Shown piece after piece: positions 1 to 64,000 of a DNA stretch of 64,000 nucleotides. The notes beneath the pieces were generated by a model. That model made no database searches and had not been told where the DNA came from. It saw only the letters and a program-made list of their open reading frames with translations. The stretch covers positions 1,809,001-1,873,000 of the forward strand of contig NZ_CP089985.1 in assembly GCF_021390155.1 (NCBI RefSeq). The letters are read 5' to 3'. Both the position numbers and the translations under genes were made by a program. Source of the stretch: Pseudomonas sp. HN11. Its GTDB lineage: Bacteria > Pseudomonadota > Gammaproteobacteria > Pseudomonadales > Pseudomonadaceae. The first letter of the stretch is position 1, and every line of letters begins with the position of its first letter.

Positions 1-45
1 GTTGTCCAGCATCAGGGATTCGCACAGGTCGGAATTTTTACTCAT
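1..45 (-). CDS. 5' end of an unidentified gene, cut by the window edge
   Basis: Only the first 15 codons are present, starting with ATG (complement of 43-45) and reading MSKNSDLCESLMLDN off the left edge. A strong GGAGG ribosome binding site lies just upstream at about 54-58, which supports a real start. It is on the same strand as the LysR gene that ends at 126. Too little sequence is visible to assign a function. Confidence 0.6.
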   Translation of the reverse strand, partial: MSKNSDLCESLMLDN

Positions 46-125
46 GGTGGTGCCTCCGGAAAACGTTTCTGGGCTGGAATCTAGCGGGCAAATCTTTAAT
101 GCGCCAGATAATTCTGTCCGAGCGG

Positions 126-1076
126 TCAGACAAAGCCACTTTGCAATGTCAGGTCCCAGGGCGGCACCGGGCTGAACCGGGTTTTAAGATATTCCAGCAA
201 CAAGCGGCTGCGCGCGTTGGGTTGCTGTTCCAGGCGGAGTGCATAGATCCCGGTGGTTTCTGGACTGGGCAGGCCATTTTCGCAAAATAGCGGCAGCAGT
301 TCGCCGCGCACCAGGTACTCACTGGCCAGCCAAGTAGGCAGGTGAGCAATGCCCAGTCCGGCCAGGGCGCCGGATAGCAAGGCTTCGGCGTTATTGGCGC
401 TCATGCGGATACGACGCGGGCGGTAGGTGGCGCGGCGCCCATCCAGATCGAAGCGCCACGCGAATGTTGGCGCCAGGCCATCCCAGTCCAGCCCGTCGTG
501 TTCGCTCAGCTCCCTGGGGTGGCTCGGCATGCCTCGGTTTTTCAGATAGGTCGGGCTGGCGCAGGCAACCCGCACGATGCTCGCCAGCGGCGTGGCAATC
601 AACCGGGTATCGACGATATGCCCGGCACGTAACACTAGATCGACCTTGCCAAGATGTGCACCCTGCATGTCCACAAAGCTGTCGATCAGATGCAGGTGCA
701 CATCCAGCCCTGGGTAGACATTCAGGAAGTCCGCAATCACCGGCGCCAGGTGCCGTCGACCAAATGCTGCCGGCGCATCCACCCGAATCAGACCCTCCGG
801 CGCATGGCTCAACGACACGGCTTCGGCCCGCGCCAGTTGCAGCTCACTGACGATGCGTCGCGCCCGCTCGGCAAAGGCCAATCCTGCCGGAGTTGCCACC
901 ACTGCGTGGGTGCTGCGCTGGAACAAGCGGCTGCCCACCGAACTTTCCAGGCTGTCGATGCGCCTCGCCACTGCCGAGGGGGTCAGTGGATGGCGGCGCG
1001 CCGCAGCGGAAAAACTGCCGGTTTCCAGTACATCGAGAAACAGGCTTAGTTGATCGGTCAGGGTATTCGGGTTCAT
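126..1076 (-). CDS. LysR-family transcriptional regulator
   Basis: This encodes a 316-residue DNA-binding regulator. An N-terminal winged helix-turn-helix lies at about residues 9-68 (FSAAARR, then a recognition helix around TPSAVARRIDSLE), and a periplasmic-binding-like effector domain covers about 92-298, of the CrgA-like subgroup. The reading frame is open to 1253, but the ATG at 1074-1076 gives the normal LysR start, about 10 residues before the helix-turn-helix. It is divergent from the TauE/SafE exporter, 109 bases away, so that exporter is the most likely target (inference). The inducer is unknown. Confidence 0.88.
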   Translation of the reverse strand: MNPNTLTDQLSLFLDVLETGSFSAAARRHPLTPSAVARRIDSLESSVGSRLFQRSTHAVVATPAGLAFAERARRIVSELQLARAEAVSLSHAPEGLIRVDAPAAFGRRHLAPVIADFLNVYPGLDVHLHLIDSFVDMQGAHLGKVDLVLRAGHIVDTRLIATPLASIVRVACASPTYLKNRGMPSHPRELSEHDGLDWDGLAPTFAWRFDLDGRRATYRPRRIRMSANNAEALLSGALAGLGIAHLPTWLASEYLVRGELLPLFCENGLPSPETTGIYALRLEQQPNARSRLLLEYLKTRFSPVPPWDLTLQSGFV

Positions 1077-1185
1077 TAAAAAGACGCTTATGCGAGATTG
1101 GCACAGCCATTGTGCGTTGCTGTGCGTTTCCGTGCCATAGCGGACTGCGTAGCATGCAAGGCCTGGGATTGTGGAGTAGCACGCG

Positions 1186-1935
1186 GTGTTGGATTTAGTG
1201 ATGTACCTGGTGTTGGGTGTGGCCCTCGGCACGGTGGGCGGTCTGTTTGGCATTGGTGGCGGGTTGATCGCGATCCCGGTGCTGGGCGTATTGTTCGGCC
1301 TGGATCAGCAACTGGCCCAGGGCACGGCGCTGGTAATGGTGGTGCCTAACGTGATGCTGGCGCTTTGGCGCTATCACCAACGCAACCGCATCGAACTGCG
1401 CCATGCGCTGCCTCTGGGAATCATGGGTTTCAGCTTCGCCTGGCTCGGTTCGATCTGGGCCGTGGGCCTGGATGCGGGCGCGATGCGCATCGGTTTTATT
1501 GCCTTCCTGCTGACGCTTTCGGCCTACAACCTGCTGCGTATGTTCACTCGCAACGCGCCGCCGACCGCGCAGATGCGTTACTCCTGGCCATGGCTCGGGG
1601 TGCTGGGTGCGGCCTCCGGTTCCATGGGCGGTTTGTTCGGTGTGGGGGGCGCAGTGGTCGCCACGCCCGTGCTGACGAGTGTGTTCGGCACTACCCAGGT
1701 GGTTGCCCAAGGCCTGTCACTGGCCTTGGCATTGCCGAGTACTGGGGTGACGCTGGCGACCTACGCCTGGCATCAGGAGGTCGACTGGATGATCGGCGTG
1801 CCCTTGGCCGTCGGCGGTCTGCTCAGCATCAGTTGGGGCGTGAAAGTCGCCCATGCCCTGCCGGAGCGCGTTCTGCGCGGGCTGTTCTGCGGCTTCCTGG
1901 TGCTGTGCGCGGTGATGCTGACGTTTAAAGTCTGA
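1186..1935 (+). CDS. TauE/SafE family sulfite/organosulfonate exporter-type membrane protein
   Basis: This is a 249-residue inner-membrane protein with about eight hydrophobic segments. Two homologous halves each carry the family glycine signature (GGLFGIGGG near residues 18-26 and GGLFGVGGA near 147-155). Members export small anions such as sulfite or sulfonates, but the substrate cannot be told from sequence. The start is GTG at 1186, with a GGAG about 10 bases upstream; an ATG at 1201 is the alternative. The gene is flanked by two LysR genes, one divergent and one convergent. Its 3' end overlaps the convergent LysR gene by 11 bases. Confidence 0.85.
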   Translation: MLDLVMYLVLGVALGTVGGLFGIGGGLIAIPVLGVLFGLDQQLAQGTALVMVVPNVMLALWRYHQRNRIELRHALPLGIMGFSFAWLGSIWAVGLDAGAMRIGFIAFLLTLSAYNLLRMFTRNAPPTAQMRYSWPWLGVLGAASGSMGGLFGVGGAVVATPVLTSVFGTTQVVAQGLSLALALPSTGVTLATYAWHQEVDWMIGVPLAVGGLLSISWGVKVAHALPERVLRGLFCGFLVLCAVMLTFKV

Positions 1936-2779
1936 AACCTTCGATGATGTATTGCGCCAGACAATCGGTGATGGGCGAATTCATCCGCGCGTTACGCAGC
2001 AAGTGCAGATTCATCGACGGCAGTGGCGGGAAACCCTCGTCGCGGCCGAGTATGCGCAGGTCATCGGTCACCAGGCTCTCCATGCTGACCATCACCGCCA
2101 GCCCGGCGTTGACCACAGCCTGGATCGCCGACACGTTGGAGCTGTGGTAGGCCAGGCGATAGTCGCGTCCGGCCGCGTCCAGCGCCGAACGGGCCCACTG
2201 GGTATAAAGGCAGTCCGCGCCGGACATCGCCAGGGGCAGAGAGTCGTGCTCGTCGATGCAGAAGCACGGCGCTGCCGCCCACACCATGCGTTCCGTGCGT
2301 AACAGCTCGCCGATTTCATTGCCAGGCTCGCGGCTGACGACGGTCAGTGCCAGATCCCGACGCTGCATCAATACTGTCGACGCCTCGCAGTGCATCTCAA
2401 TCTGAATCAACGGGTACGCTTTGGAGAACTGCTTGAGAATGCCCGGCAGGAAACGCATCACGTAGTCATCCGGCGTGCCGATGCGCACTAGACCCACCAT
2501 ATGCGGCTCGCGCAGGGTATTGAATACCTCACTGTGCAGCTTCAGGATGCGCCGCGCATAGCCCAGTAGCACCTGGCCTTCGGGCGTCAGCCGCACCTGG
2601 CGACCGTCGCGCTCAAACAGCTTGCGCTGCAACACGTCTTCTTCCAGGCGCTTCATCTGCATGCTCACCGCCGATTGGGTGCGGTTGACCAATTCGCCCG
2701 CACGGGTAAAACCGCCCTGGTCGGCAATGGCGACGAAGGTGCGCAGCACTTCGGTGTCGATGCTCGGGAAGCTGGACAT
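1925..2779 (-). CDS. LysR-family transcriptional regulator
   Basis: This is a 284-residue LysR protein. The helix-turn-helix is at about residues 9-66 (GGFTRAGELVNRTQSAVSMQ), followed by a LysR substrate domain from about 92. It is transcribed divergently from a DUF1127 gene whose start is 96 bases away. The gap between the two holds an 8-base inverted repeat (GATCAATC at 2781-2788, GATTGATC at 2821-2828) that could serve as operator. The stop overlaps the 3' end of the convergent TauE/SafE gene. The inducer is not evident. Confidence 0.88.
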   Translation of the reverse strand: MSSFPSIDTEVLRTFVAIADQGGFTRAGELVNRTQSAVSMQMKRLEEDVLQRKLFERDGRQVRLTPEGQVLLGYARRILKLHSEVFNTLREPHMVGLVRIGTPDDYVMRFLPGILKQFSKAYPLIQIEMHCEASTVLMQRRDLALTVVSREPGNEIGELLRTERMVWAAAPCFCIDEHDSLPLAMSGADCLYTQWARSALDAAGRDYRLAYHSSNVSAIQAVVNAGLAVMVSMESLVTDDLRILGRDEGFPPLPSMNLHLLRNARMNSPITDCLAQYIIEGFRL

Positions 2780-2780
2780 T

Positions 2781-2828
2781 GATCAATCTCTGAGATGTAT
2801 TGCATAAGAAACATTCGTTGGATTGATC
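2781..2828. promoter_or_regulatory. Possible LysR operator region between divergent genes
   Basis: A perfect 8-base inverted repeat (GATCAATC and GATTGATC) brackets 32 bases that also contain ATGTATTGCAT. It lies between the start of a LysR gene and a divergent DUF1127 gene, the usual position for an autoregulatory LysR site. The functional role is inferred from position only. Confidence 0.3.
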
Positions 2829-2875
2829 TTAAGCCCAGGCACACACTTGCGCCATCCCCACTGGAGGGCGAGAAG

Positions 2876-3082
2876 ATGAAAGGTCAAAGAGGTTTTGTGT
2901 TGATGGCGAAGCGTCCGTTTGCCGGGCTGTTTCACAAGATTACCCGCTGGCAGACGTTGCATGAGGAGCGCCACATGCTGGCGACCTTGAGTGATGATGC
3001 GCTCAAGGATATCGGCATCAGTCGCGGCGACGTCGAGCACGAAAGCCACCTGCATTTCTGGCAGGATCCGCTGCGCAAATAA
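2876..3082 (+). CDS. DUF1127 domain small protein
   Basis: This is a 68-residue basic protein ending in the DUF1127 (YjiS-like) signature: an Arg/His-rich helix, then LSDDALKDIGISRGDVE at about residues 37-53. The frame is open from 2795, but the ATG at 2876 follows GGAG and gives the compact size usual for the family. In other bacteria, members act as small RNA-binding or phosphate/polyamine-related regulators; which applies here is unknown. It is divergent from the LysR gene at 1925-2779, which probably controls it (inference). Confidence 0.8.
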   Translation: MKGQRGFVLMAKRPFAGLFHKITRWQTLHEERHMLATLSDDALKDIGISRGDVEHESHLHFWQDPLRK

Positions 3083-3127
3083 TCACTAATGCAGTAGGGT
3101 AGTCGGCGAGCCCACACGGAAAACCCC

Positions 3128-4348
3128 ATGCACGCCGACCTGTCATTCTCTCTCAAGCAAGCACGCCGCATGGCGCTGGCAGCCCAGGGTTTTTCCGGGC
3201 GCCAGGCGCCTGCGCTGATCAAGGCTGCGCACCTCAATCGCATGATCGAGCGTCTGGGCGTATTGCAGATCGATTCGGTCAATGCGGTGGTGCGCTCCCA
3301 TTACCTGCCGCTGTTTTCCCGCCTGGGCAACTACTCTCCGTTGCTGCTTGAGCAGGCCGCCTGGAGCCAGGGGCGGCGGCGTTCGCTGTTCGAATATTGG
3401 GGGCATGAGGCCTCTTTACTGCCGATGACGCTTTACCCGTTGATGCGCTGGCGCATGGCGCGGGCGCAGCAGGGGCAGGGGATTTATTCGCAGATGGCGC
3501 GTTTTGGCCGTGAGCAGCAAGCCACCATTCAGCGGGTGTTGCAGACGGTCGAGCAGCAAGGCGCATTGGGGGCTGGCAGTTTGTCGACCCGTGAGGAGCG
3601 TGCCGGTCCGTGGTGGGATTGGAGCGATGAAAAACATGCACTGGAATGGTTGTTTGCCGCCGGCTTGGTCACGGTTGCCGGCCGACGCGGTTTTGAGCGG
3701 CTCTATGATTTGCCGGAGCGGGTCATCCCCAGCGATATCCTTCAAACCGCTGTGACTGAAGCCCAAGCCCAGCTTGGTTTGTTGCTGCACAGCGCCACCG
3801 CGTTGGGCGTGGGGACTGAAAAAGACCTGCGCGACTACTTCCGCCTCGATCCGGCCGACAGCCGCATTCGTCTTGCCGAACTGGTGGAGGACGGTCAACT
3901 GCGGGTTTGCCAAGTGCAAGGCTGGAAACAGCTGGCTTACTGCCTGCCCGATCCTAAAGTGCCACGCAAAGTGCCGGCCAGTGCGTTGCTGTCGCCGTTC
4001 GATTCGTTGGTCTGGGAGCGCAGCCGTACTGAGCGACTGTTCGATTTCCGCTACCGCCTGGAGATCTACACCCCACAAGACAAGCGGGTGTACGGCTACT
4101 ACGTGCTGCCGTTTCTGCACAACGAGCGGATTGCTGCGCGTGTGGACTTGCGCGCCGAACGCGCCAATGGGCGCCTCGCGGTGCACGCCGTGCATGAGGA
4201 GGAACCGGGCTTGGATGATGAGGGGATGGCGGCGCTGGCGTCGAACCTGCTGCAAATGGCCGACTGGCTTGGACTGGAACAGGTCCGGCTCAATTGCCAG
4301 CGGCCAAGTGCCGACCGGTTGAGGGCGGCTATGTTGTTCAGCGCTTGA
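3128..4348 (+). CDS. YcaQ-like interstrand-crosslink DNA glycosylase (HTH_42 family)
   Basis: The 406-residue product matches the YcaQ/AlkX family of winged-helix DNA glycosylases, which unhook alkylated bases and interstrand crosslinks. The family's Q-phi-D catalytic motif is visible as QID at residues 47-49, in the context [10 protein letters not shown] with [12 protein letters not shown] following. The rest is the long winged-helix body, and the length is normal for the family. The gene stands alone. Its 3' end overlaps the convergent DAHP synthase gene by 11 bases. The activity is inferred from family membership. Confidence 0.85.
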
Positions 4349-5684
4349 CCTGTTTCAGGGTCTCGGCAATCAGAAACGCCAATTCCAGCGACTGATCGGC
4401 ATTCATCCGAGGATCGCAGTGGGTGTGATACCGATCCGACAACCCATCTTCGGTGATCGGCCGCGCGCCGCCGATGCATTCGGTGACGTTCTGCCCGGTC
4501 ATCTCGATATGAATCCCGCCGGCATAAGTGCCCTCGGCCTGGTGCACCTGGAAGAAGTCTTTCACTTCGCCCAGGATCTGCGCAAAGTCGCGGGTCTTGT
4601 AGCCGCTGCTGGCCTTGATGGTGTTGCCGTGCATCGGGTCGCAGCTCCACAGCACCTGCTTGCCTTCACGCTGCACGGCGCGTATCAGCCCCGGCAGATG
4701 ATCACCGACCTTGCCCGCCCCCATACGTGCGATCAGGTTGAGGCGGCCGGGGTCGTTGTCCGGGTTGAGGATGTCGATCAGGCGGATCAGGTCATCCGGG
4801 TTCATGCTTGGGCCGACCTTGACCCCGATCGGATTGTTCACGCCACGCAGGAACTCGACGTGGGCGCCGTCCAGCTGGCGGGTGCGGTCGCCGATCCACA
4901 GCATGTGGGCCGAGCAGTCGTAGTAGTCGTTGGTCAGGCTGTCGCGACGCACGAAGGCTTGTTCGTAGTTGAGCAGCAGCGCTTCGTGGGCCGTGAAGAA
5001 ACTGGTTTCGCGCAGTTGTGGCGAGCTGTCCATGCCGCAGGCACGCATGAAGGCCAGAGTTTCATCGATACGGTCGGCCAGTTGGCTGTACTTCTCGGCC
5101 AGCGCGGAGTTGGCGATGAAGTCCAGGTTCCACTTGTGCACCTGGTGCAAGTCGGCGAAACCACCCTGGGCGAAGGCGCGCAGCAGGTTCAGGGTGGCGG
5201 TGGACTGGTGATAGGACTGCAGCAGGCGGTCCGGGTCGGGCACGCGGCTTTTCTCATCGAAGCCGATGCCATTGACGATATCGCCACGGTAGGCGGGCAG
5301 GGTGATGCCGTCGATGGTTTCATCATTGGCCGAGCGCGGCTTGGCGAACTGGCCAGCCATGCGCCCGACTTTCACCACCGGGCAGCCGGCGGCAAAGGTC
5401 ATCACAATGGCCATCTGCAGCAGCACCTTGAAGGTGTCGCGGATTTTGGCGGCGGAGAACTCGGCAAAACTCTCGGCGCAATCGCCACCTTGCAGCAGGA
5501 ACGCGCGGCCCTGGGTCACTTCGGCAAACTGGCGGCGCAACTCACGGGCTTCCCCGGCAAACACCAGTGGCGGGTAGCTGGCCAGGTTCTGCTCCACTTG
5601 CAACAAGTGCGCAGCGTCCGGGTACTGGGGTTGTTGCTGGATCGGCAGGGCGCGCCAGCTGTCGGGGTTCCAGGGTTGGCTCAT
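4338..5684 (-). CDS. Class II 3-deoxy-7-phosphoheptulonate (DAHP) synthase
   Basis: The roughly 448-residue enzyme condenses phosphoenolpyruvate with erythrose 4-phosphate in the first step of the shikimate pathway. It is the plant-like class II type: [11 protein letters not shown] near residue 60, the [13 protein letters not shown] segment, and a [17 protein letters not shown] motif near residue 365 that carries metal and substrate ligands. A frame-aligned ATG one codon upstream (5687) is also possible. Pseudomonads also have class I enzymes; the class II ones are often tied to secondary metabolism, but here it sits alone between unrelated genes. Confidence 0.92.
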
Positions 5685-5808
5685 CATGAACTCGATTGGC
5701 TGATTGACGGTCGGGCGCCAATGTTATCAGCAATTAGTGCGTGACCTGTTGCCGCCGGTTGGCCGACAATCGCGCCTTTGCCGTGCGGTAAACCCTTTAG
5801 GAGTAGTG

Positions 5809-6564
5809 ATGACCGAGGAGCGTGTCGAGCGCCTGCTGGCCGAAGTCCATGATGATTTCGGCATGATCCGTGTGCTCGAAGTAGCCGACTACCGTTTTCT
5901 CGAGTTCGGCGATGCCATCGAGCAAAGCTGTGTGTTCACTGCTGACCCGAGCTGGCTGGAGTACGACTACACTCGCGCGATGCTGATTGGCGCGTTATGC
6001 CATGAGCAGCCGGAAAGTGCGTTGTTCCTTGGCCTGGGCGCCGGCACGCTGACCCAGGCATGCCTGAAATTCCTGCCGCTGGAAGACGTAGAAGCCATCG
6101 AACTACGCCCCGATGTCCCGCGCCTGGCCATCGAATACCTGGGGCTGGACGACGACCCGCGGCTGTACATCCGCATTGGTGACGCGCTGCAATTGCTGGA
6201 GACTGCCGAGGCGGCTGACCTGATCTTCGTTGACCTTTATACGGACGTCGGCCCGGGCGTTGGGCACCTGGCCTGGACCTTCCTGGAAAACTGCCAGAAA
6301 AAGCTCAACCCCGGCGGTTGGCTGGTGATCAACCAGTGGGCCACCGACGATGGCAAACCACTGGGAGCGGCTTTGCTGCGTGGCTTGTACCACCGGCATT
6401 ACTGGGAACTGCCGGTGAAGGAGGGCAATGTGATTTTGCTGGTGCCGTCGGAGCTGGATCAGGCGCTGGACCTTGCTGCACTGTCGGCCCGTGCCGAGGA
6501 TTTGGCGCCGCGCCTGGGGTATTCGTTGCAGGCGTTGATCAAGGCGATCCGGCCGGCAACTTAG
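5809..6564 (+). CDS. Spermidine synthase-like protein
   Basis: The 251-residue protein has the Rossmann-type fold of spermidine synthases and methyltransferases: the nucleotide loop ALFLGLGAGTLTQ at about residues 71-83, an acidic strand end AIELRPD, and LIFVDLYTDVGPG further on. The frame is open from 5704, but ATG 5809 has a good AGGAG site eight bases upstream. It has no adjacent S-adenosylmethionine decarboxylase gene, so it may be an aminopropyltransferase-like protein of other function. It is divergent from the DAHP synthase gene. Confidence 0.75.
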   Translation: MTEERVERLLAEVHDDFGMIRVLEVADYRFLEFGDAIEQSCVFTADPSWLEYDYTRAMLIGALCHEQPESALFLGLGAGTLTQACLKFLPLEDVEAIELRPDVPRLAIEYLGLDDDPRLYIRIGDALQLLETAEAADLIFVDLYTDVGPGVGHLAWTFLENCQKKLNPGGWLVINQWATDDGKPLGAALLRGLYHRHYWELPVKEGNVILLVPSELDQALDLAALSARAEDLAPRLGYSLQALIKAIRPAT

Positions 6565-6577
6565 TTGTCTGTACCGA

Positions 6578-6668
6578 CGCCTTCGCGGGCAAGTCGAGTC
6601 GTCGCACCGCCGCTCCCACAGGGAAATGCAGTTCAAACTGTAGGAGCGGGCTTGCCCGCGAAGAGGCC
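6578..6668. repeat. REPIN (two inverted REP elements)
   Basis: Two REP sequences in inverted orientation fill the gap between convergent genes: GCCTTCGCGGGCAAG at about 6579-6593 and GAGCGGGCTTGCCCGCGAAG at about 6644-6663. Between them are the complementary CGCTCCCACAG and CTGTAGGAGCG. This is the arrangement called a REPIN in fluorescent pseudomonads. It may form a long hairpin downstream of both genes. Confidence 0.8.
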
Positions 6669-6682
6669 ATCACTGCCGACGA

Positions 6683-7474
6683 CTAAATACCTTTGAACAC
6701 CCCTGGCCGCTTCTCGATCATCGCCCGCACGCCTTCCTTGGCATCTTCGCTGTTGAGCAGCTTATCCACCATCGGCGGCAATGCGGCCGCCGCCACGGTT
6801 TCGCCTTCTATCCGCGCCAGGCGTGCCGACATCAACGTGGCCTGCACACCCAGCGGCGCTTGCCGCGCGATGCGGTTGGCCAATTCGACAGCACGGGGCA
6901 GCAGGTCTTCGCTGGCCATCACTTCCTGCACCAAGCCCAATCGCAGAGCATCATGGGCATCGAATTCGTCGCCGGTCAGCAGCCAGCGCATCGCATTGCC
7001 CCAGCCGGCAATCTGATGAAAGCGCAACGTCGCGCCGCCAAACGGAAAGATCCCACGTTGTACTTCCATTTGCGCAAAACGTGTGTTGCTCGCGCAAAGG
7101 TTGATATCCGCTGCGAGCATCAACTCTATCCCGATCGTCAGGCAGTAACCCTGGGCCGCGACGATCACCGGTTTGCTCACGCGTGGACCGGCAAACACGC
7201 CCCAGGGATCGCAACCGCCGAGGGGAGGTTGCCAGCCGCCGGCCATCACACCGCTGACATTGGCCAAATCCAGGCCGGCGGTGAAGTGGTCGCCATGGGC
7301 AAACACCACCGCCACTCGCGCATCGGCATTTCGATCAAATTCGCCATACGCCAGGCTCAGGTCATTGAGCAGATCCAGGTCGAAAGCGTTACGCTTGGCG
7401 ACGCGATCCAGGCCCAGCATCAAGACATGGCCCTGGAGTTCACGGCTGACGCGGCTGCTGCTGGCTTGATTCAT
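6683..7474 (-). CDS. Enoyl-CoA hydratase/isomerase (crotonase) family protein
   Basis: The 263-residue crotonase-fold protein would act on a CoA thioester. The oxyanion-hole segments are visible (HGDHFTAGLDL around 60-70 and GYCLTIGIELMLAADI around 109-124). Both acidic residues typical of hydratases are in place (E117 in GIELML and E137 in QMEVQRGIF). No neighbouring beta-oxidation genes indicate the substrate. The start is the ATG at 7474. Confidence 0.85.
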   Translation of the reverse strand: MNQASSSRVSRELQGHVLMLGLDRVAKRNAFDLDLLNDLSLAYGEFDRNADARVAVVFAHGDHFTAGLDLANVSGVMAGGWQPPLGGCDPWGVFAGPRVSKPVIVAAQGYCLTIGIELMLAADINLCASNTRFAQMEVQRGIFPFGGATLRFHQIAGWGNAMRWLLTGDEFDAHDALRLGLVQEVMASEDLLPRAVELANRIARQAPLGVQATLMSARLARIEGETVAAAALPPMVDKLLNSEDAKEGVRAMIEKRPGVFKGI

Positions 7475-7896
7475 CGGGTGTGCCTCGGGCGCGGGGAAGG
7501 GTTTCGGACCAATGGGTCGCGAAAGTCAGATGAAACGTTTAAGCGTTATGACCAGCAGGGCCGGGCCTTTGAAAAATAGACCTTGCCGCAATTATCTGCA
7601 AAGACTGTGACACGGCGCGGTTTATCGATGCTTTCCGATAAAAAAAGCTCCCTTTTTCAGCTATTTCCGGTATAGTGCGCGCCGGCCTTTAACCGGGCCG
7701 CGTTTAGGTAGTGCAATTCCCCGAAGTCAGCTTCGGCTGCACGTTCGCACAGCGGACTCTCCCTTGACGAATCTTTTTCATTCATTCGTTTTCGCAAATC
7801 CCCGCCGACAAAGCAGCCAGGGCGACTCTTGAGTCTCAACACGGCATGCGCAGCTTTGGAGCATGGGTCTTTGCGGATGCACTTAGAGGCAGACCC
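7475..7896 (+). promoter_or_regulatory. deaD promoter and long 5' leader
   Basis: This gap of about 420 bases lies between the divergent crotonase and deaD genes. A TATAGT at 7671-7676 (in GGTATAGTGCG) is a good -10 box; no clear -35 is seen. Transcription from there would leave a leader of about 210 bases. The leader contains a hairpin, GTGCA...CCGAAG-TCAG-CTTCGG-CTGCAC, at 7711-7742. Long untranslated leaders are typical of cold-responsive DEAD-box helicase genes. No open frame of note lies within it. Confidence 0.5.
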
Positions 7897-9570
7897 ATGA
7901 CCCAGGAAACCGGCGGCTTCGTCGCTTTTAATCTTAACCCGAACATTCTCGCTGCCGTCATCGCGACCGGCTACGAAGAACCTTCGGCGATTCAGCAGCA
8001 ATCGATCCCGATCATCATGGCCGGCAAGGACATGATTGGCCAGGCGCAAACCGGTACTGGTAAAACCGCCGCGTTCGCCCTGCCTATCCTGCACTGCATC
8101 GATCCTGCCAAGCGCGAACCGCAAGCCCTGATCCTGGCGCCAACCCGTGAGTTGGCGCTGCAAGTAGCAACCGCTTTCGAAACCTACGCCAAGCAAATGC
8201 CAGGCGTCACCGTTGTGGCCGTTTACGGCGGCGCGCCTATGGGCCCGCAACTGAAAGCAATCCGTAATGGCGCACAGATCGTTGTCGCCACGCCGGGCCG
8301 TCTGTGCGACCACCTGCGTCGTGACGAGAAAGTCCTGTCGACCGTGAACCACCTGGTTCTCGACGAAGCTGACGAAATGTTGAAGCTGGGCTTCATGGAT
8401 GACCTGGAAGTCATCTTCAAGGCACTGCCACCGACCCGTCAGACCGTGCTGTTCTCGGCCACCCTGCCACAGTCGATCCGTGCCATCGCCGAGCGTCACC
8501 TGCGCGATCCAGAGCACGTGAAGATCCAGACCAAGACTCAGACCGTTACCGCGATCGAACAGGCTCACCTGTTGGTTCACGCTGACCAGAAGACCTCGGC
8601 TGTATTGAGCCTGTTGGAAGTCGAAGATTTCGACGCCCTGATCATGTTCGTGCGCACCAAGCAAGCGACCCTGGACCTGGCCAGTGCCCTGGAAGCCAAA
8701 GGCTACAAAGCCGCTGCGCTGAACGGCGACATTGCCCAGAACCAGCGCGAGCGTGTGATTGACTCCCTCAAGGATGGCCGTCTGGACATCGTTGTAGCGA
8801 CCGACGTAGCCGCTCGTGGTCTCGACGTTCCACGTATCACTCACGTGTTCAACGTTGACATGCCTTACGATCCAGAGTCCTACGTTCACCGTATCGGTCG
8901 TACCGGCCGTGCCGGTCGCGAAGGTCGTGCACTGCTGTTGGTGACTCCGCGTGAGCGCCGCATGCTGCAAGTGATCGAGCGTGTTACCGGTCAGAAAGTC
9001 GCCGAAGTCCGTCTGCCGGATGCCCAGGCCGTTCTGGATGCGCGCATCAAGAAACTGACCAACAGCCTGTCGCCGCTGGTGGCTGACGCTGAATCGACCC
9101 ACGGCGACCTGCTGGACCGCCTGACCGCCGATATCGGTTGCACGCCGCGTGCCCTGGCTGCAGCCCTGCTGCGCAAAGCCACCAACGGTCAAGCACTGAC
9201 TCTGGCGGCCATCGAGAAAGAACGCCCGCTGGTTCCGAACAACGCGCCACGCGGTGATCGTCCAGAGCGTTCCGGTGACCGTCCAGATCGTGGTGATCGT
9301 GAGCGTCGCGCTCCGATTCCACTGGCTGAAGGCCGTGCTCGTTGCCGTACCGCGCTGGGCGCGCGTGACGGTATCGCTGCCAAAAACCTGCTGGGCGCTA
9401 TCCTCAACGAGGGTGGCCTGGCACGTGAAGCCATCGGTCGCATCCAGGTGCGTGACAGCTTCTCCCTGGTGGAACTGCCGGAAGACGGTCTGGAAAAACT
9501 GCTGACCAAGCTCAAAGACACTCGCGTTGCGGGTAAGCAGCTGAAGCTGCGTCGCTACCGCGAAGATTGA
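7897..9570 (+). CDS. deaD: DEAD-box ATP-dependent RNA helicase DeaD/CsdA
   Basis: The 557-residue helicase unwinds structured RNA in ribosome assembly and mRNA decay, especially in the cold. In order it has: Q motif (FNLNPNILAAVIATGYEEPS, 11-30), motif I AQTGTGKT (50-57), PTREL, DEAD in VLDEADEM, SAT in LFSATLPQ, HRIGRTGRAG, a short Arg/Asp-rich linker (RGDRPERSGDRPDRGDRER) and a C-terminal DbpA-type RNA-binding domain. The frame is open from 7846, but ATG 7897 begins the conserved protein. An intrinsic terminator follows at 9603-9631. Confidence 0.93.
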   Translation: MTQETGGFVAFNLNPNILAAVIATGYEEPSAIQQQSIPIIMAGKDMIGQAQTGTGKTAAFALPILHCIDPAKREPQALILAPTRELALQVATAFETYAKQMPGVTVVAVYGGAPMGPQLKAIRNGAQIVVATPGRLCDHLRRDEKVLSTVNHLVLDEADEMLKLGFMDDLEVIFKALPPTRQTVLFSATLPQSIRAIAERHLRDPEHVKIQTKTQTVTAIEQAHLLVHADQKTSAVLSLLEVEDFDALIMFVRTKQATLDLASALEAKGYKAAALNGDIAQNQRERVIDSLKDGRLDIVVATDVAARGLDVPRITHVFNVDMPYDPESYVHRIGRTGRAGREGRALLLVTPRERRMLQVIERVTGQKVAEVRLPDAQAVLDARIKKLTNSLSPLVADAESTHGDLLDRLTADIGCTPRALAAALLRKATNGQALTLAAIEKERPLVPNNAPRGDRPERSGDRPDRGDRERRAPIPLAEGRARCRTALGARDGIAAKNLLGAILNEGGLAREAIGRIQVRDSFSLVELPEDGLEKLLTKLKDTRVAGKQLKLRRYRED

Positions 9571-9601
9571 TCCGCCCCCGGGCTGACTGATCGCACATAA
9601 A

Positions 9602-9631
9602 AAATCCCCGACTGGTTCGGGGATTTTTTTT
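9602..9631. terminator. Intrinsic terminator between convergent genes
   Basis: A 9-base stem, AATCCCCGA / TCGGGGATT (9603-9611 and 9617-9625), is followed by a run of eight T. It ends deaD. The A-run on its left side lets it also serve the convergent dioxygenase gene. Confidence 0.9.
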
Positions 9632-9654
9632 GGCTGCTGTTTGAGGTATCTGGG

Positions 9655-10422
9655 TTAGCCGAAGCGGTAGATGTCCATGCCCAGCGCGCCCAGGGTGAAG
9701 CCCTGGTGCGCGATGCTGAAATCACCGCCGGCACCTCGCGCGAAGTACAGCGGCAACAGGTGCTCATCACTGGGATGGCTGCGCACGGCATTTGGCGCCT
9801 GGCGGCGATAGTTGTGCAGCGCCTCTTCATCGTCAGCGGCCAGCTTCTCGACCATCCAGTCCCGGAAGACTCGCGCCCAAGGCTCGATGCTCTCAGGCCC
9901 CGCATGCCAGTCAAGCTCACCGAGGTTGTGGGTGATGCTGCCCGAGCCGATCAACAGCACGCCTTGTTCGCGCAGGCTGGCAAGTGCGTGTCCGACCCGA
10001 GTCTGCAGGGTTGGACCCATGCGAGTGGGGAGGGATACCTGCACCACCGGAATATCCGCCGCCGGGTACATCAATGACAGCGGCACCCAGGTGCCGTGGT
10101 CGAAGGGCCGACGATCATCGATGCGCGCATTCAGGCCGTCGGCCTGTAGCAGGTCAACAATTTCGCCAGCCAGTTGCGGGTCGCCCGGCGCCGGGTACTG
10201 CACGGCAAACAATTCGCGGGGGAAGCCGCCGAAGTCGTGCCAGGTTTCGGGCGCGGCGCTGCCGCTGACCAGGAGTTCGTGATTTTCCCAGTGTGCCGAC
10301 ACCACCACGATTGCCTTCGGGCGTGGCATCTCGGCAGCGAGTCGCTGGAGGGCCGGGCCGCTGGCACCGGGTTGCAGGGCAAGCATGGGCGAACCGTGGG
10401 AGATAAACAGGCTGGGGAACAT
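9655..10422 (-). CDS. 4,5-DOPA dioxygenase extradiol-type ring-opening dioxygenase (YgiD-like)
   Basis: The 255-residue protein belongs to the class III extradiol dioxygenase family (DODA/YgiD). The candidate metal-binding histidines are in ISHGSPML (residue 9), SAHWENH, FDHGTWVPL and SGSITHNLG. Bacterial members open the ring of catechols such as DOPA; the natural substrate here is unknown. It stands alone, divergent from tpm with about 100 bases between. Length is normal for the family. Confidence 0.85.
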   Translation of the reverse strand: MFPSLFISHGSPMLALQPGASGPALQRLAAEMPRPKAIVVVSAHWENHELLVSGSAAPETWHDFGGFPRELFAVQYPAPGDPQLAGEIVDLLQADGLNARIDDRRPFDHGTWVPLSLMYPAADIPVVQVSLPTRMGPTLQTRVGHALASLREQGVLLIGSGSITHNLGELDWHAGPESIEPWARVFRDWMVEKLAADDEEALHNYRRQAPNAVRSHPSDEHLLPLYFARGAGGDFSIAHQGFTLGALGMDIYRFG

Positions 10423-10524
10423 AAAAGGGGTCCTGAGCGTTAATATGGCCCATCTTCAATCAGATCATTGATCTAAATCTAATATAAGTTTTAGTGCCTT
10501 TTGATCGAATTTTCAGGGTGATGT

Positions 10525-11181
10525 ATGGAGCCTAAATTTTGGCAGGACCGCTGGGCAAGCAACCAGATCGGCTTTCACCAACCCAAGGTCAATCCGTATC
10601 TACAACGACATTGGCCGCAACTGGCCCTGGCCGAGGGCACGCAGGTGCTGGTGCCCTTGTGTGGCAAAAGCCTGGACTTGATGTGGCTGGCCAGCCAGGG
10701 GCTGCGAGTATTGGGTGTGGAGCTGTCGGAGCAGGCGGTCGAGGCGTTTTTCAACGAGCAGGACCTTGTGCCCCGTATCACGCAACGGGGCACCTTTGCG
10801 GTGTACCAGGCGGGCCTGATCGAGGTGTGGTGTGGCGACTTTTTCGCCCTTGATGCTGAGGCGCTGGCCGATTGCGCTGCGCTTTATGACCGCGCCGCCC
10901 TCATCGCCTTGCCGTCGCTGATGCGTGTGCGGTATGCCGAGCATCTGAACAGTCTGTTGCGTTCAGGTTGCGAGGGGCTGCTGATCACCCTCGATTACGA
11001 CCAGACGCAAAAAGCCGGGCCACCGTTTGCGGTGACGGATGATGAAGTGAACGTGCTGTTCGGATCCCGCTGGACCTTGGAGATACTGGAGGAGCAAGAC
11101 ATCCTGGTAGACAGCCGGAAGTTTGTGCAGGCCGGCGTGACACGGCTTGAAGAGCGCGCCTATCGGCTGGTCAGGGCATAA
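10525..11181 (+). CDS. tpm: Thiopurine S-methyltransferase
   Basis: The 218-residue SAM-dependent methyltransferase starts with the family opening [19 protein letters not shown]. It has the SAM loop [16 protein letters not shown] at about residues 43-58. In pseudomonads Tpm methylates thiopurines and is linked to tellurite and selenium methylation. The gene order tpm then htpX matches what I recall from P. aeruginosa. An intrinsic terminator follows at 11190-11217. Confidence 0.92.
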
Positions 11182-11188
11182 ATTGCAC

Positions 11189-11217
11189 AAAAAGGGGCGA
11201 TCAAATCGCCCCTTTTT
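11189..11217. terminator. Bidirectional intrinsic terminator
   Basis: Stem AAAAGGGGCGA / TCGCCCCTTTT (11190-11200 and 11206-11216) with loop TCAAA. T-runs occur on both strands, so it can end tpm and the convergent htpX. Confidence 0.9.
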
Positions 11218-11233
11218 GTCTGACGACTGGCTA

Positions 11234-12121
11234 TCAGCCCCGACGACGCAGTGCGTCGATACGCTCTTCCAGCGGCGGGTGGCTCATGAACAGGCGAGCC
11301 ATGCCCTGCTTGATGCCACCGTTGATGCCGAAGGCGGTCAGGCTGTCCGGCATATGTACCGGCAGGCCCTGTTCTGAGCGCAGGTGTTGCAGCGCCGCGA
11401 TCATTGCCCCTGTACCGGCCAGGCGGGCACCGGCTTCGTCTGCACGGAATTCCCGTTTGCGCGAGAACCACATGGTGATCGCGCTGGCCAGGAAGCCCAG
11501 TACCAACTCGGCGAAGATGGTCGCGACGAAGTAGGCAATGCCACGGCCGCCTTCGTTTTTGAAGATTACCCTGTCGACGAAGTTGCCGATGATCCGCGCG
11601 AAGAACATCACGAAAGTGTTCACCACGCCCTGGACCAGCGCCAGGGTGACCATGTCACCGTTGGCCACGTGTCCGATCTCGTGGGCCAGCACCGCCTTCA
11701 CTTCATCGTACGAGAAGCGTTCCAGCATACCCTGGCTGACCGCAACGAGTGCGTCGTTCTTGTTCCAGCCGGTGGCAAAGGCGTTGGCTTCATAAGCCGG
11801 GAAGATCCCGACCTCAGGCATCTTGATACCCGCCTCGCGGGACAATTGCTCGACGGTCTGCAGCAACCATTGCTCATGCCGGGTGCGTGGCTGGGTGATG
11901 ACTTGGGTGCTGGTGCTCATCTTCGCCATCCACTTGGAGATGAACAGCGAGAATAGCGAGCCGGCAAAACCAAAGACCGCACAGAAAACCAGCAGCTGAT
12001 TGAGGTTCAGGTCAACCCCGTTGGCCGCCATGAACCCGTTGAAGCCGAAAAGGCTCAGGGTGATGCTGGCAATCAGCACGACCGCAAGGTTAGTGGCCAA
12101 GAACAGCAGGATGCGCATCAT
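11234..12121 (-). CDS. htpX: Membrane zinc metalloprotease HtpX
   Basis: The 295-residue M48 protease takes part in quality control of inner-membrane proteins. Two hydrophobic segments lie at about residues 4-24 and 42-60. The zinc site HEIGH is at 147-151, and a hydrophobic pair follows at about 160-215. The third ligand lies in [11 protein letters not shown], with the acidic residue after RAD. RBS GAGGAGAAC precedes the start. A sigma-70-like promoter is visible upstream (see 12167-12195). Confidence 0.95.
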
Positions 12122-12166
12122 GGTTGTAGAGTTCTCCTCATGCTTAATATGTCGCGTACTGCGGGG

Positions 12167-12195
12167 TATATAAGGTGCTGCATGGGGTGATTCAA
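12167..12195 (-). promoter_or_regulatory. htpX promoter
   Basis: On the minus strand, TTGAAT (12190-12195) and TATATA (12167-12172) are separated by exactly 17 bases. A start of transcription near 12160 would give a leader of about 40 bases carrying GAGGAGAAC. This is a sequence match only. The rest of the 303-base gap between htpX and the aminotransferase gene holds the hairpin at 12385-12415 and nothing else I can name. Confidence 0.55.
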
Positions 12196-12384
12196 CCGAG
12201 CGACTATTTCAAACTGTGTCCTACAGCCTGAATGTAGAGCCTTGAAGGGATTATCCGACGCGCAAAAGGTGGCTTGATCGGTTCGTCGTTGCCTTGCAGC
12301 CCTGTAATTATGGGGGGTAGGTGGCTTTTATCCGACCCGTGAAGTGCTGACAGGGGGATGGACAGAGAAGTGTTGCCAGATACT

Positions 12385-12415
12385 CGCTGTACGACCGATT
12401 GTCGGTCGTACAGCG
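12385..12415 (-). terminator. Perfect 14-base-pair hairpin after the aminotransferase gene
   Basis: CGCTGTACGACCGA (12385-12398), loop TTG, TCGGTCGTACAGCG (12402-12415): an uninterrupted 14-pair stem beginning 10 bases after the alaA-like stop codon on the minus strand. No T-run follows on either strand, so it is not a classical intrinsic terminator. It could protect the 3' end or be a protein site. Confidence 0.5.
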
Positions 12416-12424
12416 CCCTATTCG

Positions 12425-13636
12425 TTACTGGCGATAGGACTTGAGGAAGTTTCCGATGCGACCAATGGCCATATCCAGGTCATCCACGCGCGGTAGCGTC
12501 ACTACCCGGAAGTGATCCGGCCACGGCCAGTTGAACGCAGTGCCTTGCACCACCAGCAGCTTTTCCGACAGCAGCAGGTCGAGCACGAACTTCTCATCAT
12601 TGAGGATCGGGCACACCTTCGGGTCGATCCGCGGGAAAGCGTACAGCGCACCCATGGGTTTCACGCAGCTCACGCCCGGAATCGCATTGAGCAACTCCCA
12701 GGTGCGGTTGCGCTGTTCCAGCAGGCGACCCTGGGGCAGGACCAGGTCATTGATGCTCTGGTAGCCGCCCAAGGCAGTCTGGATCGCGTGTTGGCTGGGC
12801 ACGTTGGCACACAGGCGCATATTGGCCAGCATGTCGATGCCTTCGATGTAACTCTGGGCATTGTGCTTGGGTCCGGAAATGGCGATCCAACCGGAGCGGA
12901 ACCCCGCCACGCGGTAGGACTTGGACAGGCCGTTGAACGTCAGGCACAGCAGGTCCGGCGCCAGGGAGGCGGTGCACACGTGCACGGCGTCATCGTAGAG
13001 GATCTTGTCGTAGATCTCGTCGGAGAACACCACCAGGTTGTGCTGGCGCGCAAGTTCGAGCATGCCCAGCAACACTTCTTTGGAATAGACGGCGCCGGTC
13101 GGGTTGTTCGGGTTGATGATCACCAGGGCCTTGGTGTTCGGGGTGATCTTGGCCTTGATGTCGGCCAGGTCCGGGAACCAGTCGGCGCCTTCGTCACACA
13201 GGTAGTGCACCGGGTGGCCGCCGGCCAGGGTCACGGCAGCGGTCCACAGTGGGTAGTCCGGCGCCGGCACCAGCACTTCGTCGCCATTGTTGAGCAGGGC
13301 CTGCATGGACATCACGATCAGCTCGGACACGCCATTGCCCAGGTAGATGTCTTCGATGCCGACACCTTCGACCTGCTTCTGCTGGTAGTACTGCATCACC
13401 GCCTTGCGTGCGCTGAACAGACCTTTGGAGTCACTGTAGCCTTGGGCGGTGGGTAGGTTGCGGATCACATCCTGGAGAATTTCGTCCGGCGCTTCGAAAC
13501 CAAAGGGCGCCGGGTTGCCGATGTTCAGCTTGAGGATGCGATGGCCTTCCTCTTCCAGGCGTTTGGCGTGCTTGAGCACTGGGCCGCGAATGTCGTAGCA
13601 GACGTTGGCGAGCTTGTTCGATTTGCTGACCTGCAT
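12425..13636 (-). CDS. Pyridoxal-phosphate aminotransferase, AlaA-like
   Basis: The 403-residue class I/II aminotransferase resembles the alanine/glutamate-pyruvate transaminase AlaA. It opens with MQVSKSNKLANVCYDIRGPV, has LNIGNPAPFGF for substrate binding, and NPNNPTGAVY. The PLP-lysine motif is FNGLSKSYRVAGFRSGW, followed by the C-terminal domain. The frame is open to 14017, but this ATG gives the family length. It is divergent from msrB (202 bases between starts). The assignment to AlaA rather than a close paralogue is by resemblance. Confidence 0.85.
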   Translation of the reverse strand: MQVSKSNKLANVCYDIRGPVLKHAKRLEEEGHRILKLNIGNPAPFGFEAPDEILQDVIRNLPTAQGYSDSKGLFSARKAVMQYYQQKQVEGVGIEDIYLGNGVSELIVMSMQALLNNGDEVLVPAPDYPLWTAAVTLAGGHPVHYLCDEGADWFPDLADIKAKITPNTKALVIINPNNPTGAVYSKEVLLGMLELARQHNLVVFSDEIYDKILYDDAVHVCTASLAPDLLCLTFNGLSKSYRVAGFRSGWIAISGPKHNAQSYIEGIDMLANMRLCANVPSQHAIQTALGGYQSINDLVLPQGRLLEQRNRTWELLNAIPGVSCVKPMGALYAFPRIDPKVCPILNDEKFVLDLLLSEKLLVVQGTAFNWPWPDHFRVVTLPRVDDLDMAIGRIGNFLKSYRQ

Positions 13637-13838
13637 GGCGATGTGATCCTGAAAATGAACGATCCAGACGGTGGGGACACTACCGTACTGCGAATCCTGC
13701 GGGGCCCGCACCCATAAATACGTTTGAATGCCGGTAGCGCGGGTGCCAGACTGGCGTTTTGAAGAGGCGCAATCATACGTGCCGCCTGATCCATGGAAAA
13801 GACACAGATCAGGCTTTTTCAGTTGCCGAGGTGTACCG

Positions 13839-14231
13839 ATGGAAAAGTTGCAGAAAACCGTTGAAGAATGGAAGGCGATGCTCGATCCGGAGCAATATAA
13901 CGTGTGCCGTCTCAAGGGCACCGAGCGACCTTTCAGCGGCAAGTACAACTGCACCAAGACGGACGGTGTGTACCATTGCATTTGCTGCCATGAGCCGCTG
14001 TTTGACGCCAAGACCAAGTTCGACTCCGGTTGTGGCTGGCCGAGCTTCTACGCGCCGATCGTCAACAGCGCGATGATCGAGATCCGTGACGTCAGCCACG
14101 GCATGATCCGCACCGAAGTCACCTGCGCCAAATGCGATGCCCACCTGGGGCACGTATTCCCGGATGGCCCGCCGCCGACCGGTCTGCGTTACTGCATCAA
14201 CTCGGTGTGCCTGGACCTGGTGCCTCGCTAG
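13839..14231 (+). CDS. msrB: Peptide-methionine (R)-S-oxide reductase
   Basis: The 130-residue enzyme reduces the R form of methionine sulfoxide in proteins. Two zinc CxxC pairs are visible (CICC around residue 47 and CAKC around 96), as is the catalytic cysteine in [11 protein letters not shown]. The frame is open from 13728; ATG 13839 yields the family-standard N-terminus [12 protein letters not shown]. It is followed on the same strand by gpx and ospR, forming a peroxide/sulfoxide repair neighbourhood. Confidence 0.94.
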
Positions 14232-14290
14232 GTCTGCCAGCGCTCCTGCACGCAGTGCGGGAGCGCCCTATAGCGGGATATCATTCCGAT

Positions 14291-14316
14291 CAATTGAATT
14301 GTGAGCAATTTAATTG
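14291..14316. promoter_or_regulatory. Palindromic operator upstream of gpx (probable OspR site)
   Basis: Two 11-base arms, CAATTGAATTG (14291-14301) and CAATTTAATTG (14306-14316), are inverted with a single mismatch around a TGAG centre. A TACTAT -10 box follows at 14319-14324, so a bound protein would cover the promoter. AT-rich palindromes of this type are bound by OhrR-class MarR proteins, and ospR is the second gene downstream. Confidence 0.6.
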
Positions 14317-14359
14317 CCTACTATGTTTATCTCTCTTTCCACCTTGTTGAGGCACTGCC

Positions 14360-14845
14360 ATGAGCAACAACCTGCTGAGCATCCCTTGCACCACCATCAA
14401 GGGTGAGCAAAAGACCTTGGCCGATTTCGCCGGTAAGGCCATCCTGGTGGTCAACACCGCCAGCAAATGTGGCTTCACCCCGCAATACAAGGGCCTGGAA
14501 CAGCTCTGGCAGCAGTACAAAGATCAGGGATTGGTGGTATTGGGCTTCCCTTGCAACCAGTTCGGCAAGCAGGAACCCGGTAACGAAGGCGCGATTTCCG
14601 AGTTCTGCGAGCTGAACTTCGGCGTCAGCTTCCCGTTGTTCAAGAAGATCGACGTGAATGGCAGCGATGCGCACCCACTGTTCGTGCAGCTTAAAAAACA
14701 GGCCCCGGGCCTGCTCGGCTCCAAAGGCATCAAGTGGAACTTCACCAAGTTCCTTATTGGCCGTGACGGCCAGATGGTCAAACGTTTTGCCCCGACGACC
14801 AAGCCGCAGGACCTGACCCAAGAGATCGAAGCTCTGCTCAAATGA
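14360..14845 (+). CDS. gpx: Glutathione peroxidase family peroxidase
   Basis: The 161-residue thiol peroxidase reduces hydrogen and organic peroxides. The active-site cysteine is C37 in NTASKCGFTPQ, in place of selenocysteine. The tetrad partners are visible in GFPCNQFGKQEPG (Gln) and WNFTKFL (Trp, Asn). The start ATG 14360 lies just after a palindromic operator. The stop overlaps the ospR start by four bases (ATGA), so the two genes are translationally coupled and the repressor controls its own operon (inference). Confidence 0.93.
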   Translation: MSNNLLSIPCTTIKGEQKTLADFAGKAILVVNTASKCGFTPQYKGLEQLWQQYKDQGLVVLGFPCNQFGKQEPGNEGAISEFCELNFGVSFPLFKKIDVNGSDAHPLFVQLKKQAPGLLGSKGIKWNFTKFLIGRDGQMVKRFAPTTKPQDLTQEIEALLK

Positions 14846-15321
14846 CCGTTTCCCTGGCGCTCGACAATCAGTTGTGCTTCAAGCTCTACGCGGCCTCTCG
14901 GGCCGTGACCCGTGCCTACAAGCCGATGCTCGATGAACTTGGCCTTACCTACCCGCAATACCTGGTGATGCTGGTGTTGTGGGAATGGCACGCCACAGCC
15001 CAGGCGCAACCCACGGTCAAGGCCTTGGGCGAGCGGCTGATGCTCGACTCGGGCACGCTGACGCCGCTGCTCAAGCGTCTTGAGCAACTCAAATGGGTCA
15101 AGCGCCAGCGCAGCACCAAGGATGAGCGTGAAGTGCATCTGAGCCTGAGCGAAGCCGGTGTGCAATTGCGCGATCAGACCCACACCCTCAAGACGCAACT
15201 GTTGTGCGACAGCGGCATCGATCTTAACCAGGCTGACGCCCTGCGCGATGGTCTGGACCAGTTGCTGGGGCAGATCAGAGCGGTGTCGTCTTCGGCACCC
15301 ACAGCTCCAGCAGGCCGCTGA
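14842..15321 (+). CDS. ospR: MarR-family peroxide-sensing repressor OspR
   Basis: The 159-residue winged-helix regulator is of the OhrR type. The reactive cysteine near the N-terminus (C12 in NQLCFKLYAASR) and the YPQYLVMLVLWE helix match OhrR/OspR proteins, where peroxide oxidises the cysteine and releases DNA. A further cysteine occurs near residue 117. In P. aeruginosa OspR controls gpx and affects pigments and virulence. The 3' end overlaps the convergent sagS gene by 47 bases. Confidence 0.85.
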   Translation: MTVSLALDNQLCFKLYAASRAVTRAYKPMLDELGLTYPQYLVMLVLWEWHATAQAQPTVKALGERLMLDSGTLTPLLKRLEQLKWVKRQRSTKDEREVHLSLSEAGVQLRDQTHTLKTQLLCDSGIDLNQADALRDGLDQLLGQIRAVSSSAPTAPAGR

Positions 15322-17584
15322 GTTCCTCACGACGAAACGGTTTGGCCAGGTAGTCATTCATACCTGCCGCCCGGCAACGCTCGCGTTCTTCGGACAGCGC
15401 GTTGGCGGTCAATGCGACGATGGGCAGGTCCGGCCAGCGCCCGCTGCGACGGATCTGCCGGCTGGCCTCGTAGCCGTCCATCACCGGCATGTTGCAGTCC
15501 ATCAACACCAGGTCGAAGCGTTGTTCCTCGAGAAACTTGAGCGCCTCACCCCCATGGGCTGCGACGATCACCTCACACCCCAGTTTGCTGAGCATGCCCT
15601 TGGCTACCAGTTGGTTGACCGGGTTGTCCTCCACCAGCAGGATGCGCGCCCTGTGCGCCAGGGGCGCGGCTTCCATCTGAACCGGGTCGAGCATTAGTTG
15701 TGCGTCGCTGCGCAAGTTGCGTTGCAGGATCTGATACAGCGCATTGCGGCTCAGCGGGCGTGCCTGTTGTTGCAGCGGTGCGAGTGCGGCGACTTCTTCG
15801 CTGGGCATGAAGTTGCCATAGGCAGTCACCAGCAGGATCGGCGCGGTGATGGGGGGGCGTAGGCGAAACAGGCATTCCGGGCAGTCAGTGATCAGCAGGT
15901 CCGGGGTTTGCCCGCTCAAGTCATCGTCTTGCGAATAGCAGCGGAGTGTCAGCCCCCAGTAGGGCAGCAGGGTGCTGAGCAGTTCTGTCAGGCCACTGCC
16001 GGCACTGGTAATGGCGATCACTTCACCCTTGAGCGGTGCAGGTTGCACGGCGGGCAAATGGATGGGCAGTGGCAGGTCTGCGCAGAACTGGCTACCAAAG
16101 CCCACTTCCGAACTGATACTCAACCGGCCTTTCATGGCTTCACACAGGTTGTGCGTCAGCGCGAGGCCCAGGCCCGTGCCGCCGAACTGCCGTGTGATAC
16201 CGGCACCGGCCTGGGTGAACGGTTGGAATATCTTCACCTGGGCTTCCTGTGCAATGCCGATGCCGGTATCACAGACCTCGATGCGCACCCGGCCCTCCAA
16301 CGCAATGAGGCGCACATCCACCCGGCCGAATCGCGTAAATTTGAGGGCGTTAGACAGTAAGTTGCTGACGATTTGCCGCACGCGAGTCGGGTCGCCCAGG
16401 ACTTGGGCCGGAAACTTCGGGTCGATCAGGCAGCTCAGCTCCACGCTCGGCGCCGCGTTCTGCGACAACAGGTTGGCCGTGTCTTCCACCAGCGAGCCCA
16501 GGTCGAACGGGATGCGCTCCAACTCCAACTGGCCAGCGTCGAACTTGGACAGGTCGAGAATATCGTTGAGCAACTCCACCAGCACCTTGCCCGAGTCATG
16601 GGCGATCGACAGTTGCTGACGCTGTTCGGGATTGAGCGGGCTGTCCAGCGACAGGGCGATCATCCCCAGCAGGCCGTTCAGCGGCGTACGGATTTCGTGG
16701 CTCATGTTGGCCAGGAACGCCGCCCGTGCCTGGGCCATGCCCAGTGCATGCATCTTCGCCGCTTCCAGTTCATCGTTGGACTGGCTCAGCCGCTGGTTGC
16801 TGGCCTTGAGCTCCAGGGTGCGGGCCGAAACGATGTCTTCCAGTTGCCCCAGGTACTCGGTCAGCCGATCCTCGGCGTGACGGCGTTGCTGGATTTCCGT
16901 TTCCATGTTTTCGAATTGCTGGTTGGCCACGTTCACCAAGACGCCGATTTCGTCGTTTTCGTGGCCGGGCGGGCAATCCAGGCGGGCCTGTCTGCGGTTG
17001 CTCAGCTCGCGGATGATGCGCACCAGCGGTTGAGTCAACATCACATAGAACAAGCCCAACAGGATGCCGGTGAGCAACAGGCTGCGAACGAAGCCATTGA
17101 GCAGGGTGATTTCGGCACGGCGCAGGAAGCGACCGCCAAAGGCATAGGTGTCCACATCCAGGCGCAGCACGCCGAGGGATTCGTTGGGCATGTGGCTGAG
17201 AAACAGCCGGTCTTCGAACTGGCGGTTGGCCCCAAACAGGAAGTCACTGAGGGGCCGATAGGTGCTTTCTTTGCGCGGGCGGTCGACATCGGCCAATACC
17301 ACGCCGTTGTTGTCGACCAACTGCGCATGAATGATAGCGGGGGAGTGCAACAGGCCCAGGGTCAGTTCCTGGGCCAGTTCGGCGTCGATGTTGTAGGCGA
17401 TGCGTGAAGCGGGGTTGTGGCTGATTTCGATCAGCGAGCGAATTTCACGGTTGATGGATGCGTCTTCGCTGGCATAATCAATGCCGATTTGGATCAGGCT
17501 GAGCAAGGTTCCCAAGACGAAACCGACCAGCACAGTCAATCTGGCTTGTTTATAAGACAAGCGGTGGGCGAACTTGATATCCAT
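15275..17584 (-). CDS. sagS: Hybrid sensor kinase SagS
   Basis: The 769-residue inner-membrane hybrid histidine kinase has: TM segment at about 14-34; periplasmic sensor region; TM at about 160-180; HAMP-like linker; dimerisation domain with [12 protein letters not shown]; ATPase with DTGIGIA and GGTGLGLAL; a degenerate receiver-like stretch; and a C-terminal receiver with [23 protein letters not shown] and LTANA. Location beside ospR, gpx and msrB matches P. aeruginosa sagS, which steers the surface-attachment and biofilm switch through HptB. The frame is open to 17965; the start chosen ([16 protein letters not shown]) places TM1 normally, though its RBS is weak. Confidence 0.85.
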
Positions 17585-17748
17585 CGAGTGTTGAACCACT
17601 TCACGTTTCCCTTCGCCCGGCAAGCATAGCTGAACATCCACAGGCTCTGGCTTACCCGGCATGAATCGTTTTTTTACGCAGCCTCGTGCGGTCTGCCGCA
17701 GGGTTGCCAATACGCCATCTTTTGCAGGAACTTGCCAGAGGAATAATT

Positions 17749-18639
17749 GTGGATTCTCGATTGAGTGCCTTTCTTGAGCGGGCCGATGCAGTGCTCGCCC
17801 GCCTGGAACCCCTGTTGCCCGCGCCCCGCCAAGCCATCGACTGGAACCAATGCCTGGCTGCCCGCTGGCAGCGTGAAGGCCGCAGTGGTTTCTTGTTGCC
17901 GCTGGACGTAAGCCTCGACATGCGCCTGTCCGACCTGATCGGCGTTGACAAGCAACGTGAAACACTGGCGCGCAACACCCAGCAATTCATCGACGGCCTG
18001 CCCGCCAACCATGCACTGCTGTGGGGGTCCCGTGGTACCGGTAAATCGTCGATGGTGCGCGCCTTGCTCGCCCAGCACGCCAAGGCCGGCTTGCGCTTGA
18101 TCGAAATCGAGCGCGACCACCTGGCGGACCTGCCGCGAGTGGTCGAGCAACTGGTCAAGCTGCCGCAGCGGTTTATCCTGTTCTGCGATGACTTGTCGTT
18201 CGAAGCCGGTGAGGGTGATTACCGCGTGCTTAAAAGCGTGCTCGACGGCTCCCTCGAACAGGCCCCGGAAAACGTGCTGCTGTATGCCACCTCCAACCGC
18301 CGTCACCTGGTGCCGGAGAACCAGAGTGACAATGACAACTGGAAGCGCGTGGATGGCGAGTTGCACCCAAGCGAAGCGGTGGAGGACAAGATTGCCTTGT
18401 CCGACCGTTTCGGTTTGTGGTTGTCGTTTTATCCGTTTACCCAAGAGCATTTCCTGGACGTGGTGGAACACTGGATCGGCGAGCTGGCGACCAAGGCGGG
18501 TTTGCAGTGGCAACGCGATGAAGCCCTCGACATCCTTGCGGTACGCTGGGCAACCGGGCGCGGCAACCGCAACGGCCGGTGCGCGTACCAATTTGCCCGT
18601 TACTGGGTGGGCCTCAAATTGCTGGAGCGTCAATCATGA
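17749..18639 (+). CDS. DUF815-type AAA ATPase
   Basis: The 296-residue ATP-binding protein is of the DUF815 group. Walker A is GSRGTGKS at residues 93-100, and Walker B follows in RFILFCDDLSFE near 140-150. An arginine-rich sensor segment (LYATSNRRHL) comes after. It starts with GTG 17749 behind a good AGAGGA site. It is divergent from sagS and overlaps the following sulfoxide reductase gene by four bases, implying co-translation. The family's cellular role is not established; it may act as a helper ATPase. Confidence 0.85.
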   Translation: MDSRLSAFLERADAVLARLEPLLPAPRQAIDWNQCLAARWQREGRSGFLLPLDVSLDMRLSDLIGVDKQRETLARNTQQFIDGLPANHALLWGSRGTGKSSMVRALLAQHAKAGLRLIEIERDHLADLPRVVEQLVKLPQRFILFCDDLSFEAGEGDYRVLKSVLDGSLEQAPENVLLYATSNRRHLVPENQSDNDNWKRVDGELHPSEAVEDKIALSDRFGLWLSFYPFTQEHFLDVVEHWIGELATKAGLQWQRDEALDILAVRWATGRGNRNGRCAYQFARYWVGLKLLERQS

Positions 18640-19118
18640 TCGATCTAAACAGCGCCGGTACTGGCCTTGATGGCTATGCCATGCTCTGCGCGCAACTGGA
18701 GTCGTTGCTGGCCGATGAGCGGGATTTCATCGCCAACAGTGCGCAGTTTTCGGCTTTCCTGTTCAATCAGTTGGACGACCTGAACTGGGCAGGCTTTTAC
18801 CTCAACCGTAACGAAGAGTTGGTGCTCGGCCCGTTTCAGGGCCAGATCGCCTGCGTGCGTATACCGTTCGGTCGTGGGGTGTGCGGCGCGGCAGCGGCGA
18901 CGCGGCAAACTCAGCGGGTGGAGGATGTGCACGAGTTTCCAGGGCATATTGCCTGTGACAGCGCATCGAACAGCGAGCTGGTGGTGCCCCTGGTCAAGGA
19001 CGGCAAGCTGATTGGCGTCCTTGACCTCGACAGCCCTTCGCTCGCACGCTTTACCCTCCAGGACCAGGAGGGTATTGAACAACTGGCGGCGATTTTCCTG
19101 CGCTTGACCCACTGCTGA
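18636..19118 (+). CDS. Free methionine-(R)-sulfoxide reductase (GAF domain)
   Basis: The 160-residue single GAF-domain enzyme reduces free methionine-R-sulfoxide. Three cysteines sit where the fRMsr family needs them: C73 (QIACVRIP), C83 (GRGVCGAAA) and C107 (GHIACDSASNSE), with ELVVPL following. It overlaps the upstream DUF815 gene by ATGA. With msrB nearby, protein-bound and free methionine sulfoxide are both covered in this neighbourhood. Confidence 0.9.
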   Translation: MIDLNSAGTGLDGYAMLCAQLESLLADERDFIANSAQFSAFLFNQLDDLNWAGFYLNRNEELVLGPFQGQIACVRIPFGRGVCGAAAATRQTQRVEDVHEFPGHIACDSASNSELVVPLVKDGKLIGVLDLDSPSLARFTLQDQEGIEQLAAIFLRLTHC

Positions 19119-19143
19119 TCATGTAAGGGGCCTCTCGCGCCCC

Positions 19144-22100
19144 TTATTGGCTACGCAGCTTTTGAAGCTGCGTCTGCAGCATCCTTTCCAACTCCAGCAT
19201 GAGCTTTTCCAGGGACTTCATTCCTGTTTCGATCAGCGCCCGGTCTTCGCCGCGTGCACAGGCCTGTTCAATGATTTCACACTGCTCGGCCAGTGACGTT
19301 GCCTGTACGATACGGGCGGCGCCCTTGATCTTGTGGGCCTGCTCGATGATGTCCTGAGGCGAGGCGCACGCGGCTATCAACGCGACCAGTTCCTGGCGAT
19401 CATGCTGACTGCTGCTCAACAGTTCCTCCAGTAAACGCAAGCTCAGCTGTGGATCGCCACCGGTCAGCGCCTCGAAGTTGCCGAGGTCCAGGTGCAGGTC
19501 GGCAGAATGAGAGGTGATCTGCGCCAGTTGCCGCTCCAGCGCCGTGAGGCTGATGGGTTTGAACAGACAATCGTTCATGCCCGCTTCGGCACAACGTTGT
19601 TTCTCTTCAGGCTGGGCATTGGCGGTAAAGCCCAGCACCACGCACGGTGCCAGTTGCTCACGTGCTTCGTATTCGCGGATCGAACGACTCAGCTCATAGC
19701 CGTTCATGATGGGCATATTGCAATCGGCGATGACCAGGTCGAAGCGCTCCTGGCGCCAGGCCTGAAAACCGGCTGCGCCGTTCTGGGCGGCGGTGAACTG
19801 GTGGCCCAGGTAACCCAGCTGTTGGCACATCAGCAAGCGGTTTGCAGGATGATCATCCACCACCAATACATTGAGTACCGATGTGGTTGCCGGCGCCTCG
19901 GGTTTCAGCTCATCCGTTGCCTGTTCCGGCGGCAGGCGCGTCATGTTGAGGCTGACATGTACCTGGGTACCTACCATGGGCACGCTGTGCAAGCTCAGTT
20001 GCCCACCCATCATTGCGCACAGGCTGCGGCAGATCACCAGCCCCAGTCCGGCGCCGCTCCTGGCCAGTTGCCCAGAGTTGTCGGCCTGGGCGAAGGGTTC
20101 AAACAAGCGCAATTGATCATCCCTGCTGATACCTATTCCGGTGTCCTCGACCACCAGCTTCACCGCTACCTGTTGGGCCATGTCTGTAGGCAATACCTCT
20201 ACCTTGATTTTTACCTGGCCACGCTCGGTAAACTTGATGGCGTTGCTGACGATGTTGGAGAGTACCTGCTTGAAACGCAGCGGATCGATCAGCACTTCGA
20301 TGTCATGGAGGCTGGGGTTGAACTCAAGAGACAGGCTGAGGGTTTTCTGGCGTGCCAGACCGTCGAAGACACGTACCACCGACTCAATCACCTCGCGCAG
20401 GTTGACGCGCTCCGGCGCCAGGCTCAGGCGGCCGGACTCTATGCGCGCTATGTCCAGGATATCGCCGATCAGTTCAAGCAGGTCCTTGGCTGAGTTGTAC
20501 GCGACTTCGATGGCCGGGCGATCAAGATGGCCCTGGTCGGCTCGCTTGAGGGTCAGTTCCAGCATGCCGATCACCGCGTTCATCGGTGTGCGGATTTCAT
20601 GGCTCATGGTGGCGAGGAACGTGCTCTTGGCCCGGTTGGCTTCGTCGGCGCGCTCTTTGGCGGCGCGAATTTCATCGAACAGTTGGCGCCGTTCGCTGAT
20701 GTCGATCCAGCCCCCGATGATTCCCTGTACCTCGCCAGTGGAGTCGCGGTACGGCAGGATCCAGTGGTAGATCGTCAGTTTCTTCCCGCGAATATGCAGG
20801 GTGCGATCCAGAATCATCGGATTGCCTTCGGCCATCACCCGCTGGTAGTCGGTATGGTATTGCGTCGCCTCTGTTTCAAGCGCCGTGCTCATCTGAATGG
20901 CGCTTCTGCCGATCACGTCTTCACGCTTGACGTCGAACACCTGCAGGTAGCTGTCATTGCACGTCTGCAGTAGACCTTTACGATCGCGTACGTAGATGGG
21001 GTGTGGAGTTTCGTTGACCAGTGCGCGCATGAATTCGAACTGATCATTGAGTGCGCGCTCGGCCATCTTGCGATGTCTGATCTGGCGGCGCATGTAAGCA
21101 TTCCAGGTCAGGGAGATCAGCAGCAAAAGCCCGGTACCGATGACGATGCGGGCGATCAACTGGTGATAGTTGCGCCAGTAGCTGTCGGAGGCGGCGGTGT
21201 AGCCTCGCCAGCGGCTGTTGATGACGCCCAGTTCATCCGGCGCGATGCTCAGCAGGGCCTTGTCGAGAATCGAGCTGAGTTCGGTGGCGCTGCGTGATGT
21301 CGCCAGGGTGAACAGGGCGGGAAAGGTGCCGATGCTGGTGCTGATTTGCAGCTTGTCCTGGAACACCTGGGATGACAGGAAGTAATTGGCGACGACCAGT
21401 GAGTTCACCGCGCCTTCCACATGCCCTTGGGCTAGCAGTTCCGAGGCCTTGAAGGTATCGCTGGCGTTTACCAGTTGGACCGCTGGAAAGTCGCGGCGCA
21501 GGATGGGTTCCAGAGGGTTGCCCGGTGTGATTGCCAGCCGCATGCCAGCCATCTGCTCCAGGTTCGCGGGTGCATCGGGCGCTTTGCGTGTCAGCAGCAC
21601 GTAGGAGTTTTCCAGGTAAGGTCGGCTGAAATTCAGCTGCGCTTCCCGCTCGGCGCTGGGCACGATTGCGCCGATGATGTCGACCTTGCCGGCGCCAACC
21701 TGTTCGATCATCGTGTTCACGTCACGCTCGCGCTGGATCTCGAAACGCAGCCCGGTGCGCAGGCGAACCAATTCCAGCAGGTCGGCGGTGATCCCGCGAA
21801 AATTGCCTTCGGCGTCGAAGAACGTCAAAGGGGCGAAGGTTTCGTTCACGATCACTTTGACCACGGGGTGGTCTTTCAACCAGCGCTCCTCGCGTTGGGT
21901 CAATTGCAGCTTTTGGTCGGTCAGCAAGATATCGCTGCCCGCGCTCCAGCGCTTGCTGATCGTTTCCCGTTCATTCATCGGTACTGCGGTCAGTACCGCG
22001 TCGACGATACTCAAGAGGGTGCGTTGATGCTGGGGCATGGCGAAGCTGAACCCATAGGCTTCGTGTTTGCCAAAGTTGGCCATGCGGATGTTTTTCAGGT

Positions 22101-22791
22101 AGCCCTTGTTGATCATGTAGTGGGTGGAAATGGTATCGCCGAGAAACACATCCGCCTGGTCGAATGCCACCGCATTCAGGGCATTTTGGTACGAAGGGTA
22201 GGCGCGGATTATCGCTTCGGGGTACAGCTTTTCTACCTCGTCCAGAGGCAGGTAGTGGTAGACCAGCGCCAGACGCATTCCGGCCAGGCCATCATTCAGG
22301 CTGAGGGTCTCACCTTCGCGGGTGACCAGTACCGGCTGGTCTACTGCATAGGGTTCGGACAGTGTGAGGTTAGGGTTTGCTGCCTCGAAGCCGTTGGAGG
22401 AGCCCAGCAAATCGACTTCCCCCGCTTCAACGGCACGAATGGCGGCCTCTCGGGAGGGATAACGCACTACTTTCACCGGCAAGGCCAGCGCCTTGGCCAG
22501 CAGGCCGGCGTAATCGGCGGTGAGCCCTTCATAGTCGCGACCACTGGACGTAAGGTCGAAGGGCGGGTAGTCAGGTGCAGCAGTGCCTAGTATCAATTCT
22601 CGCTTGTTTTGCAGCCATTGGCGTTGGGCCTTGTTCAGCTGGACGTCCAGTTGGACCGAGCCTGCACGGCTCAATAGGGTGAAATGCTCCGGGCCCGTTT
22701 GATGGTTCGCGAGTACGGAGGTGCCGAAGCACAAGCCGACACTCAATATAATCAGATAGTCCTTTATACGCCTGGGCATCCGCTTTCTCAC
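19144..22791 (-). CDS. BvgS/EvgS-type unorthodox hybrid sensor kinase
   Basis: The 1215-residue phosphorelay kinase has: signal segment (residues 10-28); two periplasmic Venus-flytrap domains of the solute-binding type (about 55-275 and 295-520); TM helix at about 545-565; PAS domain (about 590-700); HisKA with [12 protein letters not shown]; ATPase with DTGIGIS and SGAGLGLV; receiver with VLVVDDHPAN and IADCNMPIMNG; and a C-terminal Hpt domain with its histidine in AHKIKGAA. It starts at GTG 22791, overlapping the response regulator stop by GTGA. The inducing ligand is unknown. Confidence 0.9.
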   Translation of the reverse strand: MRKRMPRRIKDYLIILSVGLCFGTSVLANHQTGPEHFTLLSRAGSVQLDVQLNKAQRQWLQNKRELILGTAAPDYPPFDLTSSGRDYEGLTADYAGLLAKALALPVKVVRYPSREAAIRAVEAGEVDLLGSSNGFEAANPNLTLSEPYAVDQPVLVTREGETLSLNDGLAGMRLALVYHYLPLDEVEKLYPEAIIRAYPSYQNALNAVAFDQADVFLGDTISTHYMINKGYLKNIRMANFGKHEAYGFSFAMPQHQRTLLSIVDAVLTAVPMNERETISKRWSAGSDILLTDQKLQLTQREERWLKDHPVVKVIVNETFAPLTFFDAEGNFRGITADLLELVRLRTGLRFEIQRERDVNTMIEQVGAGKVDIIGAIVPSAEREAQLNFSRPYLENSYVLLTRKAPDAPANLEQMAGMRLAITPGNPLEPILRRDFPAVQLVNASDTFKASELLAQGHVEGAVNSLVVANYFLSSQVFQDKLQISTSIGTFPALFTLATSRSATELSSILDKALLSIAPDELGVINSRWRGYTAASDSYWRNYHQLIARIVIGTGLLLLISLTWNAYMRRQIRHRKMAERALNDQFEFMRALVNETPHPIYVRDRKGLLQTCNDSYLQVFDVKREDVIGRSAIQMSTALETEATQYHTDYQRVMAEGNPMILDRTLHIRGKKLTIYHWILPYRDSTGEVQGIIGGWIDISERRQLFDEIRAAKERADEANRAKSTFLATMSHEIRTPMNAVIGMLELTLKRADQGHLDRPAIEVAYNSAKDLLELIGDILDIARIESGRLSLAPERVNLREVIESVVRVFDGLARQKTLSLSLEFNPSLHDIEVLIDPLRFKQVLSNIVSNAIKFTERGQVKIKVEVLPTDMAQQVAVKLVVEDTGIGISRDDQLRLFEPFAQADNSGQLARSGAGLGLVICRSLCAMMGGQLSLHSVPMVGTQVHVSLNMTRLPPEQATDELKPEAPATTSVLNVLVVDDHPANRLLMCQQLGYLGHQFTAAQNGAAGFQAWRQERFDLVIADCNMPIMNGYELSRSIREYEAREQLAPCVVLGFTANAQPEEKQRCAEAGMNDCLFKPISLTALERQLAQITSHSADLHLDLGNFEALTGGDPQLSLRLLEELLSSSQHDRQELVALIAACASPQDIIEQAHKIKGAARIVQATSLAEQCEIIEQACARGEDRALIETGMKSLEKLMLELERMLQTQLQKLRSQ

Positions 22792-23414
22792 ACTAGCGCG
22801 TTTCGTTTTGCCATCTCGATAAGTTCTACCAAGGATTTGGCTTGAAGTTTTTGCATCAGCCGTTTCTTATAAGTGCTTACTGTTTTGTTACTCAGAAACA
22901 TACCTTTTGCAATTTCCTTGTTGGTGCGGCCCTGTGCAAAAAGTTGCAATACCATTAGTTCCCGGTCGTTGACGGTCTTGAAGAGTTCAAGTTCCTGGGA
23001 TTCGATGCCGTCTGCACCGCTGGTATTCAACGCCTGGCTGGGAAAATAGTTGTAGCCGGACAACACCGCGCGGATAGCGCTTAACAACTCACTCAGGTCG
23101 CCTTCCTTGCACACGTAGCCATCGGCGCCCGAGCGCATGCAGCGTGTGGCAAACAAGGTCGGAGACTGGGCTGTCAGGATCAGCGTTTTCATCGATGTAT
23201 TCATTGCGTTGAATCGACAGAGCACCTCGAGTCCATCCAGTTTGGGAATACTGATGTCGAGGATAATCAGATCGGGCAGGCACTCGCGGACCATTTGAAT
23301 GGCGTCGCACCCGTTATCCGTTTCGCCGACCACTTTGTAACCTTCGTGTTCCAACAACATTCGGATGGCAAGCCGTATAACCGGATGGTCGTCGATGATA
23401 AAAACTGAGTTCAT
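22788..23414 (-). CDS. BvgA/EvgA-type LuxR-family response regulator
   Basis: The 208-residue protein has an N-terminal receiver (SVFIIDDHPVIR, phospho-Asp in DLIILDISIPKLDG) and a C-terminal LuxR/NarL helix-turn-helix (GRTNKEIAKGMFLSNKTVS). It is translated just before the BvgS-like kinase, with a four-base overlap, so the two form one operon and a cognate pair. The frame is open to 23450; the ATG at 23414 gives the family start MNSVFIIDDHP. Targets are not known. Confidence 0.92.
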   Translation of the reverse strand: MNSVFIIDDHPVIRLAIRMLLEHEGYKVVGETDNGCDAIQMVRECLPDLIILDISIPKLDGLEVLCRFNAMNTSMKTLILTAQSPTLFATRCMRSGADGYVCKEGDLSELLSAIRAVLSGYNYFPSQALNTSGADGIESQELELFKTVNDRELMVLQLFAQGRTNKEIAKGMFLSNKTVSTYKKRLMQKLQAKSLVELIEMAKRNALV

Positions 23415-23663
23415 AATCACGTTCCGTGCAAGTGCAAATAAAGCGGGCACATTAGCTCAGAAGAGGAGGGAGGAGCATGAGCTCAAGAGGGAGCAAGTAT
23501 AAAACAGGAAAAATCCTACCTTGAAAAAGGTTAGTTCCTACGGGTTGCTAAGGCTTTGTGAAGTGATGTGTCAGTAATTTTGGCTGAATGAGATAAATGC
23601 TACTGCTATGGGTTTGACGGATATAGCGCAGATATTTTTCGTCGGTCCATTATGTTTAAAGTC

Positions 23664-24065
23664 CTACATTTTTAACTCAAGTAAGGGACAGATCAAACGT
23701 GCAAGTTCGTCTTTGTTCAGTGGCTTTGATAAATAGCCCAGTAAGGGCAGGCCACGAGCCTCGGCTTGGGTCATAAGGTTGGCGAGTTCCGCCACGGGTA
23801 ATCCGCTCAGCAAGATGGCGTTCGTAGTAAAACGTCGGCGGCTGGCGATTTCAATCAACTCGAGTCCAGGCAGGTCTGGCAGGCATTGGTCGCACAAGAT
23901 GATATCGAAAGGTTTCTCGGCCCGAGACATCAAGCAGATTGCCTGCTCTGCGTTTTCGGCCGGGGTCAACTGTGTGAAGCCGAAGCTTCTGAGCAGGCAT
24001 TGGGTGGCCAGCAGTTGGAACGGATGATCCTCCACCAGCAGGATACGAAGAAGGTAACTGGGCAT
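23664..24065 (-). CDS. Stand-alone receiver-domain protein (CheY-like)
   Basis: The 133-residue protein is a receiver domain only: acidic pair in RILLVEDHPFQL, phosphorylation Asp in DIILCDQCLPDLPG, Ser/Thr switch in ILLSGLP, and Lys in GYLSKPLNKDE. It has no output domain. It lies 249 bases upstream of, and on the same strand as, the bvgA-bvgS-like pair, so it is probably a third partner in that phosphorelay (inference), for example a phosphate sink or connector. The frame is open to 24086; the ATG at 24065 was chosen. Confidence 0.82.
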   Translation of the reverse strand: MPSYLLRILLVEDHPFQLLATQCLLRSFGFTQLTPAENAEQAICLMSRAEKPFDIILCDQCLPDLPGLELIEIASRRRFTTNAILLSGLPVAELANLMTQAEARGLPLLGYLSKPLNKDELARLICPLLELKM

Positions 24066-24236
24066 TGGGGGCACACGGTGAGTCAAGCGTCTATGAAAAG
24101 CGCGTAGGAACAGTTCGCTTGTGGCGCCCAGCGCTTGCGTGATTATTCATCGGGTGTTTGTGCGAATTCGATCAGGCCACTCTGTTCCCTTCGTAGGTAG
24201 ATTCCTTTCAGGGAACAGGCAGCTTGATCGTAGCCG

Positions 24237-25568
24237 CTATTGAGGGCTGGAACGCCCCGTCATTTCCCGCGCCATTTCAGTGGCATAGCTGTCGGTCATT
24301 CCAGCGATAAAATCGATCATGCGCAGGAATGAAGCGTGCAGCGGCCACTGAGGATTGGGGGCATTGTTGCCCAGCAGGTCGAGAATGCGCCGGTTCTTGA
24401 ATGACGGCGTGCGCCCACCATGCTGCTCCAGCGCTGCGCCGCAAAAGGCGTTCAAGAGAATTTCCAGTGTGGTATAGGCACCAATTTCATGCAGTGTCTT
24501 GCGTTTATCCTGGAAGATCTTCTTGCGTGCCATGTCCTTGGCGTCCAGTACGCAGCGTTTGGCCGGGCCGTGCATGTGTTCCACCAGGTCGCCGGGCAGG
24601 GTGCCGGCAAGCAAGGCATCCTGCTGTTCGACGAAGGCGCTCGCCGCAGCGTTAGTCAAATGCTCGATGGCCTTGCCCCGCAGGATCGCCAGTTTGCGTC
24701 GGCGGGAGTCCTGCGCGCCGAGTTGACGATAGGTCTGTGGCAGGTCGTCGCCCACAAGATTGAGCAGCAGTGACTCGACTTCGGCGTATTCCAGCAACTC
24801 CATTTCCAGGCCGTCTTCCAGGTCGATCAGCGCGTAGCAGATGTCGTCCGCCGCTTCCATCAGGTACACCAACGGGTGCCGGGCCCAGCGTTGTTCTTCG
24901 AGTTGCGGCAGGCCTAGCTTGTGGGCGATCTGTTCGAGGATCGGCAGTTCGCTCTGGTAGCAGCCGAACTTGTGTTTCTTGTAGCCCAGGGAATCGGCAT
25001 GGCGGGCGGTCCACGGGTATTTCAGGTAAGTGCCCAGGGTCGCGTAGGTCAGGCGCGTACCGCCGTCGAATTGGTGGTATTCCAGTTGGGTCAGTACGCG
25101 GAAGCCTTGAGCGTTGCCTTCGAAGTTGAGGAAGTCATTGCGCTCGGCGCTGCTCATGTCGTCCAGCCAGCCGCGCCCCGCAGCCTGTTGGAACCAGTGG
25201 CGGATGGCGTCTTCGCCGGAGTGCCCGAACGGCGGGTTGCCGATGTCGTGGGCCAGGCAGGCCGATTGCACCACCATGCCCAGGTCGCTCGGGTCGCACC
25301 AGTCGGGGAGGGCGCTGCGCAGGGTTTCGCCGACGCGCATGCCGAGGGAGCGGCCCACGCAGCTCACTTCCAGGGAGTGCGTCAGGCGTGTATGGATGTG
25401 GTCGTTGCTGGAGACCGGGTGCACTTGGGTCTTGCGGCCAAGGCGACGAAAGGCGCCAGAGAAGATAATACGGTCGTGGTCTTTGTGAAACGGGCTGCGC
25501 CCCAGTTCTTCCGGGCTGTGCAGCGGTTTGCCAAGACGTTCGCGAGTCAGCAGGGTGGGCCAATCCAA
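24237..25568 (-). CDS. dgt: Deoxyguanosinetriphosphate triphosphohydrolase-like protein
   Basis: The 443-residue HD-domain enzyme hydrolyses dNTPs to nucleoside and triphosphate. The HD signature is visible: RLTHSLEVS, then [16 protein letters not shown]. It opens with [15 protein letters not shown] and [23 protein letters not shown], typical of Dgt. The length fits the type-2 subfamily. The gene is monocistronic, with 71 bases to the EAL gene upstream on the same strand. Confidence 0.92.
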
Positions 25569-25639
25569 GGCGGGTACTCTCCGTGCGGTGAATGACCCGC
25601 CCAGCTTCCCGGTTCAGCGCGGCCTGGGCAAGCGAAAAT

Positions 25640-26803
25640 CTATAGCCTGGCCGCTTCGATATCGATTAACAGCAAACGCTGACCGTTATCGAAGAACTGT
25701 CCGGCGGTAAGGCAATACTGATTAGTGGTCGCGTCGCGGTAGGTCGAGGACAGGGTCAGGCGCCGCTCCTCCCAACCCTCGGCCAACAGGTGATAGAAAT
25801 ACGGACGCCAGGACCAGTTATGGCCCAGGTAGCGGCTGTCGGCCTGCCAGGCGTCCTGGCGCCATTCGAAGTTGGGTGTCAGCTGTGTGCCATGCCGGTC
25901 GCACTGGTAGAAGCGCAGCAGCCACGGGAAAGCCGGCAGTTGCGGCAGTTGGCTCAGCGGCGCCTGTACCTGGGCCCAGGTTTGCAGGATGTTCATCAGT
26001 TCAGCCAATTGGTGACGTAGTTGCATGAAGCGGTCGCGCTCGGCCAGCTTTTGTTGAACGTACGCCGTGCGCAGTTGGGCAAAACGTGGCACGAAGGCGT
26101 CGGTGGCGAACCAGTCCAGTTGCGCCTGGGCAAACAGATAGCCCTGCACATAGCGCGAACCGCATTCCAGGGCGAAACTCAACTGCGCGTCGGTCTCCAC
26201 GCCTTCGGCAATGATCCAGCACCCGGTCTTCTCGGCCATTTGTGCCAGCGCACGCACCACTTCGCTGCTCGGCCCACCTCGGGCGGCGTCCTGGAACAGG
26301 CGCATGTCCAGTTTGAGAATATCCGGCTGCAACGCCAATACCCGGTCGAGCTGGGAGTACCCGGCGCCAAAGTCATCGATGGCGATGCGCGCGCCGGCTT
26401 CGCGATAACGCGCCACTACGTCGGCCAGGCGCTGGATGTCGCCGCCCAGCTCGGTGATCTCGAACACGATGCGCCGTGGGTCGACGTCATGGTGGTGGAT
26501 CTGCTTCAGGCTCGGCAGGGCTTGGCCCGGTCGCAGACGGCTGATCCAGCGCGGCGAAATGTTCAGGCTCAGGAACCAATCTTCAGGGGCTTCGTGCAAG
26601 CGGCTTAACGCATTGTCGCGAATCTGCCGGTCCAGGCGACGCAAGGTCGCGCCCGGCGTACGCGGGTCGGCGAACAGTAGGCCCACGGACTGCAGGTGAC
26701 CGTCAGCCTGGCGCAGTCGGCCAAGGGCCTCGACGCCAGCAATGCGGCCGGTAGCGGTGTCGATAAACGGCTGGAAGCAGGCGAGCGGTTGCCCGTCGAT
26801 CAC
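25640..26803 (-). CDS. EAL-domain protein, likely c-di-GMP phosphodiesterase
   Basis: The 387-residue cytoplasmic protein has an EAL domain at about residues 5-245 and an unassigned C-terminal region rich in aromatic residues. Catalytic positions look intact: EALGR for the EAL motif, SLNIS, IVFEITE, AIDDFGAGYS, LKLDMRLF and AEGVET. It is therefore expected to hydrolyse c-di-GMP rather than only bind it. No membrane segment or GGDEF domain is present. A strong minus-strand terminator (26827-26862) separates it from the operon upstream, so it has its own promoter. Confidence 0.88.
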   Translation of the reverse strand: MIDGQPLACFQPFIDTATGRIAGVEALGRLRQADGHLQSVGLLFADPRTPGATLRRLDRQIRDNALSRLHEAPEDWFLSLNISPRWISRLRPGQALPSLKQIHHHDVDPRRIVFEITELGGDIQRLADVVARYREAGARIAIDDFGAGYSQLDRVLALQPDILKLDMRLFQDAARGGPSSEVVRALAQMAEKTGCWIIAEGVETDAQLSFALECGSRYVQGYLFAQAQLDWFATDAFVPRFAQLRTAYVQQKLAERDRFMQLRHQLAELMNILQTWAQVQAPLSQLPQLPAFPWLLRFYQCDRHGTQLTPNFEWRQDAWQADSRYLGHNWSWRPYFYHLLAEGWEERRLTLSSTYRDATTNQYCLTAGQFFDNGQRLLLIDIEAARL

Positions 26804-26826
26804 GGGGCCTCCTTAACATCATTGAC

Positions 26827-26862
26827 AAAAAAGGCCCGGCCCTCGAAAACGAGGGCCGGGCC
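26827..26862 (-). terminator. Strong intrinsic terminator of the DUF883-yqjE operon
   Basis: A 13-pair stem GGCCCGGCCCTCG / CGAGGGCCGGGCC (26833-26845 and 26850-26862) with an AAAA loop. On the minus strand it is followed by six T. It ends the three-gene operon 26895-27933. Confidence 0.92.
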
Positions 26863-26894
26863 GATTCTGTTAGCAAGAATGCAGCCAGCCGGCT

Positions 26895-27236
26895 TCAACT
26901 TTTACGCGACGAGCCCTGCATGGCCAGTTTGATCAGCGGAATCAAACCCGCGCCGAGGCGTACCAAGCGCGTCAGGCTACTGATACCGCCGCCCTTGGCG
27001 CCTTTGCCGGTCAAGAAGCCCATCAGCGTCACGGCAGCCACGCCCCACAGCGGCGCGTGCTTGATGCCCAGGCTGTCTTGCCAGTGGGTACCCAGGTTGC
27101 GCACCTTGTTCAAAGGCAGCATCAATTGCTGGGACTCGTGGCGGATCTCCTGGCGGTGCATTTCCATGCGCAGGCGTATCAACGCCTTGCGCATTTCCCG
27201 CCGCGACGTGTTTTGAGGCATTTCAGTCATGCTCAT
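26895..27236 (-). CDS. Small membrane-associated protein of unknown function
   Basis: The 113-residue protein has a charged, probably coiled N-terminal half (residues 10-45, rich in Arg, Glu and His). One hydrophobic stretch follows at about 65-77, and a second at about 92-106. It overlaps the yqjE-like gene by four bases and is the last gene of the DUF883-yqjE operon. In E. coli a comparable third gene (yqjK) follows yqjD-yqjE, so it may be the functional equivalent; the sequence itself is not recognised. Confidence 0.7.
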   Translation of the reverse strand: MSMTEMPQNTSRREMRKALIRLRMEMHRQEIRHESQQLMLPLNKVRNLGTHWQDSLGIKHAPLWGVAAVTLMGFLTGKGAKGGGISSLTRLVRLGAGLIPLIKLAMQGSSRKS

Positions 27237-27616
27237 GGCAACAGGCGCTCCCGGTCATTGGCCAACTCTTCGAGGGTCGCGTGGAACGGCGTGGACTCAT
27301 CGAACACCGCCGCTTTCAAACGCACCCCGCAGAACGCGGCGGCCAAGGTGTAGAACACACAGAGGCAAATGATCCCGGTCAGACGGTAGCCGGTGTCCCA
27401 TACCAGGATCATCACCAACGTCGACAGCCCCACCAGCAACAGCAACGCAAATACCAACGCCAGGCCGGCAAACAGCAGCAGGCTGACGGTGCGGGCCTTC
27501 TGTTCCTGCAGTTCGATGCCAAACAACTCGACGTGGCTGTGCAGCAAGCCCAATACGGCCGCGCCCAGACGCCTTGAAGTAGTGCCCGTGGACGAGCCAG
27601 TTTCGCCGATAGACAT
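27233..27616 (-). CDS. YqjE-like membrane protein (phage-holin-fold family, DUF1469)
   Basis: The 127-residue protein has an N-terminal amphipathic part with LGLLHSHVELFGIELQEQK, the usual YqjE opening. Two membrane helices follow at about residues 45-65 and 75-95. It is two bases downstream of the DUF883 gene and overlaps the following gene by ATGA. The frame is open to 27685, but the ATG at 27616 was chosen for spacing and conservation. YqjE proteins are linked to stationary-phase membrane stress. Confidence 0.82.
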   Translation of the reverse strand: MSIGETGSSTGTTSRRLGAAVLGLLHSHVELFGIELQEQKARTVSLLLFAGLALVFALLLLVGLSTLVMILVWDTGYRLTGIICLCVFYTLAAAFCGVRLKAAVFDESTPFHATLEELANDRERLLP

Positions 27617-27618
27617 GA

Positions 27619-27933
27619 TTAGCGCCTTGTGGCCAGCAGGCCGATCAAAAAGCCCACGCCGGCGGCAATGCCCACCGACTGCCACGGGTTAGCTTGCACG
27701 TAATCTTCGGTCGCGATGACGGCCGCCTGGCCGCGCTCGCGCAGGGAATCTTCGGTTTGCTTCAGGGTTTCGCGCGCCTGTAACAACGAGTCATGAATTT
27801 TCGCTCGCAACTCGTCAGCCTGGTCGCCCGCCAGAACTTTGGTGTCGTCCAGCAACCGTTCGGTGTCAGTCACCAGGGTTTGAAAATCCGCCATCAATAT
27901 TTCTTGAGCAGTCTTTGCAGTTCTTCTGGCCAT
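27619..27933 (-). CDS. DUF883 (YqjD/ElaB) family inner-membrane protein
   Basis: The 104-residue protein has a long amphipathic helix (about residues 10-75, LLDDTKVLAGDQADELRAK) and a C-terminal glycine-rich membrane anchor (VGIAAGVGFLIGLLATRR). E. coli relatives bind stalled ribosomes in stationary phase and tether them to the membrane. It is the first gene of a three-gene operon. The start at 27933 has a GGAGAT ribosome site; the frame extends to 27975. Confidence 0.88.
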   Translation of the reverse strand: MARRTAKTAQEILMADFQTLVTDTERLLDDTKVLAGDQADELRAKIHDSLLQARETLKQTEDSLRERGQAAVIATEDYVQANPWQSVGIAAGVGFLIGLLATRR

Positions 27934-28274
27934 GGTTATCTCCGTGATTGGCTGATCTGTACGTTTTCGAGTCACCGGCTCCGGTGAAGGTTCAGTGCAA
28001 TTGAGTGGTACAGCTTTTGCTTTGCCTTGGTGCGCAGGCCTCGAGGCTTGCGCTGAATCTGGGCGGTCGGGCAGGAAGCCTTGAAAAACCTTACCCTAAA
28101 TAACTGAAATTCGCGGAAAAACCCTATCGGCAACGGCTTGTTTGTGTTGATCGCTGCGCTAAAGCGGTTCACGCCCTCTGGAGAGGGAGGATCGGTGGTG
28201 CCAACTTAGTGCGCGCAACCTGCGCTTGAACCGTTTTGGTGCTTTTTGCCTTTATTGCAGGCCTGCCAACTTCC
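27934..28274. other. Intergenic region, DUF883 operon / ammonium transporter
   Basis: These 341 bases between divergent genes hold no open frame I can support. The only structure seen is a short dyad TCACCG-GCTC-CGGTGA near 27972-27987. I looked for a sigma-54 site (GG-N10-GC), as expected for nitrogen-controlled amt genes, and found no correctly spaced one. Confidence 0.5.
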
Positions 28275-29483
28275 ATGGAAAATTTGCAAAGTGCAGTGGA
28301 CACACTCATCCATAGCTCCAACACCCTGTTTATCCTGATCGGCGCGGTCATGGTCCTGGCCATGCACGCCGGCTTCGCGTTCCTGGAAGTCGGTACAGTA
28401 CGCCAGAAGAACCAGGTCAATGCCTTGTCGAAGATCCTCAGTGACTTCGCCATCTCTACCCTGGCCTATTTCTTTATAGGCTATTGGATCTCCTATGGTG
28501 TGAGCTTCATGCAACCGGCGGGGGTGATCAGTGCCGATCACGGCTATGGCCTGGTGAAGTTCTTCTTCCTGCTGACCTTCGCGGCCGCGATCCCGGCGAT
28601 CATTTCCGGGGGCATTGCCGAGCGTGCGCGGTTTGCTCCGCAGCTCTGTGCGACGGCGTTGATCGTGGCATTTATCTACCCGTTTTTCGAAGGCATGGTG
28701 TGGAACGGCAACTTCGGCCTGCAAGCTTGGCTCCTCGCGACCTTTGGCGCCAGCTTCCATGACTTCGCCGGCTCGGTGGTGGTGCATGCCATGGGCGGCT
28801 GGCTGGCGTTGGCGGCGGTATTGCTGCTTGGCCCGCGCAACGGACGCTACCGCGAAGGACGTCTGGTGGCGTTTGCACCGTCGAGTATTCCTTTCCTGGC
28901 GCTGGGCTCGTGGATTCTGATTGTCGGCTGGTTTGGCTTCAACGTGATGAGCGCGCAAACCCTGAGCGGCGTCAGCGGCCTGGTAGCGGTCAATTCGCTG
29001 ATGGCCATGGTCGGCGGCACGGTTGCGGCCTTGATCATTGGGCGCAATGACCCGGGCTTCCTGCATAACGGGCCGTTGGCCGGGTTGGTGGCGATCTGCG
29101 CCGGTTCCGACCTGATGCACCCGGTGGGCGCGCTGGTCACCGGTGCCGTCGCCGGCGGCTTGTTTGTGTGGTTCTTTATCGCGGCTCAGGATCGCTGGAG
29201 GATCGACGATGTGCTGGGCGTGTGGCCCTTGCACGGCCTGTGTGGGGTCTGGGGCGGCATCGCCTGCGGCATCTTCGGCCAGACCGTGCTGGGTGGCCTG
29301 GGCGGGGTCAGCCTGATCAGCCAGTTGATCGGCACCGCCCTCGGTGTGCTGGTGGCGCTGGCTGGCGGTCTGCTGGTGTATGGCGTGATCAAGCGTGTTA
29401 CCGGGCTGCGTCTGAGCCAGGAGCAGGAGTATTACGGCGCCGACCTGTCGATTCACAAGATCGGCGCGGTCAGTCAGGATTGA
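28275..29483 (+). CDS. Ammonium transporter (Amt family)
   Basis: The 402-residue membrane protein has eleven hydrophobic segments and Amt signatures. The twin-histidine pore is visible (FHDFAGSVVVHAMGG for the first, GLCGVWGGIACG for the second region), as are AFLEVGTVRQKN and FFLLTFAAAIPAIISGGIAERARF. There is no glnK gene next to it, unlike the usual glnK-amtB pair. The frame is open from 28236 with a TTG start; the ATG at 28275 was preferred. Confidence 0.9.
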   Translation: MENLQSAVDTLIHSSNTLFILIGAVMVLAMHAGFAFLEVGTVRQKNQVNALSKILSDFAISTLAYFFIGYWISYGVSFMQPAGVISADHGYGLVKFFFLLTFAAAIPAIISGGIAERARFAPQLCATALIVAFIYPFFEGMVWNGNFGLQAWLLATFGASFHDFAGSVVVHAMGGWLALAAVLLLGPRNGRYREGRLVAFAPSSIPFLALGSWILIVGWFGFNVMSAQTLSGVSGLVAVNSLMAMVGGTVAALIIGRNDPGFLHNGPLAGLVAICAGSDLMHPVGALVTGAVAGGLFVWFFIAAQDRWRIDDVLGVWPLHGLCGVWGGIACGIFGQTVLGGLGGVSLISQLIGTALGVLVALAGGLLVYGVIKRVTGLRLSQEQEYYGADLSIHKIGAVSQD

Positions 29484-29610
29484 CCGGCTTGTCTGCCGGT
29501 CGATAAAACCCATGCAGCAAGCGGCAGCGGTTTTGTCGCACTTCATCGACCCGCGCCTGGACCTTCGGGTCTGGCAGGCCCTGCAGGATCAAGGCGTGGA
29601 CGGCGAGCAT
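29470..29610 (-). CDS. Possible small hypothetical protein
   Basis: A 46-codon frame begins MLAVHALILQGLPDPK and ends in ADKPVNPD, with GGAG 11 bases upstream. It overlaps the end of the convergent amt gene by 14 bases. The coding look is fair (hydrophobic start, then a charged tail), but I do not recognise it and it could be chance. Confidence 0.3.
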   Translation of the reverse strand: MLAVHALILQGLPDPKVQARVDEVRQNRCRLLHGFYRPADKPVNPD

Positions 29611-29654
29611 CAGGATCGGCACTCCGCAGCCCAGCACCTGCAAGCTGTGGAGTG

Positions 29655-29682
29655 GGGGGGCAAGCCCGCTCGCCACAGGTTT
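29655..29682. repeat. Single REP element
   Basis: GGGGCAAGCCCGCTCGCCACAG matches the core of fluorescens-type REP sequences (GCAAGCCCGCTC). It lies in the 247-base gap between amt and the glutaredoxin-like gene and has no inverted partner nearby. Confidence 0.55.
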
Positions 29683-29730
29683 TCGTCAGGCTTAGAATGT
29701 TCACCTACTTTCTGATCGGGTGCTTTCGTC

Positions 29731-29967
29731 ATGCTTCCTGAATGCCAGTTGCTCGGCACCCTGGGTTGCCATTTGTGTGAGATTGCCGAAGCCGAAATCA
29801 TGCCGCTCGTCGAACACGGGTTGCTGGTGGAACTGGTGGATATCACTGAGCCCGAAGACCTGACCGAAGCTTACGGGCTACGGATTCCGGTACTTCGCCG
29901 GGTAGATACCGGGGCGGAACTGGATTGGCCTTTTGACACACAACAGGTGGTAGCCTTCCTTCGATGA
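29731..29967 (+). CDS. Glutaredoxin-like thiol-disulfide protein
   Basis: The 78-residue thioredoxin-fold protein has an active site GCHLCE near residues 12-17 and the cis-proline segment GLRIPVLRR at about 50-58. It resembles the DUF836/glutaredoxin-like group (YfcG-independent, short). Its partner is unknown. It is followed 74 bases later by the SOS-type gene but has its own context; a LexA box lies between them. Confidence 0.85.
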   Translation: MLPECQLLGTLGCHLCEIAEAEIMPLVEHGLLVELVDITEPEDLTEAYGLRIPVLRRVDTGAELDWPFDTQQVVAFLR

Positions 29968-30003
29968 GTGTGAACCGATGGCGGGCTTCTGAATATTACG
30001 TTA

Positions 30004-30019
30004 CTGTATGTTTGTACAG
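30004..30019. promoter_or_regulatory. LexA box (SOS operator)
   Basis: CTGTATGTTTGTACAG matches the CTG-N10-CAG core of the gamma-proteobacterial LexA operator, with the expected TAT and GTA inside. It lies 22 bases before the GTG start of the next gene, where LexA binding would block transcription. Confidence 0.8.
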
Positions 30020-30041
30020 CGATTGAATAGAGGGAACGCCC

Positions 30042-30377
30042 GTGGTGAATGTCGAACAACTGAAAAGCAGCGTCAATCGCATGTCCGCCGACGTCGTGCG
30101 CGACGCGGTGAACGAGCTGCGCCTCGATGGCCTGGTCACGGAAGGCAAGACGCCATTTAACAAAGTGCATTTCAATACCTGCTTTGCCGAGATCGAGGCG
30201 CTGTTTCAGCGTGCCGGTTACCACAAGCAGCTGGATGTGGTGGGTTATCAGGGCCTGTTGTACGCGTTGTACGATCCAGGCCGCTGGGAAGCGGTGGACG
30301 TGCTGCGCTGGCTCAAGGAGTTCACCGAAGCCGCCAGTGCTTCGCCGATCCTGCGGGCGGAGTTGGTCAAGGCCTGA
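30042..30377 (+). CDS. Hypothetical protein, predicted SOS (LexA) regulon member
   Basis: The 111-residue soluble protein has no recognised domain: MVNVEQLKSSVNRMSADVVRDAVNELRLDGLVTEG, then a helical body with aromatic clusters (YHKQLDVVGYQGLLYALYDPGRW). It starts at GTG 30042 (or GTG 30045) behind AGAGGGAA. A LexA box at 30004-30019 predicts induction by DNA damage. P. aeruginosa has uncharacterised LexA-regulated genes, and this may be an orthologue of one (from memory, PA0922-like, unverified). Function unknown. Confidence 0.85.
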   Translation: MVNVEQLKSSVNRMSADVVRDAVNELRLDGLVTEGKTPFNKVHFNTCFAEIEALFQRAGYHKQLDVVGYQGLLYALYDPGRWEAVDVLRWLKEFTEAASASPILRAELVKA

Positions 30378-30449
30378 ATCCGCCCTAGGCCCAATCCCGC
30401 TCCATGCGGGATAATGCCCGTCTGTTTTGTCACAGGCTTTGAGCATTTC

Positions 30450-31340
30450 ATGTCCACCTCCGGTTTTTCCGCGTCCCAGCACCAAGCCAGCACCTTGTAT
30501 TTGCCGCCCGGTTCATGGGCGACGGTGCTGGATTGTCTGTGCGAGCACTTCCCGGCCATCAGCCGCGAGCACTGGCTGGATCGCATTGCCCGAGGCCGTG
30601 TGCTGGACATTAACGGCAACCCGATCAGCCTGGACCTGGCCTACAAGGAAGGTCTGTGCATCTACTACTTCCGGGAAGTGCCGAACGAGAAAGTCATCCC
30701 GGTGCAGGAAACCATCCTGTATGCCGACGAGCACCTGGTGGTCGCCGACAAACCGCACTTCCTGCCCGTGACCCCAGCCGGTGAATACGTCGAGCAAACC
30801 CTGCTGCGCCGTCTGATTCGCCGCCTCGACAACCCGTCGCTGGTGCCGTTGCACCGCATCGATCGACACACGGCGGGGCTGGTACTGTTCTCGGCCAATC
30901 CGGCCAGTCGCTCGGCTTACCAGCAACTGTTTCCCACGCGCCAGATCGATAAATTCTACGAAGCCATCGCACCGGCCTTACCGAACCTGACCTTCCCCAG
31001 GGTGCATAAAAGCCGCCTGGTAGACGGCGAACCGTTCTTTCGTATGCAGGAAGGCCCTGGCGCGAGCAATACCGAAACGGCGGTGGAAGTGCGGGAAAAA
31101 AATGGCGATCTGTGGCGCTATGGCCTGTTCCCGGTGACCGGCAAGAAGCACCAGTTGCGCGTGCACATGACTGCACTCGGTGCGAGCATCTGCAACGATC
31201 CGTTCTACCCCGACGTGCTCAAGGATGCCGTGGACGACTATGCCAACCCTCTCAAACTGCTTGCACAGGGCGTGCGGTTTATCGACCCGGTCACAGGTGT
31301 CGAGCGCAACTTCCGCAGCCAGATCACCCTCGACTGGTAA
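30450..31340 (+). CDS. RluA-family pseudouridine synthase
   Basis: The 296-residue enzyme isomerises uridine in RNA. The catalytic aspartate is in LHRIDRHTAGLVLFS (HRxD motif, residues about 135-140), and KKHQLRVHMTALG is the second family motif. An S4-like N-terminal part (LDRIARGRVLDINGNPI) is present. The RNA target, rRNA or tRNA, cannot be told. The frame is open from 30414; ATG 30450 was chosen. A hairpin at 31353-31379 follows. Confidence 0.9.
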   Translation: MSTSGFSASQHQASTLYLPPGSWATVLDCLCEHFPAISREHWLDRIARGRVLDINGNPISLDLAYKEGLCIYYFREVPNEKVIPVQETILYADEHLVVADKPHFLPVTPAGEYVEQTLLRRLIRRLDNPSLVPLHRIDRHTAGLVLFSANPASRSAYQQLFPTRQIDKFYEAIAPALPNLTFPRVHKSRLVDGEPFFRMQEGPGASNTETAVEVREKNGDLWRYGLFPVTGKKHQLRVHMTALGASICNDPFYPDVLKDAVDDYANPLKLLAQGVRFIDPVTGVERNFRSQITLDW

Positions 31341-31352
31341 CCCCCGGAAACA

Positions 31353-31379
31353 ACAAGGCCCGCGCGAGGCGGGCCTTGT
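31353..31379. terminator. Hairpin between convergent genes
   Basis: Stem ACAAGGCCCGC / GCGGGCCTTGT (31353-31363 and 31369-31379). The T-run is short, so it is a weak intrinsic terminator that could serve both the pseudouridine synthase and the convergent lipoprotein gene. Confidence 0.7.
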
Positions 31380-31395
31380 CGGCAAACGCTAAGAC

Positions 31396-31617
31396 TTACA
31401 GGTCTTTAACGGTGCGAACCTGATCTTTGTTGATGCGGGTACGCTTGCCGTCAAGTTGTTCGAATTCGTAGAAACCCGAATCTTCGTTGTATTTCGGGGT
31501 GTCGACGGCCTGGATTTCGCGACCGTCATTCAGGGTGATCACTGTCGGCGAGGCGCAACCGGCGAGGGTGGCGAGGCCCAGTGCAAGCATGAGAGCGGCG
31601 ATGGTCCGTTGAGTCAT
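31396..31617 (-). CDS. YgdI/YgdR-type small lipoprotein (DUF903)
   Basis: The 73-residue protein has a lipoprotein signal peptide with lipobox LAGC (cysteine 21), then the small beta-barrel DUF903 core (ITLNDGREIQAVDTPKYNEDSGFYEFEQ, DGKRTRINKDQV). It would be anchored in the outer membrane. The role of the family is unknown. It lies between a pseudouridine synthase and mobA. Confidence 0.92.
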   Translation of the reverse strand: MTQRTIAALMLALGLATLAGCASPTVITLNDGREIQAVDTPKYNEDSGFYEFEQLDGKRTRINKDQVRTVKDL

Positions 31618-31696
31618 GAGTCTGTCTCCGAGAGAATACTTTTAAATAGCTGACCTTGTGACGCGTACGGCGCCGACAAAGTTCCTTGTACGAGGT

Positions 31697-32299
31697 TCAT
31701 TCTGACACGCCCGACGACGTCTGTAACAGCGCAGGCGTATTAAGATTGGCCAGACGCGGGTCATCCGCCGGGCACTCCAGGCCCAGGCCGCCCAGTTGCA
31801 GGAAGAGCTTGCGCGGGCTGCGCTCACCGGCGTGCCAGGCGCTCTCAACCGCGTTACGCAGGCCGGTCGGGACGATGCAGATCAGCGGTTCCCAGAACTC
31901 ACCATGGCGCACCATCACCGGCAACCGAGGGTTGCGTCCTGCGGTCTCGCGCAGTTCGGCGAGCAGTCGGGCGTCGATCTGCGGCACGTCGCACGGCAAT
32001 ATCAGCAAGTGCCCATGACCTGCGGCGGCGAGCCCCGCACGGATACCCGCGAGCGGGCCGGGAAAGTCCGGGCTGTCGTCGCTCACCAGTTGGTCGGCAT
32101 ACGGCGCGTACCTATCATGGTTGCGGTTGCACGAAATAATCAGATCGTCTGTCAGCGGGCGCACCAGGCGCTGCAAGTGCGCTATCAAGGGCTGGCCGCG
32201 CCACTCCAGCAAGCCTTTGTCCTGCCCGCCCATGCGCTGGCCGCGCCCACCGGACAGCAGCAGGATCGAGCAGGGCAGGGGTGAAGAATCAATCGACAT
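31697..32299 (-). CDS. mobA: Molybdenum cofactor guanylyltransferase
   Basis: The 200-residue nucleotidyltransferase attaches GMP to molybdopterin. It has the signature [20 protein letters not shown] near residues 12-31 and the [22 protein letters not shown] metal/nucleotide motifs. The frame is open to 32446, but the ATG at 32299 begins [18 protein letters not shown]. It is divergent from moaB-moeA across 76 bases, so the three genes form a cofactor locus. Confidence 0.95.
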
Positions 32300-32375
32300 G
32301 GCGGTTCCGCTGCGGCAGGTAAATGGAGGCCTGTGATATAACATCGGGCTGTTCCTTCGACAACCGGACCGTGCC

Positions 32376-32915
32376 ATGAAAGCCAAGGCAGATGCGCCCT
32401 TCGTACCTCTGAATATTGCTGTACTGACCGTCAGCGACACTCGCACCCTTCAAACCGATACCTCCGGCCAGGTCTTCGTCGACCGCCTCACCGCTGCCGG
32501 CCATAACCTGGCCGAGCGCGTGCTGCTCAAGGACGACCTCTACAAAATCCGCGCCCAGGTCGCCCACTGGATCGCCGAAGATGTGGTGCAAGTCGTGCTG
32601 ATCACCGGCGGCACCGGCTTCACCGGCCGCGACAGCACCCCCGAGGCCGTCAGCTGTCTGCTGGACAAACAGGTTGACGGCTTTGGCGAACTGTTCCGCC
32701 AGATTTCCGTGGCCGATATCGGCACCTCCACTGTGCAGTCTCGCGCCCTGGCCGGCCTGGCCAATGGCACCCTGGTCTGCTGCCTGCCGGGTTCCACCAA
32801 TGCCGTGCGCACCGGCTGGGACGGCATCCTCGCCGAGCAGTTGGACAACCGTCACCGCCCGTGCAACTTCGTGCCGCACCTGAAACAGGCTGAGCCTTGT
32901 GAATCCCGTGGGTAA
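32376..32915 (+). CDS. moaB: Molybdenum cofactor biosynthesis protein B
   Basis: The 179-residue MPT-binding-fold protein would adenylylate molybdopterin (MogA-like) or act as a MoaB paralogue. The family motif [15 protein letters not shown] is at about residues 71-85, and [13 protein letters not shown] follows at about 133-145. It overlaps moeA by 17 bases. Confidence 0.94.
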
Positions 32916-34125
32916 GCCCGGCAAGGTCGGCGCCTTGCTACCGGTTGAAGACGCGTTGGAACAATTGCTGGCCATGGCCGAAGCCGTGCCGATCCGCGAG
33001 CAGGAAACCTTGACCCTGGCGGACTGCGACGGTCGTGTACTGGCGCAAGACTTGATTTCCACCCTTGACCTGCCGCCATGGCCGAACAGTGCCATGGACG
33101 GTTACGCCGTGCGGCTGGCGGATTGGACCGGCGAACCCTTGGTGGTCAGTCAGCGCATCTTCGCCGGCCAGGCGTCAGAAACCCTGGCCGTCGGCACCTG
33201 CGCGCGCATCTTCACTGGCGCTCCGGTACCCGAAGGTGCTGACTGTGTCGAGATGCAGGAAAACGCTGTGGTTCACGCGGATGGGCGCGTGAGTTTCGCC
33301 GAACCCCTGCATATCAACCAGAACATCCGCCCCCAAGGTCAGGAAACCACTGTCGGTGAGCTGGTTTTAACCGCCGGCACGCGCCTGGGCCCGATTGAAC
33401 TGGGGCTGGCGGCGTCCCTCGGCCATGATCGCCTGGCGGTGATACGCCGCCCGCGTGTGGCGGTCTTGTCCACCGGCGATGAGCTGATTGAACCGGGCTT
33501 GCCGCTCGGCCCGGGGCAGATCTACAACAGCAATCGGCGCGTGCTGTGCTCGTGGCTTGCGCGCATGGGCTGCGAAGTGATCGACGCCGGCATTCTGCCG
33601 GACGATTTGGAGCAAACCCGCGCGCGCCTGGGCGGTTTGGGCAGTGTCGACTTGATCCTGTCCACGGGCGGTGTGTCGGTGGGCGAGGCGGACTTCCTCG
33701 GCATTGCCCTGCGTGAAGAGGGGGAGCTGGCGTTGTGGAAACTCGCGATCAAACCGGGCAAGCCGCTGACCTTCGGCCACTTCCGGGGCGTGCCGGTGAT
33801 CGGCCTGCCCGGCAACCCGGCGTCGACGCTGGTGACGTTCGCGCTGCTGGCACGCCCCTATCTGCTACGCCGCCAAGGTGTGCTGGATGTCGAACCATTA
33901 CGTTTTGAAGTACCAGTTGGGTTTACCTGGCCCAAGCCGGGCAACCGCCGCGAATACCTGCGCGGTCGCCTTGAGCAGGGCAAAGCGATCATCTACCGCA
34001 ACCAGAGCTCCGGCGTGCTGCGCAGCGCAGCGTGGGCGGAAGGGTTTGTGGAGGTAGTGGAAGGGACGACCCTGGCTATCGGCGACCGGGTCAACTTCAT
34101 CCCGCTGAGTGAAGTCCTGAACTGA
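32899..34125 (+). CDS. moeA: Molybdopterin molybdenumtransferase
   Basis: The 408-residue enzyme inserts molybdate into adenylylated molybdopterin. It has the MoeA signatures PPWPNSAMDGYAVR near residue 60, VAVLSTGDELIEPG, LILSTGGVSVGEADF and GLPGNPASTLVTF, plus a C-terminal beta domain. It starts with GTG 32899 inside the end of moaB, so the two are translationally coupled. Confidence 0.95.
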   Translation: MNPVGKPGKVGALLPVEDALEQLLAMAEAVPIREQETLTLADCDGRVLAQDLISTLDLPPWPNSAMDGYAVRLADWTGEPLVVSQRIFAGQASETLAVGTCARIFTGAPVPEGADCVEMQENAVVHADGRVSFAEPLHINQNIRPQGQETTVGELVLTAGTRLGPIELGLAASLGHDRLAVIRRPRVAVLSTGDELIEPGLPLGPGQIYNSNRRVLCSWLARMGCEVIDAGILPDDLEQTRARLGGLGSVDLILSTGGVSVGEADFLGIALREEGELALWKLAIKPGKPLTFGHFRGVPVIGLPGNPASTLVTFALLARPYLLRRQGVLDVEPLRFEVPVGFTWPKPGNRREYLRGRLEQGKAIIYRNQSSGVLRSAAWAEGFVEVVEGTTLAIGDRVNFIPLSEVLN

Positions 34126-34151
34126 TCCCGACTCCTGACAAGTTTTAAATT

Positions 34152-34214
34152 TTGTGGTGAGCGAGCTTGTCGGGTCGCCGAATCGCTCGCGCGGGGAAAG
34201 CCCGCTCACCACAA
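34152..34214. repeat. REPIN of a second REP class
   Basis: Inverted arms TTGTGGTGAGCG (34152-34163) and CGCTCACCACAA (34203-34214), with GGGCTT/AAGCCC-like bases inside. The arm GTGGTGAGCG-class differs from the GCGGGCTTGCTCGCG class found at 6578, 55132 and 62226. It lies between moeA and the convergent FlhB-like gene. Confidence 0.7.
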
Positions 34215-34232
34215 TAGTTGGGCTGTGTGACG

Positions 34233-34562
34233 CTAATAATCATCCCCTCTATCGGTCACATCCCGCTCCACCGGCCCCGCGTCCGGGTCATACCCCACCG
34301 GAAACTTGCCCTTCAACGTCCACGCAAACGCAATGATCTCGGCAATCGTGCGGTACAACTCCTCCGGAATACTGTCCCCCAGTTCCATTCGCGCCAGCAG
34401 CTTCACCAGCTCGGCGTTTTCATAGATGGGCACTTCGTTTTCCCGCGCCAGCTTCAGGATGGCTTCGGCCAGGGCGTCGTCACCCTTGGCGGTCAGGGTG
34501 GGGGCCTGCTGGCCATCGTACTTGAGGGCAATTGCCTGGCGCGGTGGCGTAGGGTTTTTCAT
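34233..34562 (-). CDS. Free-standing FlhB C-terminal-domain protein (EscU/YscU/HrcU family)
   Basis: The 109-residue protein equals the cytoplasmic autocleaved part of FlhB. It begins MKNPTPPRQAIALKYDG, which lines up with the NPTH-Y-AVALKYD site of FlhB but has Pro in place of the His. It has no membrane domain. It overlaps the fliK-like gene by four bases (ATGA). Known FlhX/FlhB2 proteins of this kind can affect export-substrate switching. The canonical flhB is not in this window. Confidence 0.88.
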   Translation of the reverse strand: MKNPTPPRQAIALKYDGQQAPTLTAKGDDALAEAILKLARENEVPIYENAELVKLLARMELGDSIPEELYRTIAEIIAFAWTLKGKFPVGYDPDAGPVERDVTDRGDDY

Positions 34563-36136
34563 GCGGTTTCATCCACCCAGCGTTGTTCCAGTCCGGTTTT
34601 CGGCCCGCGCGGTGGGGTACCGAGGTGACAATCGAGGTCGCCGACGTTGATGCCCGATGTCAGCAAGCGTTCGCGCAAGTTACCCAAGTGACTTTCGATC
34701 AGGCTGGCGGTGAACGGCCGGGAGGCCCACAGTTGGCTGGACAGTTTGCCCTGGCTCAATTGCGCCTGGACCTGCAGCGGGCCCAACGGCTCCATGTCGA
34801 AGGCCAGCTCGACGCGCCAGAGCATCTGCTTGGCGTCCTTCTTGTCCTTGCGCTCGGGCTGGTCCTTGTCTGGTGCGGGTTCTTCGCGTTGGAATTTGAC
34901 CTGCAGCGGCACGATGTCCTGCAACGTACGCATCGGAATTTCCAGCTGCCAGGTGGTCTGCAGGCGGCCATCGGCGGTGGTGCCGGTCTGTTCCAGGCTC
35001 GACAGCTGGTGGCTCTGCAAACGCGAGATGGCCCCAGCGGCCAGGCGCAGCAGGTTTTCCAGGTCGCTTTCGCCTTCCAGTTTCGCCATCAGCCGTTCGG
35101 GCAATGGGAAACCGGCGGGTATCTGTCGGGCGCTGACTTGGCCGAGCGTGTTCAATGGGCTACGTACAAAGTTGGGTAGCACCTGAACCAGGGTGTTGGC
35201 GGCGAGAATGGCAGTCATATTCGTGCTGGCGGGCAGGGCCGGCAGCAGATCGGCGACCAGACGCAGCAGTGCACCTTTCATGTCCAGCGGTGGAATTTGC
35301 GGGTTTTGTCCGGCCAGCAGCTTGGCTTCAAGAAACGCGCCGCTGTTCTGGATGACTTGCGCCAGTACCTTGGGGTTGCTGACCTGGGCCAGGTCGGGCA
35401 GGGCGGCGAGTAAACGCTCGGCAGCGTCGCGCAGCTCGGCGGAGGTGCTGTCGCCGCGCGGCAGGTTCTGCAGCGCAGTGAAGACCGCATCCAGCGAGCC
35501 CTGGCGGCTTTGCTGGGTCGACAGTTGCTGTGTGACCGCCAACTGATCCTTGAGCCCGCTCAGCGGCACAAAACTCAAGGTCTGCGTGTTTTGCACCACG
35601 GCGCTGAGCAGGCTGCCGACACGCAGCGGCTGGGGGCTTTCTACGCTCAGGGTCGCGCCGGTCAGTGCGCTGTTGAGCACGGTCACCAGCGAGCGGTAGA
35701 TGGCCGGTTGCGCCGCGCCTTGGGGCAGCATCTGGGTGGTCAGCACCTTGGCCTGCAACAGGGTGCCCACTGGTATCTGGTTGGTGTCGATGCGGGTGAG
35801 GGCGGCGACATTGGCACTCAAGGCTTGTTGCAGGCTGAGCGTCAGATTGCCCGTTTGCGTCTGGCTCACCGCCACGTTGCTGCCCAACGGCAGCGGTTGC
35901 GGGCTGGTGGCCTGCACCAATGTCTGACGGCCGCCTTCAAGAGTCAACTTCAGCAGCAACTGAAAGGCTTCACCGCCTTGTTTCAGGGCGATCACTTCCG
36001 CATTCGCGGTTTTCCCGGGGGCGATCAGGCCGATCTGCGGCTCCAGCAGTTTCAGCAACTCGCCGGCCACAGGCGCCGCTCCGGGCCCGGCAGCCGGGGT
36101 GGGTGGAAGCGTAGGAAGGTTGATCTCACCGGTCAT
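34559..36136 (-). CDS. Flagellar hook-length control protein FliK-like
   Basis: The 525-residue protein has a long low-complexity, Gln/Ala/Leu-rich region (about 40-400) and a C-terminal Flg_hook domain (about 425-510: LGPLQVQAQLSQGKLSSQL, then RPFTASLIESHLGNLRERL). FliK acts as secreted ruler and switches export specificity through the FlhB C-terminus. Directly downstream is a gene for just that FlhB domain. It lies far from other flagellar genes, so a second, main fliK may exist elsewhere. Confidence 0.85.
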   Translation of the reverse strand: MTGEINLPTLPPTPAAGPGAAPVAGELLKLLEPQIGLIAPGKTANAEVIALKQGGEAFQLLLKLTLEGGRQTLVQATSPQPLPLGSNVAVSQTQTGNLTLSLQQALSANVAALTRIDTNQIPVGTLLQAKVLTTQMLPQGAAQPAIYRSLVTVLNSALTGATLSVESPQPLRVGSLLSAVVQNTQTLSFVPLSGLKDQLAVTQQLSTQQSRQGSLDAVFTALQNLPRGDSTSAELRDAAERLLAALPDLAQVSNPKVLAQVIQNSGAFLEAKLLAGQNPQIPPLDMKGALLRLVADLLPALPASTNMTAILAANTLVQVLPNFVRSPLNTLGQVSARQIPAGFPLPERLMAKLEGESDLENLLRLAAGAISRLQSHQLSSLEQTGTTADGRLQTTWQLEIPMRTLQDIVPLQVKFQREEPAPDKDQPERKDKKDAKQMLWRVELAFDMEPLGPLQVQAQLSQGKLSSQLWASRPFTASLIESHLGNLRERLLTSGINVGDLDCHLGTPPRGPKTGLEQRWVDETA

Positions 36137-36336
36137 CGCGCGCGTCGTCTCTGGGGAAATTGCCCTCTTTAGAGTAGGGCATCACATGTATAATGCCGCC
36201 CGTCTGCAAAGAGAGCGCTAAAAACCTCACAACTATTTGATCCAGCTCTCTAAAATCGGTCGCCAAAGCCGTTATTGTGCATTTCTCTTTAACGGCCGCT
36301 GCACCGCCGACTTGAACCGTAAAGGCCCGCGATCTT

Positions 36337-36972
36337 TTGACCAGCCCTCTTCTTGAAGCCGTAGCGCTCTCCTGTGAACGCGACCTGCGCCTGCTGTTCG
36401 AGCACCTCGAACTGCGGTTGGCGGGCGGCGACATGGTGCAGGTCAGCGGCCCCAACGGCAGCGGCAAGACCAGTTTGCTGCGCCTGCTGGCCGGGCTGAT
36501 GCAGCCGACGGCAGGCGAAGTCCGCCTCAACGGCAAGCCCCTCAACGAACAGCGCACCGAACTTGCACGCAACCTTGTATGGATCGGCCACGCCGCCGGC
36601 ATCAAGGATGTGCTCACCGCTGAAGAAAACCTCAGCTGGCTCGGCGCCCTGCATCATCCCGCGTCCCGTGATGCCATCTGGCAGGCCCTGGCGGCTGTCG
36701 GGCTCAAGGGCTTCGAAGACGTGCCCTGCCACACCCTGTCCGCCGGGCAACAGCGCCGCGTGGCCCTGGCGCGTTTGTACCTGCCGGGCCCGCCGCTGTG
36801 GATTCTCGACGAGCCGTTCACAGCCCTCGACAAACAAGGCGTGGCCCAATTGGAAGAGCATCTGGCCCAGCACTGCGAGCAGGGCGGGCTGGTGGTACTC
36901 ACGACTCACCACACCTTGACGCGCACGCCAGCTGGCTACCGCGACCTTGACCTTGGCCGGTGGTCGCTATGA
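36337..36972 (+). CDS. ccmA: Heme exporter ATP-binding protein CcmA
   Basis: The 211-residue ABC ATPase of the heme-maturation complex CcmAB has Walker [10 protein letters not shown] at about residues 43-51. The signature is [14 protein letters not shown], and Walker B is [12 protein letters not shown]. The start is TTG 36337, as no closer ATG fits. It is the first gene of ccmABCDEFGHI and overlaps ccmB by ATGA. It is divergent from fliK across 200 bases holding the operon promoter, which I cannot pin down. Confidence 0.95.
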
Positions 36973-37637
36973 GCGTCTTCGCCCTGCTTGTCGCCCGCGA
37001 AGCGCGGCTGCTGTGCCGTCGCCCGGCCGAGCTGGCCAACCCGCTGGTATTTTTTGCGATCGTCATCGCGCTGTTCCCGCTGGCGGTCGGCCCGGAGACT
37101 AAACTGTTGCAAACCTTGTCGCCGGGACTGGTGTGGGTGGCTGCGCTTTTGTCGGTCCTGCTCTCGCTGGACGGGCTGTTTCGCAGCGATTTCGAAGACG
37201 GTTCCCTGGAACAGTGGGTCCTTTCGTCGCACCCCCTGCCACTTCTGGTACTGGCCAAGGTACTGGCACACTGGGCTTTTTCCGGCTTGGCGCTAGTCTT
37301 GCTCTCGCCACTGCTGGCGATGATGCTGGGGCTGCCCGTCGAATGCCTGCCGGTATTGCTCCTGTCCTTGTTGCTCGGTACGCCGGTGCTCAGCCTGTTG
37401 GGGGCGGTGGGCGCAGCGTTGACCGTGGGTTTGAAACGAGGTGGCCTGTTGCTGGCCCTGTTGATTCTGCCTTTGTATATCCCGGTGTTGATCCTGGGCA
37501 GTGGCGCTTTGCAAGCCGCGCTCATGGGCATGCCGGCGACTGGTTACCTCCTGTGGCTTGGTAGCCTGACCGCCCTGGCGGTAACCCTGACACCCTTTGC
37601 TATAGCGGCCGGCCTGAAGATCAGCGTCGGCGAATAA
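36969..37637 (+). CDS. ccmB: Heme exporter membrane protein CcmB
   Basis: The 222-residue protein has six membrane helices and the CcmB opening [19 protein letters not shown]. It pairs with CcmA to drive release of holo-CcmE from CcmC. The start at 36969 overlaps the ccmA stop. The next gene begins only after 71 bases that hold two hairpins, the only sizeable gap in the operon. Confidence 0.94.
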
Positions 37638-37643
37638 TGAGGT

Positions 37644-37702
37644 CTGGTTAAGCGTTGTCTTAACCAGTAAAGACCCTAAGCTTTTCGCAACGACGAAAAG
37701 CT
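37644..37702 (+). promoter_or_regulatory. Two tandem perfect hairpins between ccmB and ccmC
   Basis: Hairpin 1 is CTGGTTAAG / CTTAACCAG (37644-37652 and 37659-37667). Hairpin 2 is AGCTTTTCG / CGAAAAGCT (37679-37687 and 37694-37702). Both have 9-pair perfect stems and 6-base loops. The second ends six bases before the first possible ccmC ATG (37709). Neither is followed by a T-run. They could attenuate, protect or set translation of ccmC. Confidence 0.6.
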
Positions 37703-37708
37703 ACCGTG

Positions 37709-38476
37709 ATGGAAACAGCAATGAACTGGACCTGGTTTCACAAGCTCGGCTCGCCCAAATGGTTCTATGGCATCAGCGGCAAGCTGTTGCCGTGGTTGAG
37801 CGTCGCCGCCGTGTTGCTGATCGGCATCGGCCTGGTCTGGGGCCTGGCCTTCGCGCCGCCGGACTACCAGCAAGGCAACAGCTTTCGCATCATCTATATC
37901 CACGTTCCCGCCGCGATGCTGGCCCAGTCCTGCTATGTAATGCTGGCGGTGTGCGGCATCGTCGGCCTGGTGTGGAAGATGAAACTCGCGGACGTGGCCC
38001 TGCAATGCGCCGCGCCCATCGGTGCGTGGATGACCGCCGTCGCGCTGGTCACCGGCGCGATCTGGGGCAAACCGACCTGGGGTTCGTGGTGGGTGTGGGA
38101 TGCGCGACTAACGTCCATGTTGATCCTGCTGTTCTTGTACTTCGGTCTGATTGCCCTGGGCAACGCGATCAGCAATCGTGACAGCGCCGCCAAGGCCTGC
38201 GCGGTGCTGGCGATTGTTGGCGTGATCAACATTCCAATCATCAAATACTCGGTGGAGTGGTGGAGCACCCTGCACCAGGGAGCGACGTTTACCCTCACCG
38301 AAAAACCGGCGATGCCTGTGGAAATGTGGGCGCCGCTGCTGTTGATGGTGCTGGGGTTCTACTGCTTCTTCGGCGCCGTGCTGCTGATGCGCATGCGCCT
38401 CGAAGTGCTCAAGCGTGAAGCCCGCGCGAGCTGGGTCAAGGCCGAAGTGCAAAACAGCCTGGGAGCGCGCGCATGA
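37709..38476 (+). CDS. ccmC: Heme transporter/handling protein CcmC
   Basis: The 255-residue six-helix membrane protein carries the tryptophan-rich WWD heme-binding motif ([14 protein letters not shown] near residues 115-128). Flanking histidines (IYIHVPAAM and a later LHQGATFT) are the heme ligands. It loads heme onto CcmE. The start may instead be the ATG at 37721 (MNWTWFHKL). It overlaps ccmD by four bases. Confidence 0.95.
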
Positions 38477-38649
38477 GTTTTGCTTCTTTCAGCGATTTTC
38501 TCGCCATGGGCCATCACGGCCTTTACGTCTGGACGGCCTATGGCATCTGCCTGGCGGTGCTGGCCCTTAACGTCGCCGCGCCGATCCTGGCCCGCAAGCG
38601 TTACCTGCAACAAGAGGCGCGTCGTCTGCGCCGGGAGACCGAAAAGTGA
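38473..38649 (+). CDS. ccmD: Heme exporter small subunit CcmD
   Basis: The 58-residue protein has one membrane helix (about residues 17-38, [20 protein letters not shown]) and a basic tail ([18 protein letters not shown]), the usual CcmD form. It stabilises CcmC-CcmE contacts. It overlaps ccmC at its start (ATGA) and ccmE at its end (GTGA), confirming it as part of the operon. Confidence 0.93.
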
Positions 38650-39101
38650 ATCCGCTGCGTAGAAAACGTCTGTTGATCATCTTTGCCATCCTGGCTGGCG
38701 TCGGCATTGCCGTGGCCCTGGCCTTGAGTGCCCTGCAGCAGAACATCAACCTGTTCTATACCCCGACCCAGATCGCCAATGGCGAAGCGCCGGTGGACAC
38801 GCGCATTCGTGCTGGCGGCATGGTGGAGAAGGGCTCCTTGAAGCGTTCCGGTGATTCCCTCGACGTTACTTTCGTGGTCACCGACTTCAACAAGGCCGTG
38901 ACCATCACTTACCGCGGCATCCTCCCGGACCTGTTCCGCGAAGGCCAGGGCATCGTCGCCCTGGGCAAGCTCAATGCCGACGGCGTGGTGGTGGCCGATG
39001 AAGTGCTGGCCAAGCACGATGAGAAATACATGCCGCCCGAAGTGACCAAGGCCCTGAAAGACAGCGGCCAGTCAGCCCCAACACCTGCCAAGGAGGGCTA
39101 A
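38646..39101 (+). CDS. ccmE: Cytochrome c maturation heme chaperone CcmE
   Basis: The 151-residue protein has an N-terminal anchor helix (residues 9-29), a beta-barrel and the heme-attachment segment [14 protein letters not shown], in which the histidine binds heme covalently. GTG start at 38646, overlapping ccmD. It carries heme from CcmC to CcmF. Confidence 0.95.
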
Positions 39102-39104
39102 GCC

Positions 39105-41093
39105 ATGACGTCCACACTGTTTATTCCGGAGCTGGGCCAATTGGCGATGATTCTCGCCCTGTGTTTTGCCGTCGTGCAGGCCGTGGTGCCGTTGCTCGGC
39201 GCCTGGCGCGGCGACCGCCTGTGGATGAGCCTGGCGCAGCCGGCAGCCTGGGGGCAATTTGCGTTTCTGCTGTTTGCATTTGGCTGCCTGACCTACGCCT
39301 TTATGACCGACGACTTTTCCGTCGCCTACGTAGCCAATAACTCCAATAGCGCGCTGCCCTGGTACTACAAGTTCAGCGCCGTGTGGGGCGCCCACGAAGG
39401 TTCGCTGCTGCTATGGGCATTGATCCTCGGCGGTTGGACGTTTGCCGTGTCGGTGTTCTCGCGCCAACTGCCGCAAGTGATGCTGGCGCGGGTGCTGGCG
39501 GTGATGGGCATGATCAGCATCGGCTTCCTGCTGTTCCTGATCATGACCTCCAACCCGTTCAGTCGTATTCTGCCGCAGATTCCGGTGGATGGGCATGACC
39601 TCAATCCGCTGTTGCAGGACATCGGCCTGATCGTGCACCCGCCGATGCTCTACATGGGTTACGTGGGGTTCTCGGTGGCCTTCGCCTTTGCCATCGCCGC
39701 CTTGCTCGGCGGGCGCCTCGATGCGGCCTGGGCGCGCTGGTCGCGGCCGTGGACCATCGTCGCCTGGGCGTTCCTCGGGATTGGTATCACGCTTGGCTCC
39801 TGGTGGGCTTATTACGAACTTGGCTGGGGCGGCTGGTGGTTCTGGGACCCGGTGGAAAACGCCTCCTTCATGCCTTGGCTGGTGGGCACGGCGCTGATTC
39901 ACTCGTTGGCCGTCACTGAAAAGCGCGGCGTATTCAAGAGCTGGACCGTGTTGCTGGCCATCGCGGCGTTTTCCCTCAGCCTGCTCGGCACCTTCCTGGT
40001 GCGTTCAGGCGTGTTGACGTCGGTGCATGCGTTTGCCTCCGACCCGGAGCGCGGCGTGTTCATCCTGATCTTCCTGCTGTTTGTGGTCGGCGGCTCCCTG
40101 ACGTTGTTTGCGTTGCGCGCGCCAGTGGTCAAGAGCCAGGTCGGTTTCAACCTGTGGTCGCGGGAAACCCTGTTGCTGGGCAATAACCTGGTGCTGGTGG
40201 TGGCGGCGTCGATGATCCTGCTCGGCACGCTCTACCCATTGGTGTTGGATGCCCTGAGCGGCGCCAAGCTGTCCGTCGGCCCGCCGTATTTCAACGCGTT
40301 GTTCATTCCATTGATGGGCCTGTTGATGGTGGTGATGGCCGTGGGCGTGCTGGTGCGCTGGAAAGACACCCCGGTAAAATGGCTCGTGGGCATGCTGATG
40401 CCGGTGCTGCTGGGCAGCGTGGCCTTGGCGGTGATCGCCGGATTTGCCTACGGCGACTTCAACTGGGCGGTGCTCGCGACCTTTCTGCTCGCTGCCTGGG
40501 TATTGCTGGCCGGCGTGCGCGACATTTTCGACAAGACTCGTCACAAAGGCCTGATCAAAGGGCTGCCAAGCCTGACTCGCAGCTATTGGGGCATGCAGAT
40601 CGCCCACATCGGCATCGCCGTGTGCGCTCTGGGCGTGGTGCTGTCCAGCCAGAACAGCGCCGAGCGCGACCTGCGCCTGGCGCCGGACGAGTCCATGGAC
40701 CTGGCCGGTTATCACTTCATCTTTGAAGGCGCCAGGCACTTCGAAGGGCCGAACTTCACGTCAGATAAAGGCACCGTTCGTGTCGTGCGCAACGGCAAGG
40801 AAATCGCCGTGCTGCACCCGGAAAAACGCCTGTACACCGTGCAGAGTTCAATGATGACCGAAGCGGGTATCGACGCCGGTTTCACTCGCGACCTGTATGT
40901 GGCGCTGGGTGAACCCTTGGGCGACGGCGCCTGGGCGGTACGTGTGCATGTGAAACCGTTCGTGCGCTGGATCTGGTTCGGCGGCTTGCTCACCGGTTTC
41001 GGTGGTTTGCTGGCCGCGCTGGACCGGCGTTATCGGGTCAAGGTCAAGAGCCGGGTGCGTGAAGCCCTCGGCCTGCAAGGAGCGGCGGTATGA
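39105..41093 (+). CDS. ccmF: Cytochrome c heme lyase subunit CcmF
   Basis: The 662-residue integral membrane protein has many helices and the WWD motif GWWFWDPVENASFMPW near residues 245-260. Conserved heme-ligand histidines are in GAHEGSLLLW, IVHPPMLYMGY and ALIHSLAVTEKRG. With CcmH it ligates heme to apocytochrome c. It starts three bases after ccmE and overlaps ccmG by ATGA. Confidence 0.96.
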   Translation: MTSTLFIPELGQLAMILALCFAVVQAVVPLLGAWRGDRLWMSLAQPAAWGQFAFLLFAFGCLTYAFMTDDFSVAYVANNSNSALPWYYKFSAVWGAHEGSLLLWALILGGWTFAVSVFSRQLPQVMLARVLAVMGMISIGFLLFLIMTSNPFSRILPQIPVDGHDLNPLLQDIGLIVHPPMLYMGYVGFSVAFAFAIAALLGGRLDAAWARWSRPWTIVAWAFLGIGITLGSWWAYYELGWGGWWFWDPVENASFMPWLVGTALIHSLAVTEKRGVFKSWTVLLAIAAFSLSLLGTFLVRSGVLTSVHAFASDPERGVFILIFLLFVVGGSLTLFALRAPVVKSQVGFNLWSRETLLLGNNLVLVVAASMILLGTLYPLVLDALSGAKLSVGPPYFNALFIPLMGLLMVVMAVGVLVRWKDTPVKWLVGMLMPVLLGSVALAVIAGFAYGDFNWAVLATFLLAAWVLLAGVRDIFDKTRHKGLIKGLPSLTRSYWGMQIAHIGIAVCALGVVLSSQNSAERDLRLAPDESMDLAGYHFIFEGARHFEGPNFTSDKGTVRVVRNGKEIAVLHPEKRLYTVQSSMMTEAGIDAGFTRDLYVALGEPLGDGAWAVRVHVKPFVRWIWFGGLLTGFGGLLAALDRRYRVKVKSRVREALGLQGAAV

Positions 41094-41626
41094 AACGTTG
41101 GTTGATGGTTGTGCCGCTGGCGTTGTTTTTGGTGGTCGCCGTGTTCCTGTATCGCGGGCTGTATCTGGACCCGGCCGAGCTGCCCTCTGCGATGATCGGC
41201 AAACCGTTCCCGGCGTTTTCGCTGCCGACCGTGCAGGGTGACAAAACCCTGACTCAGGCCGACCTGCTGGGCAAACCGGCGCTGGTCAATGTGTGGGGCA
41301 CCTGGTGCATTTCCTGCCGTGTCGAACACCCGGTGCTGAACAAGCTGGCCGAGCAGGGCGTGGTGATCTACGGCATCAACTACAAGGATGACAACCCAGC
41401 GGCCTTGAAGTGGCTGGCTGAGTTCCACAACCCGTACCAGCTGGATATCCGCGATGAAGACGGCAACCTCGGTTTGAACCTCGGCGTGTACGGCGCCCCG
41501 GAAACCTTCTTCATCGATGCCAAAGGCGTGATCCGCGACAAGTACGTCGGCGTGATCGACGAGGTGGTGTGGCGCGAGCAACTGGCCGCCAAGTACCAGG
41601 CGCTGGTCGATGAGGCCAAGCCATGA
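41090..41626 (+). CDS. ccmG: Periplasmic thioredoxin CcmG/DsbE
   Basis: The 178-residue membrane-anchored thioredoxin-fold protein has an N-terminal helix (5-22) and active site WGTWCISCRVEHP (CISC near residue 75). The acidic GVYGAPETFFID cis-proline region typical of CcmG follows. It keeps apocytochrome cysteines reduced. It overlaps both neighbours by ATGA. Confidence 0.95.
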   Translation: MKRWLMVVPLALFLVVAVFLYRGLYLDPAELPSAMIGKPFPAFSLPTVQGDKTLTQADLLGKPALVNVWGTWCISCRVEHPVLNKLAEQGVVIYGINYKDDNPAALKWLAEFHNPYQLDIRDEDGNLGLNLGVYGAPETFFIDAKGVIRDKYVGVIDEVVWREQLAAKYQALVDEAKP

Positions 41627-42096
41627 AGCGTCTGATAGCCGCTGTGGTGCTGGCGCTGGGGTTGGCCGGCGTCGCCCACGCCGCCATCGACACCTACGAA
41701 TTCGCCAAGGACGGTGACCGCGAGCGCTTTCGCGAATTGACCAAGGAACTGCGCTGCCCCAAGTGCCAGAACCAGGACATCGCCGACTCCAACGCGCCCA
41801 TCGCCGCCGACCTGCGCAAAGAGATCTTCCGCATGCTGGGGGAGGGCAAGGACAACCAGCAGATCATCGACTTCATGGTCGACCGCTACGGTGATTTCGT
41901 GCGCTACAGGCCGGCCCTCAACGGCAAGACCGCGCTGCTCTGGTTCGGTCCTGCGGGGCTGTTGCTGGCGGGTGTGGTGGTGATGGCCGTGATCGTGCGC
42001 CGCCGTCGCGCTGCGCCGACCGATGGTTCCGACGCGCTGTCCCCTGAGGAGCGTAAACGCCTCGACCAATTGCTGGACACCAAGACTGATGATTGA
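41623..42096 (+). CDS. ccmH: Cytochrome c maturation protein CcmH
   Basis: The 157-residue protein has a signal peptide (1-20, ending AHA), the CxxC redox motif in [19 protein letters not shown], and a membrane helix (about 106-126). It hands reduced apocytochrome to CcmF. It overlaps ccmG at its start and ccmI at its end (42089-42096). Confidence 0.95.
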
Positions 42097-43273
42097 TTTC
42101 TGGCTCGCAGCCGGCTTGCTGCTTCTGATTGCCCTGAGTTTCCTGCTGATCCCTGTACTGCGCGGGCGCCGTGCCCAGCGCGAAGAGGACCGCACCGCGC
42201 TGAACGTGGCGCTCTACCAAGAGCGTGTCGCCGAGCTGCAAGTGCAGCAGGACGAAGGCGTGCTCAACGCAGCACAACTCGACACTGGCCGCGCCGAGGC
42301 GGCGCGTGAATTGCTGGCTGACACGGAAGGCGTGGAAAAACCCCGCGAATCGCGCCTGGGCAAGCCGTTGCCATTCCTGGCGGCGTTTCTGGTGCCTGTC
42401 CTGGGGGTGGCGCTGTACCTGCATTACGGGGCCAGCGACAAGGTGGAACTGACCCGCGAATTCTCCCAGCCGCCAGTGTCCATGGAAGACATGACCCACC
42501 GCCTGGAACGCGCTGCCGCCGCCCAGCCGGATTCGCCGGAAGGCCTGTACTTCCTTGGCCGTGCCTACATGGCCCAGGATCGCTCCGCCGATGCCGCCAA
42601 AGTGTTCGAACGCACCGTGGCCCTGGCCGGGCGCCAGCCGGAGCTGCTCGGCCAGTGGGCGCAAGCCCAGTATTTCGCCGACAACAAACAGTGGTCGCCC
42701 AAGATTCAGGCGCTGACCGATGAAGCCTTGAAGCTGGATCCGAAGGAAGTCACCAGCCTTGGCCTGCTGGGTATCGCAGCGTTTGAAGGCCAGCGTTATC
42801 AAGAGGCAATCGACTACTGGAATCGCCTGTTGGCCCAGTTGCCCCCGGAAGACAACTCCCGCGCCGCCCTGCAAGGCGGTATCGACCGTGCCGCCGAGAA
42901 GCTCAAGGAAAGCGGCGGCACCGTCGCGCAGAAGGCCGTGATGAAAGTCCGCGTGGACCTGTCTGCCGCGGCGAAAGCCAAAGCCTTGCCCACCGACAGC
43001 GTATTCATCTTTGCCCGTGCGGTCTCCGGCCCGCCGGCGCCCTTGGCGGCCAAACGCGTCACCGTCGCCGAGCTGCCGATTACCGTCGAACTGGGCGATG
43101 CCGACGCGATGATGCCGCAGTTGAAACTGTCGAACTTCCCCGAAGTCCAACTGGTTGCGCGCATATCCCGGGCAGGTGTTCCAACCGCTGGCGAGTGGAT
43201 CGGCCGCAGCCACCCCTTGGCCAGCACCACGACTGCCTTGCAACTGCTGACCATCGACAGTCCGGATAAGTAA
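42089..43273 (+). CDS. ccmI: Cytochrome c maturation protein CcmI (TPR)
   Basis: The 394-residue protein has an N-terminal pair of helices (about 4-22 and 93-111) with a coiled segment between ([19 protein letters not shown]). TPR repeats follow (about 130-270, e.g. [28 protein letters not shown]), then a C-terminal periplasmic domain. It chaperones apocytochrome c. In some genomes it is called cycH. The ATG at 42089 gives the family start. It is the last ccm gene. Confidence 0.93.
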
Positions 43274-43288
43274 ATCGAGGAAACGCCT

Positions 43289-43684
43289 ATGACCGCATTT
43301 GCACGCATCACCCTGCTCAGCCTGGTACTCGGCCTGAGCGCTTGTGCGGTCCACCGGCCACCTCCGGCGCCCACTGGCCCGACCATCCCACCGGCGGGCC
43401 CGTCGACCCAGCCGAGCACCAAACCCTCCGGCCCGGTGACCCCAGCGCCGAAACCGGTGCCCACCAAATCAGCCACCTTCGCACCACCCCCGGGCGCCGT
43501 AAGCCACTGGGACGGCAAGATGCAGGTGTATGTGCTGGACGAGCAGCCTGACACCTTCTACCGCCAGCGCACCTATTACCGTTGGAGCAACGGCTGGAGC
43601 CGTTCCATCAGCCCGAACGGCCCGTGGGAAGAAACCGACGTGCAGGGCGTGCCACCTGGCTTGAGCAAGCAATACGCGCAATGA
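43289..43684 (+). CDS. Proline-rich lipoprotein of unknown function
   Basis: The 131-residue protein has a lipobox LSAC (Cys 19), then a Pro/Thr-rich stretch (residues 23-70). The C-terminal part carries aromatic residues (FYRQRTYYRWSNGWSRSISPNGPWE). It would be a cell-envelope lipoprotein with a flexible spacer. It starts 15 bases after ccmI on the same strand and ends at an intrinsic terminator, so it may be cotranscribed with ccm. No known domain. Confidence 0.82.
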   Translation: MTAFARITLLSLVLGLSACAVHRPPPAPTGPTIPPAGPSTQPSTKPSGPVTPAPKPVPTKSATFAPPPGAVSHWDGKMQVYVLDEQPDTFYRQRTYYRWSNGWSRSISPNGPWEETDVQGVPPGLSKQYAQ

Positions 43685-43685
43685 C

Positions 43686-43712
43686 AAAAGGCGACCTCCG
43701 GGTCGCCTTTTT
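43686..43712 (+). terminator. Intrinsic terminator after the ccm operon
   Basis: Stem AAAAGGCGACC / GGTCGCCTTTT with T-run, just after the lipoprotein stop. It closes the ccm-lipoprotein transcript. Confidence 0.92.
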
Positions 43713-43876
43713 CAGGCCTGTGAAATGCCTTCCCCTACCACAGGAGATCTCCTCGGCCATCAGCCTACGGTACGCTACTGTAAACATAACGAAATACCCG
43801 GTAGCGAACCGGCCTTACTCGGGTAATGTGTGCGCTGCCGGCCGGGTGACCGGCGACAAGTAAAGAGGGGGTTCTG

Positions 43877-44449
43877 ATGGCAGGCAGGTTGATCTATCTC
43901 ATCGGGCCGTCCGGCTCGGGCAAGGACAGCCTGTTGGATGCCGCGCGCCCGAGTTTGGCCGAGCGCGGTTGCCGAATCGTGCGCCGCGTGATCACTCGTT
44001 CGGCGGAGTCGGCGGGCGAGGCCGCGCGAGGCGTGAGCCCGGAACAGTTCGCCACGATGCAGACCGAAGGCGCGTTTACCCTCAGTTGGCAGGCGAATGG
44101 CTTGTCCTATGGCATTCCCAAGGAGATCGACGACTGGCTGGCGGCAGGTGACGACGTGCTGGTCAACGGCTCCCGCGCGCACCTGGCACAGACCCGCGCA
44201 CGTTATCCGACGTCGCTGGTGTTGCTGTTGACGGTGGATCAGGCGGTACTGCGCGAACGCTTGATCGCACGCGGGCGTGAGGCCCTGGCGGATATAGAGG
44301 AGCGGCTGGCACGCAATGCACTATTCACCGCCGAGTTGATCGCGGGGCATGGGGCGGGGTTGTTTGTGCTGGACAATTCCGGGCCGCTGGAACATACGGT
44401 CGAACGCCTGCTGTGCTGCCTCGACCACGGGCACTCGGCATGCGCTTGA
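43877..44449 (+). CDS. phnN: Ribose 1,5-bisphosphate phosphokinase
   Basis: The 190-residue guanylate-kinase-fold enzyme has P-loop LIGPSGSGKDSL at residues 6-17. It makes PRPP from ribose 1,5-bisphosphate in phosphonate breakdown. It overlaps phnP by 10 bases. Neither phnC-E nor the C-P lyase core phnG-M is present here, so the pair is detached from its usual cluster. The 192-base upstream gap shows no Pho box that I can recognise. Confidence 0.9.
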   Translation: MAGRLIYLIGPSGSGKDSLLDAARPSLAERGCRIVRRVITRSAESAGEAARGVSPEQFATMQTEGAFTLSWQANGLSYGIPKEIDDWLAAGDDVLVNGSRAHLAQTRARYPTSLVLLLTVDQAVLRERLIARGREALADIEERLARNALFTAELIAGHGAGLFVLDNSGPLEHTVERLLCCLDHGHSACA

Positions 44450-45189
44450 CCCTGCTTGGCACCGGTGACGCGCGGCAGGTCCCGGTGTACGGCTGCGAAT
44501 GCCCTGCGTGCACTTTGGCGCGCAGCGACGAAAGCCTGCGCCGCCGCCCGTGCAGTGCGCTGATCGAATGCGGCGACCAGCGCTGGTTGATCGACAGCGG
44601 CTTGCCCGATCTCACCGAGCGTTTCCCGCCGCGCAGCTTCAACGGCATTCTCCAGACCCACTATCACGCCGACCATGCCCAGGGTTTGCTGCACTTGCGC
44701 TGGGGGCAAGGGCTGGTGATTCCGGTGCACGGGCCGGCGGATCCCGAAGGTTTGTCCGACCTTTACAAGCATCCGGGCATCCTGGATTTCAGCCAGCCTT
44801 TTACCGAGTTTGAAACGCGGCAGTTTGGCGAGCTGAGTGTCACGGCGTTGCCGTTGCAGCATTCGAAGTTGACCCTGGGTTACCTGTTGGAAGGCGAGGG
44901 GCGGCGCATCGCCTACCTTACCGACACGGTCGGCCTGCCACCGGCGACCCTGGCCTGGCTGCAGCGCGAACCGCTGGACGTACTGGTGCTGGATTGCTCC
45001 ATGCCGCCGCAGCCGCAAGCGCCGCGTAATCACAACGACCTGACGCTGGCGTTACAGAGCATTGAGGAGACTGGCGCGCAGCTTGGGGTGTTGACCCATG
45101 TAGGGCATACGCTGGATGCGTGGTTGCTGGAGCATCGGCGTGAACTGCCGCGTCATGTCACCGTCGCATGGGACGACCGAGTGCTCTAG
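44440..45189 (+). CDS. phnP: Phosphoribosyl 1,2-cyclic phosphate phosphodiesterase
   Basis: The 249-residue metallo-beta-lactamase-fold enzyme has metal motif THYHADHAQGL near residues 73-83, the N-terminal LLGTGDARQVPVYGC and further His/Asp ligands (VLTHVGHTLD). A Cys cluster CECPACTLA near residues 17-25 may hold the structural zinc of PhnP. It acts before PhnN on the cyclic ribose phosphate. Its 3' end overlaps the convergent LysR gene by four bases. Confidence 0.9.
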   Translation: MRLTLLGTGDARQVPVYGCECPACTLARSDESLRRRPCSALIECGDQRWLIDSGLPDLTERFPPRSFNGILQTHYHADHAQGLLHLRWGQGLVIPVHGPADPEGLSDLYKHPGILDFSQPFTEFETRQFGELSVTALPLQHSKLTLGYLLEGEGRRIAYLTDTVGLPPATLAWLQREPLDVLVLDCSMPPQPQAPRNHNDLTLALQSIEETGAQLGVLTHVGHTLDAWLLEHRRELPRHVTVAWDDRVL

Positions 45190-46067
45190 CGGATCAACAA
45201 CTGTTCCACATACTCCACAAACGCCCGCGCCTTGGCGCTCGCCATCCTGCCGGTGGGGAACACTGCCCATAAGTCCCGCGCCGGCAACTTCCAGTCCGTG
45301 AGCACCGGCTTCACTTCGCCGCTGGCCAGTTCCGGCGCAAACATCCAAGTGGACGAGAGTGTCAGCCCCAGATGACTCAACACCGCTGCACGGACGCCCT
45401 CGGCCGCCGTCACACGCACGCGGCCGTGGGCGACGAGGGAGTATTCGGTATCGCCTTGGGTGAAGGTCCAGTGCGAGCCTTCGCCGCGGGTGTAGATGAT
45501 CGCCTCGTGTTGCAACAATTGCATCGGGGTGGCGGGTTCGCCGAAGCGTTCGAAATAGGTGGGGGTGCCCAGGATGATGCAGCGGGATTCGCCGATTTTG
45601 CGCGCTGTAAGGCTCGAATCATTCATGTTGCCCATGCGCAGGGCCACGTCGATGCCTTCTTCCACCAGATTGAGGTTGCGGTCGTCGAGCACCACGTCCA
45701 CATTCAATCCGGGGTATTGCGCAAGGAACGGCCCCAGATGAGGAATGATATGCATGCGGGCGAAGGTGACCGCCGCACTGATGCGCAAGTTGCCGGACAA
45801 ACCCGCGCCCGCGCCACGGGCCGCATCGTCCGCTTCATTGGCTTCGTCGATGGCACGCTTGGCCCTCTCGAAAAAGGCCTGGCCGGCTTCAGTCGGGCTC
45901 AGCCCGCGCGTTGAGCGCATCACCAACCTCACCGCCAGGCGCGCCTCCAATTGCGCAATGCTCTTGGAGACTGCGGGCTGGCCGATGCCCAAGCGCTTGG
46001 CGGCTGCCGAGAACGAGCCGGTTTCGATGACGTGGACGAAGGTTTCCATGGCAGTGAGGCGGTCCAT
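45186..46067 (-). CDS. LysR-family transcriptional regulator
   Basis: The 293-residue regulator has helix-turn-helix at residues 3-62 (GSFSAAAKRLGIGQPAVSKS) and a CrgA/DhcR-like effector domain from about 88. The frame is open to 46127; the ATG at 46067 gives the usual MDRLTAMETFVHV start. It is convergent with phnP and has no evident target gene next to it. The upstream 191 bases lead to hicA. Confidence 0.88.
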   Translation of the reverse strand: MDRLTAMETFVHVIETGSFSAAAKRLGIGQPAVSKSIAQLEARLAVRLVMRSTRGLSPTEAGQAFFERAKRAIDEANEADDAARGAGAGLSGNLRISAAVTFARMHIIPHLGPFLAQYPGLNVDVVLDDRNLNLVEEGIDVALRMGNMNDSSLTARKIGESRCIILGTPTYFERFGEPATPMQLLQHEAIIYTRGEGSHWTFTQGDTEYSLVAHGRVRVTAAEGVRAAVLSHLGLTLSSTWMFAPELASGEVKPVLTDWKLPARDLWAVFPTGRMASAKARAFVEYVEQLLIR

Positions 46068-46258
46068 CGATGGTTCCTGTGGGGCTTGACGGCGTTCAAG
46101 CCTAAGGCGATGCAGTGGCGGTGTCATGCGTTTGCAGTGTCGAGCGAGTGAGTTTTCAATATCCAGTAAAACAGCCGCCAGTCAGGTCCGCATATTTTGT
46201 GCTTGAGTAAAGGTAACTCTAGGGTTATTTTTATTCAGGCCAAGCCAAGGAGGCTCGG

Positions 46259-46447
46259 GTGCAAAGCAGGCTATTGATCAAGGAACTGCAAGAGGCAGGT
46301 TGGGTGCTGGATCGGGTCACGGGCAGTCATCATATTTTTACCCATCGCTATAACCCGTACACCATTCCAGTGCCTCATCCCAAAAAGGACCTGCCCCTGG
46401 GCACCGTCAGAAGCATCAGGAAACGCGCCGGCTTGTTTCAGTTTTAA
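46259..46447 (+). CDS. hicA: HicA-type mRNA interferase toxin
   Basis: The 62-residue double-stranded-RNA-binding-fold toxin cleaves mRNA. The catalytic histidine is in VTGSHHIFTH (residues 21-30). The rest is the short C-terminal PHPKKDLPLGTVRSIRKRAG. It starts with GTG 46259 behind a near-perfect AAGGAGG. It is followed after 11 bases by the antitoxin gene. Confidence 0.92.
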   Translation: MQSRLLIKELQEAGWVLDRVTGSHHIFTHRYNPYTIPVPHPKKDLPLGTVRSIRKRAGLFQF

Positions 46448-46458
46448 GGAGAACATTC

Positions 46459-46863
46459 ATGCAATACCCAATCTGTATCGAATGGGGCGATGACTTCACC
46501 GCCACCGGTATTCAGATCCCCGATATCCCAGGCGCAGTCACCGCTGGGGACAGTTTTGAAGAGGCCTACAACGCCGCGGTGGAAGTGGCGCATATCCTGC
46601 TGCAAGAGATCGCTGCTGAGGGTGGGCCGATTCCCATGCCAACGTCGGTGACCAACCATCACGCGCACGAAGACTACGCCGGTATGGGCTGGGGGATGTT
46701 GGAGCTGGACATCTCGCCCTATCTTGGCAAGACCGAGAAAGTCAATGTGACGTTACCCGGTTATGTCATCCAGCGCATCGACCGTTATGTACGTGAGCAC
46801 AAGGTCAAGAGCCGCTCCTCCTTTTTGGCGGATGCCGCGCTGGAGAAGCTGGTAAGGTCCTGA
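46459..46863 (+). CDS. hicB: HicB-type antitoxin
   Basis: The 134-residue protein has an N-terminal partial RNase-H fold (about 1-70: FTATGIQIPDIPGAVTAGD, EEAYNAAVEVAHILLQE) and a C-terminal ribbon-helix-helix DNA-binding region (about 95-132: VNVTLPGYVIQRIDRYV). It neutralises HicA and represses the pair. RBS AAGGAGA precedes the ATG. Confidence 0.92.
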   Translation: MQYPICIEWGDDFTATGIQIPDIPGAVTAGDSFEEAYNAAVEVAHILLQEIAAEGGPIPMPTSVTNHHAHEDYAGMGWGMLELDISPYLGKTEKVNVTLPGYVIQRIDRYVREHKVKSRSSFLADAALEKLVRS

Positions 46864-47168
46864 GTAAGGTTTAAGGGATGTGTCCTGATTATCGGCAAAA
46901 CAACGTACTTGAGCGAAAAGTGCTTTTTTAGATTTTGTTTTTCTCTTGCCAAAACAACTCGATGCCACCCGTGCCTTTGTGTTGTCGAGTGTTTAATTTG
47001 CAAAGGAATTCCTGATTGTATCGCCGCCTGTTTCGGGGCGCGCAGGTGTTGTGATTAGAACCAAATCTGCGTTGGTATCGGATTTTTCAGCGTGCGAATT
47101 TACCTCTGGAATGGTTGGTCAACGATCGGTTGGCCGGCCCTCTTGATAGAAACCAAAGGTGTCGCACA
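46864..47168. other. Intergenic region upstream of the metalloprotease
   Basis: About 305 bases, less GC-rich than the flanks (for example TTTTTTAGATTTTGTTTTTCTC near 46922). No gene, terminator or repeat was found. An AAAGGTG ribosome site lies at its right end before ATG 47169. A promoter for the protease must lie here but I cannot assign it. Confidence 0.5.
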
Positions 47169-48689
47169 ATGAATAATCATAAGCTGCTGGGTAGAAGTCC
47201 TCTGAATAATTTGCCGGTATCGGACCCCGGTCCGTTTGGTGTGGGGGCTGGTAATAAGCCGTCTTACACAACGGAACAGGCCGCTAGACAACTCACGCGG
47301 GAAAATCTGCGTTTTCATGACCGTAATGGTGATTCGAAAGTCGATGTGAATTACACGGTGGATAGCAGCTTCACCCACCAGCAGAAGCGGCGTGTTCGCC
47401 AGGCCGTGCAGTCCTGGCAGGATGTGGTCAATGTCAACTTTCGCGAGCAGACGGGCAGGGCGGACGGCACGCTCAACATTCGCAACAACCCAAATGGTGA
47501 TCGTGGGGTTGCCACCTTTCCTGGCCGGTTCACTACCCAGACTTCGGCCACGATTGGCACGCGGGGAGAAAGTGGGTCGCCGGCATTGGGCAGTCACTTT
47601 TCGTTGACGGCCATCCATGAGGTCGGCCACGCCATTGGCCTGCATCATCCGGGGAACTACAACGGGGGCGGTTTCAATTACCAGAACGGCGCGATCTACG
47701 CGGAGGATACCAAGGCGCGTACGGTGATGAGTTATTGGTCGGAGAAAAACCAGAAGGGGCACGACTTCAAGGGGCAGAATCCGTCTGCGCCGATGATGGA
47801 TGATATCGCTGCGGCGCAACGCCTGTACGGGGCCAATCACCAAACCCGTAGCACCGACACCATCTATGGCTTCAACTCCAACACCGAGCGGGAGGCGATG
47901 AGCCTAAAAAGCGCTGCGGACAAACCAGTCTTCTGTGTCTGGGACGGTGGTGGCGTCGACACCATGGATTTCTCCGGGTTTTCCCAGGACCAGAACATCA
48001 ACCTGAACGCCGAATCGTTTTCTGATGTGGGCGGGATGAAGGGCAATGTGTCCATCGCCAAGGGCTGCACGATTGAAAACGCGATTGGCGGCTCTGGGCG
48101 AGACAACATATCGGGGAATGAGGCGGCAAACCGGATCAAGGGCGGTACACGGGGCGATACCCTGAGAGGCGGTGGCGGCACGGATACCTTTGTCTACGAC
48201 AAGGCCAGCGATTCCACCCCGTCCGATCCCGACCTGATTGAGGATTTCACCAGCGGTACCGATAAGATAGATGTGACGGGTGCCTTGAAGGGCGCTGGTG
48301 TGCGCACCCTGGTATTTACTGATCGGTTTACCGGGCGAGCCGGAGAAGCAGTGCTCAAGCATGATGCCAACACGGGCCGTTCAAGCCTGGCCATCGACCT
48401 CAAGGGAACAGGCAGCGTGGATCTGCTGGTCAAGAGCAAAGGAGAGATCAAGCCTGCCGACGTGCAGTGGGGTGGCCAGGCGCAGAAGGTCCAGCCCGCG
48501 CCTGTTCCCGTCCCAACCCCTGCGCCCGCCCCGTCGCCGGATAACACACAGGAACATACCGCCGGCTTGATCCAACGAATGGTCACCATCCTGTTGGGGT
48601 TTTTCTCACAGTTGCTGAACCTGCTGACAGCGTCGTCCAACCAGATATCCGCGGAAAAAACCGGCCTTAAGCCTAATGCCCTTAACTGA
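47169..48689 (+). CDS. Serralysin-type (M10) metalloprotease with atypical C-terminal extension
   Basis: The 506-residue predicted secreted zinc protease has: pro-region; zinc site HEVGHAIGLHH (H150, E151, H154, H160); Met-turn TVMSYW (M187); and RTX calcium repeats (about 306-340, GGSGRDNISGN, IKGGTRGDTLRGGGGTDTF). The beta-roll/C-terminal region ends at about 434 in KPADVQW, which aligns with the ADIVV end of AprA. Beyond it are 72 extra residues: a Pro/Ala/Val linker, then an amphipathic hydrophobic segment (LIQRMVTILLGFFSQLLNLL, 467-486). No type I secretion genes or inhibitor gene are adjacent. Confidence 0.88.
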   Translation: MNNHKLLGRSPLNNLPVSDPGPFGVGAGNKPSYTTEQAARQLTRENLRFHDRNGDSKVDVNYTVDSSFTHQQKRRVRQAVQSWQDVVNVNFREQTGRADGTLNIRNNPNGDRGVATFPGRFTTQTSATIGTRGESGSPALGSHFSLTAIHEVGHAIGLHHPGNYNGGGFNYQNGAIYAEDTKARTVMSYWSEKNQKGHDFKGQNPSAPMMDDIAAAQRLYGANHQTRSTDTIYGFNSNTEREAMSLKSAADKPVFCVWDGGGVDTMDFSGFSQDQNINLNAESFSDVGGMKGNVSIAKGCTIENAIGGSGRDNISGNEAANRIKGGTRGDTLRGGGGTDTFVYDKASDSTPSDPDLIEDFTSGTDKIDVTGALKGAGVRTLVFTDRFTGRAGEAVLKHDANTGRSSLAIDLKGTGSVDLLVKSKGEIKPADVQWGGQAQKVQPAPVPVPTPAPAPSPDNTQEHTAGLIQRMVTILLGFFSQLLNLLTASSNQISAEKTGLKPNALN

Positions 48690-48714
48690 CTGGCATTAGC
48701 CTCAAGCCCATGAC

Positions 48715-49911
48715 TCAAGCGGTGGCAATTGCCGCCTGACGCGATGCAGCCAGGAACCGCAGCAGCGCGATCAAGGGGAACGCGCTGCCCACCAGCATCA
48801 CGCCCAGCCATCCGCCATGTTCATACACGCTGCTGGCGATCGCCGACCCGAAGGCGCCGCCGATGAAGATGCTGGTCATGTACAACGCGTTCAGACGGCT
48901 GCGACTGTTGGGGTCGAGGGCGTAGATGGCGCGTTGGCCCAGCACCATGTTCATCTGCACGCAGAAGTCCAGGACCACGCCGGTCACCGCCAGGCCGATC
49001 ACGCTGTACAACGGGTGTACGAAGGCCGGCAGGAAACTCAGCGCCGCAAACAACATGGCCAGCAACGACGCGCGATGGGTATGGCCGGCATCGGCCAGGC
49101 GACCGGCGATGGGCGCTGCGATGGCTCCCAATGCACCGACCAGGGCAAACAGTGCGATCTCGCTTTGGCTCAGGCCGTGGTTTCGCGCCAGTTCCAGCGG
49201 GGCGGCGGTCCAGAACAGGCTGAAGGTGGCGAACATGCAACCCTGATAAAACGCCCGTTGGCGCAACACCGGTTGCTCACGCAGCAAGGTGCCGAGGGAG
49301 CGCAGCAACTGGCCATAGGTGGCACTGTGGTCAGGTTGGCGCTTGGGGATGGTGATCAGCAACACCACGCTGATAAACGCCATCAACGCCGCAGCGGCCA
49401 TGAACATCGCGCGCCAGCCGAAGTGATCCGCCACCACGCTGGACACTGGCCGGGCGAGCAGGATACCCAGCAACAGGCCGCCCATGATGCTGCCGACCAC
49501 ACGGCCACGGGACTCGGCAGGTGCCAGGTGCGCGGCCAGCGGGATCAGGATCTGCACCGACACCGAACTGAAACCGATCAGCAGCGACACCAGCAGGAAA
49601 AGGTTCGGCTGTTCGGTAAACGCCGCACCCAACAGACTGACGATGGCAACCACGGTGGTGGTGATCATCAGCTTGCGGTTTTCCAGCAGGTCACCCAGGG
49701 GCACCAGGAAAAACAGGCCCAGGGCATAGCCGATTTGCGTCAGCGAGACGATCAGGCTGGCCATGGCGGGCGTGAGGCCGATATCCGGTGCGATCAGCTC
49801 GATGATCGGCTGTGCATAGTAGATGTTGGCAACGATTGCGCCGCAGCAAAACGCAAACAGCATCACCATGCTCCGGGTCATGGTGGTTGTAGCGTGGGAG
49901 GTAGCGTTCAT
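48715..49911 (-). CDS. Major facilitator superfamily transporter
   Basis: The 398-residue protein has twelve hydrophobic segments and the MFS motif GDLLENRKLM between helices 2 and 3 (about residues 73-82). It belongs to the drug/sugar efflux-type group by overall pattern (IVANIYYAQPIIELI). The substrate is unknown. It is convergent with the protease gene and divergent from the small secreted protein gene. The ATG at 49911 fits; the gap upstream is 171 bases. Confidence 0.88.
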   Translation of the reverse strand: MNATSHATTTMTRSMVMLFAFCCGAIVANIYYAQPIIELIAPDIGLTPAMASLIVSLTQIGYALGLFFLVPLGDLLENRKLMITTTVVAIVSLLGAAFTEQPNLFLLVSLLIGFSSVSVQILIPLAAHLAPAESRGRVVGSIMGGLLLGILLARPVSSVVADHFGWRAMFMAAAALMAFISVVLLITIPKRQPDHSATYGQLLRSLGTLLREQPVLRQRAFYQGCMFATFSLFWTAAPLELARNHGLSQSEIALFALVGALGAIAAPIAGRLADAGHTHRASLLAMLFAALSFLPAFVHPLYSVIGLAVTGVVLDFCVQMNMVLGQRAIYALDPNSRSRLNALYMTSIFIGGAFGSAIASSVYEHGGWLGVMLVGSAFPLIALLRFLAASRQAAIATA

Positions 49912-50082
49912 GGTGTTCTCATAAAAGCGAAGGAAAGTGGGGCGAGCCTAAAGACAACACCGTAGCCCGGGTAGGCCGCTGGCAGTGATAACACTCATGC
50001 CCGGTAATGATGAGTGAATCGTTAACTTTCTGCGCGAAGGGTAATGATACATTCAGAAACAACTGCCAAAACAGGAAATCCC

Positions 50083-50697
50083 ATGAAAATTACCCTGAAT
50101 AAGATGCTCCTGGCTTCCTCCCTGGCCGCCGCCATGGCCGTGGGCCTGGCCCAGGCTGCCGAGGCCCCGCGTGTGGGCGTGCGCGGCGCCATCACGGCAG
50201 TGGAGGGCGATGCGATGCATGTCAAGGTCAACAGCGGCGAGGACGTCATCGTGCACCTGACCAAAGACACCCAGGTGCGTGCGGTCACCCTGGCCAGGAT
50301 CGACGAGATCAAGCCGGGCAGCTACATCGGTTCGGCCGCCATGCCCAATGCCGATGGCACCTTGACCGCGCTTGAGGTGCACGTATTCCCGCCGGCCATG
50401 GCCGGCACGGGTGATGGTCATCGCGCCTTCGATCTGAAAGAAGGCAGCAGCATGACCAACGGCACCGTCGGTGACCTGGTGGTGAGCAATGGGCGCACCT
50501 TGACCGTGAAGTACAAGGGTGGCGAACAGAAGATCGTGGTGCCGGGGGATGTGCCGATCGTCAACCTGGAGCCAGGCGATCGCAGCTTGCTCAAGCCGGG
50601 GGTGAAGGTGGTGCTGTTTGCCGCGCAGGGAACGGATGGAATTATCACGGCGCAGGCCATCTCGGCGGGCAAGGACGGGGTGACACCGCCGATGTAG
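50083..50697 (+). CDS. Secreted periplasmic protein of unknown function
   Basis: The 204-residue protein has a clear signal peptide (residues 1-25, cleavage after AQA). The mature part is made of beta-rich OB-like repeats (GVRGAITAVEGDAMHVKVNSG; then GDLVVSNGRTLTVKYKGG), as in DUF5666-type proteins. No catalytic motif is seen. The frame is open from 50044; ATG 50083 gives the signal peptide. A zincin-like gene follows on the same strand after 157 bases. Confidence 0.75.
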   Translation: MKITLNKMLLASSLAAAMAVGLAQAAEAPRVGVRGAITAVEGDAMHVKVNSGEDVIVHLTKDTQVRAVTLARIDEIKPGSYIGSAAMPNADGTLTALEVHVFPPAMAGTGDGHRAFDLKEGSSMTNGTVGDLVVSNGRTLTVKYKGGEQKIVVPGDVPIVNLEPGDRSLLKPGVKVVLFAAQGTDGIITAQAISAGKDGVTPPM

Positions 50698-50854
50698 GCC
50701 GATTGTCCGCATGAGCAAGTTCCTACGTGTTTTTCGGAATCGCCCGGCAATATCGCTCACGCCCCTCTGTTTTAGATTTTACGCCTGTATCAGCCCGTGA
50801 GCGCCGCCTCGTGGGTTGATTCCTTCCGGCTTGAATCAAGACAGGAACTCCGGC

Positions 50855-52222
50855 ATGAGGATGATTTGCATGTGGGTCCTGGTACTGATGGTCTCCGCGC
50901 TTTCGGACGCCGTCGTCGCCAGCATGAAGACCATCAGCAACAGCGATTATGTCGCCAGGATGGCTGCCGCCACCGCCACTGCCTGGCCCCTGTTGGCAGC
51001 CACCGCGCGCCTGAAGAACGAAACCCGGTTCTATGCCGATGCGCAAATTCTTGTCTACGACGGGGTCAATGCCTGGCTGATCGATGCACAGGGTTCTCGG
51101 GCGATAGACCCACAGCCGGTGCGGGCCTTGGGCCTGCCGTCGAGCTATAGCCAATTCGACAAGTTGTCGTGGGAGGGGCGTCCCACCGTCTACATAGGGT
51201 TGGGCTCGGAACTGCCCGAAGAGGAAGCCATACGGATGGTCGCGAACCCCGGGGCGGTCCCGCAAATGTTTTTGTTGGCCACCCATGAGGCCTTTCATTT
51301 TTATGGGCAGGTAGGATGGTCATTGGGGGTGGGGTCCCGCGCTGAGCATTACCCCTCGCGCATTGCACCCAGGCAGTATCGACAGCATTTGATCCGTTCT
51401 TTGCATGCGGCCATCCAGGGTGAGCCCCAGGCTTTGGGGAAGGCACGGTACTGGTATGACCGATGGAACGCTGTGTTTCCCGATGAGGTTCGCAACATTG
51501 AGCCTTTCGACATCATGGAAGGCACGGCCGATTATATTGAGGTACTGGCCGAGAGACTCGCTGTCGGGGACCCCGCCGAGCCTCGTGCATGGTCGGCTGC
51601 CGTAACGTCACGCTTCCCGTGCGCCTCAACGTTGTCGATTGATAGCGAAAGCTACGCCCTGGGTGCCTTGGCGATTTATTTGCTCTACCGGCAAACGGAT
51701 GATGAGTGGAAAAACATCGTCCGCGGGGCGACGCCGGTAAGTCGGCTGTTGGCGTCGGTAGCGGCGGTTGTCGATGAGCCGGACACGGCGATGAACGATC
51801 GGATCGCTCAACAAATCAACGAGAAAAACCTGGCGCTGGAAACCACAGTGGGCAAGGTGATCAGCCAGTTAAAGCATCCGGACACGGTTCGTTTGCTCGT
51901 GCCGATGGCGTTTGTCAGGGGGGCGATTGGGGTGGAGGGGCATTATCAATCGCAAGGTCTGGCTGAAGAAGTGTATTACCGGTTTTCGGCGCGATTTTCG
52001 CCTACGGTCGGCCGGATTGCTTTTGACTCCGCTACGGTAGGAGTCTTGATCAGCAAAGCGTGCGGTGAGGAGGACGCCTTTGTGGTGGTGCCTCTGCCTG
52101 TCGAGGTATTCCAAGGGGCCGCGCCCGCGCGCTTGCAGATAAATACCGAGGGCAAAACGCTTGATGTGCCTTTTCCCGTGAAGGGCGCGGGCGGTGAGAA
52201 TGTGTGGTGTGTTCGCTCATGA
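50855..52222 (+). CDS. Predicted secreted zinc metallopeptidase (HExxH), unknown family
   Basis: The 455-residue protein has a hydrophobic signal segment (residues 1-22). The central zinc motif is HEAFH (144-148), and an EGTADYIE segment with E222 sits about 75 residues later, as in gluzincins (HExxH plus downstream Glu). I do not recognise the family. Two more regions, about 230-330 and 330-455, may be accessory domains. It is followed by an intrinsic terminator. Function unknown; the metalloprotease assignment rests on the motif alone. Confidence 0.75.
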   Translation: MRMICMWVLVLMVSALSDAVVASMKTISNSDYVARMAAATATAWPLLAATARLKNETRFYADAQILVYDGVNAWLIDAQGSRAIDPQPVRALGLPSSYSQFDKLSWEGRPTVYIGLGSELPEEEAIRMVANPGAVPQMFLLATHEAFHFYGQVGWSLGVGSRAEHYPSRIAPRQYRQHLIRSLHAAIQGEPQALGKARYWYDRWNAVFPDEVRNIEPFDIMEGTADYIEVLAERLAVGDPAEPRAWSAAVTSRFPCASTLSIDSESYALGALAIYLLYRQTDDEWKNIVRGATPVSRLLASVAAVVDEPDTAMNDRIAQQINEKNLALETTVGKVISQLKHPDTVRLLVPMAFVRGAIGVEGHYQSQGLAEEVYYRFSARFSPTVGRIAFDSATVGVLISKACGEEDAFVVVPLPVEVFQGAAPARLQINTEGKTLDVPFPVKGAGGENVWCVRS

Positions 52223-52249
52223 AAAAGCCCCTGGGTTCAGGGGCTTTTT
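52222..52249. terminator. Intrinsic terminator
   Basis: Stem AAAAAGCCCC / GGGGCTTTTT with loop TGGGTTCA, overlapping the end of the zincin-like gene. It has T-runs on both strands, so it also serves the convergent sulfate-binding protein gene. Confidence 0.92.
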
Positions 52250-52259
52250 CGCTGCTCAG

Positions 52260-53264
52260 TTACTGTCCGCTGTAGATCTGGTCAAACACCCCACCATCAT
52301 TGAAGTGGGTCTTCTGCACGGTGCGCAAGTCCCCAAAAGTCTTCTCTACCGACAGGAAGTCGACTTTCGGGAAGCGGTCGGTGTACTTGGCCAGCACTTT
52401 CGGGTCGCGTGGACGCAGGTAGTTGTTGGCCGCGATTTCCTGGCCTTCCGGCGACCACAGGTACTTCAGGTAATCTTCGGCAGCTACACGGGTGCCTTTC
52501 TTCTCGACTACTTTGTCGACCACCGACACTGGCGGTTCGGCTTCGGCGGAGACGCTTGGGTAGATCACTTCGAACTGATCGCGGCCGAATTCACGGGCGA
52601 TCATTTCCGCTTCGTTCTCGAAGGTCACCAGCACGTCGCCGATCTGGTTGGTCATGAAGGTGGTGGTCGCCGCACGGCCACCGGTATCCAGTACAGGGGC
52701 CTGTTTGAACAGCTTGCCGACAAAGGCCTTGGCCTTGTTTTCGTCGCCGCCGTTCTTCAGCACATAACCCCAGGCCGACAGGTAGGTGTAGCGGCCGTTA
52801 CCCGAAGTTTTCGGGTTGGGCACGATCACCTGCACACCATCCTTGAGCAAGTCCGGCCAGTCTTTCAGGGCTTTCGGGTTGCCTTTGCGCACGATGAACA
52901 CGGTGGCGGAGGTGAACGGCGCGCTGTTGTTCGGCAGGCGGGTGACCCAGTTGTCCGGCACCAGTTTGCCGTTGTCGGCCAGGGCGTTGATATCGGTGGC
53001 CATGTTCATGGTGATCACGTCAGCCGGCAGGCCGTCGATCACCGAGCGCGCTTGTTTGCTGGAACCACCGAAGGACATTTGCAGGGTCAGCTTGTCGTCT
53101 GGGTGCTCGGCTTCCCAGTGCTTCTGGAAAGCGGCGTTGTAGTCCTTGTAGAAATCGCGCATCACGTCGTAGGAGACGTTGAGCAGTGTGACGGGGGCGG
53201 CCTGGACAGCGCCCGCCAGGGCAAGGCCGGCGGCCAGGAGAGAGGCGCTAACGAGTTTTTTCAC
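52260..53264 (-). CDS. sbp: Sulfate ABC transporter substrate-binding protein
   Basis: The 334-residue periplasmic protein has signal peptide MKKLVSASLLAAGLALAGAVQA (cleavage near 22). It has the sulfate-binding-protein pattern: LNVSYDVMRDFYKDYNAAF, FGGSSKQARSVIDGLPADVI, and TSGNGRYTYLSAWGY. The cysUWA permease/ATPase genes are not next to it in this window. It is likely expressed on sulfate limitation (known for the family). Symbol may be cysP in some pseudomonads. Confidence 0.93.
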   Translation of the reverse strand: MKKLVSASLLAAGLALAGAVQAAPVTLLNVSYDVMRDFYKDYNAAFQKHWEAEHPDDKLTLQMSFGGSSKQARSVIDGLPADVITMNMATDINALADNGKLVPDNWVTRLPNNSAPFTSATVFIVRKGNPKALKDWPDLLKDGVQVIVPNPKTSGNGRYTYLSAWGYVLKNGGDENKAKAFVGKLFKQAPVLDTGGRAATTTFMTNQIGDVLVTFENEAEMIAREFGRDQFEVIYPSVSAEAEPPVSVVDKVVEKKGTRVAAEDYLKYLWSPEGQEIAANNYLRPRDPKVLAKYTDRFPKVDFLSVEKTFGDLRTVQKTHFNDGGVFDQIYSGQ

Positions 53265-53369
53265 TGCTCATTCCTTGTTGTTCGAGAAGGTGGTCGATTG
53301 AGTAGGGGCAATTTGCCAGCGACTATAGCTGGCGCCGCATAGACGTTTAAAGATTAAAACGTACTGTGC

Positions 53370-54194
53370 TTATTCCACTTTACGGAAAAGATTACTCCCG
53401 CAACGCGAGCAGAACGCGGCATTCGGCTCGTGGCTGTTTTTCTTGCACACCGGGCACTCGGTTTGCAGCTGTTCACCACGCATGGCGCTCGCCAGTTCAG
53501 CCGTAAAAATACCGGTGGGCACGGCAATGATCGAATAACCGGTAATCATCACCAGCGACGAAATCACCTGGCCCAGCGGCGTCTTCGGCACGATATCGCC
53601 GAAGCCCACGGTGGTCAGCGTCACGATGGCCCAGTAGATGCCTTTGGGGATGCTGGTAAAACCGTGCTCCGGACCCTCGATCACATACATCAAGGTGCCG
53701 AACACGGTCACCAGGGTGCACACGCTGACCAGGAACACCACGATCTTCTGCTTGCTGCCTCGCAGCGCCGCCATCAGGTAGTTGGCCTGCTTGAGGTACG
53801 GGCTGAGCTTGAGCACGCGGAAGATCCGCAGCATGCGGATGATGCGGATGATCAGCAGGTACTGCGCATCACTGTAATACAGCGCGAGGATGCCGGGCAC
53901 GATGGCGAGTAAATCCACCAGTCCATAAAAACTGAACGCGTAGCGCAACGGTTTGGGCGAACAATACAGCCTTAGCCCGTATTCGATCAGGAAGACGAGG
54001 GTGAATCCCCACTCGATGTAGGCCAGCACATCGGCATAGTTCTGGTGGATCTCGTCGATGCTGTCGAGCATCACGATCACCAGGCTGGCGAGGATGATGA
54101 GCAACAGGATGCCGTCAAAGCGCCGCCCAGCGGTGGTGTCACTCTGGAAAATCATGACGTAGAGCCGCTGGCGCCAGTCGTTGTTGCTGTCCAT
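53370..54194 (-). CDS. Voltage-gated-type ion channel with C-terminal zinc ribbon
   Basis: The 274-residue protein has six membrane helices, an S4-like helix with repeated arginines (LLIIRIIRMLRIFRVLKL, about 112-130), and the potassium-selectivity filter TLTTVGFGD at about 190-198. A C-terminal tail (about 245-268) holds CPVCKKN and CSRCGSN, a CxxC...CxxC zinc-ribbon-like finger. It belongs to the bacterial Kch/ion-transport family. It is divergent from nothing and close to the urea transporter upstream. Confidence 0.88.
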   Translation of the reverse strand: MDSNNDWRQRLYVMIFQSDTTAGRRFDGILLLIILASLVIVMLDSIDEIHQNYADVLAYIEWGFTLVFLIEYGLRLYCSPKPLRYAFSFYGLVDLLAIVPGILALYYSDAQYLLIIRIIRMLRIFRVLKLSPYLKQANYLMAALRGSKQKIVVFLVSVCTLVTVFGTLMYVIEGPEHGFTSIPKGIYWAIVTLTTVGFGDIVPKTPLGQVISSLVMITGYSIIAVPTGIFTAELASAMRGEQLQTECPVCKKNSHEPNAAFCSRCGSNLFRKVE

Positions 54195-54225
54195 ACATCC
54201 CGCCTGAAACTGATATCGAGCAAGC

Positions 54226-55101
54226 CTAGGGGGATTCGACGGGGCTGTCCATGCGAGGTTTCTGAAGCGTCCGGCCGCCTGCGCGTACCAGCCAGCAGGC
54301 GAGGATGAACGGCGCGGTCAACGCGGGCAGGTGCACGGCGGCAAAGCCGGGTGTGAGAATGATCGCCAACAGGATGCCCAGTAGCGGCGGCCAGGGCTGG
54401 CGACGTACCTGGCTCAACGCCACGCCAGCCAATGCCGGGTTGTAGCTGTGCAGACCGAGGAGGGCGCTGGCGGGTTCGTCCAGCCACACCGCGATCAGCA
54501 CACCGACACTGGCGCCGATCAAGGCCCACAAGGCAGCTCGACGGTTGGCCAGCCACAGGCCGAGGACTATGAGGGCGCCAGCCAGGGGCTGATCCAACAG
54601 CATGATTTGCGCGAGCCCGGTCAAAGGCGCCGTGATAAGGGAAACGGTGTCGGGTTCGCTCAGGACAAACGTGCTCTCGGGGACCGTGCCCAGCAACAAC
54701 CAACCCAGGCAGACGAAGGGCGCGGTATAGGCGGGCAAGTCATTGGGTTGACCCGCGTGCTTCAACCATTGTCGGGTCAGGATCGCACTCAAGCCACCGC
54801 ACGCCAGGATCAGCGGCGGCAACAAGGCGGACCAGGCGAAGTGTTGGCTGATCAACAAACCCAGCAACACCCCGTTATAGCTATACAGCCCGGCCTGCCG
54901 TTCGGCCTTGGGATAGTCACGACGCTGGGCCGTGAGCAACCCCGCCACGCCGCCCAGCAGCGCGCCGCCCAGCAAGGTCGGCGCGCCGATCAGGATCGCC
55001 AGCAGGCACAGCAGGCCACACAGCGGCTGGCGCTGCAGGAAGATCTGGCTGAAGCCGTTGAGCAGGGCTTCGGCCCAGTCGGGGCAGGTGGGGTTGTGCA
55101 T
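54226..55101 (-). CDS. Urea transporter (UT family)
   Basis: The 291-residue membrane protein has two homologous halves, each with the UT signatures GLYSYNGVLLGL / GLHSYNPALAGV and LPAYTAPF / LPALTAPF. It would carry urea down its gradient. No urease genes are visible nearby. It lies between the ion channel gene and a REPIN that separates it from pyk. Confidence 0.92.
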   Translation of the reverse strand: MHNPTCPDWAEALLNGFSQIFLQRQPLCGLLCLLAILIGAPTLLGGALLGGVAGLLTAQRRDYPKAERQAGLYSYNGVLLGLLISQHFAWSALLPPLILACGGLSAILTRQWLKHAGQPNDLPAYTAPFVCLGWLLLGTVPESTFVLSEPDTVSLITAPLTGLAQIMLLDQPLAGALIVLGLWLANRRAALWALIGASVGVLIAVWLDEPASALLGLHSYNPALAGVALSQVRRQPWPPLLGILLAIILTPGFAAVHLPALTAPFILACWLVRAGGRTLQKPRMDSPVESP

Positions 55102-55131
55102 GGTGGTTAGTCAGTGAGACCGAGTTGCCCC

Positions 55132-55206
55132 CTTCACGAGCAAGCCCGCTCTCACATTTGACTGCGTCGTCATGTCGAAATGTGGGAGCGGGCTTGTTCG
55201 CGAAGA
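55132..55206. repeat. REPIN between the urea transporter and pyk genes
   Basis: Inverted pair CTTCACGAGCAAGCCCGCTC (55132-55151) and GAGCGGGCTTGTTCGCGAAG (55187-55206), with complementary CACATTT and AAATGTG inside. The two arms carry a few mismatches in the loop-side bases. Confidence 0.85.
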
Positions 55207-55220
55207 GGCCATAAAAGGCG

Positions 55221-56636
55221 CTAGATCAATGTCTCTATACGCAAAGAGTTGGTCGACCCCGGTTGCCCGAACGGCACCCCCGCCGTGATCACCAACGTAT
55301 CCCCACGCTCCGCCATCCCCTGTGCCTGGGCAATTTCCAGCGCCGTGGAACACACCTCATCCACCTGGCGCAGCCGGTCATTGACCACCGAATGCACCCC
55401 CCACGCCACGCTCAAACGCCGCGCCGTAGACAGGTTCGGCGTGAGGTTGAGGATCGGCGCCACCGGCCGTTCCCGCGCCGCGCGCAGGCTGGAGCTGCCT
55501 GACTCGCTGTAGTTCACCAGCACCGACACCGGCAGGATGCTGCTGATGCGGCGGATCGCGCAGCTGATGGCGTCCGACACAGTGGCATCGGCTTTCGGGC
55601 GGCTGACGTCGAGCTGGGCCTGGTAATCCGGGCCGTTTTCCACCTGGCGGATGATCTTGCTCATCATCTGCACGGCTTCCAACGGGTATTCGCCGGACGC
55701 GGTTTCCGCCGACAGCATCACCGCATCCGCGCCTTCCGCCACGGCATTGGCGACATCAGTGACTTCGGCACGGGTCGGTGCCGGGGAGAAGCGCATGGAT
55801 TCAAGCATCTGTGTCGCCACCACCACGGGCTTACCCAACTGGCGGCACGTGCTGATGATGTCCTTCTGGATCTGCGGCACGCTCTCGGCGGGCACTTCCA
55901 CGCCCAGGTCGCCTCTGGCCACCATGATCGCGTCGCTCAGTTCGGCGATTTCCTGCAAGCGCTGCACGGCCGAGGGCTTCTCGATCTTGGCCATCAAAAA
56001 TGCCTTGTCGCCGATCAACTCGCGGGCCTCGCGGATATCTTCCGGACGCTGCACGAACGACAGCGCCACCCAGTCCACGCCCAGTTCCAGGCCGAAGCTC
56101 AGGTCACGCCGATCCTTGGCGGTCAATGGGCTGAGTTCCAACAAAGCTTGTGGGACGTTCACGCCTTTGCGATCAGATAATTCGCCGCCATTCAGCACGG
56201 TGGTGTCGATGGCGTCGGCATGCTTGGTGATGACCCGCAAACGCAGCTTGCCGTCGTCCAGCAGCAGGTCCATGCCGGGCTCCAGCGCCGCGATGATTTC
56301 CGGGTGGGGCAGGTTGACCCGACGCTGGTCGCCGGGCGTTTCGTCCAGGTCCAGGCGCAATGCCTGGCCGCGCACCAGTTGCACCTTGCCTTCTGCAAAG
56401 CGTCCGACGCGCAGCTTCGGCCCTTGCAGGTCCATGAGGATACCCAGCGGGTAATTCAGCTGGCGCTCGACTTGGCGAATCCACTGGTAGCGCTGCGCAT
56501 GGTCGGTATGGTCGCCATGGCTGAAATTGAGCCGAAAGATGTTCACGCCGGCTTCCACCAGCTCGCGGATGTCATCGATACCGTCGGTGGCCGGGCCCAG
56601 GGTGGCGAGGATTTTGACCTTCTTGTCAGGCGTCAT
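55221..56636 (-). CDS. pyk: Pyruvate kinase
   Basis: The 471-residue glycolytic enzyme makes pyruvate and ATP from phosphoenolpyruvate. It has KILATLGPATDG at 6-17, NFSHGDHTDH, the catalytic loop MAKIEKPSAVQ, the substrate motif MVARGDLGVEV and AVMLSAETASGEYP. Its start overlaps the end of ttuD by 11 bases, so it is translated with the glycerate pathway. A frame start at 56651 exists; the ATG at 56636 (MTPDKKVKIL) was chosen. Confidence 0.95.
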   Translation of the reverse strand: MTPDKKVKILATLGPATDGIDDIRELVEAGVNIFRLNFSHGDHTDHAQRYQWIRQVERQLNYPLGILMDLQGPKLRVGRFAEGKVQLVRGQALRLDLDETPGDQRRVNLPHPEIIAALEPGMDLLLDDGKLRLRVITKHADAIDTTVLNGGELSDRKGVNVPQALLELSPLTAKDRRDLSFGLELGVDWVALSFVQRPEDIREARELIGDKAFLMAKIEKPSAVQRLQEIAELSDAIMVARGDLGVEVPAESVPQIQKDIISTCRQLGKPVVVATQMLESMRFSPAPTRAEVTDVANAVAEGADAVMLSAETASGEYPLEAVQMMSKIIRQVENGPDYQAQLDVSRPKADATVSDAISCAIRRISSILPVSVLVNYSESGSSSLRAARERPVAPILNLTPNLSTARRLSVAWGVHSVVNDRLRQVDEVCSTALEIAQAQGMAERGDTLVITAGVPFGQPGSTNSLRIETLI

Positions 56637-57906
56637 GTTTGGCAGTCTCAAGGATCAGGATGGCGCGGAAGTCGTTGACGTTGGTGCGCGTGGGCTCGGT
56701 GATGAGCAAACCGTCGAGGGCGGCGAAATAGCCGTAGCCGTTGTTGTCGTCCAGCTCGTCGCTGGCCGACAGCCCGAGGGCTTCGGCGCGCGAATAGCTG
56801 CATGGCGTCATAATGGCGCCGGCGTTGTCTTCCGAACCGTCGATGCCGTCGGTGTCACCGGCCAGGGCGTACACGCCGGGCAGGCCTTTGAGGCTGTCGG
56901 TGAGGCTCAACAGGAATTCCGCGTTGCGCCCGCCACGGCCATTGCCGCGCACGGTCACGGTGGTTTCGCCACCGGAAAGGATCACGCACGGCGCCGCCAG
57001 CGGCTGACCGTGTTGCACGATCTGCCGCGCGATGCCGGCGTGCACCTTGGCCACGTCCCGTGCTTCGCCTTCCAGGTCGCCGAGGATCAAGGGACTGAAC
57101 CCGGCTTGGCGGACTTTTACCGCCACCGCTTCCAGGGATTGCTGGGGGCGGGCGATCAATTGAAAGTGGCTGCGGGAAAGTATCGGGTCGCCAGGCTTGA
57201 CGGTTTCCGAGGCCGGGTTCTGCAACCAAGTGCGCACCGAGGCGGAGGCGTCGATGTTGTAGCGCTTGAGGATCGCCAGGGCCTGTTGCGAGGTACTCGG
57301 ATCACCGACCGTGGGGCCGGAGGCAATCACTGTGGCCTGGTCGCCCGGCACATCGGAAATCGCATACGTGTAGACCGTGGCCGGCCAGGCCGCTTTCGCC
57401 AGTCGCCCGCCCTTGATCGCCGAGAGGTGCTTGCGCACGCAATTCATCTCGCCGATGGTCGCGCCGGATTTGAGCAGGGCTTTGTTGATGGTTTGCTTGT
57501 CGGCCAGGGTGATGCCCTCGGCGGGCAGCGCCAGCAGCGCAGAGCCACCGCCGGACAGCAGGAAGATCACGCGGTCGTCTTCTGTCAGGTTGCTGATCAG
57601 CGCCAGCACGCGCTGGGCCACGGCCAGGCCTGCGGCATCGGGCACCGGATGGGCGGCTTCGACCACTTCGATTTTCTTGCAGGGTGCGCCGTGCCCGTAG
57701 CGGGTGACGACCAGGCCGGTGACTTCGCCCTGCCAGACGTTTTCCACGACCAGCGCCATGGCGGCGGCCGCTTTGCCGGCGCCGATCACGATCACACGGC
57801 CGCTGCGGTTGGCGGGCAGGTAGGGTTCAAGGACTTGCCGGGGGTGGGCGGCGTCGATGGCTGTGGCAAACAGCTCGCGAAGCAGGTGTTGCGGATCGAC
57901 CGACAT
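56626..57906 (-). CDS. ttuD: Glycerate 2-kinase (TtuD/MOFRL family)
   Basis: The 426-residue enzyme phosphorylates D-glycerate to 2-phosphoglycerate. It has N-terminal VIVIGAGKAAAAMA, the LSGGGSALLALPAEG nucleotide loop and the MOFRL signature region SGGETTVTVRGNGRGGRNAE. It is co-directional with glxR upstream (130 bases, including a REP) and overlaps pyk. Older names call this hydroxypyruvate reductase; glycerate kinase fits the pathway better. Confidence 0.9.
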   Translation of the reverse strand: MSVDPQHLLRELFATAIDAAHPRQVLEPYLPANRSGRVIVIGAGKAAAAMALVVENVWQGEVTGLVVTRYGHGAPCKKIEVVEAAHPVPDAAGLAVAQRVLALISNLTEDDRVIFLLSGGGSALLALPAEGITLADKQTINKALLKSGATIGEMNCVRKHLSAIKGGRLAKAAWPATVYTYAISDVPGDQATVIASGPTVGDPSTSQQALAILKRYNIDASASVRTWLQNPASETVKPGDPILSRSHFQLIARPQQSLEAVAVKVRQAGFSPLILGDLEGEARDVAKVHAGIARQIVQHGQPLAAPCVILSGGETTVTVRGNGRGGRNAEFLLSLTDSLKGLPGVYALAGDTDGIDGSEDNAGAIMTPCSYSRAEALGLSASDELDDNNGYGYFAALDGLLITEPTRTNVNDFRAILILETAKHDA

Positions 57907-57977
57907 AAGCGGGCTCCCGGGGGATTCTTGTTATTAGAGGTTCAGCAAATTCGAGCATTGGATGCGATCAAAAATAT

Positions 57978-58034
57978 GGGAGCGAGCAAGCCCGCTCCCA
58001 CATTCGACCGCATTTCAAAGGTAGGAGCGGCATG
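57978..58034. repeat. REP element with truncated partner
   Basis: GAGCGAGCAAGCCCGCTCCCACATTCGACCGCAT is a full REP arm, but its partner (GGTAGGAGCGGC, 58020-58031) is cut short. It lies between ttuD and glxR in the same operon. Confidence 0.65.
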
Positions 58035-58036
58035 GA

Positions 58037-58927
58037 TTACTTCTCGCGAATCGAGAAATTCGCCATATGCTCCAGGCCCTTGATCAGCGCCGAATGGTCC
58101 CAGTTGCCGCCGCCAATCGCGGTGCAAGTACTGAACACTTGCTGCGTACCGGCAGTGTTCGGCAGGTTGATCCCCAGTTCCTTGGCGCCGGCCAGCGCCA
58201 GGTTGAGGTCCTTCTGGTGCAGGTTGATGCGAAAGCCAGGATCGAAGGTGCCCTTGATCATGCGTTCGCCATGCACTTCGAGGATCTTCGACGAGGCAAA
58301 ACCACCCATCAGCGCTTCACGCACCTTGGCCGGGTCGGCACCGTTCTTGGAGGCGAACAGCAACGCTTCCGCCACTGCCTGGATGTTCAGGGCGACGATG
58401 ATCTGGTTAGCCACCTTGGCGGTCTGGCCGTCGCCATTACCGCCCACCAGGGTGATGTTCTTGCCCATGGCCTGGAACAGCGGCAGGACGCGTTCGAAGG
58501 TCTGCGGCTCGCCGCCGATCATGATGCTCAGGGTGCCGGCCTTGGCGCCGACTTCACCACCGGACACGGGCGCATCCAGATACTGCGCGCCGGTCTCGTT
58601 GATCTTGGCGGCAAATGCTTTGGTGGAAGTGGGAGAGATCGAACTCATGTCGATCACCACTTTGTTCGGCGACAGGCCGGCCGCGACGCCGTCTTTGCGG
58701 AACAGCACGTCGTCGACCTGCGGGGTGTCTGGGACCATCACAATGATGAACTCGGCTTCCTGCGCCACCTGCTGCGGACTGGCCAGAGCCACGGCGCCTG
58801 CGTCGATCAGGGCTTGCGGAGCCTTGCCGTGGTGTTCGGACAGGAACAGTTGGTGACCTGCTTTCTGCAGGTTGGCGGCCATGGGTTGACCCATGATGCC
58901 GGTGCCTATAAATCCGATTTTAGCCAT
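58037..58927 (-). CDS. glxR: 2-hydroxy-3-oxopropionate (tartronate semialdehyde) reductase
   Basis: The 296-residue beta-hydroxyacid dehydrogenase has nucleotide fold GFIGTGIMGQPMAANL at residues 5-20. The substrate loop is DAPVSGGEVGAKAGTL, and the catalytic lysine is in GDGQTAKVANQI. It reduces tartronate semialdehyde to glycerate for TtuD. It starts 12 bases after hyi. Confidence 0.94.
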   Translation of the reverse strand: MAKIGFIGTGIMGQPMAANLQKAGHQLFLSEHHGKAPQALIDAGAVALASPQQVAQEAEFIIVMVPDTPQVDDVLFRKDGVAAGLSPNKVVIDMSSISPTSTKAFAAKINETGAQYLDAPVSGGEVGAKAGTLSIMIGGEPQTFERVLPLFQAMGKNITLVGGNGDGQTAKVANQIIVALNIQAVAEALLFASKNGADPAKVREALMGGFASSKILEVHGERMIKGTFDPGFRINLHQKDLNLALAGAKELGINLPNTAGTQQVFSTCTAIGGGNWDHSALIKGLEHMANFSIREK

Positions 58928-58939
58928 GAAGCAATCCTC

Positions 58940-59722
58940 TTAGATGGCGTTGTGGGTCTTCAACCAACCCAAGCCCGCTTCGGTAGTGGTCAACGGCTTG
59001 TACTCACAGCCAACCCAACCCGTGTAGCCGATGCGGTCTAAATGTTCGAACAGGAAGCGGTAGTTGATTTCGCCGGTGCCCGGCTCGTTGCGCCCTGGGT
59101 TGTCCGCCAGCTGGATGTGGTTGATCTCACCCAGGTGCGCAGCCATGGTGCGGGCGAGGTCGCCTTCCATGATTTGCATGTGGTAGATGTCGTATTGCAG
59201 GAACAGGTTGTCGCTGCCCACCTGTTCGCGAATCGACAGGGCCTGCGCCGTGTTGTTCAGGTAAAAGCCTGGGATGTCGCGGGTGTTGATCGCTTCCATC
59301 ACCAGCTTGATGCCTACCGCTTGCAGTTTTTCAGCGGCGTACTTGAGGTTGGCGACGAAGGTTTTTTCCAGGACCTCGTCGTCAACGCCTTGTGGCCGGA
59401 TGCCTGCCAGGCAGTTGATCTGGGTGTTGCCCAGTACTTGCGCGTAGGCAATCGCCAGCTTGACCCCGGCACGGAATTCCTCGACCCGGTCCGGATGGCA
59501 CGCCAGTCCGCGTTCGCCCTTGGCCCAGTCACCGGCCGGCAGGTTGAACAGCACCTGGGTCAGGCCGTGGGCGTCAAGTTGCGCCTTGATTTCGGCAGAG
59601 CTGAATTCATAAGGAAACAGGTACTCGACCCCTTCGAAGCCCGCATCGGCGGCCGCTTTGAAACGGGCAAGAAAGTCCTGTTCGGTAAACAGCATGGACA
59701 GGTTGGCGGCGAAACGCGGCAT
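58940..59722 (-). CDS. hyi: Hydroxypyruvate isomerase
   Basis: The 260-residue TIM-barrel protein starts MPRFAANLSMLFTEQDFLARF, as in Hyi proteins. It has the metal-ligand segments VMEAINTRDIPGFYLN, QYDIYHMQIMEGDL, HIQLADNPGRNEPGTGEI and GCEYKPL. It interconverts hydroxypyruvate and tartronate semialdehyde. It lies 10 bases after gcl. The ATG at 59722 was chosen over an open frame to 59764. Confidence 0.93.
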   Translation of the reverse strand: MPRFAANLSMLFTEQDFLARFKAAADAGFEGVEYLFPYEFSSAEIKAQLDAHGLTQVLFNLPAGDWAKGERGLACHPDRVEEFRAGVKLAIAYAQVLGNTQINCLAGIRPQGVDDEVLEKTFVANLKYAAEKLQAVGIKLVMEAINTRDIPGFYLNNTAQALSIREQVGSDNLFLQYDIYHMQIMEGDLARTMAAHLGEINHIQLADNPGRNEPGTGEINYRFLFEHLDRIGYTGWVGCEYKPLTTTEAGLGWLKTHNAI

Positions 59723-59732
59723 AGGGTTCTCC

Positions 59733-61508
59733 TTAATCGAGCAGGGCAATGGCAGTCGGCGCATCGTTGCCGACCAGTGCCAGATCTTCGAATTCGTTGA
59801 AGGCGTTGATCTCGGTGCCCATGGAAATGTTGGTCACGCGCTCCAGAATAATCTCAACAATCACCGGAACCTTGAATTCTTCGATCATTGCCTCGGCACG
59901 GCGCAGGGCCGGCGCGATCTGGCTTGGCTCGAACACACGCAGGGCCTTGCAACCCAGGCCTTCGGCGACGGCGACGTGGTCTACGCCGTAGCCGTTGAGT
60001 TCTGGCGCATTGAGGTTGTCGAAGGACAGCTGCACGCAGTAGTCCATTTCAAACCCGCGCTGGGCCTGGCGGATCAGGCCTAGGTAGGAGTTGTTCACCA
60101 CCACATGGATGTACGGCAGTTTGAACTGCGCGCCCACCGCCAGTTCTTCGATCATGAACTGGAAGTCATAGTCGCCGGACAGCGCCACCACTTTGCGGCT
60201 CGGGTCGGCCTTGACCACGCCGAGGGCGGCGGGGATGGTCCAACCCAACGGGCCGGCCTGGCCGCAGTTGATCCAGTGGCGTGGCTTGTACACGTGCAGG
60301 AATTGCGCGCCGGCAATCTGCGACAGTCCGATGGTGCTGACGTAGCAGGTGTCTTTGCCGAACACCTGGTTCATTTCTTCATATACGCGCTGTGGCTTGA
60401 CCGGCACGTTGTCGAAATGGGTCTTGCGGTGCAGGGTGGCTTTGCGTTGCTGGCACTCATTGAGCCAGGTGCTGCGGTCCTTCAACTTGCCGGCGGCTTT
60501 CCACTCGCGGGCCACTTCAATGAACATCGTCAGCGCCGAGCCGGCGTCGGAGACGATGCCCAGGTCCGGCGTGAACACGCGGCCGATCTGCGTCGGTTCG
60601 ATGTCGACATGGATGAACTTGCGACCCTCGGTGTACACCTCGACCGAACCGGTGTGGCGGTTGGCCCAGCGGTTGCCGATGCCCAGCACCACGTCCGACT
60701 TCAACATCGTCGCGTTGCCATAACGATGGGAGGTCTGCAGGCCGACCATACCGACCATCTGTGGGTGATCGTCCGCAATAGTACCCCAGCCCATCAGGGT
60801 CGGAATCACCGGAATGCCGGTGAGTTCAGCGAACTCGACCAGCAGCTCGCTGGCGTCGGCATTGATCACGCCGCCACCGCTCACCAGCAGTGGGCGCTCG
60901 GCCTGGTCCAGCAAGGCCAGGGCTTTCTCGATCTGGATGCGGGTTGCCAATGGCTTGGCCAGGGGCAGCGGCTGGTAGGCGTCGATGTCGAATTCGATCT
61001 CGGCCATCTGCACGTCGAACGGCAGGTCGATCAGCACCGGGCCTGGGCGGCCGGAGCGCATTTCGTAGAAGGCTTTCTGGAAGGCGTAGGGCACCTGGCC
61101 CGGCTCCAGGACGGTGGTTGCCCACTTGGTCACCGGCTTGACGATGCTGGTGATGTCCACGGCCTGGAAGTCTTCCTTGTGCATCCGGGCGCGGGGGGCC
61201 TGCCCGGTAATGCACAGGATCGGGATCGAGTCGGCCGAGGCACTGTACAGGCCGGTGACCATGTCGGTGCCCGCTGGGCCCGAGGTGCCGATGCACACGC
61301 CGATATTGCCGGCCTTGGTGCGAGTGTAGCCCTCGGCCATATGGGAGGCGCCTTCAACGTGGCGAGCAAGGACGTGATCGATGCCACCCACTTTCTGCAA
61401 GGCCGAGTACAGCGGGTTGATCGCGGCGCCTGGGATACCGAAGGCGGTGTCTACGCCTTCACGGCGCATCACCAGGACTGCGGCTTCGATTGCTCTCATT
61501 TTGCTCAT
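59733..61508 (-). CDS. gcl: Glyoxylate carboligase
   Basis: The 591-residue thiamine-diphosphate enzyme joins two glyoxylates to make tartronate semialdehyde and CO2. The position of the usual catalytic glutamate holds valine (V51 in [14 protein letters not shown]), which is the hallmark of this enzyme. The ThDP motif region [18 protein letters not shown] is intact. The frame is open to 61571; the start used is [11 protein letters not shown]. It is the first gene of gcl-hyi-glxR-ttuD-pyk. Confidence 0.95.
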
Positions 61509-61535
61509 AATTTTGGTGCCTCTTGCGTTTTGTAA

Positions 61536-61545
61536 TTGTATACAA
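61536..61545. promoter_or_regulatory. Palindromic operator TTGTATACAA, gcl side
   Basis: Perfect 10-base palindrome, 28 bases before the gcl start. An identical copy lies exactly 128 bases away at 61664-61673. The form fits the GntR/FadR-type rule TNGT-N2-ACNA. It sits just downstream of the predicted gcl promoter start, where binding would block transcription. Confidence 0.7.
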
Positions 61546-61560
61546 GTGGTGTCTGGCCAA

Positions 61561-61590
61561 AGTGTATTCACGGCGGGCGGCGCAGGTCAA
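61561..61590 (-). promoter_or_regulatory. Predicted gcl operon promoter
   Basis: On the minus strand TTGACC (61585-61590) and TACACT (61561-61566) are 18 bases apart. Transcription would begin near 61553, so the operator at 61536-61545 falls at about +9 to +18. Confidence 0.5.
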
Positions 61591-61663
61591 TGCATTTTCT
61601 AATCTGGCCTTTGCGTTCGTCGGAAGCACTTTTTTCGACGTGTGGAGCCTTTGTGCGAAAATA

Positions 61664-61673
61664 TTGTATACAA
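61664..61673. promoter_or_regulatory. Palindromic operator TTGTATACAA, glcG side
   Basis: Second perfect copy of the gcl-side palindrome, about 92 bases before the glcG-like start. It is set in AT-rich DNA likely to hold that gene's promoter. The pair suggests one regulator for both directions. Confidence 0.7.
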
Positions 61674-61764
61674 AATCAAAAATCATTGTGTTCTATTTGT
61701 TTGATCGAGCATCTGATCATTCAGACCTCCACGGCTTTCCCAATAACAAAAGAAGGACGGCACC

Positions 61765-62205
61765 ATGAGCGCTTTAACCTTGAAACTCGCTACCCAGCTG
61801 GCCAGCCAGGCCCTCACCGCAGGACGCACTATTTCGGCGGCGCCGCTGACCATCGCCGTGCTCGACAGCGGCGGCCACTTGATCACCCTCCAACGCGAAG
61901 ACGGCGCCAGCCTGCTGCGACCGCAGATCGCCATCGGCAAGGCCTGGGGCGCAATTGCCCTTGGCAAGGGCTCGCGTCTGTTGGCACTGGACGCACAGCA
62001 ACGCCCGGCGTTTATCGCTGCGCTGAACAGCCTGGGGCAGGGCAGCGTGGTGCCTGCGCCGGGTGGGGTATTGATTCGAAATCCGGAAGGTGCGGTGCTG
62101 GGGGCGATCGGGATCAGCGGGGATACGTCGGACATTGATGAGCAGTGTGCGATCACGGCGATCGAGGGGGTGGGGTTGATGGCGGATGCGGGGGTGTCTG
62201 CCTAG
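61765..62205 (+). CDS. GlcG/HbpS-family protein
   Basis: The 146-residue protein has the GlcG/HbpS fold: IAVLDSGGHLITLQREDGA (residues 29-47), RPQIAIGKAWGAIALG, PGGVLIRNPEGAVLGAIGISG and ISGDTSDIDEQCA. Members occur next to glycolate/glyoxylate genes and may bind heme or cobalamin-type ligands; the role is not settled. It is divergent from gcl and shares a double operator with it. Confidence 0.88.
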   Translation: MSALTLKLATQLASQALTAGRTISAAPLTIAVLDSGGHLITLQREDGASLLRPQIAIGKAWGAIALGKGSRLLALDAQQRPAFIAALNSLGQGSVVPAPGGVLIRNPEGAVLGAIGISGDTSDIDEQCAITAIEGVGLMADAGVSA

Positions 62206-62225
62206 TTTTTTGCTGATTTTTCTGG

Positions 62226-62316
62226 CCCCTTCGCGAGCAAGCCCGCTCCCACATTGGACCGCATTCTCATGCTGGAACTCGATCAAGTGTGGGAGCGGGC
62301 TTGCTCGCGAAGGGGG
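62226..62316. repeat. REPIN next to the RAYT gene
   Basis: Near-perfect inverted pair: CCCTTCGCGAGCAAGCCCGC (62227-62246) and GCGGGCTTGCTCGCGAAGGG (62294-62313). Inner CTCCCACA and TGTGGGAG also pair. It lies 17 bases from the end of the RAYT gene, the usual REPIN and RAYT arrangement. Confidence 0.9.
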
Positions 62317-62332
62317 CAACTCGGTCTCGCCC

Positions 62333-62790
62333 CTACAACCAAACTGCATCCCACAGCGGATAGTCGCCAATCCGCTTCACCAGCCCCGCCCGCAGAGGAT
62401 TGGCCACCACATACCGGGCCATCTTCACCAGATCATCTTCCTTGCGCAGCGCGCGGTCATGAAAGCTGGTTTGCCAAAGCCTGCCTCTGCGACCAGAAGC
62501 ACCGTTCACGCTTCGGGTGCTTTTGGATTTTACCTGGCACATCAAATCGCCTAGTGAGCCTTTTTGTAGTCGACCAACCAGTGGAAATGGTCTGGCATCA
62601 CTACCCAGGCCAAAGAGTTTGCCAGCCCTTGAGACTGAGCGAGTCTGAGTTGCCAGACCACTAATCGGCCTAGGTAAAAGTCACTGAATATCGGCGCACG
62701 TTCGTGAGTATTGGTGGTGATCAGATAGATGCGATTGGGTTCGCTGAACCGCCCTATACGCAGGCGGTGTGAGTTGGCTAGATCAGGCAT
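62333..62790 (-). pseudogene. REP-associated tyrosine transposase (RAYT), frameshifted
   Basis: Two overlapping frames together give a full RAYT (Y1/HUH-type) protein. The first runs 62790-62551, from MPDLANSHRLRIGRFSEPN to the HUH motif MPDHFHWLVDYKKAH, then TAG. The second continues to 62333 with DLMCQVKSKST, LWQTSFHDRALRKEDDL (catalytic Tyr region replaced by FHDRA) and YVVANPLRAGLVKRIGDYPLWDA. A -1 shift at minus-strand CAAAAAG (62559-62565) joins them as YKKGSLGDLM. It is therefore either a one-base deletion in a poly-A run, or a programmed shift. The protein would process REP elements, which flank it. Confidence 0.8.
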
Positions 62791-62845
62791 TCCTTGGCCT
62801 CTCTTCAGATGGTGTCCTGAGAGGCTAGATCTCGATGGCTGATGC

Positions 62846-62864
62846 TGACTTGCTCGCGAATGGC
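62846..62864. repeat. REP half-site 5' of the RAYT gene
   Basis: ACTTGCTCGCGAATGG carries the right half of the same REP class as the REPIN downstream. It marks the other flank of the RAYT gene. Confidence 0.55.
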
Positions 62865-62881
62865 ACAGGCACCGCGGTGTA

Positions 62882-63487
62882 TCAGTCCGGCTCACACCCC
62901 TTCAACACCAGCCGAATGATCGTCTGCGCCGCGGCCTCATAATCCGCTTCATCCAGCTTGGCCTTCCCGGTCACCGCCGAGATCTGCCAGTCAAAATCCG
63001 CATAGGTCTGTGTGGCCGCCCAGATGCTGAACATCAAGTGGTTGGGGTCAATCGCCGCGATCAGGCCGCGATCTACCCAGTCCTGGATACAGGCGATGTT
63101 GTGCTTGGCCTGGGCGTTCAGCTGTTCAACCTGATCCGCACTGAGGTGCGGGGCGCCGTGCATGATTTCGCTGGCAAAGACCTTGGAGGCAAATGGCAGG
63201 TCGCGGGAGATGCGGATTTTCGAGCGGATGTAGTTGCTCAGTACGACCAAGGGTTCGCCATCCGGATTGAACGGCGTGGAGGCCGCCAGGATCGGCTCGA
63301 TAATGCTTTCGAGCACCTCGCGGTAGAGGTTGTCCTTGGACTTGAAGTAATAGTAGACGTTGGGCTTGGGCAGCCCTGCCTTGGCGGCGATGTCACTGGT
63401 TTTGGTCGCGGCGAAGCCCTTGTCGGCAAACTCCTCGCTCGCCGCCCGCAGGATTTTTTCTTTGTTGCGCTCGCGAATACTGCTCAT
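62882..63487 (-). CDS. TetR-family transcriptional regulator (RutR-like)
   Basis: The 201-residue protein has a TetR helix-turn-helix at about residues 8-55 (ILRAASEEFADKGFAATKTSDIAAKAGLPKPNVYYYF in pieces) and a RutR-like C-terminal ligand domain. RutR proteins sense uracil/pyrimidines, and related ones sit near purine and allantoin catabolism genes. It lies near but not next to the gcl operon. The frame is open to 63541; the ATG at 63487 gives the usual start MSSIRERNKEKIL. Confidence 0.88.
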   Translation of the reverse strand: MSSIRERNKEKILRAASEEFADKGFAATKTSDIAAKAGLPKPNVYYYFKSKDNLYREVLESIIEPILAASTPFNPDGEPLVVLSNYIRSKIRISRDLPFASKVFASEIMHGAPHLSADQVEQLNAQAKHNIACIQDWVDRGLIAAIDPNHLMFSIWAATQTYADFDWQISAVTGKAKLDEADYEAAAQTIIRLVLKGCEPD

Positions 63488-63621
63488 AAACCAGAGGTTT
63501 CCTTGCCATGACAGGCGGTTGCGCATGGTAGCACCGGCCATCCGCGTGCCTCAACAATCTGCCCATAACGCCCTGCGCCGCGCTATGCTCGCTCGATCTC
63601 CCCCTTACGGATACTTGATTC

Positions 63622-64000
63622 ATGGCAGGAAGCAGCTTGTTGGTGTTGATCGACGATATCGCCGCGGTACTCGATGACGTCGCCCTGATGACAAAAATGG
63701 CGGCCAAGAAGACCGCCGGTGTGCTGGGTGACGATCTTGCGCTCAATGCCCAGCAGGTCTCCGGTGTGCGCGCCGAGCGGGAAATCCCGGTGGTGTGGGC
63801 GGTGGCCAAGGGCTCGTTTATCAATAAGTTGATCCTGGTGCCTACCGCGCTGTTGATCAGCGCCTTCGCCCCGTGGGCAGTGACGCCACTGTTGATGCTG
63901 GGCGGTGCCTACCTGTGTTTCGAAGGATTCGAGAAACTCGCGCATAAGTTCCTGCGCAGTAAGACCGAGGACCAGGCCGAACACGCGCAATTGGTCGAAG
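63622..64000 (+). CDS. DUF808 family membrane protein, 3' end cut by window edge
   Basis: The first 126 codons are present ([38 protein letters not shown] in pieces), matching the YedI/DUF808 inner-membrane protein family. Membrane helices begin at about residue 68 ([21 protein letters not shown]). Start ATG 63622; the remainder lies beyond the window. It is divergent from the TetR gene. Confidence 0.88.

Follow-up and report, generated by a model that had tools for sequence, protein, structure and literature searches.

Introduction

Serralysins (MEROPS M10B; Pseudomonas AprA/AprX, Dickeya PrtA/B/C/G and Serratia serralysin) share the zinc-binding motif HExxHxxGxxHP, a Met-turn, an M10_C beta-roll with its C-cap and the lack of a hydrophobic N-terminal segment. 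Their proteolysis depends on zinc and calcium, and many or all members have the exporter and inhibitor genes at their own locus. The portion of PMC6891781 drawn on here gives the Met-turn consensus as S-[T/V/L/I]-MSYW and places the export signal within the last ~20 residues, and reviews, as excerpted, describe beta-roll proteins as type I substrates. There is continuing dispute over cargo recognition by PrtD-type exporters, and the sections of PMC2642768 cited here set both views side by side. The Pseudomonas lipase TliA (export domain LARD), an RTX protein that belongs to this exporter class and has an acidic-hydrophobic C-terminus, was not exported with an 11-residue peptide behind it, and by those experiments its C-terminus must be free; earlier work cited there found that one added C-terminal residue impairs export, and in another case cited there the terminal motif was dispensable. 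HlyA-type RTX toxins have an amphipathic helix near the C-terminus, which is proposed in the cited part of PMC8870123 to be essential for HlyA export, and they are read by an HlyB-type exporter. HlyB has a CLD domain, which the solved PrtD does not have as far as the cited part of PMC8277102 goes, and the PrtD channel is described there as very narrow.

Other proteases combine a related core with additional parts. Mep72 of P. aeruginosa is also a metzincin with extra C-terminal domains; according to the cited part of PMC4334185 these are carbohydrate-binding domains, and the protein has an N-terminal signal and uses type II secretion, unlike the protein described below. Caulobacter Sap, an RTX protease joined to an S-layer-like part, is apparently type I-secreted and has no clearly identifiable type I signal in the account given in the cited part of PMC3034196. 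In P. syringae, serralysin-like proteases are co-regulated with type VI secretion system (T6SS) proteins and listed among candidate effectors (PMC10294431, part cited).

Here we describe a serralysin-like metalloprotease encoded in a 64,000-nucleotide stretch of the Pseudomonas sp. HN11 chromosome (hereafter the window). It differs from M10B serralysins in a 72-residue Pro-rich/helical extension, in being encoded away from aprDEF, and in two cysteines, C256 and C300. Its tail is a short linker plus a helix, as against the S-layer-like part of Sap, and may be likened, by its place near the C-terminus, to the helix of HlyA-type toxins. In a search limited to open-licence papers we recognised no prior description of tailed or modular Pseudomonas serralysins. 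The tailed protease is a true variant within an established family and does not amount to a new type of system.

A second serralysin-type protease

The open reading frame (47169..48689, forward strand, as for all features of the protein below) encodes 506 amino acids plus a stop, with an ATG start and AAAGG upstream. The metzincin catalytic domain (residues 30-223; 47256..47837) could be aligned to solved serralysins and was modelled by AlphaFold2 with pLDDT mostly >90. Within it the zinc-binding motif HEVGHAIGLHH (residues 150-160; 47616..47648), read directly from the sequence, extends to a complete HExxHxxGxxHP at residues 150-161, with H150, E151, H154, H160 and P161 invariant in an alignment of 51 rows. 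The Met-turn VMSYW, likewise read directly (residues 186-190; 47724..47738), has S188 and Y189 invariant and V186 and M187 at ≥90% in the same alignment; residues 185-190 (TVMSYW) keep the MSYW of the consensus and replace its leading S by T. The preliminary description of this DNA, which took both the active site and the Met-turn to be intact, was thus correct on this point.

The catalytic domain is followed by the M10_C region, comprising the RTX beta-roll and C-cap (residues 224-434; 47838..48470). The Pfam M10_C model (PF08548) matched residues 222-427 with 229.7 bits, in keeping with beta-roll membership. PF00353, the model of the RTX repeat, gave no match at E 0.001 in the window protein, unlike in the AprA of the same genome, and the NCBIfam serralysin model scored 416.5 bits against a cut-off of 500, so that the subfamily threshold was missed. 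Amongst 25 matches in the PDB 20 were serralysins, starting at residues 24-66 and all stopping at 429-432, and relative to 1g9k there was a 9-residue gap in the beta-roll together with gaps of 6 and 9 near residue 63. Foldseek searches with the model ranked alkaline proteases of the Pseudomonas, Serratia and Erwinia type first, the best matches having a modest whole-chain TM of about 0.55-0.59 and an rmsd of about 11-12. Identity to the genome's own AprA was 52% across residues 27-432. Judged by hydrophobicity alone there is no signal peptide, the maximum 19-residue Kyte-Doolittle mean (KD19) in residues 1-440 being 0.76 and lying within the active-site helix. We read the window protein as another zinc protease of the serralysin type beside AprA, with all structural parts in place and with activity expected from its intact motifs.

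In order to define orthologues, 398 Pseudomonas genomes were searched, at least 335 of which had any match; a score of ≥740 bits was taken to mark an orthologue, which gave 15 genomes, including HN11 itself, among the matches listed. The M10_C cysteines C256 and C300 occur in 15/15 and 14/15 of these orthologues respectively.

The extension begins at the usual end of the family

The equivalent of the canonical Asp-hydrophobic C-terminal end is D431-V-Q-W434 (48459..48470) in the 51-row alignment, in which D431 is invariant (51/51). Following this Asp there are 3-5 residues in 10 rows, 8-12 in four and 56-87 in 34, the window protein included, and 29-30 in three alphaproteobacterial rows in which the alignment is doubtful at this point. 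The ten shortest ends read DIVA, DVLVN, DILVN (twice), DILVK, DVIL, DVVF, DFILHQ, DFLII and DFDL. Since untailed rows end 3-5 residues past D431, the extension begins at the usual stop of the family, and the same boundary emerged from the comparison with AprA-type proteins, given where the solved serralysins stop. The window protein continues for 75 residues beyond D431 and 72 beyond W434, terminating in KPNALN, and so does not have the free Asp-hydrophobic end of a serralysin; the preliminary description, according to which a 72-residue extension covers the usual export end, is borne out by the alignment. None of the 34 tailed rows has an Asp plus hydrophobic C-terminus, and a canonical end at the very tip of the tail was rejected for these rows. 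It had also been envisaged that orthologues might share the tail and keep an ordinary secretion end inside it: the tail is shared, and the internal D431 point reads DVxW in most tailed rows, with three rows (L068, L072 and L073) having DIVT, close to an ordinary end. In two other proteins (L054, and L042 4916-6487) G replaces W at this point.

The tail comprises a Pro-rich linker (residues 435-463; 48471..48557), which varies in length among orthologues and is predicted to be mostly disordered, a hydrophobic helix (residues 464-488; 48558..48632), delineated by AlphaFold2, Kyte-Doolittle hydropathy and dN/dS, and a polar end (residues 489-506; 48633..48686) that is predicted to be disordered and is weakly constrained. 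A linker and hydrophobic C-terminal segment are present in all 15 aligned orthologues of group 1, the window one included. Pooled dN/dS values over eight close sequences, which are estimates without a significance test, were 0.16 for the catalytic domain, 0.14 for M10_C, 0.27 for the linker, 0.32 for the helix (464-487) and 0.68 for the last 19 residues (488-506). The lower value of the helix relative to the extreme end suits a binding helix better than a signal read from the end. A frameshift or assembly artefact, of which the frameshift had been named as an outcome that would overturn the extension, was rejected on the presence of the tail in 15/15 orthologues together with the dN/dS values.

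The AlphaFold2 model from 51 sequences had a mean pLDDT of 87, with 380/506 residues at ≥90, and was used instead of one built from 15 rows (pLDDT 48). Values of <50 were confined to residues 1-26, 439-443, 451-463 and 491-506, and the extension itself was modelled as a disordered linker and a single helix at 464-488 (pLDDT by 10-residue block 57, 83 and 71). The tail had no Pfam match at E up to 1. The best of eight matches of the tail in the PDB, a reaction-centre chain aligned to tail residues 6-51 with an E of 0.017, was taken as a match of composition.

Chemistry of the helix

The best KD19 of the window tail is 1.60, as against 0.76 for residues 1-440. The seven rows nearest the window range from 1.56 to 2.29, and the remaining 11 of group 1 from 0.86 to 1.67. 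Of the two further clades, one of three rows has values of 1.09-1.74 and one of eleven rows has values of 0.34-0.94. In the eleven-row clade the best 18-mer carries a net charge of +1 to +5, the helical moment is significant in 11/11 (p 0.001-0.017) and most tails terminate in motifs such as SIFR or WFR. Across 33 tails, a set that left out the window row, the helical moment exceeded that of same-residue shuffles at p<0.05 in 20 and did not in 13, the rows being related and hence not independent. Twelve of the 13 non-significant tails are in the window's group and include its seven nearest relatives (p 0.11-0.78). The segment had been called hydrophobic and amphipathic; the hydrophobicity stands, whilst amphipathicity is not significant in the seven nearest relatives, and as a property common to all tails it is only partly right. 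The chemistry of the helix thus differs by clade, from transmembrane-like to cationic amphipathic, with the layout constant, and the term 'membrane-seeking helix' would probably suit all three helix clades, with 'amphipathic' suiting part of them only.

A subfamily with exchangeable C-terminal modules

In Pseudomonas there is a subfamily of serralysin paralogues, located for the most part at a single chromosomal site, and the window gene is one of its members. This subfamily, and the presence of AprDEF elsewhere in the genome, had been overlooked in the preliminary description. We read 39 stretches that contain genes of the subfamily, chosen from the best matches and from named genomes, as well as the surroundings of the HN11 aprA. 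The named genomes included, among the matches listed, P. simiae, P. cedrina, P. marginalis, P. veronii, P. cyclaminis, P. rhodesiae, P. lactis, P. paracarnis and P. haemolytica, most of which we take to belong to the P. fluorescens group; basal members were also found in records that carry the names P. syringae and P. viridiflava.

In a tree of 78 cores, Pro-rich plus helix tails fell in three clades of 19 (including the window), 11 and three, making 33 rows after one relabelling. The other cores carried M10_C repeats (22), Pro/Cys tails (seven), trypsin-like tails (four), no tail (nine) or a broken or other end (three). The tree requires 11 changes of tail type for the six labels as given, a count to which a mislabelled row adds one, compared with a shuffled mean of 38.4, and eight without the broken/other label. 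With so few changes, tail type is inherited within clades and has been switched several times. The slot after the first beta-roll is occupied, according to clade, by Pro-rich linker and helix, further beta-rolls, Pro/Cys repeats or a trypsin-like domain, and since sister clades put other modules in the same slot the core alone is common to all. Dozens of homologues have between 53 and 544 residues after the canonical end point.

Three proteins of 945-983 residues, in open frames, combine one catalytic domain with three M10_C domains separated by Pro-rich linkers (L059 7311-10205, L056 11078-13912 and L065 11448-14396); they lie near the tailed gene, and the L056 case was confirmed with Pfam. 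Many M10_C-repeat proteins finish again near a D-V-x-G-L type end. In four others a trypsin-like domain is joined to the serralysin core via a Pro-rich linker (L049 5754-7973, L051 6245-8737, L052 5528-7744 and L098 5821-8094), and in L049 and L051, the two searched against Pfam, PF13365 scored 46.4 and 45.2 bits; to judge from their domain content, such proteins are two proteases in one chain.

Several further arrangements were noted in the same stretches. Pro/Cys-rich tandem tails, with repeats such as DPKPEPCP, are found on serralysin cores in L038 (4977-7343), L035 (10457-12178) and L092 (8343-10604), and the last segment of several of them has an A-R-A/S-W look in common. The same arrays also contain M10_C proteins that lack the catalytic domain (L038 2805-4607, L042 3152-4729 and 7242-8366, L059 10340-11218), some of them preceded by long Pro/Lys/Asp repeats. 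Subfamily genes split into two frames occur at L071 7766-9298, L041 6317-8436 and L043 5851-7855, where sequencing error and real decay are both possible.

Candidate exporters

M10_C was matched three times in the single 6.27 Mb contig of the HN11 genome, namely in the window protein, a 477-residue AprA (M10_C part C1:3321649-3322302) and a 36-bit fragment with an internal stop. The preliminary description had found no aprDEF or inhibitor gene adjacent to the protease. This holds for the window, where none was found beside it among the open reading frames read, so that protease and exporter do not share a locus; it does not hold genome-wide, since an aprA-inh-aprDEF locus (L053) lies about 1.46 Mb from the tailed gene. 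That locus contains AprD, the inhibitor (PF02974), an HlyD-type adaptor, an outer-membrane factor and a subtilase autotransporter.

Two ABC exporters of this genome exceeded the PrtD cut-off, AprD and a Has-type exporter whose gene, by our reading, adjoins those for HasA and its receptor. No exporter of the LssB or HlyB type scored over its cut-off in the HN11 genome, and export by that route was rejected on this basis. AprD at ≥90% identity was found in 40/40 subfamily genomes (in 39 by reading the locus or the window, and in G349 by score only) and in 0/40 controls, in which the best match was 61%, a contrast that is biased because the controls were picked for lacking a good serralysin match and a co-occurrence that is confounded by relatedness. 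A second exporter match of 52-61% was present in 21/40 subfamily genomes and absent at E≤1e-120 in 19/40, which makes the Has-type exporter unlikely as a general route; G305, one of these 19, has two AprD matches. Should export in this subfamily depend on an exporter of the PrtD type, AprDEF would be the only one found common to all these genomes. The T6SS component ClpV exceeded its cut-off in 39/40 subfamily genomes, a figure without a control set and therefore uninformative. In G285, a draft genome with a tailed serralysin, AprD lies in two overlapping frames (C192:14861-16632), which, if real, would be a natural exporter-deficient case.

What the tail may do

Our preferred reading, which we hold tentatively, is that the tailed protease is exported by AprDEF in trans and that the helix docks the enzyme at a membrane or lipid surface. 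AprDEF, encoded elsewhere in the chromosome, would export the protein and the beta-roll would fold with calcium once outside the cell; the Pro-rich arm would then hold the C-terminal helix away from the enzyme, and the helix, by inserting into a membrane or another lipid surface or by lying along it, would keep the protease at its substrate. Activity, export, the choice of exporter, membrane binding and the target are all things that we infer. A docking tail is favoured because the core is shared, the tails interchange, the helix is more constrained than the end and the arm is long and flexible. Against it, the free-C-terminus rule, as far as the cited part of PMC2642768 extends, implies that AprDEF should be blocked by a 72-residue tail, unless it is the helix that is read; amphipathicity is not significant in the seven nearest relatives, and membrane binding is itself a prediction. 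Against AprDEF as the sole route stand ClpV in 39/40 genomes and the biased and confounded AprD contrast. The helix might instead be a relocated type I signal, read by AprDEF or the Has-type exporter, with the Pro-rich arm keeping it accessible, and we think this rather unlikely, keeping it close behind docking because of the free-end rule of this exporter class (PMC2642768, part cited) and the precedent of HlyA. Such a relocation agrees with the absence of an Asp-hydrophobic C-terminus from all 34 tailed rows and with the D-V-x-G-L type end that M10_C-repeat proteins often regain, as if supplied anew. A separate signal would, however, be required for every tail class (helix, Pro/Cys, trypsin-like and M10_C repeat), constraint on the last 19 residues is weak (dN/dS 0.68), the tail ends differ by clade (KPNALN, GKKQP, LAKPS, SIFR, WFR), and the solved PrtD, as presented in the cited part of PMC8277102, is missing the CLD domain of HlyB.

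Retention of the protein in the producer's envelope by its hydrophobic tail, either tail-anchored or stuck in the exporter, which would give a cell-bound protease, is improbable. Hydrophobicity in the window's clade is near or in the transmembrane range, and the tail would enter first into an exporter whose channel is very narrow (PMC8277102, part cited); the cationic amphipathic helices of the eleven-row sister clade (KD19 0.34-0.94), however, are not transmembrane-like, and residues 1-440 contain no further strongly hydrophobic segment (maximum 0.76). We give still less credence to a different export route, type VI secretion for example, in which M10_C would act like a carrier domain and for which the co-regulation of P. 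syringae proteases with the T6SS (PMC10294431, part cited) and the ClpV matches in 39 of the 40 genomes could be adduced, the latter saying little without a control. No T6SS gene was recognised on reading the neighbouring open reading frames of the window, and the reviews, as excerpted, place beta-roll proteins with the type I substrates. That the gene was once shorter and that its tail is C-terminal read-through, neutral or in decay, is scarcely credible: the linker and extreme end do vary in length and sequence, with a dN/dS of 0.68 in the last 19 residues, but the helix is found in 15/15 aligned orthologues with a dN/dS of 0.32 and the same layout recurs across three clades.

The preliminary description had offered a surface anchor, a part of a pore or adhesin, or a new secretion signal as roles for the extension, and this is, with partial support, still the right list of options. 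More broadly, though speculatively, the Pseudomonas serralysin core may be a platform for exchangeable C-terminal modules (a helix on its arm, one or two additional beta-rolls, Pro/Cys arms or a second protease domain) that AprDEF handles by means of an internal or a relocated signal, breaking the rule of a free Asp-hydrophobic C-terminus. The tailed serralysins are natural test cases for the dispute over cargo recognition, being homologues of classic cargo with a buried end in genomes that bear AprD: they either tolerate an internal signal, have moved the signal into the helix or leave by another way, and comparison of tailed and tail-less forms could tell an end-read from an internal signal. 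Membrane binding by the helix, if it occurs, would illustrate a way of keeping a soluble exoprotease at a lipid surface.

Chromosomal surroundings

Comparison of 40 loci (the window and 39 stretches) identified a relative of the window's MFS gene (PF07690) in 35 and of its solute-binding gene (PF13531) in 31, and on the opposite flank, in many loci, we identified by reading genes for cytochrome c maturation and genes of phosphonate type. L049, L051 and L052 have their trypsin-tailed genes in different surroundings. Upstream of the protease, the window encodes a HicB-like antitoxin (PF15919; 46459-46863) whose cluster is present in 22/40 loci. A 468-residue protein (50816-52222), which matched neither Pfam nor NCBIfam models at E 0.001, has a hydrophobic N-terminal part and an HExxH-like stretch (HEAFH), and its cluster occurs in 3/40 loci including the window.
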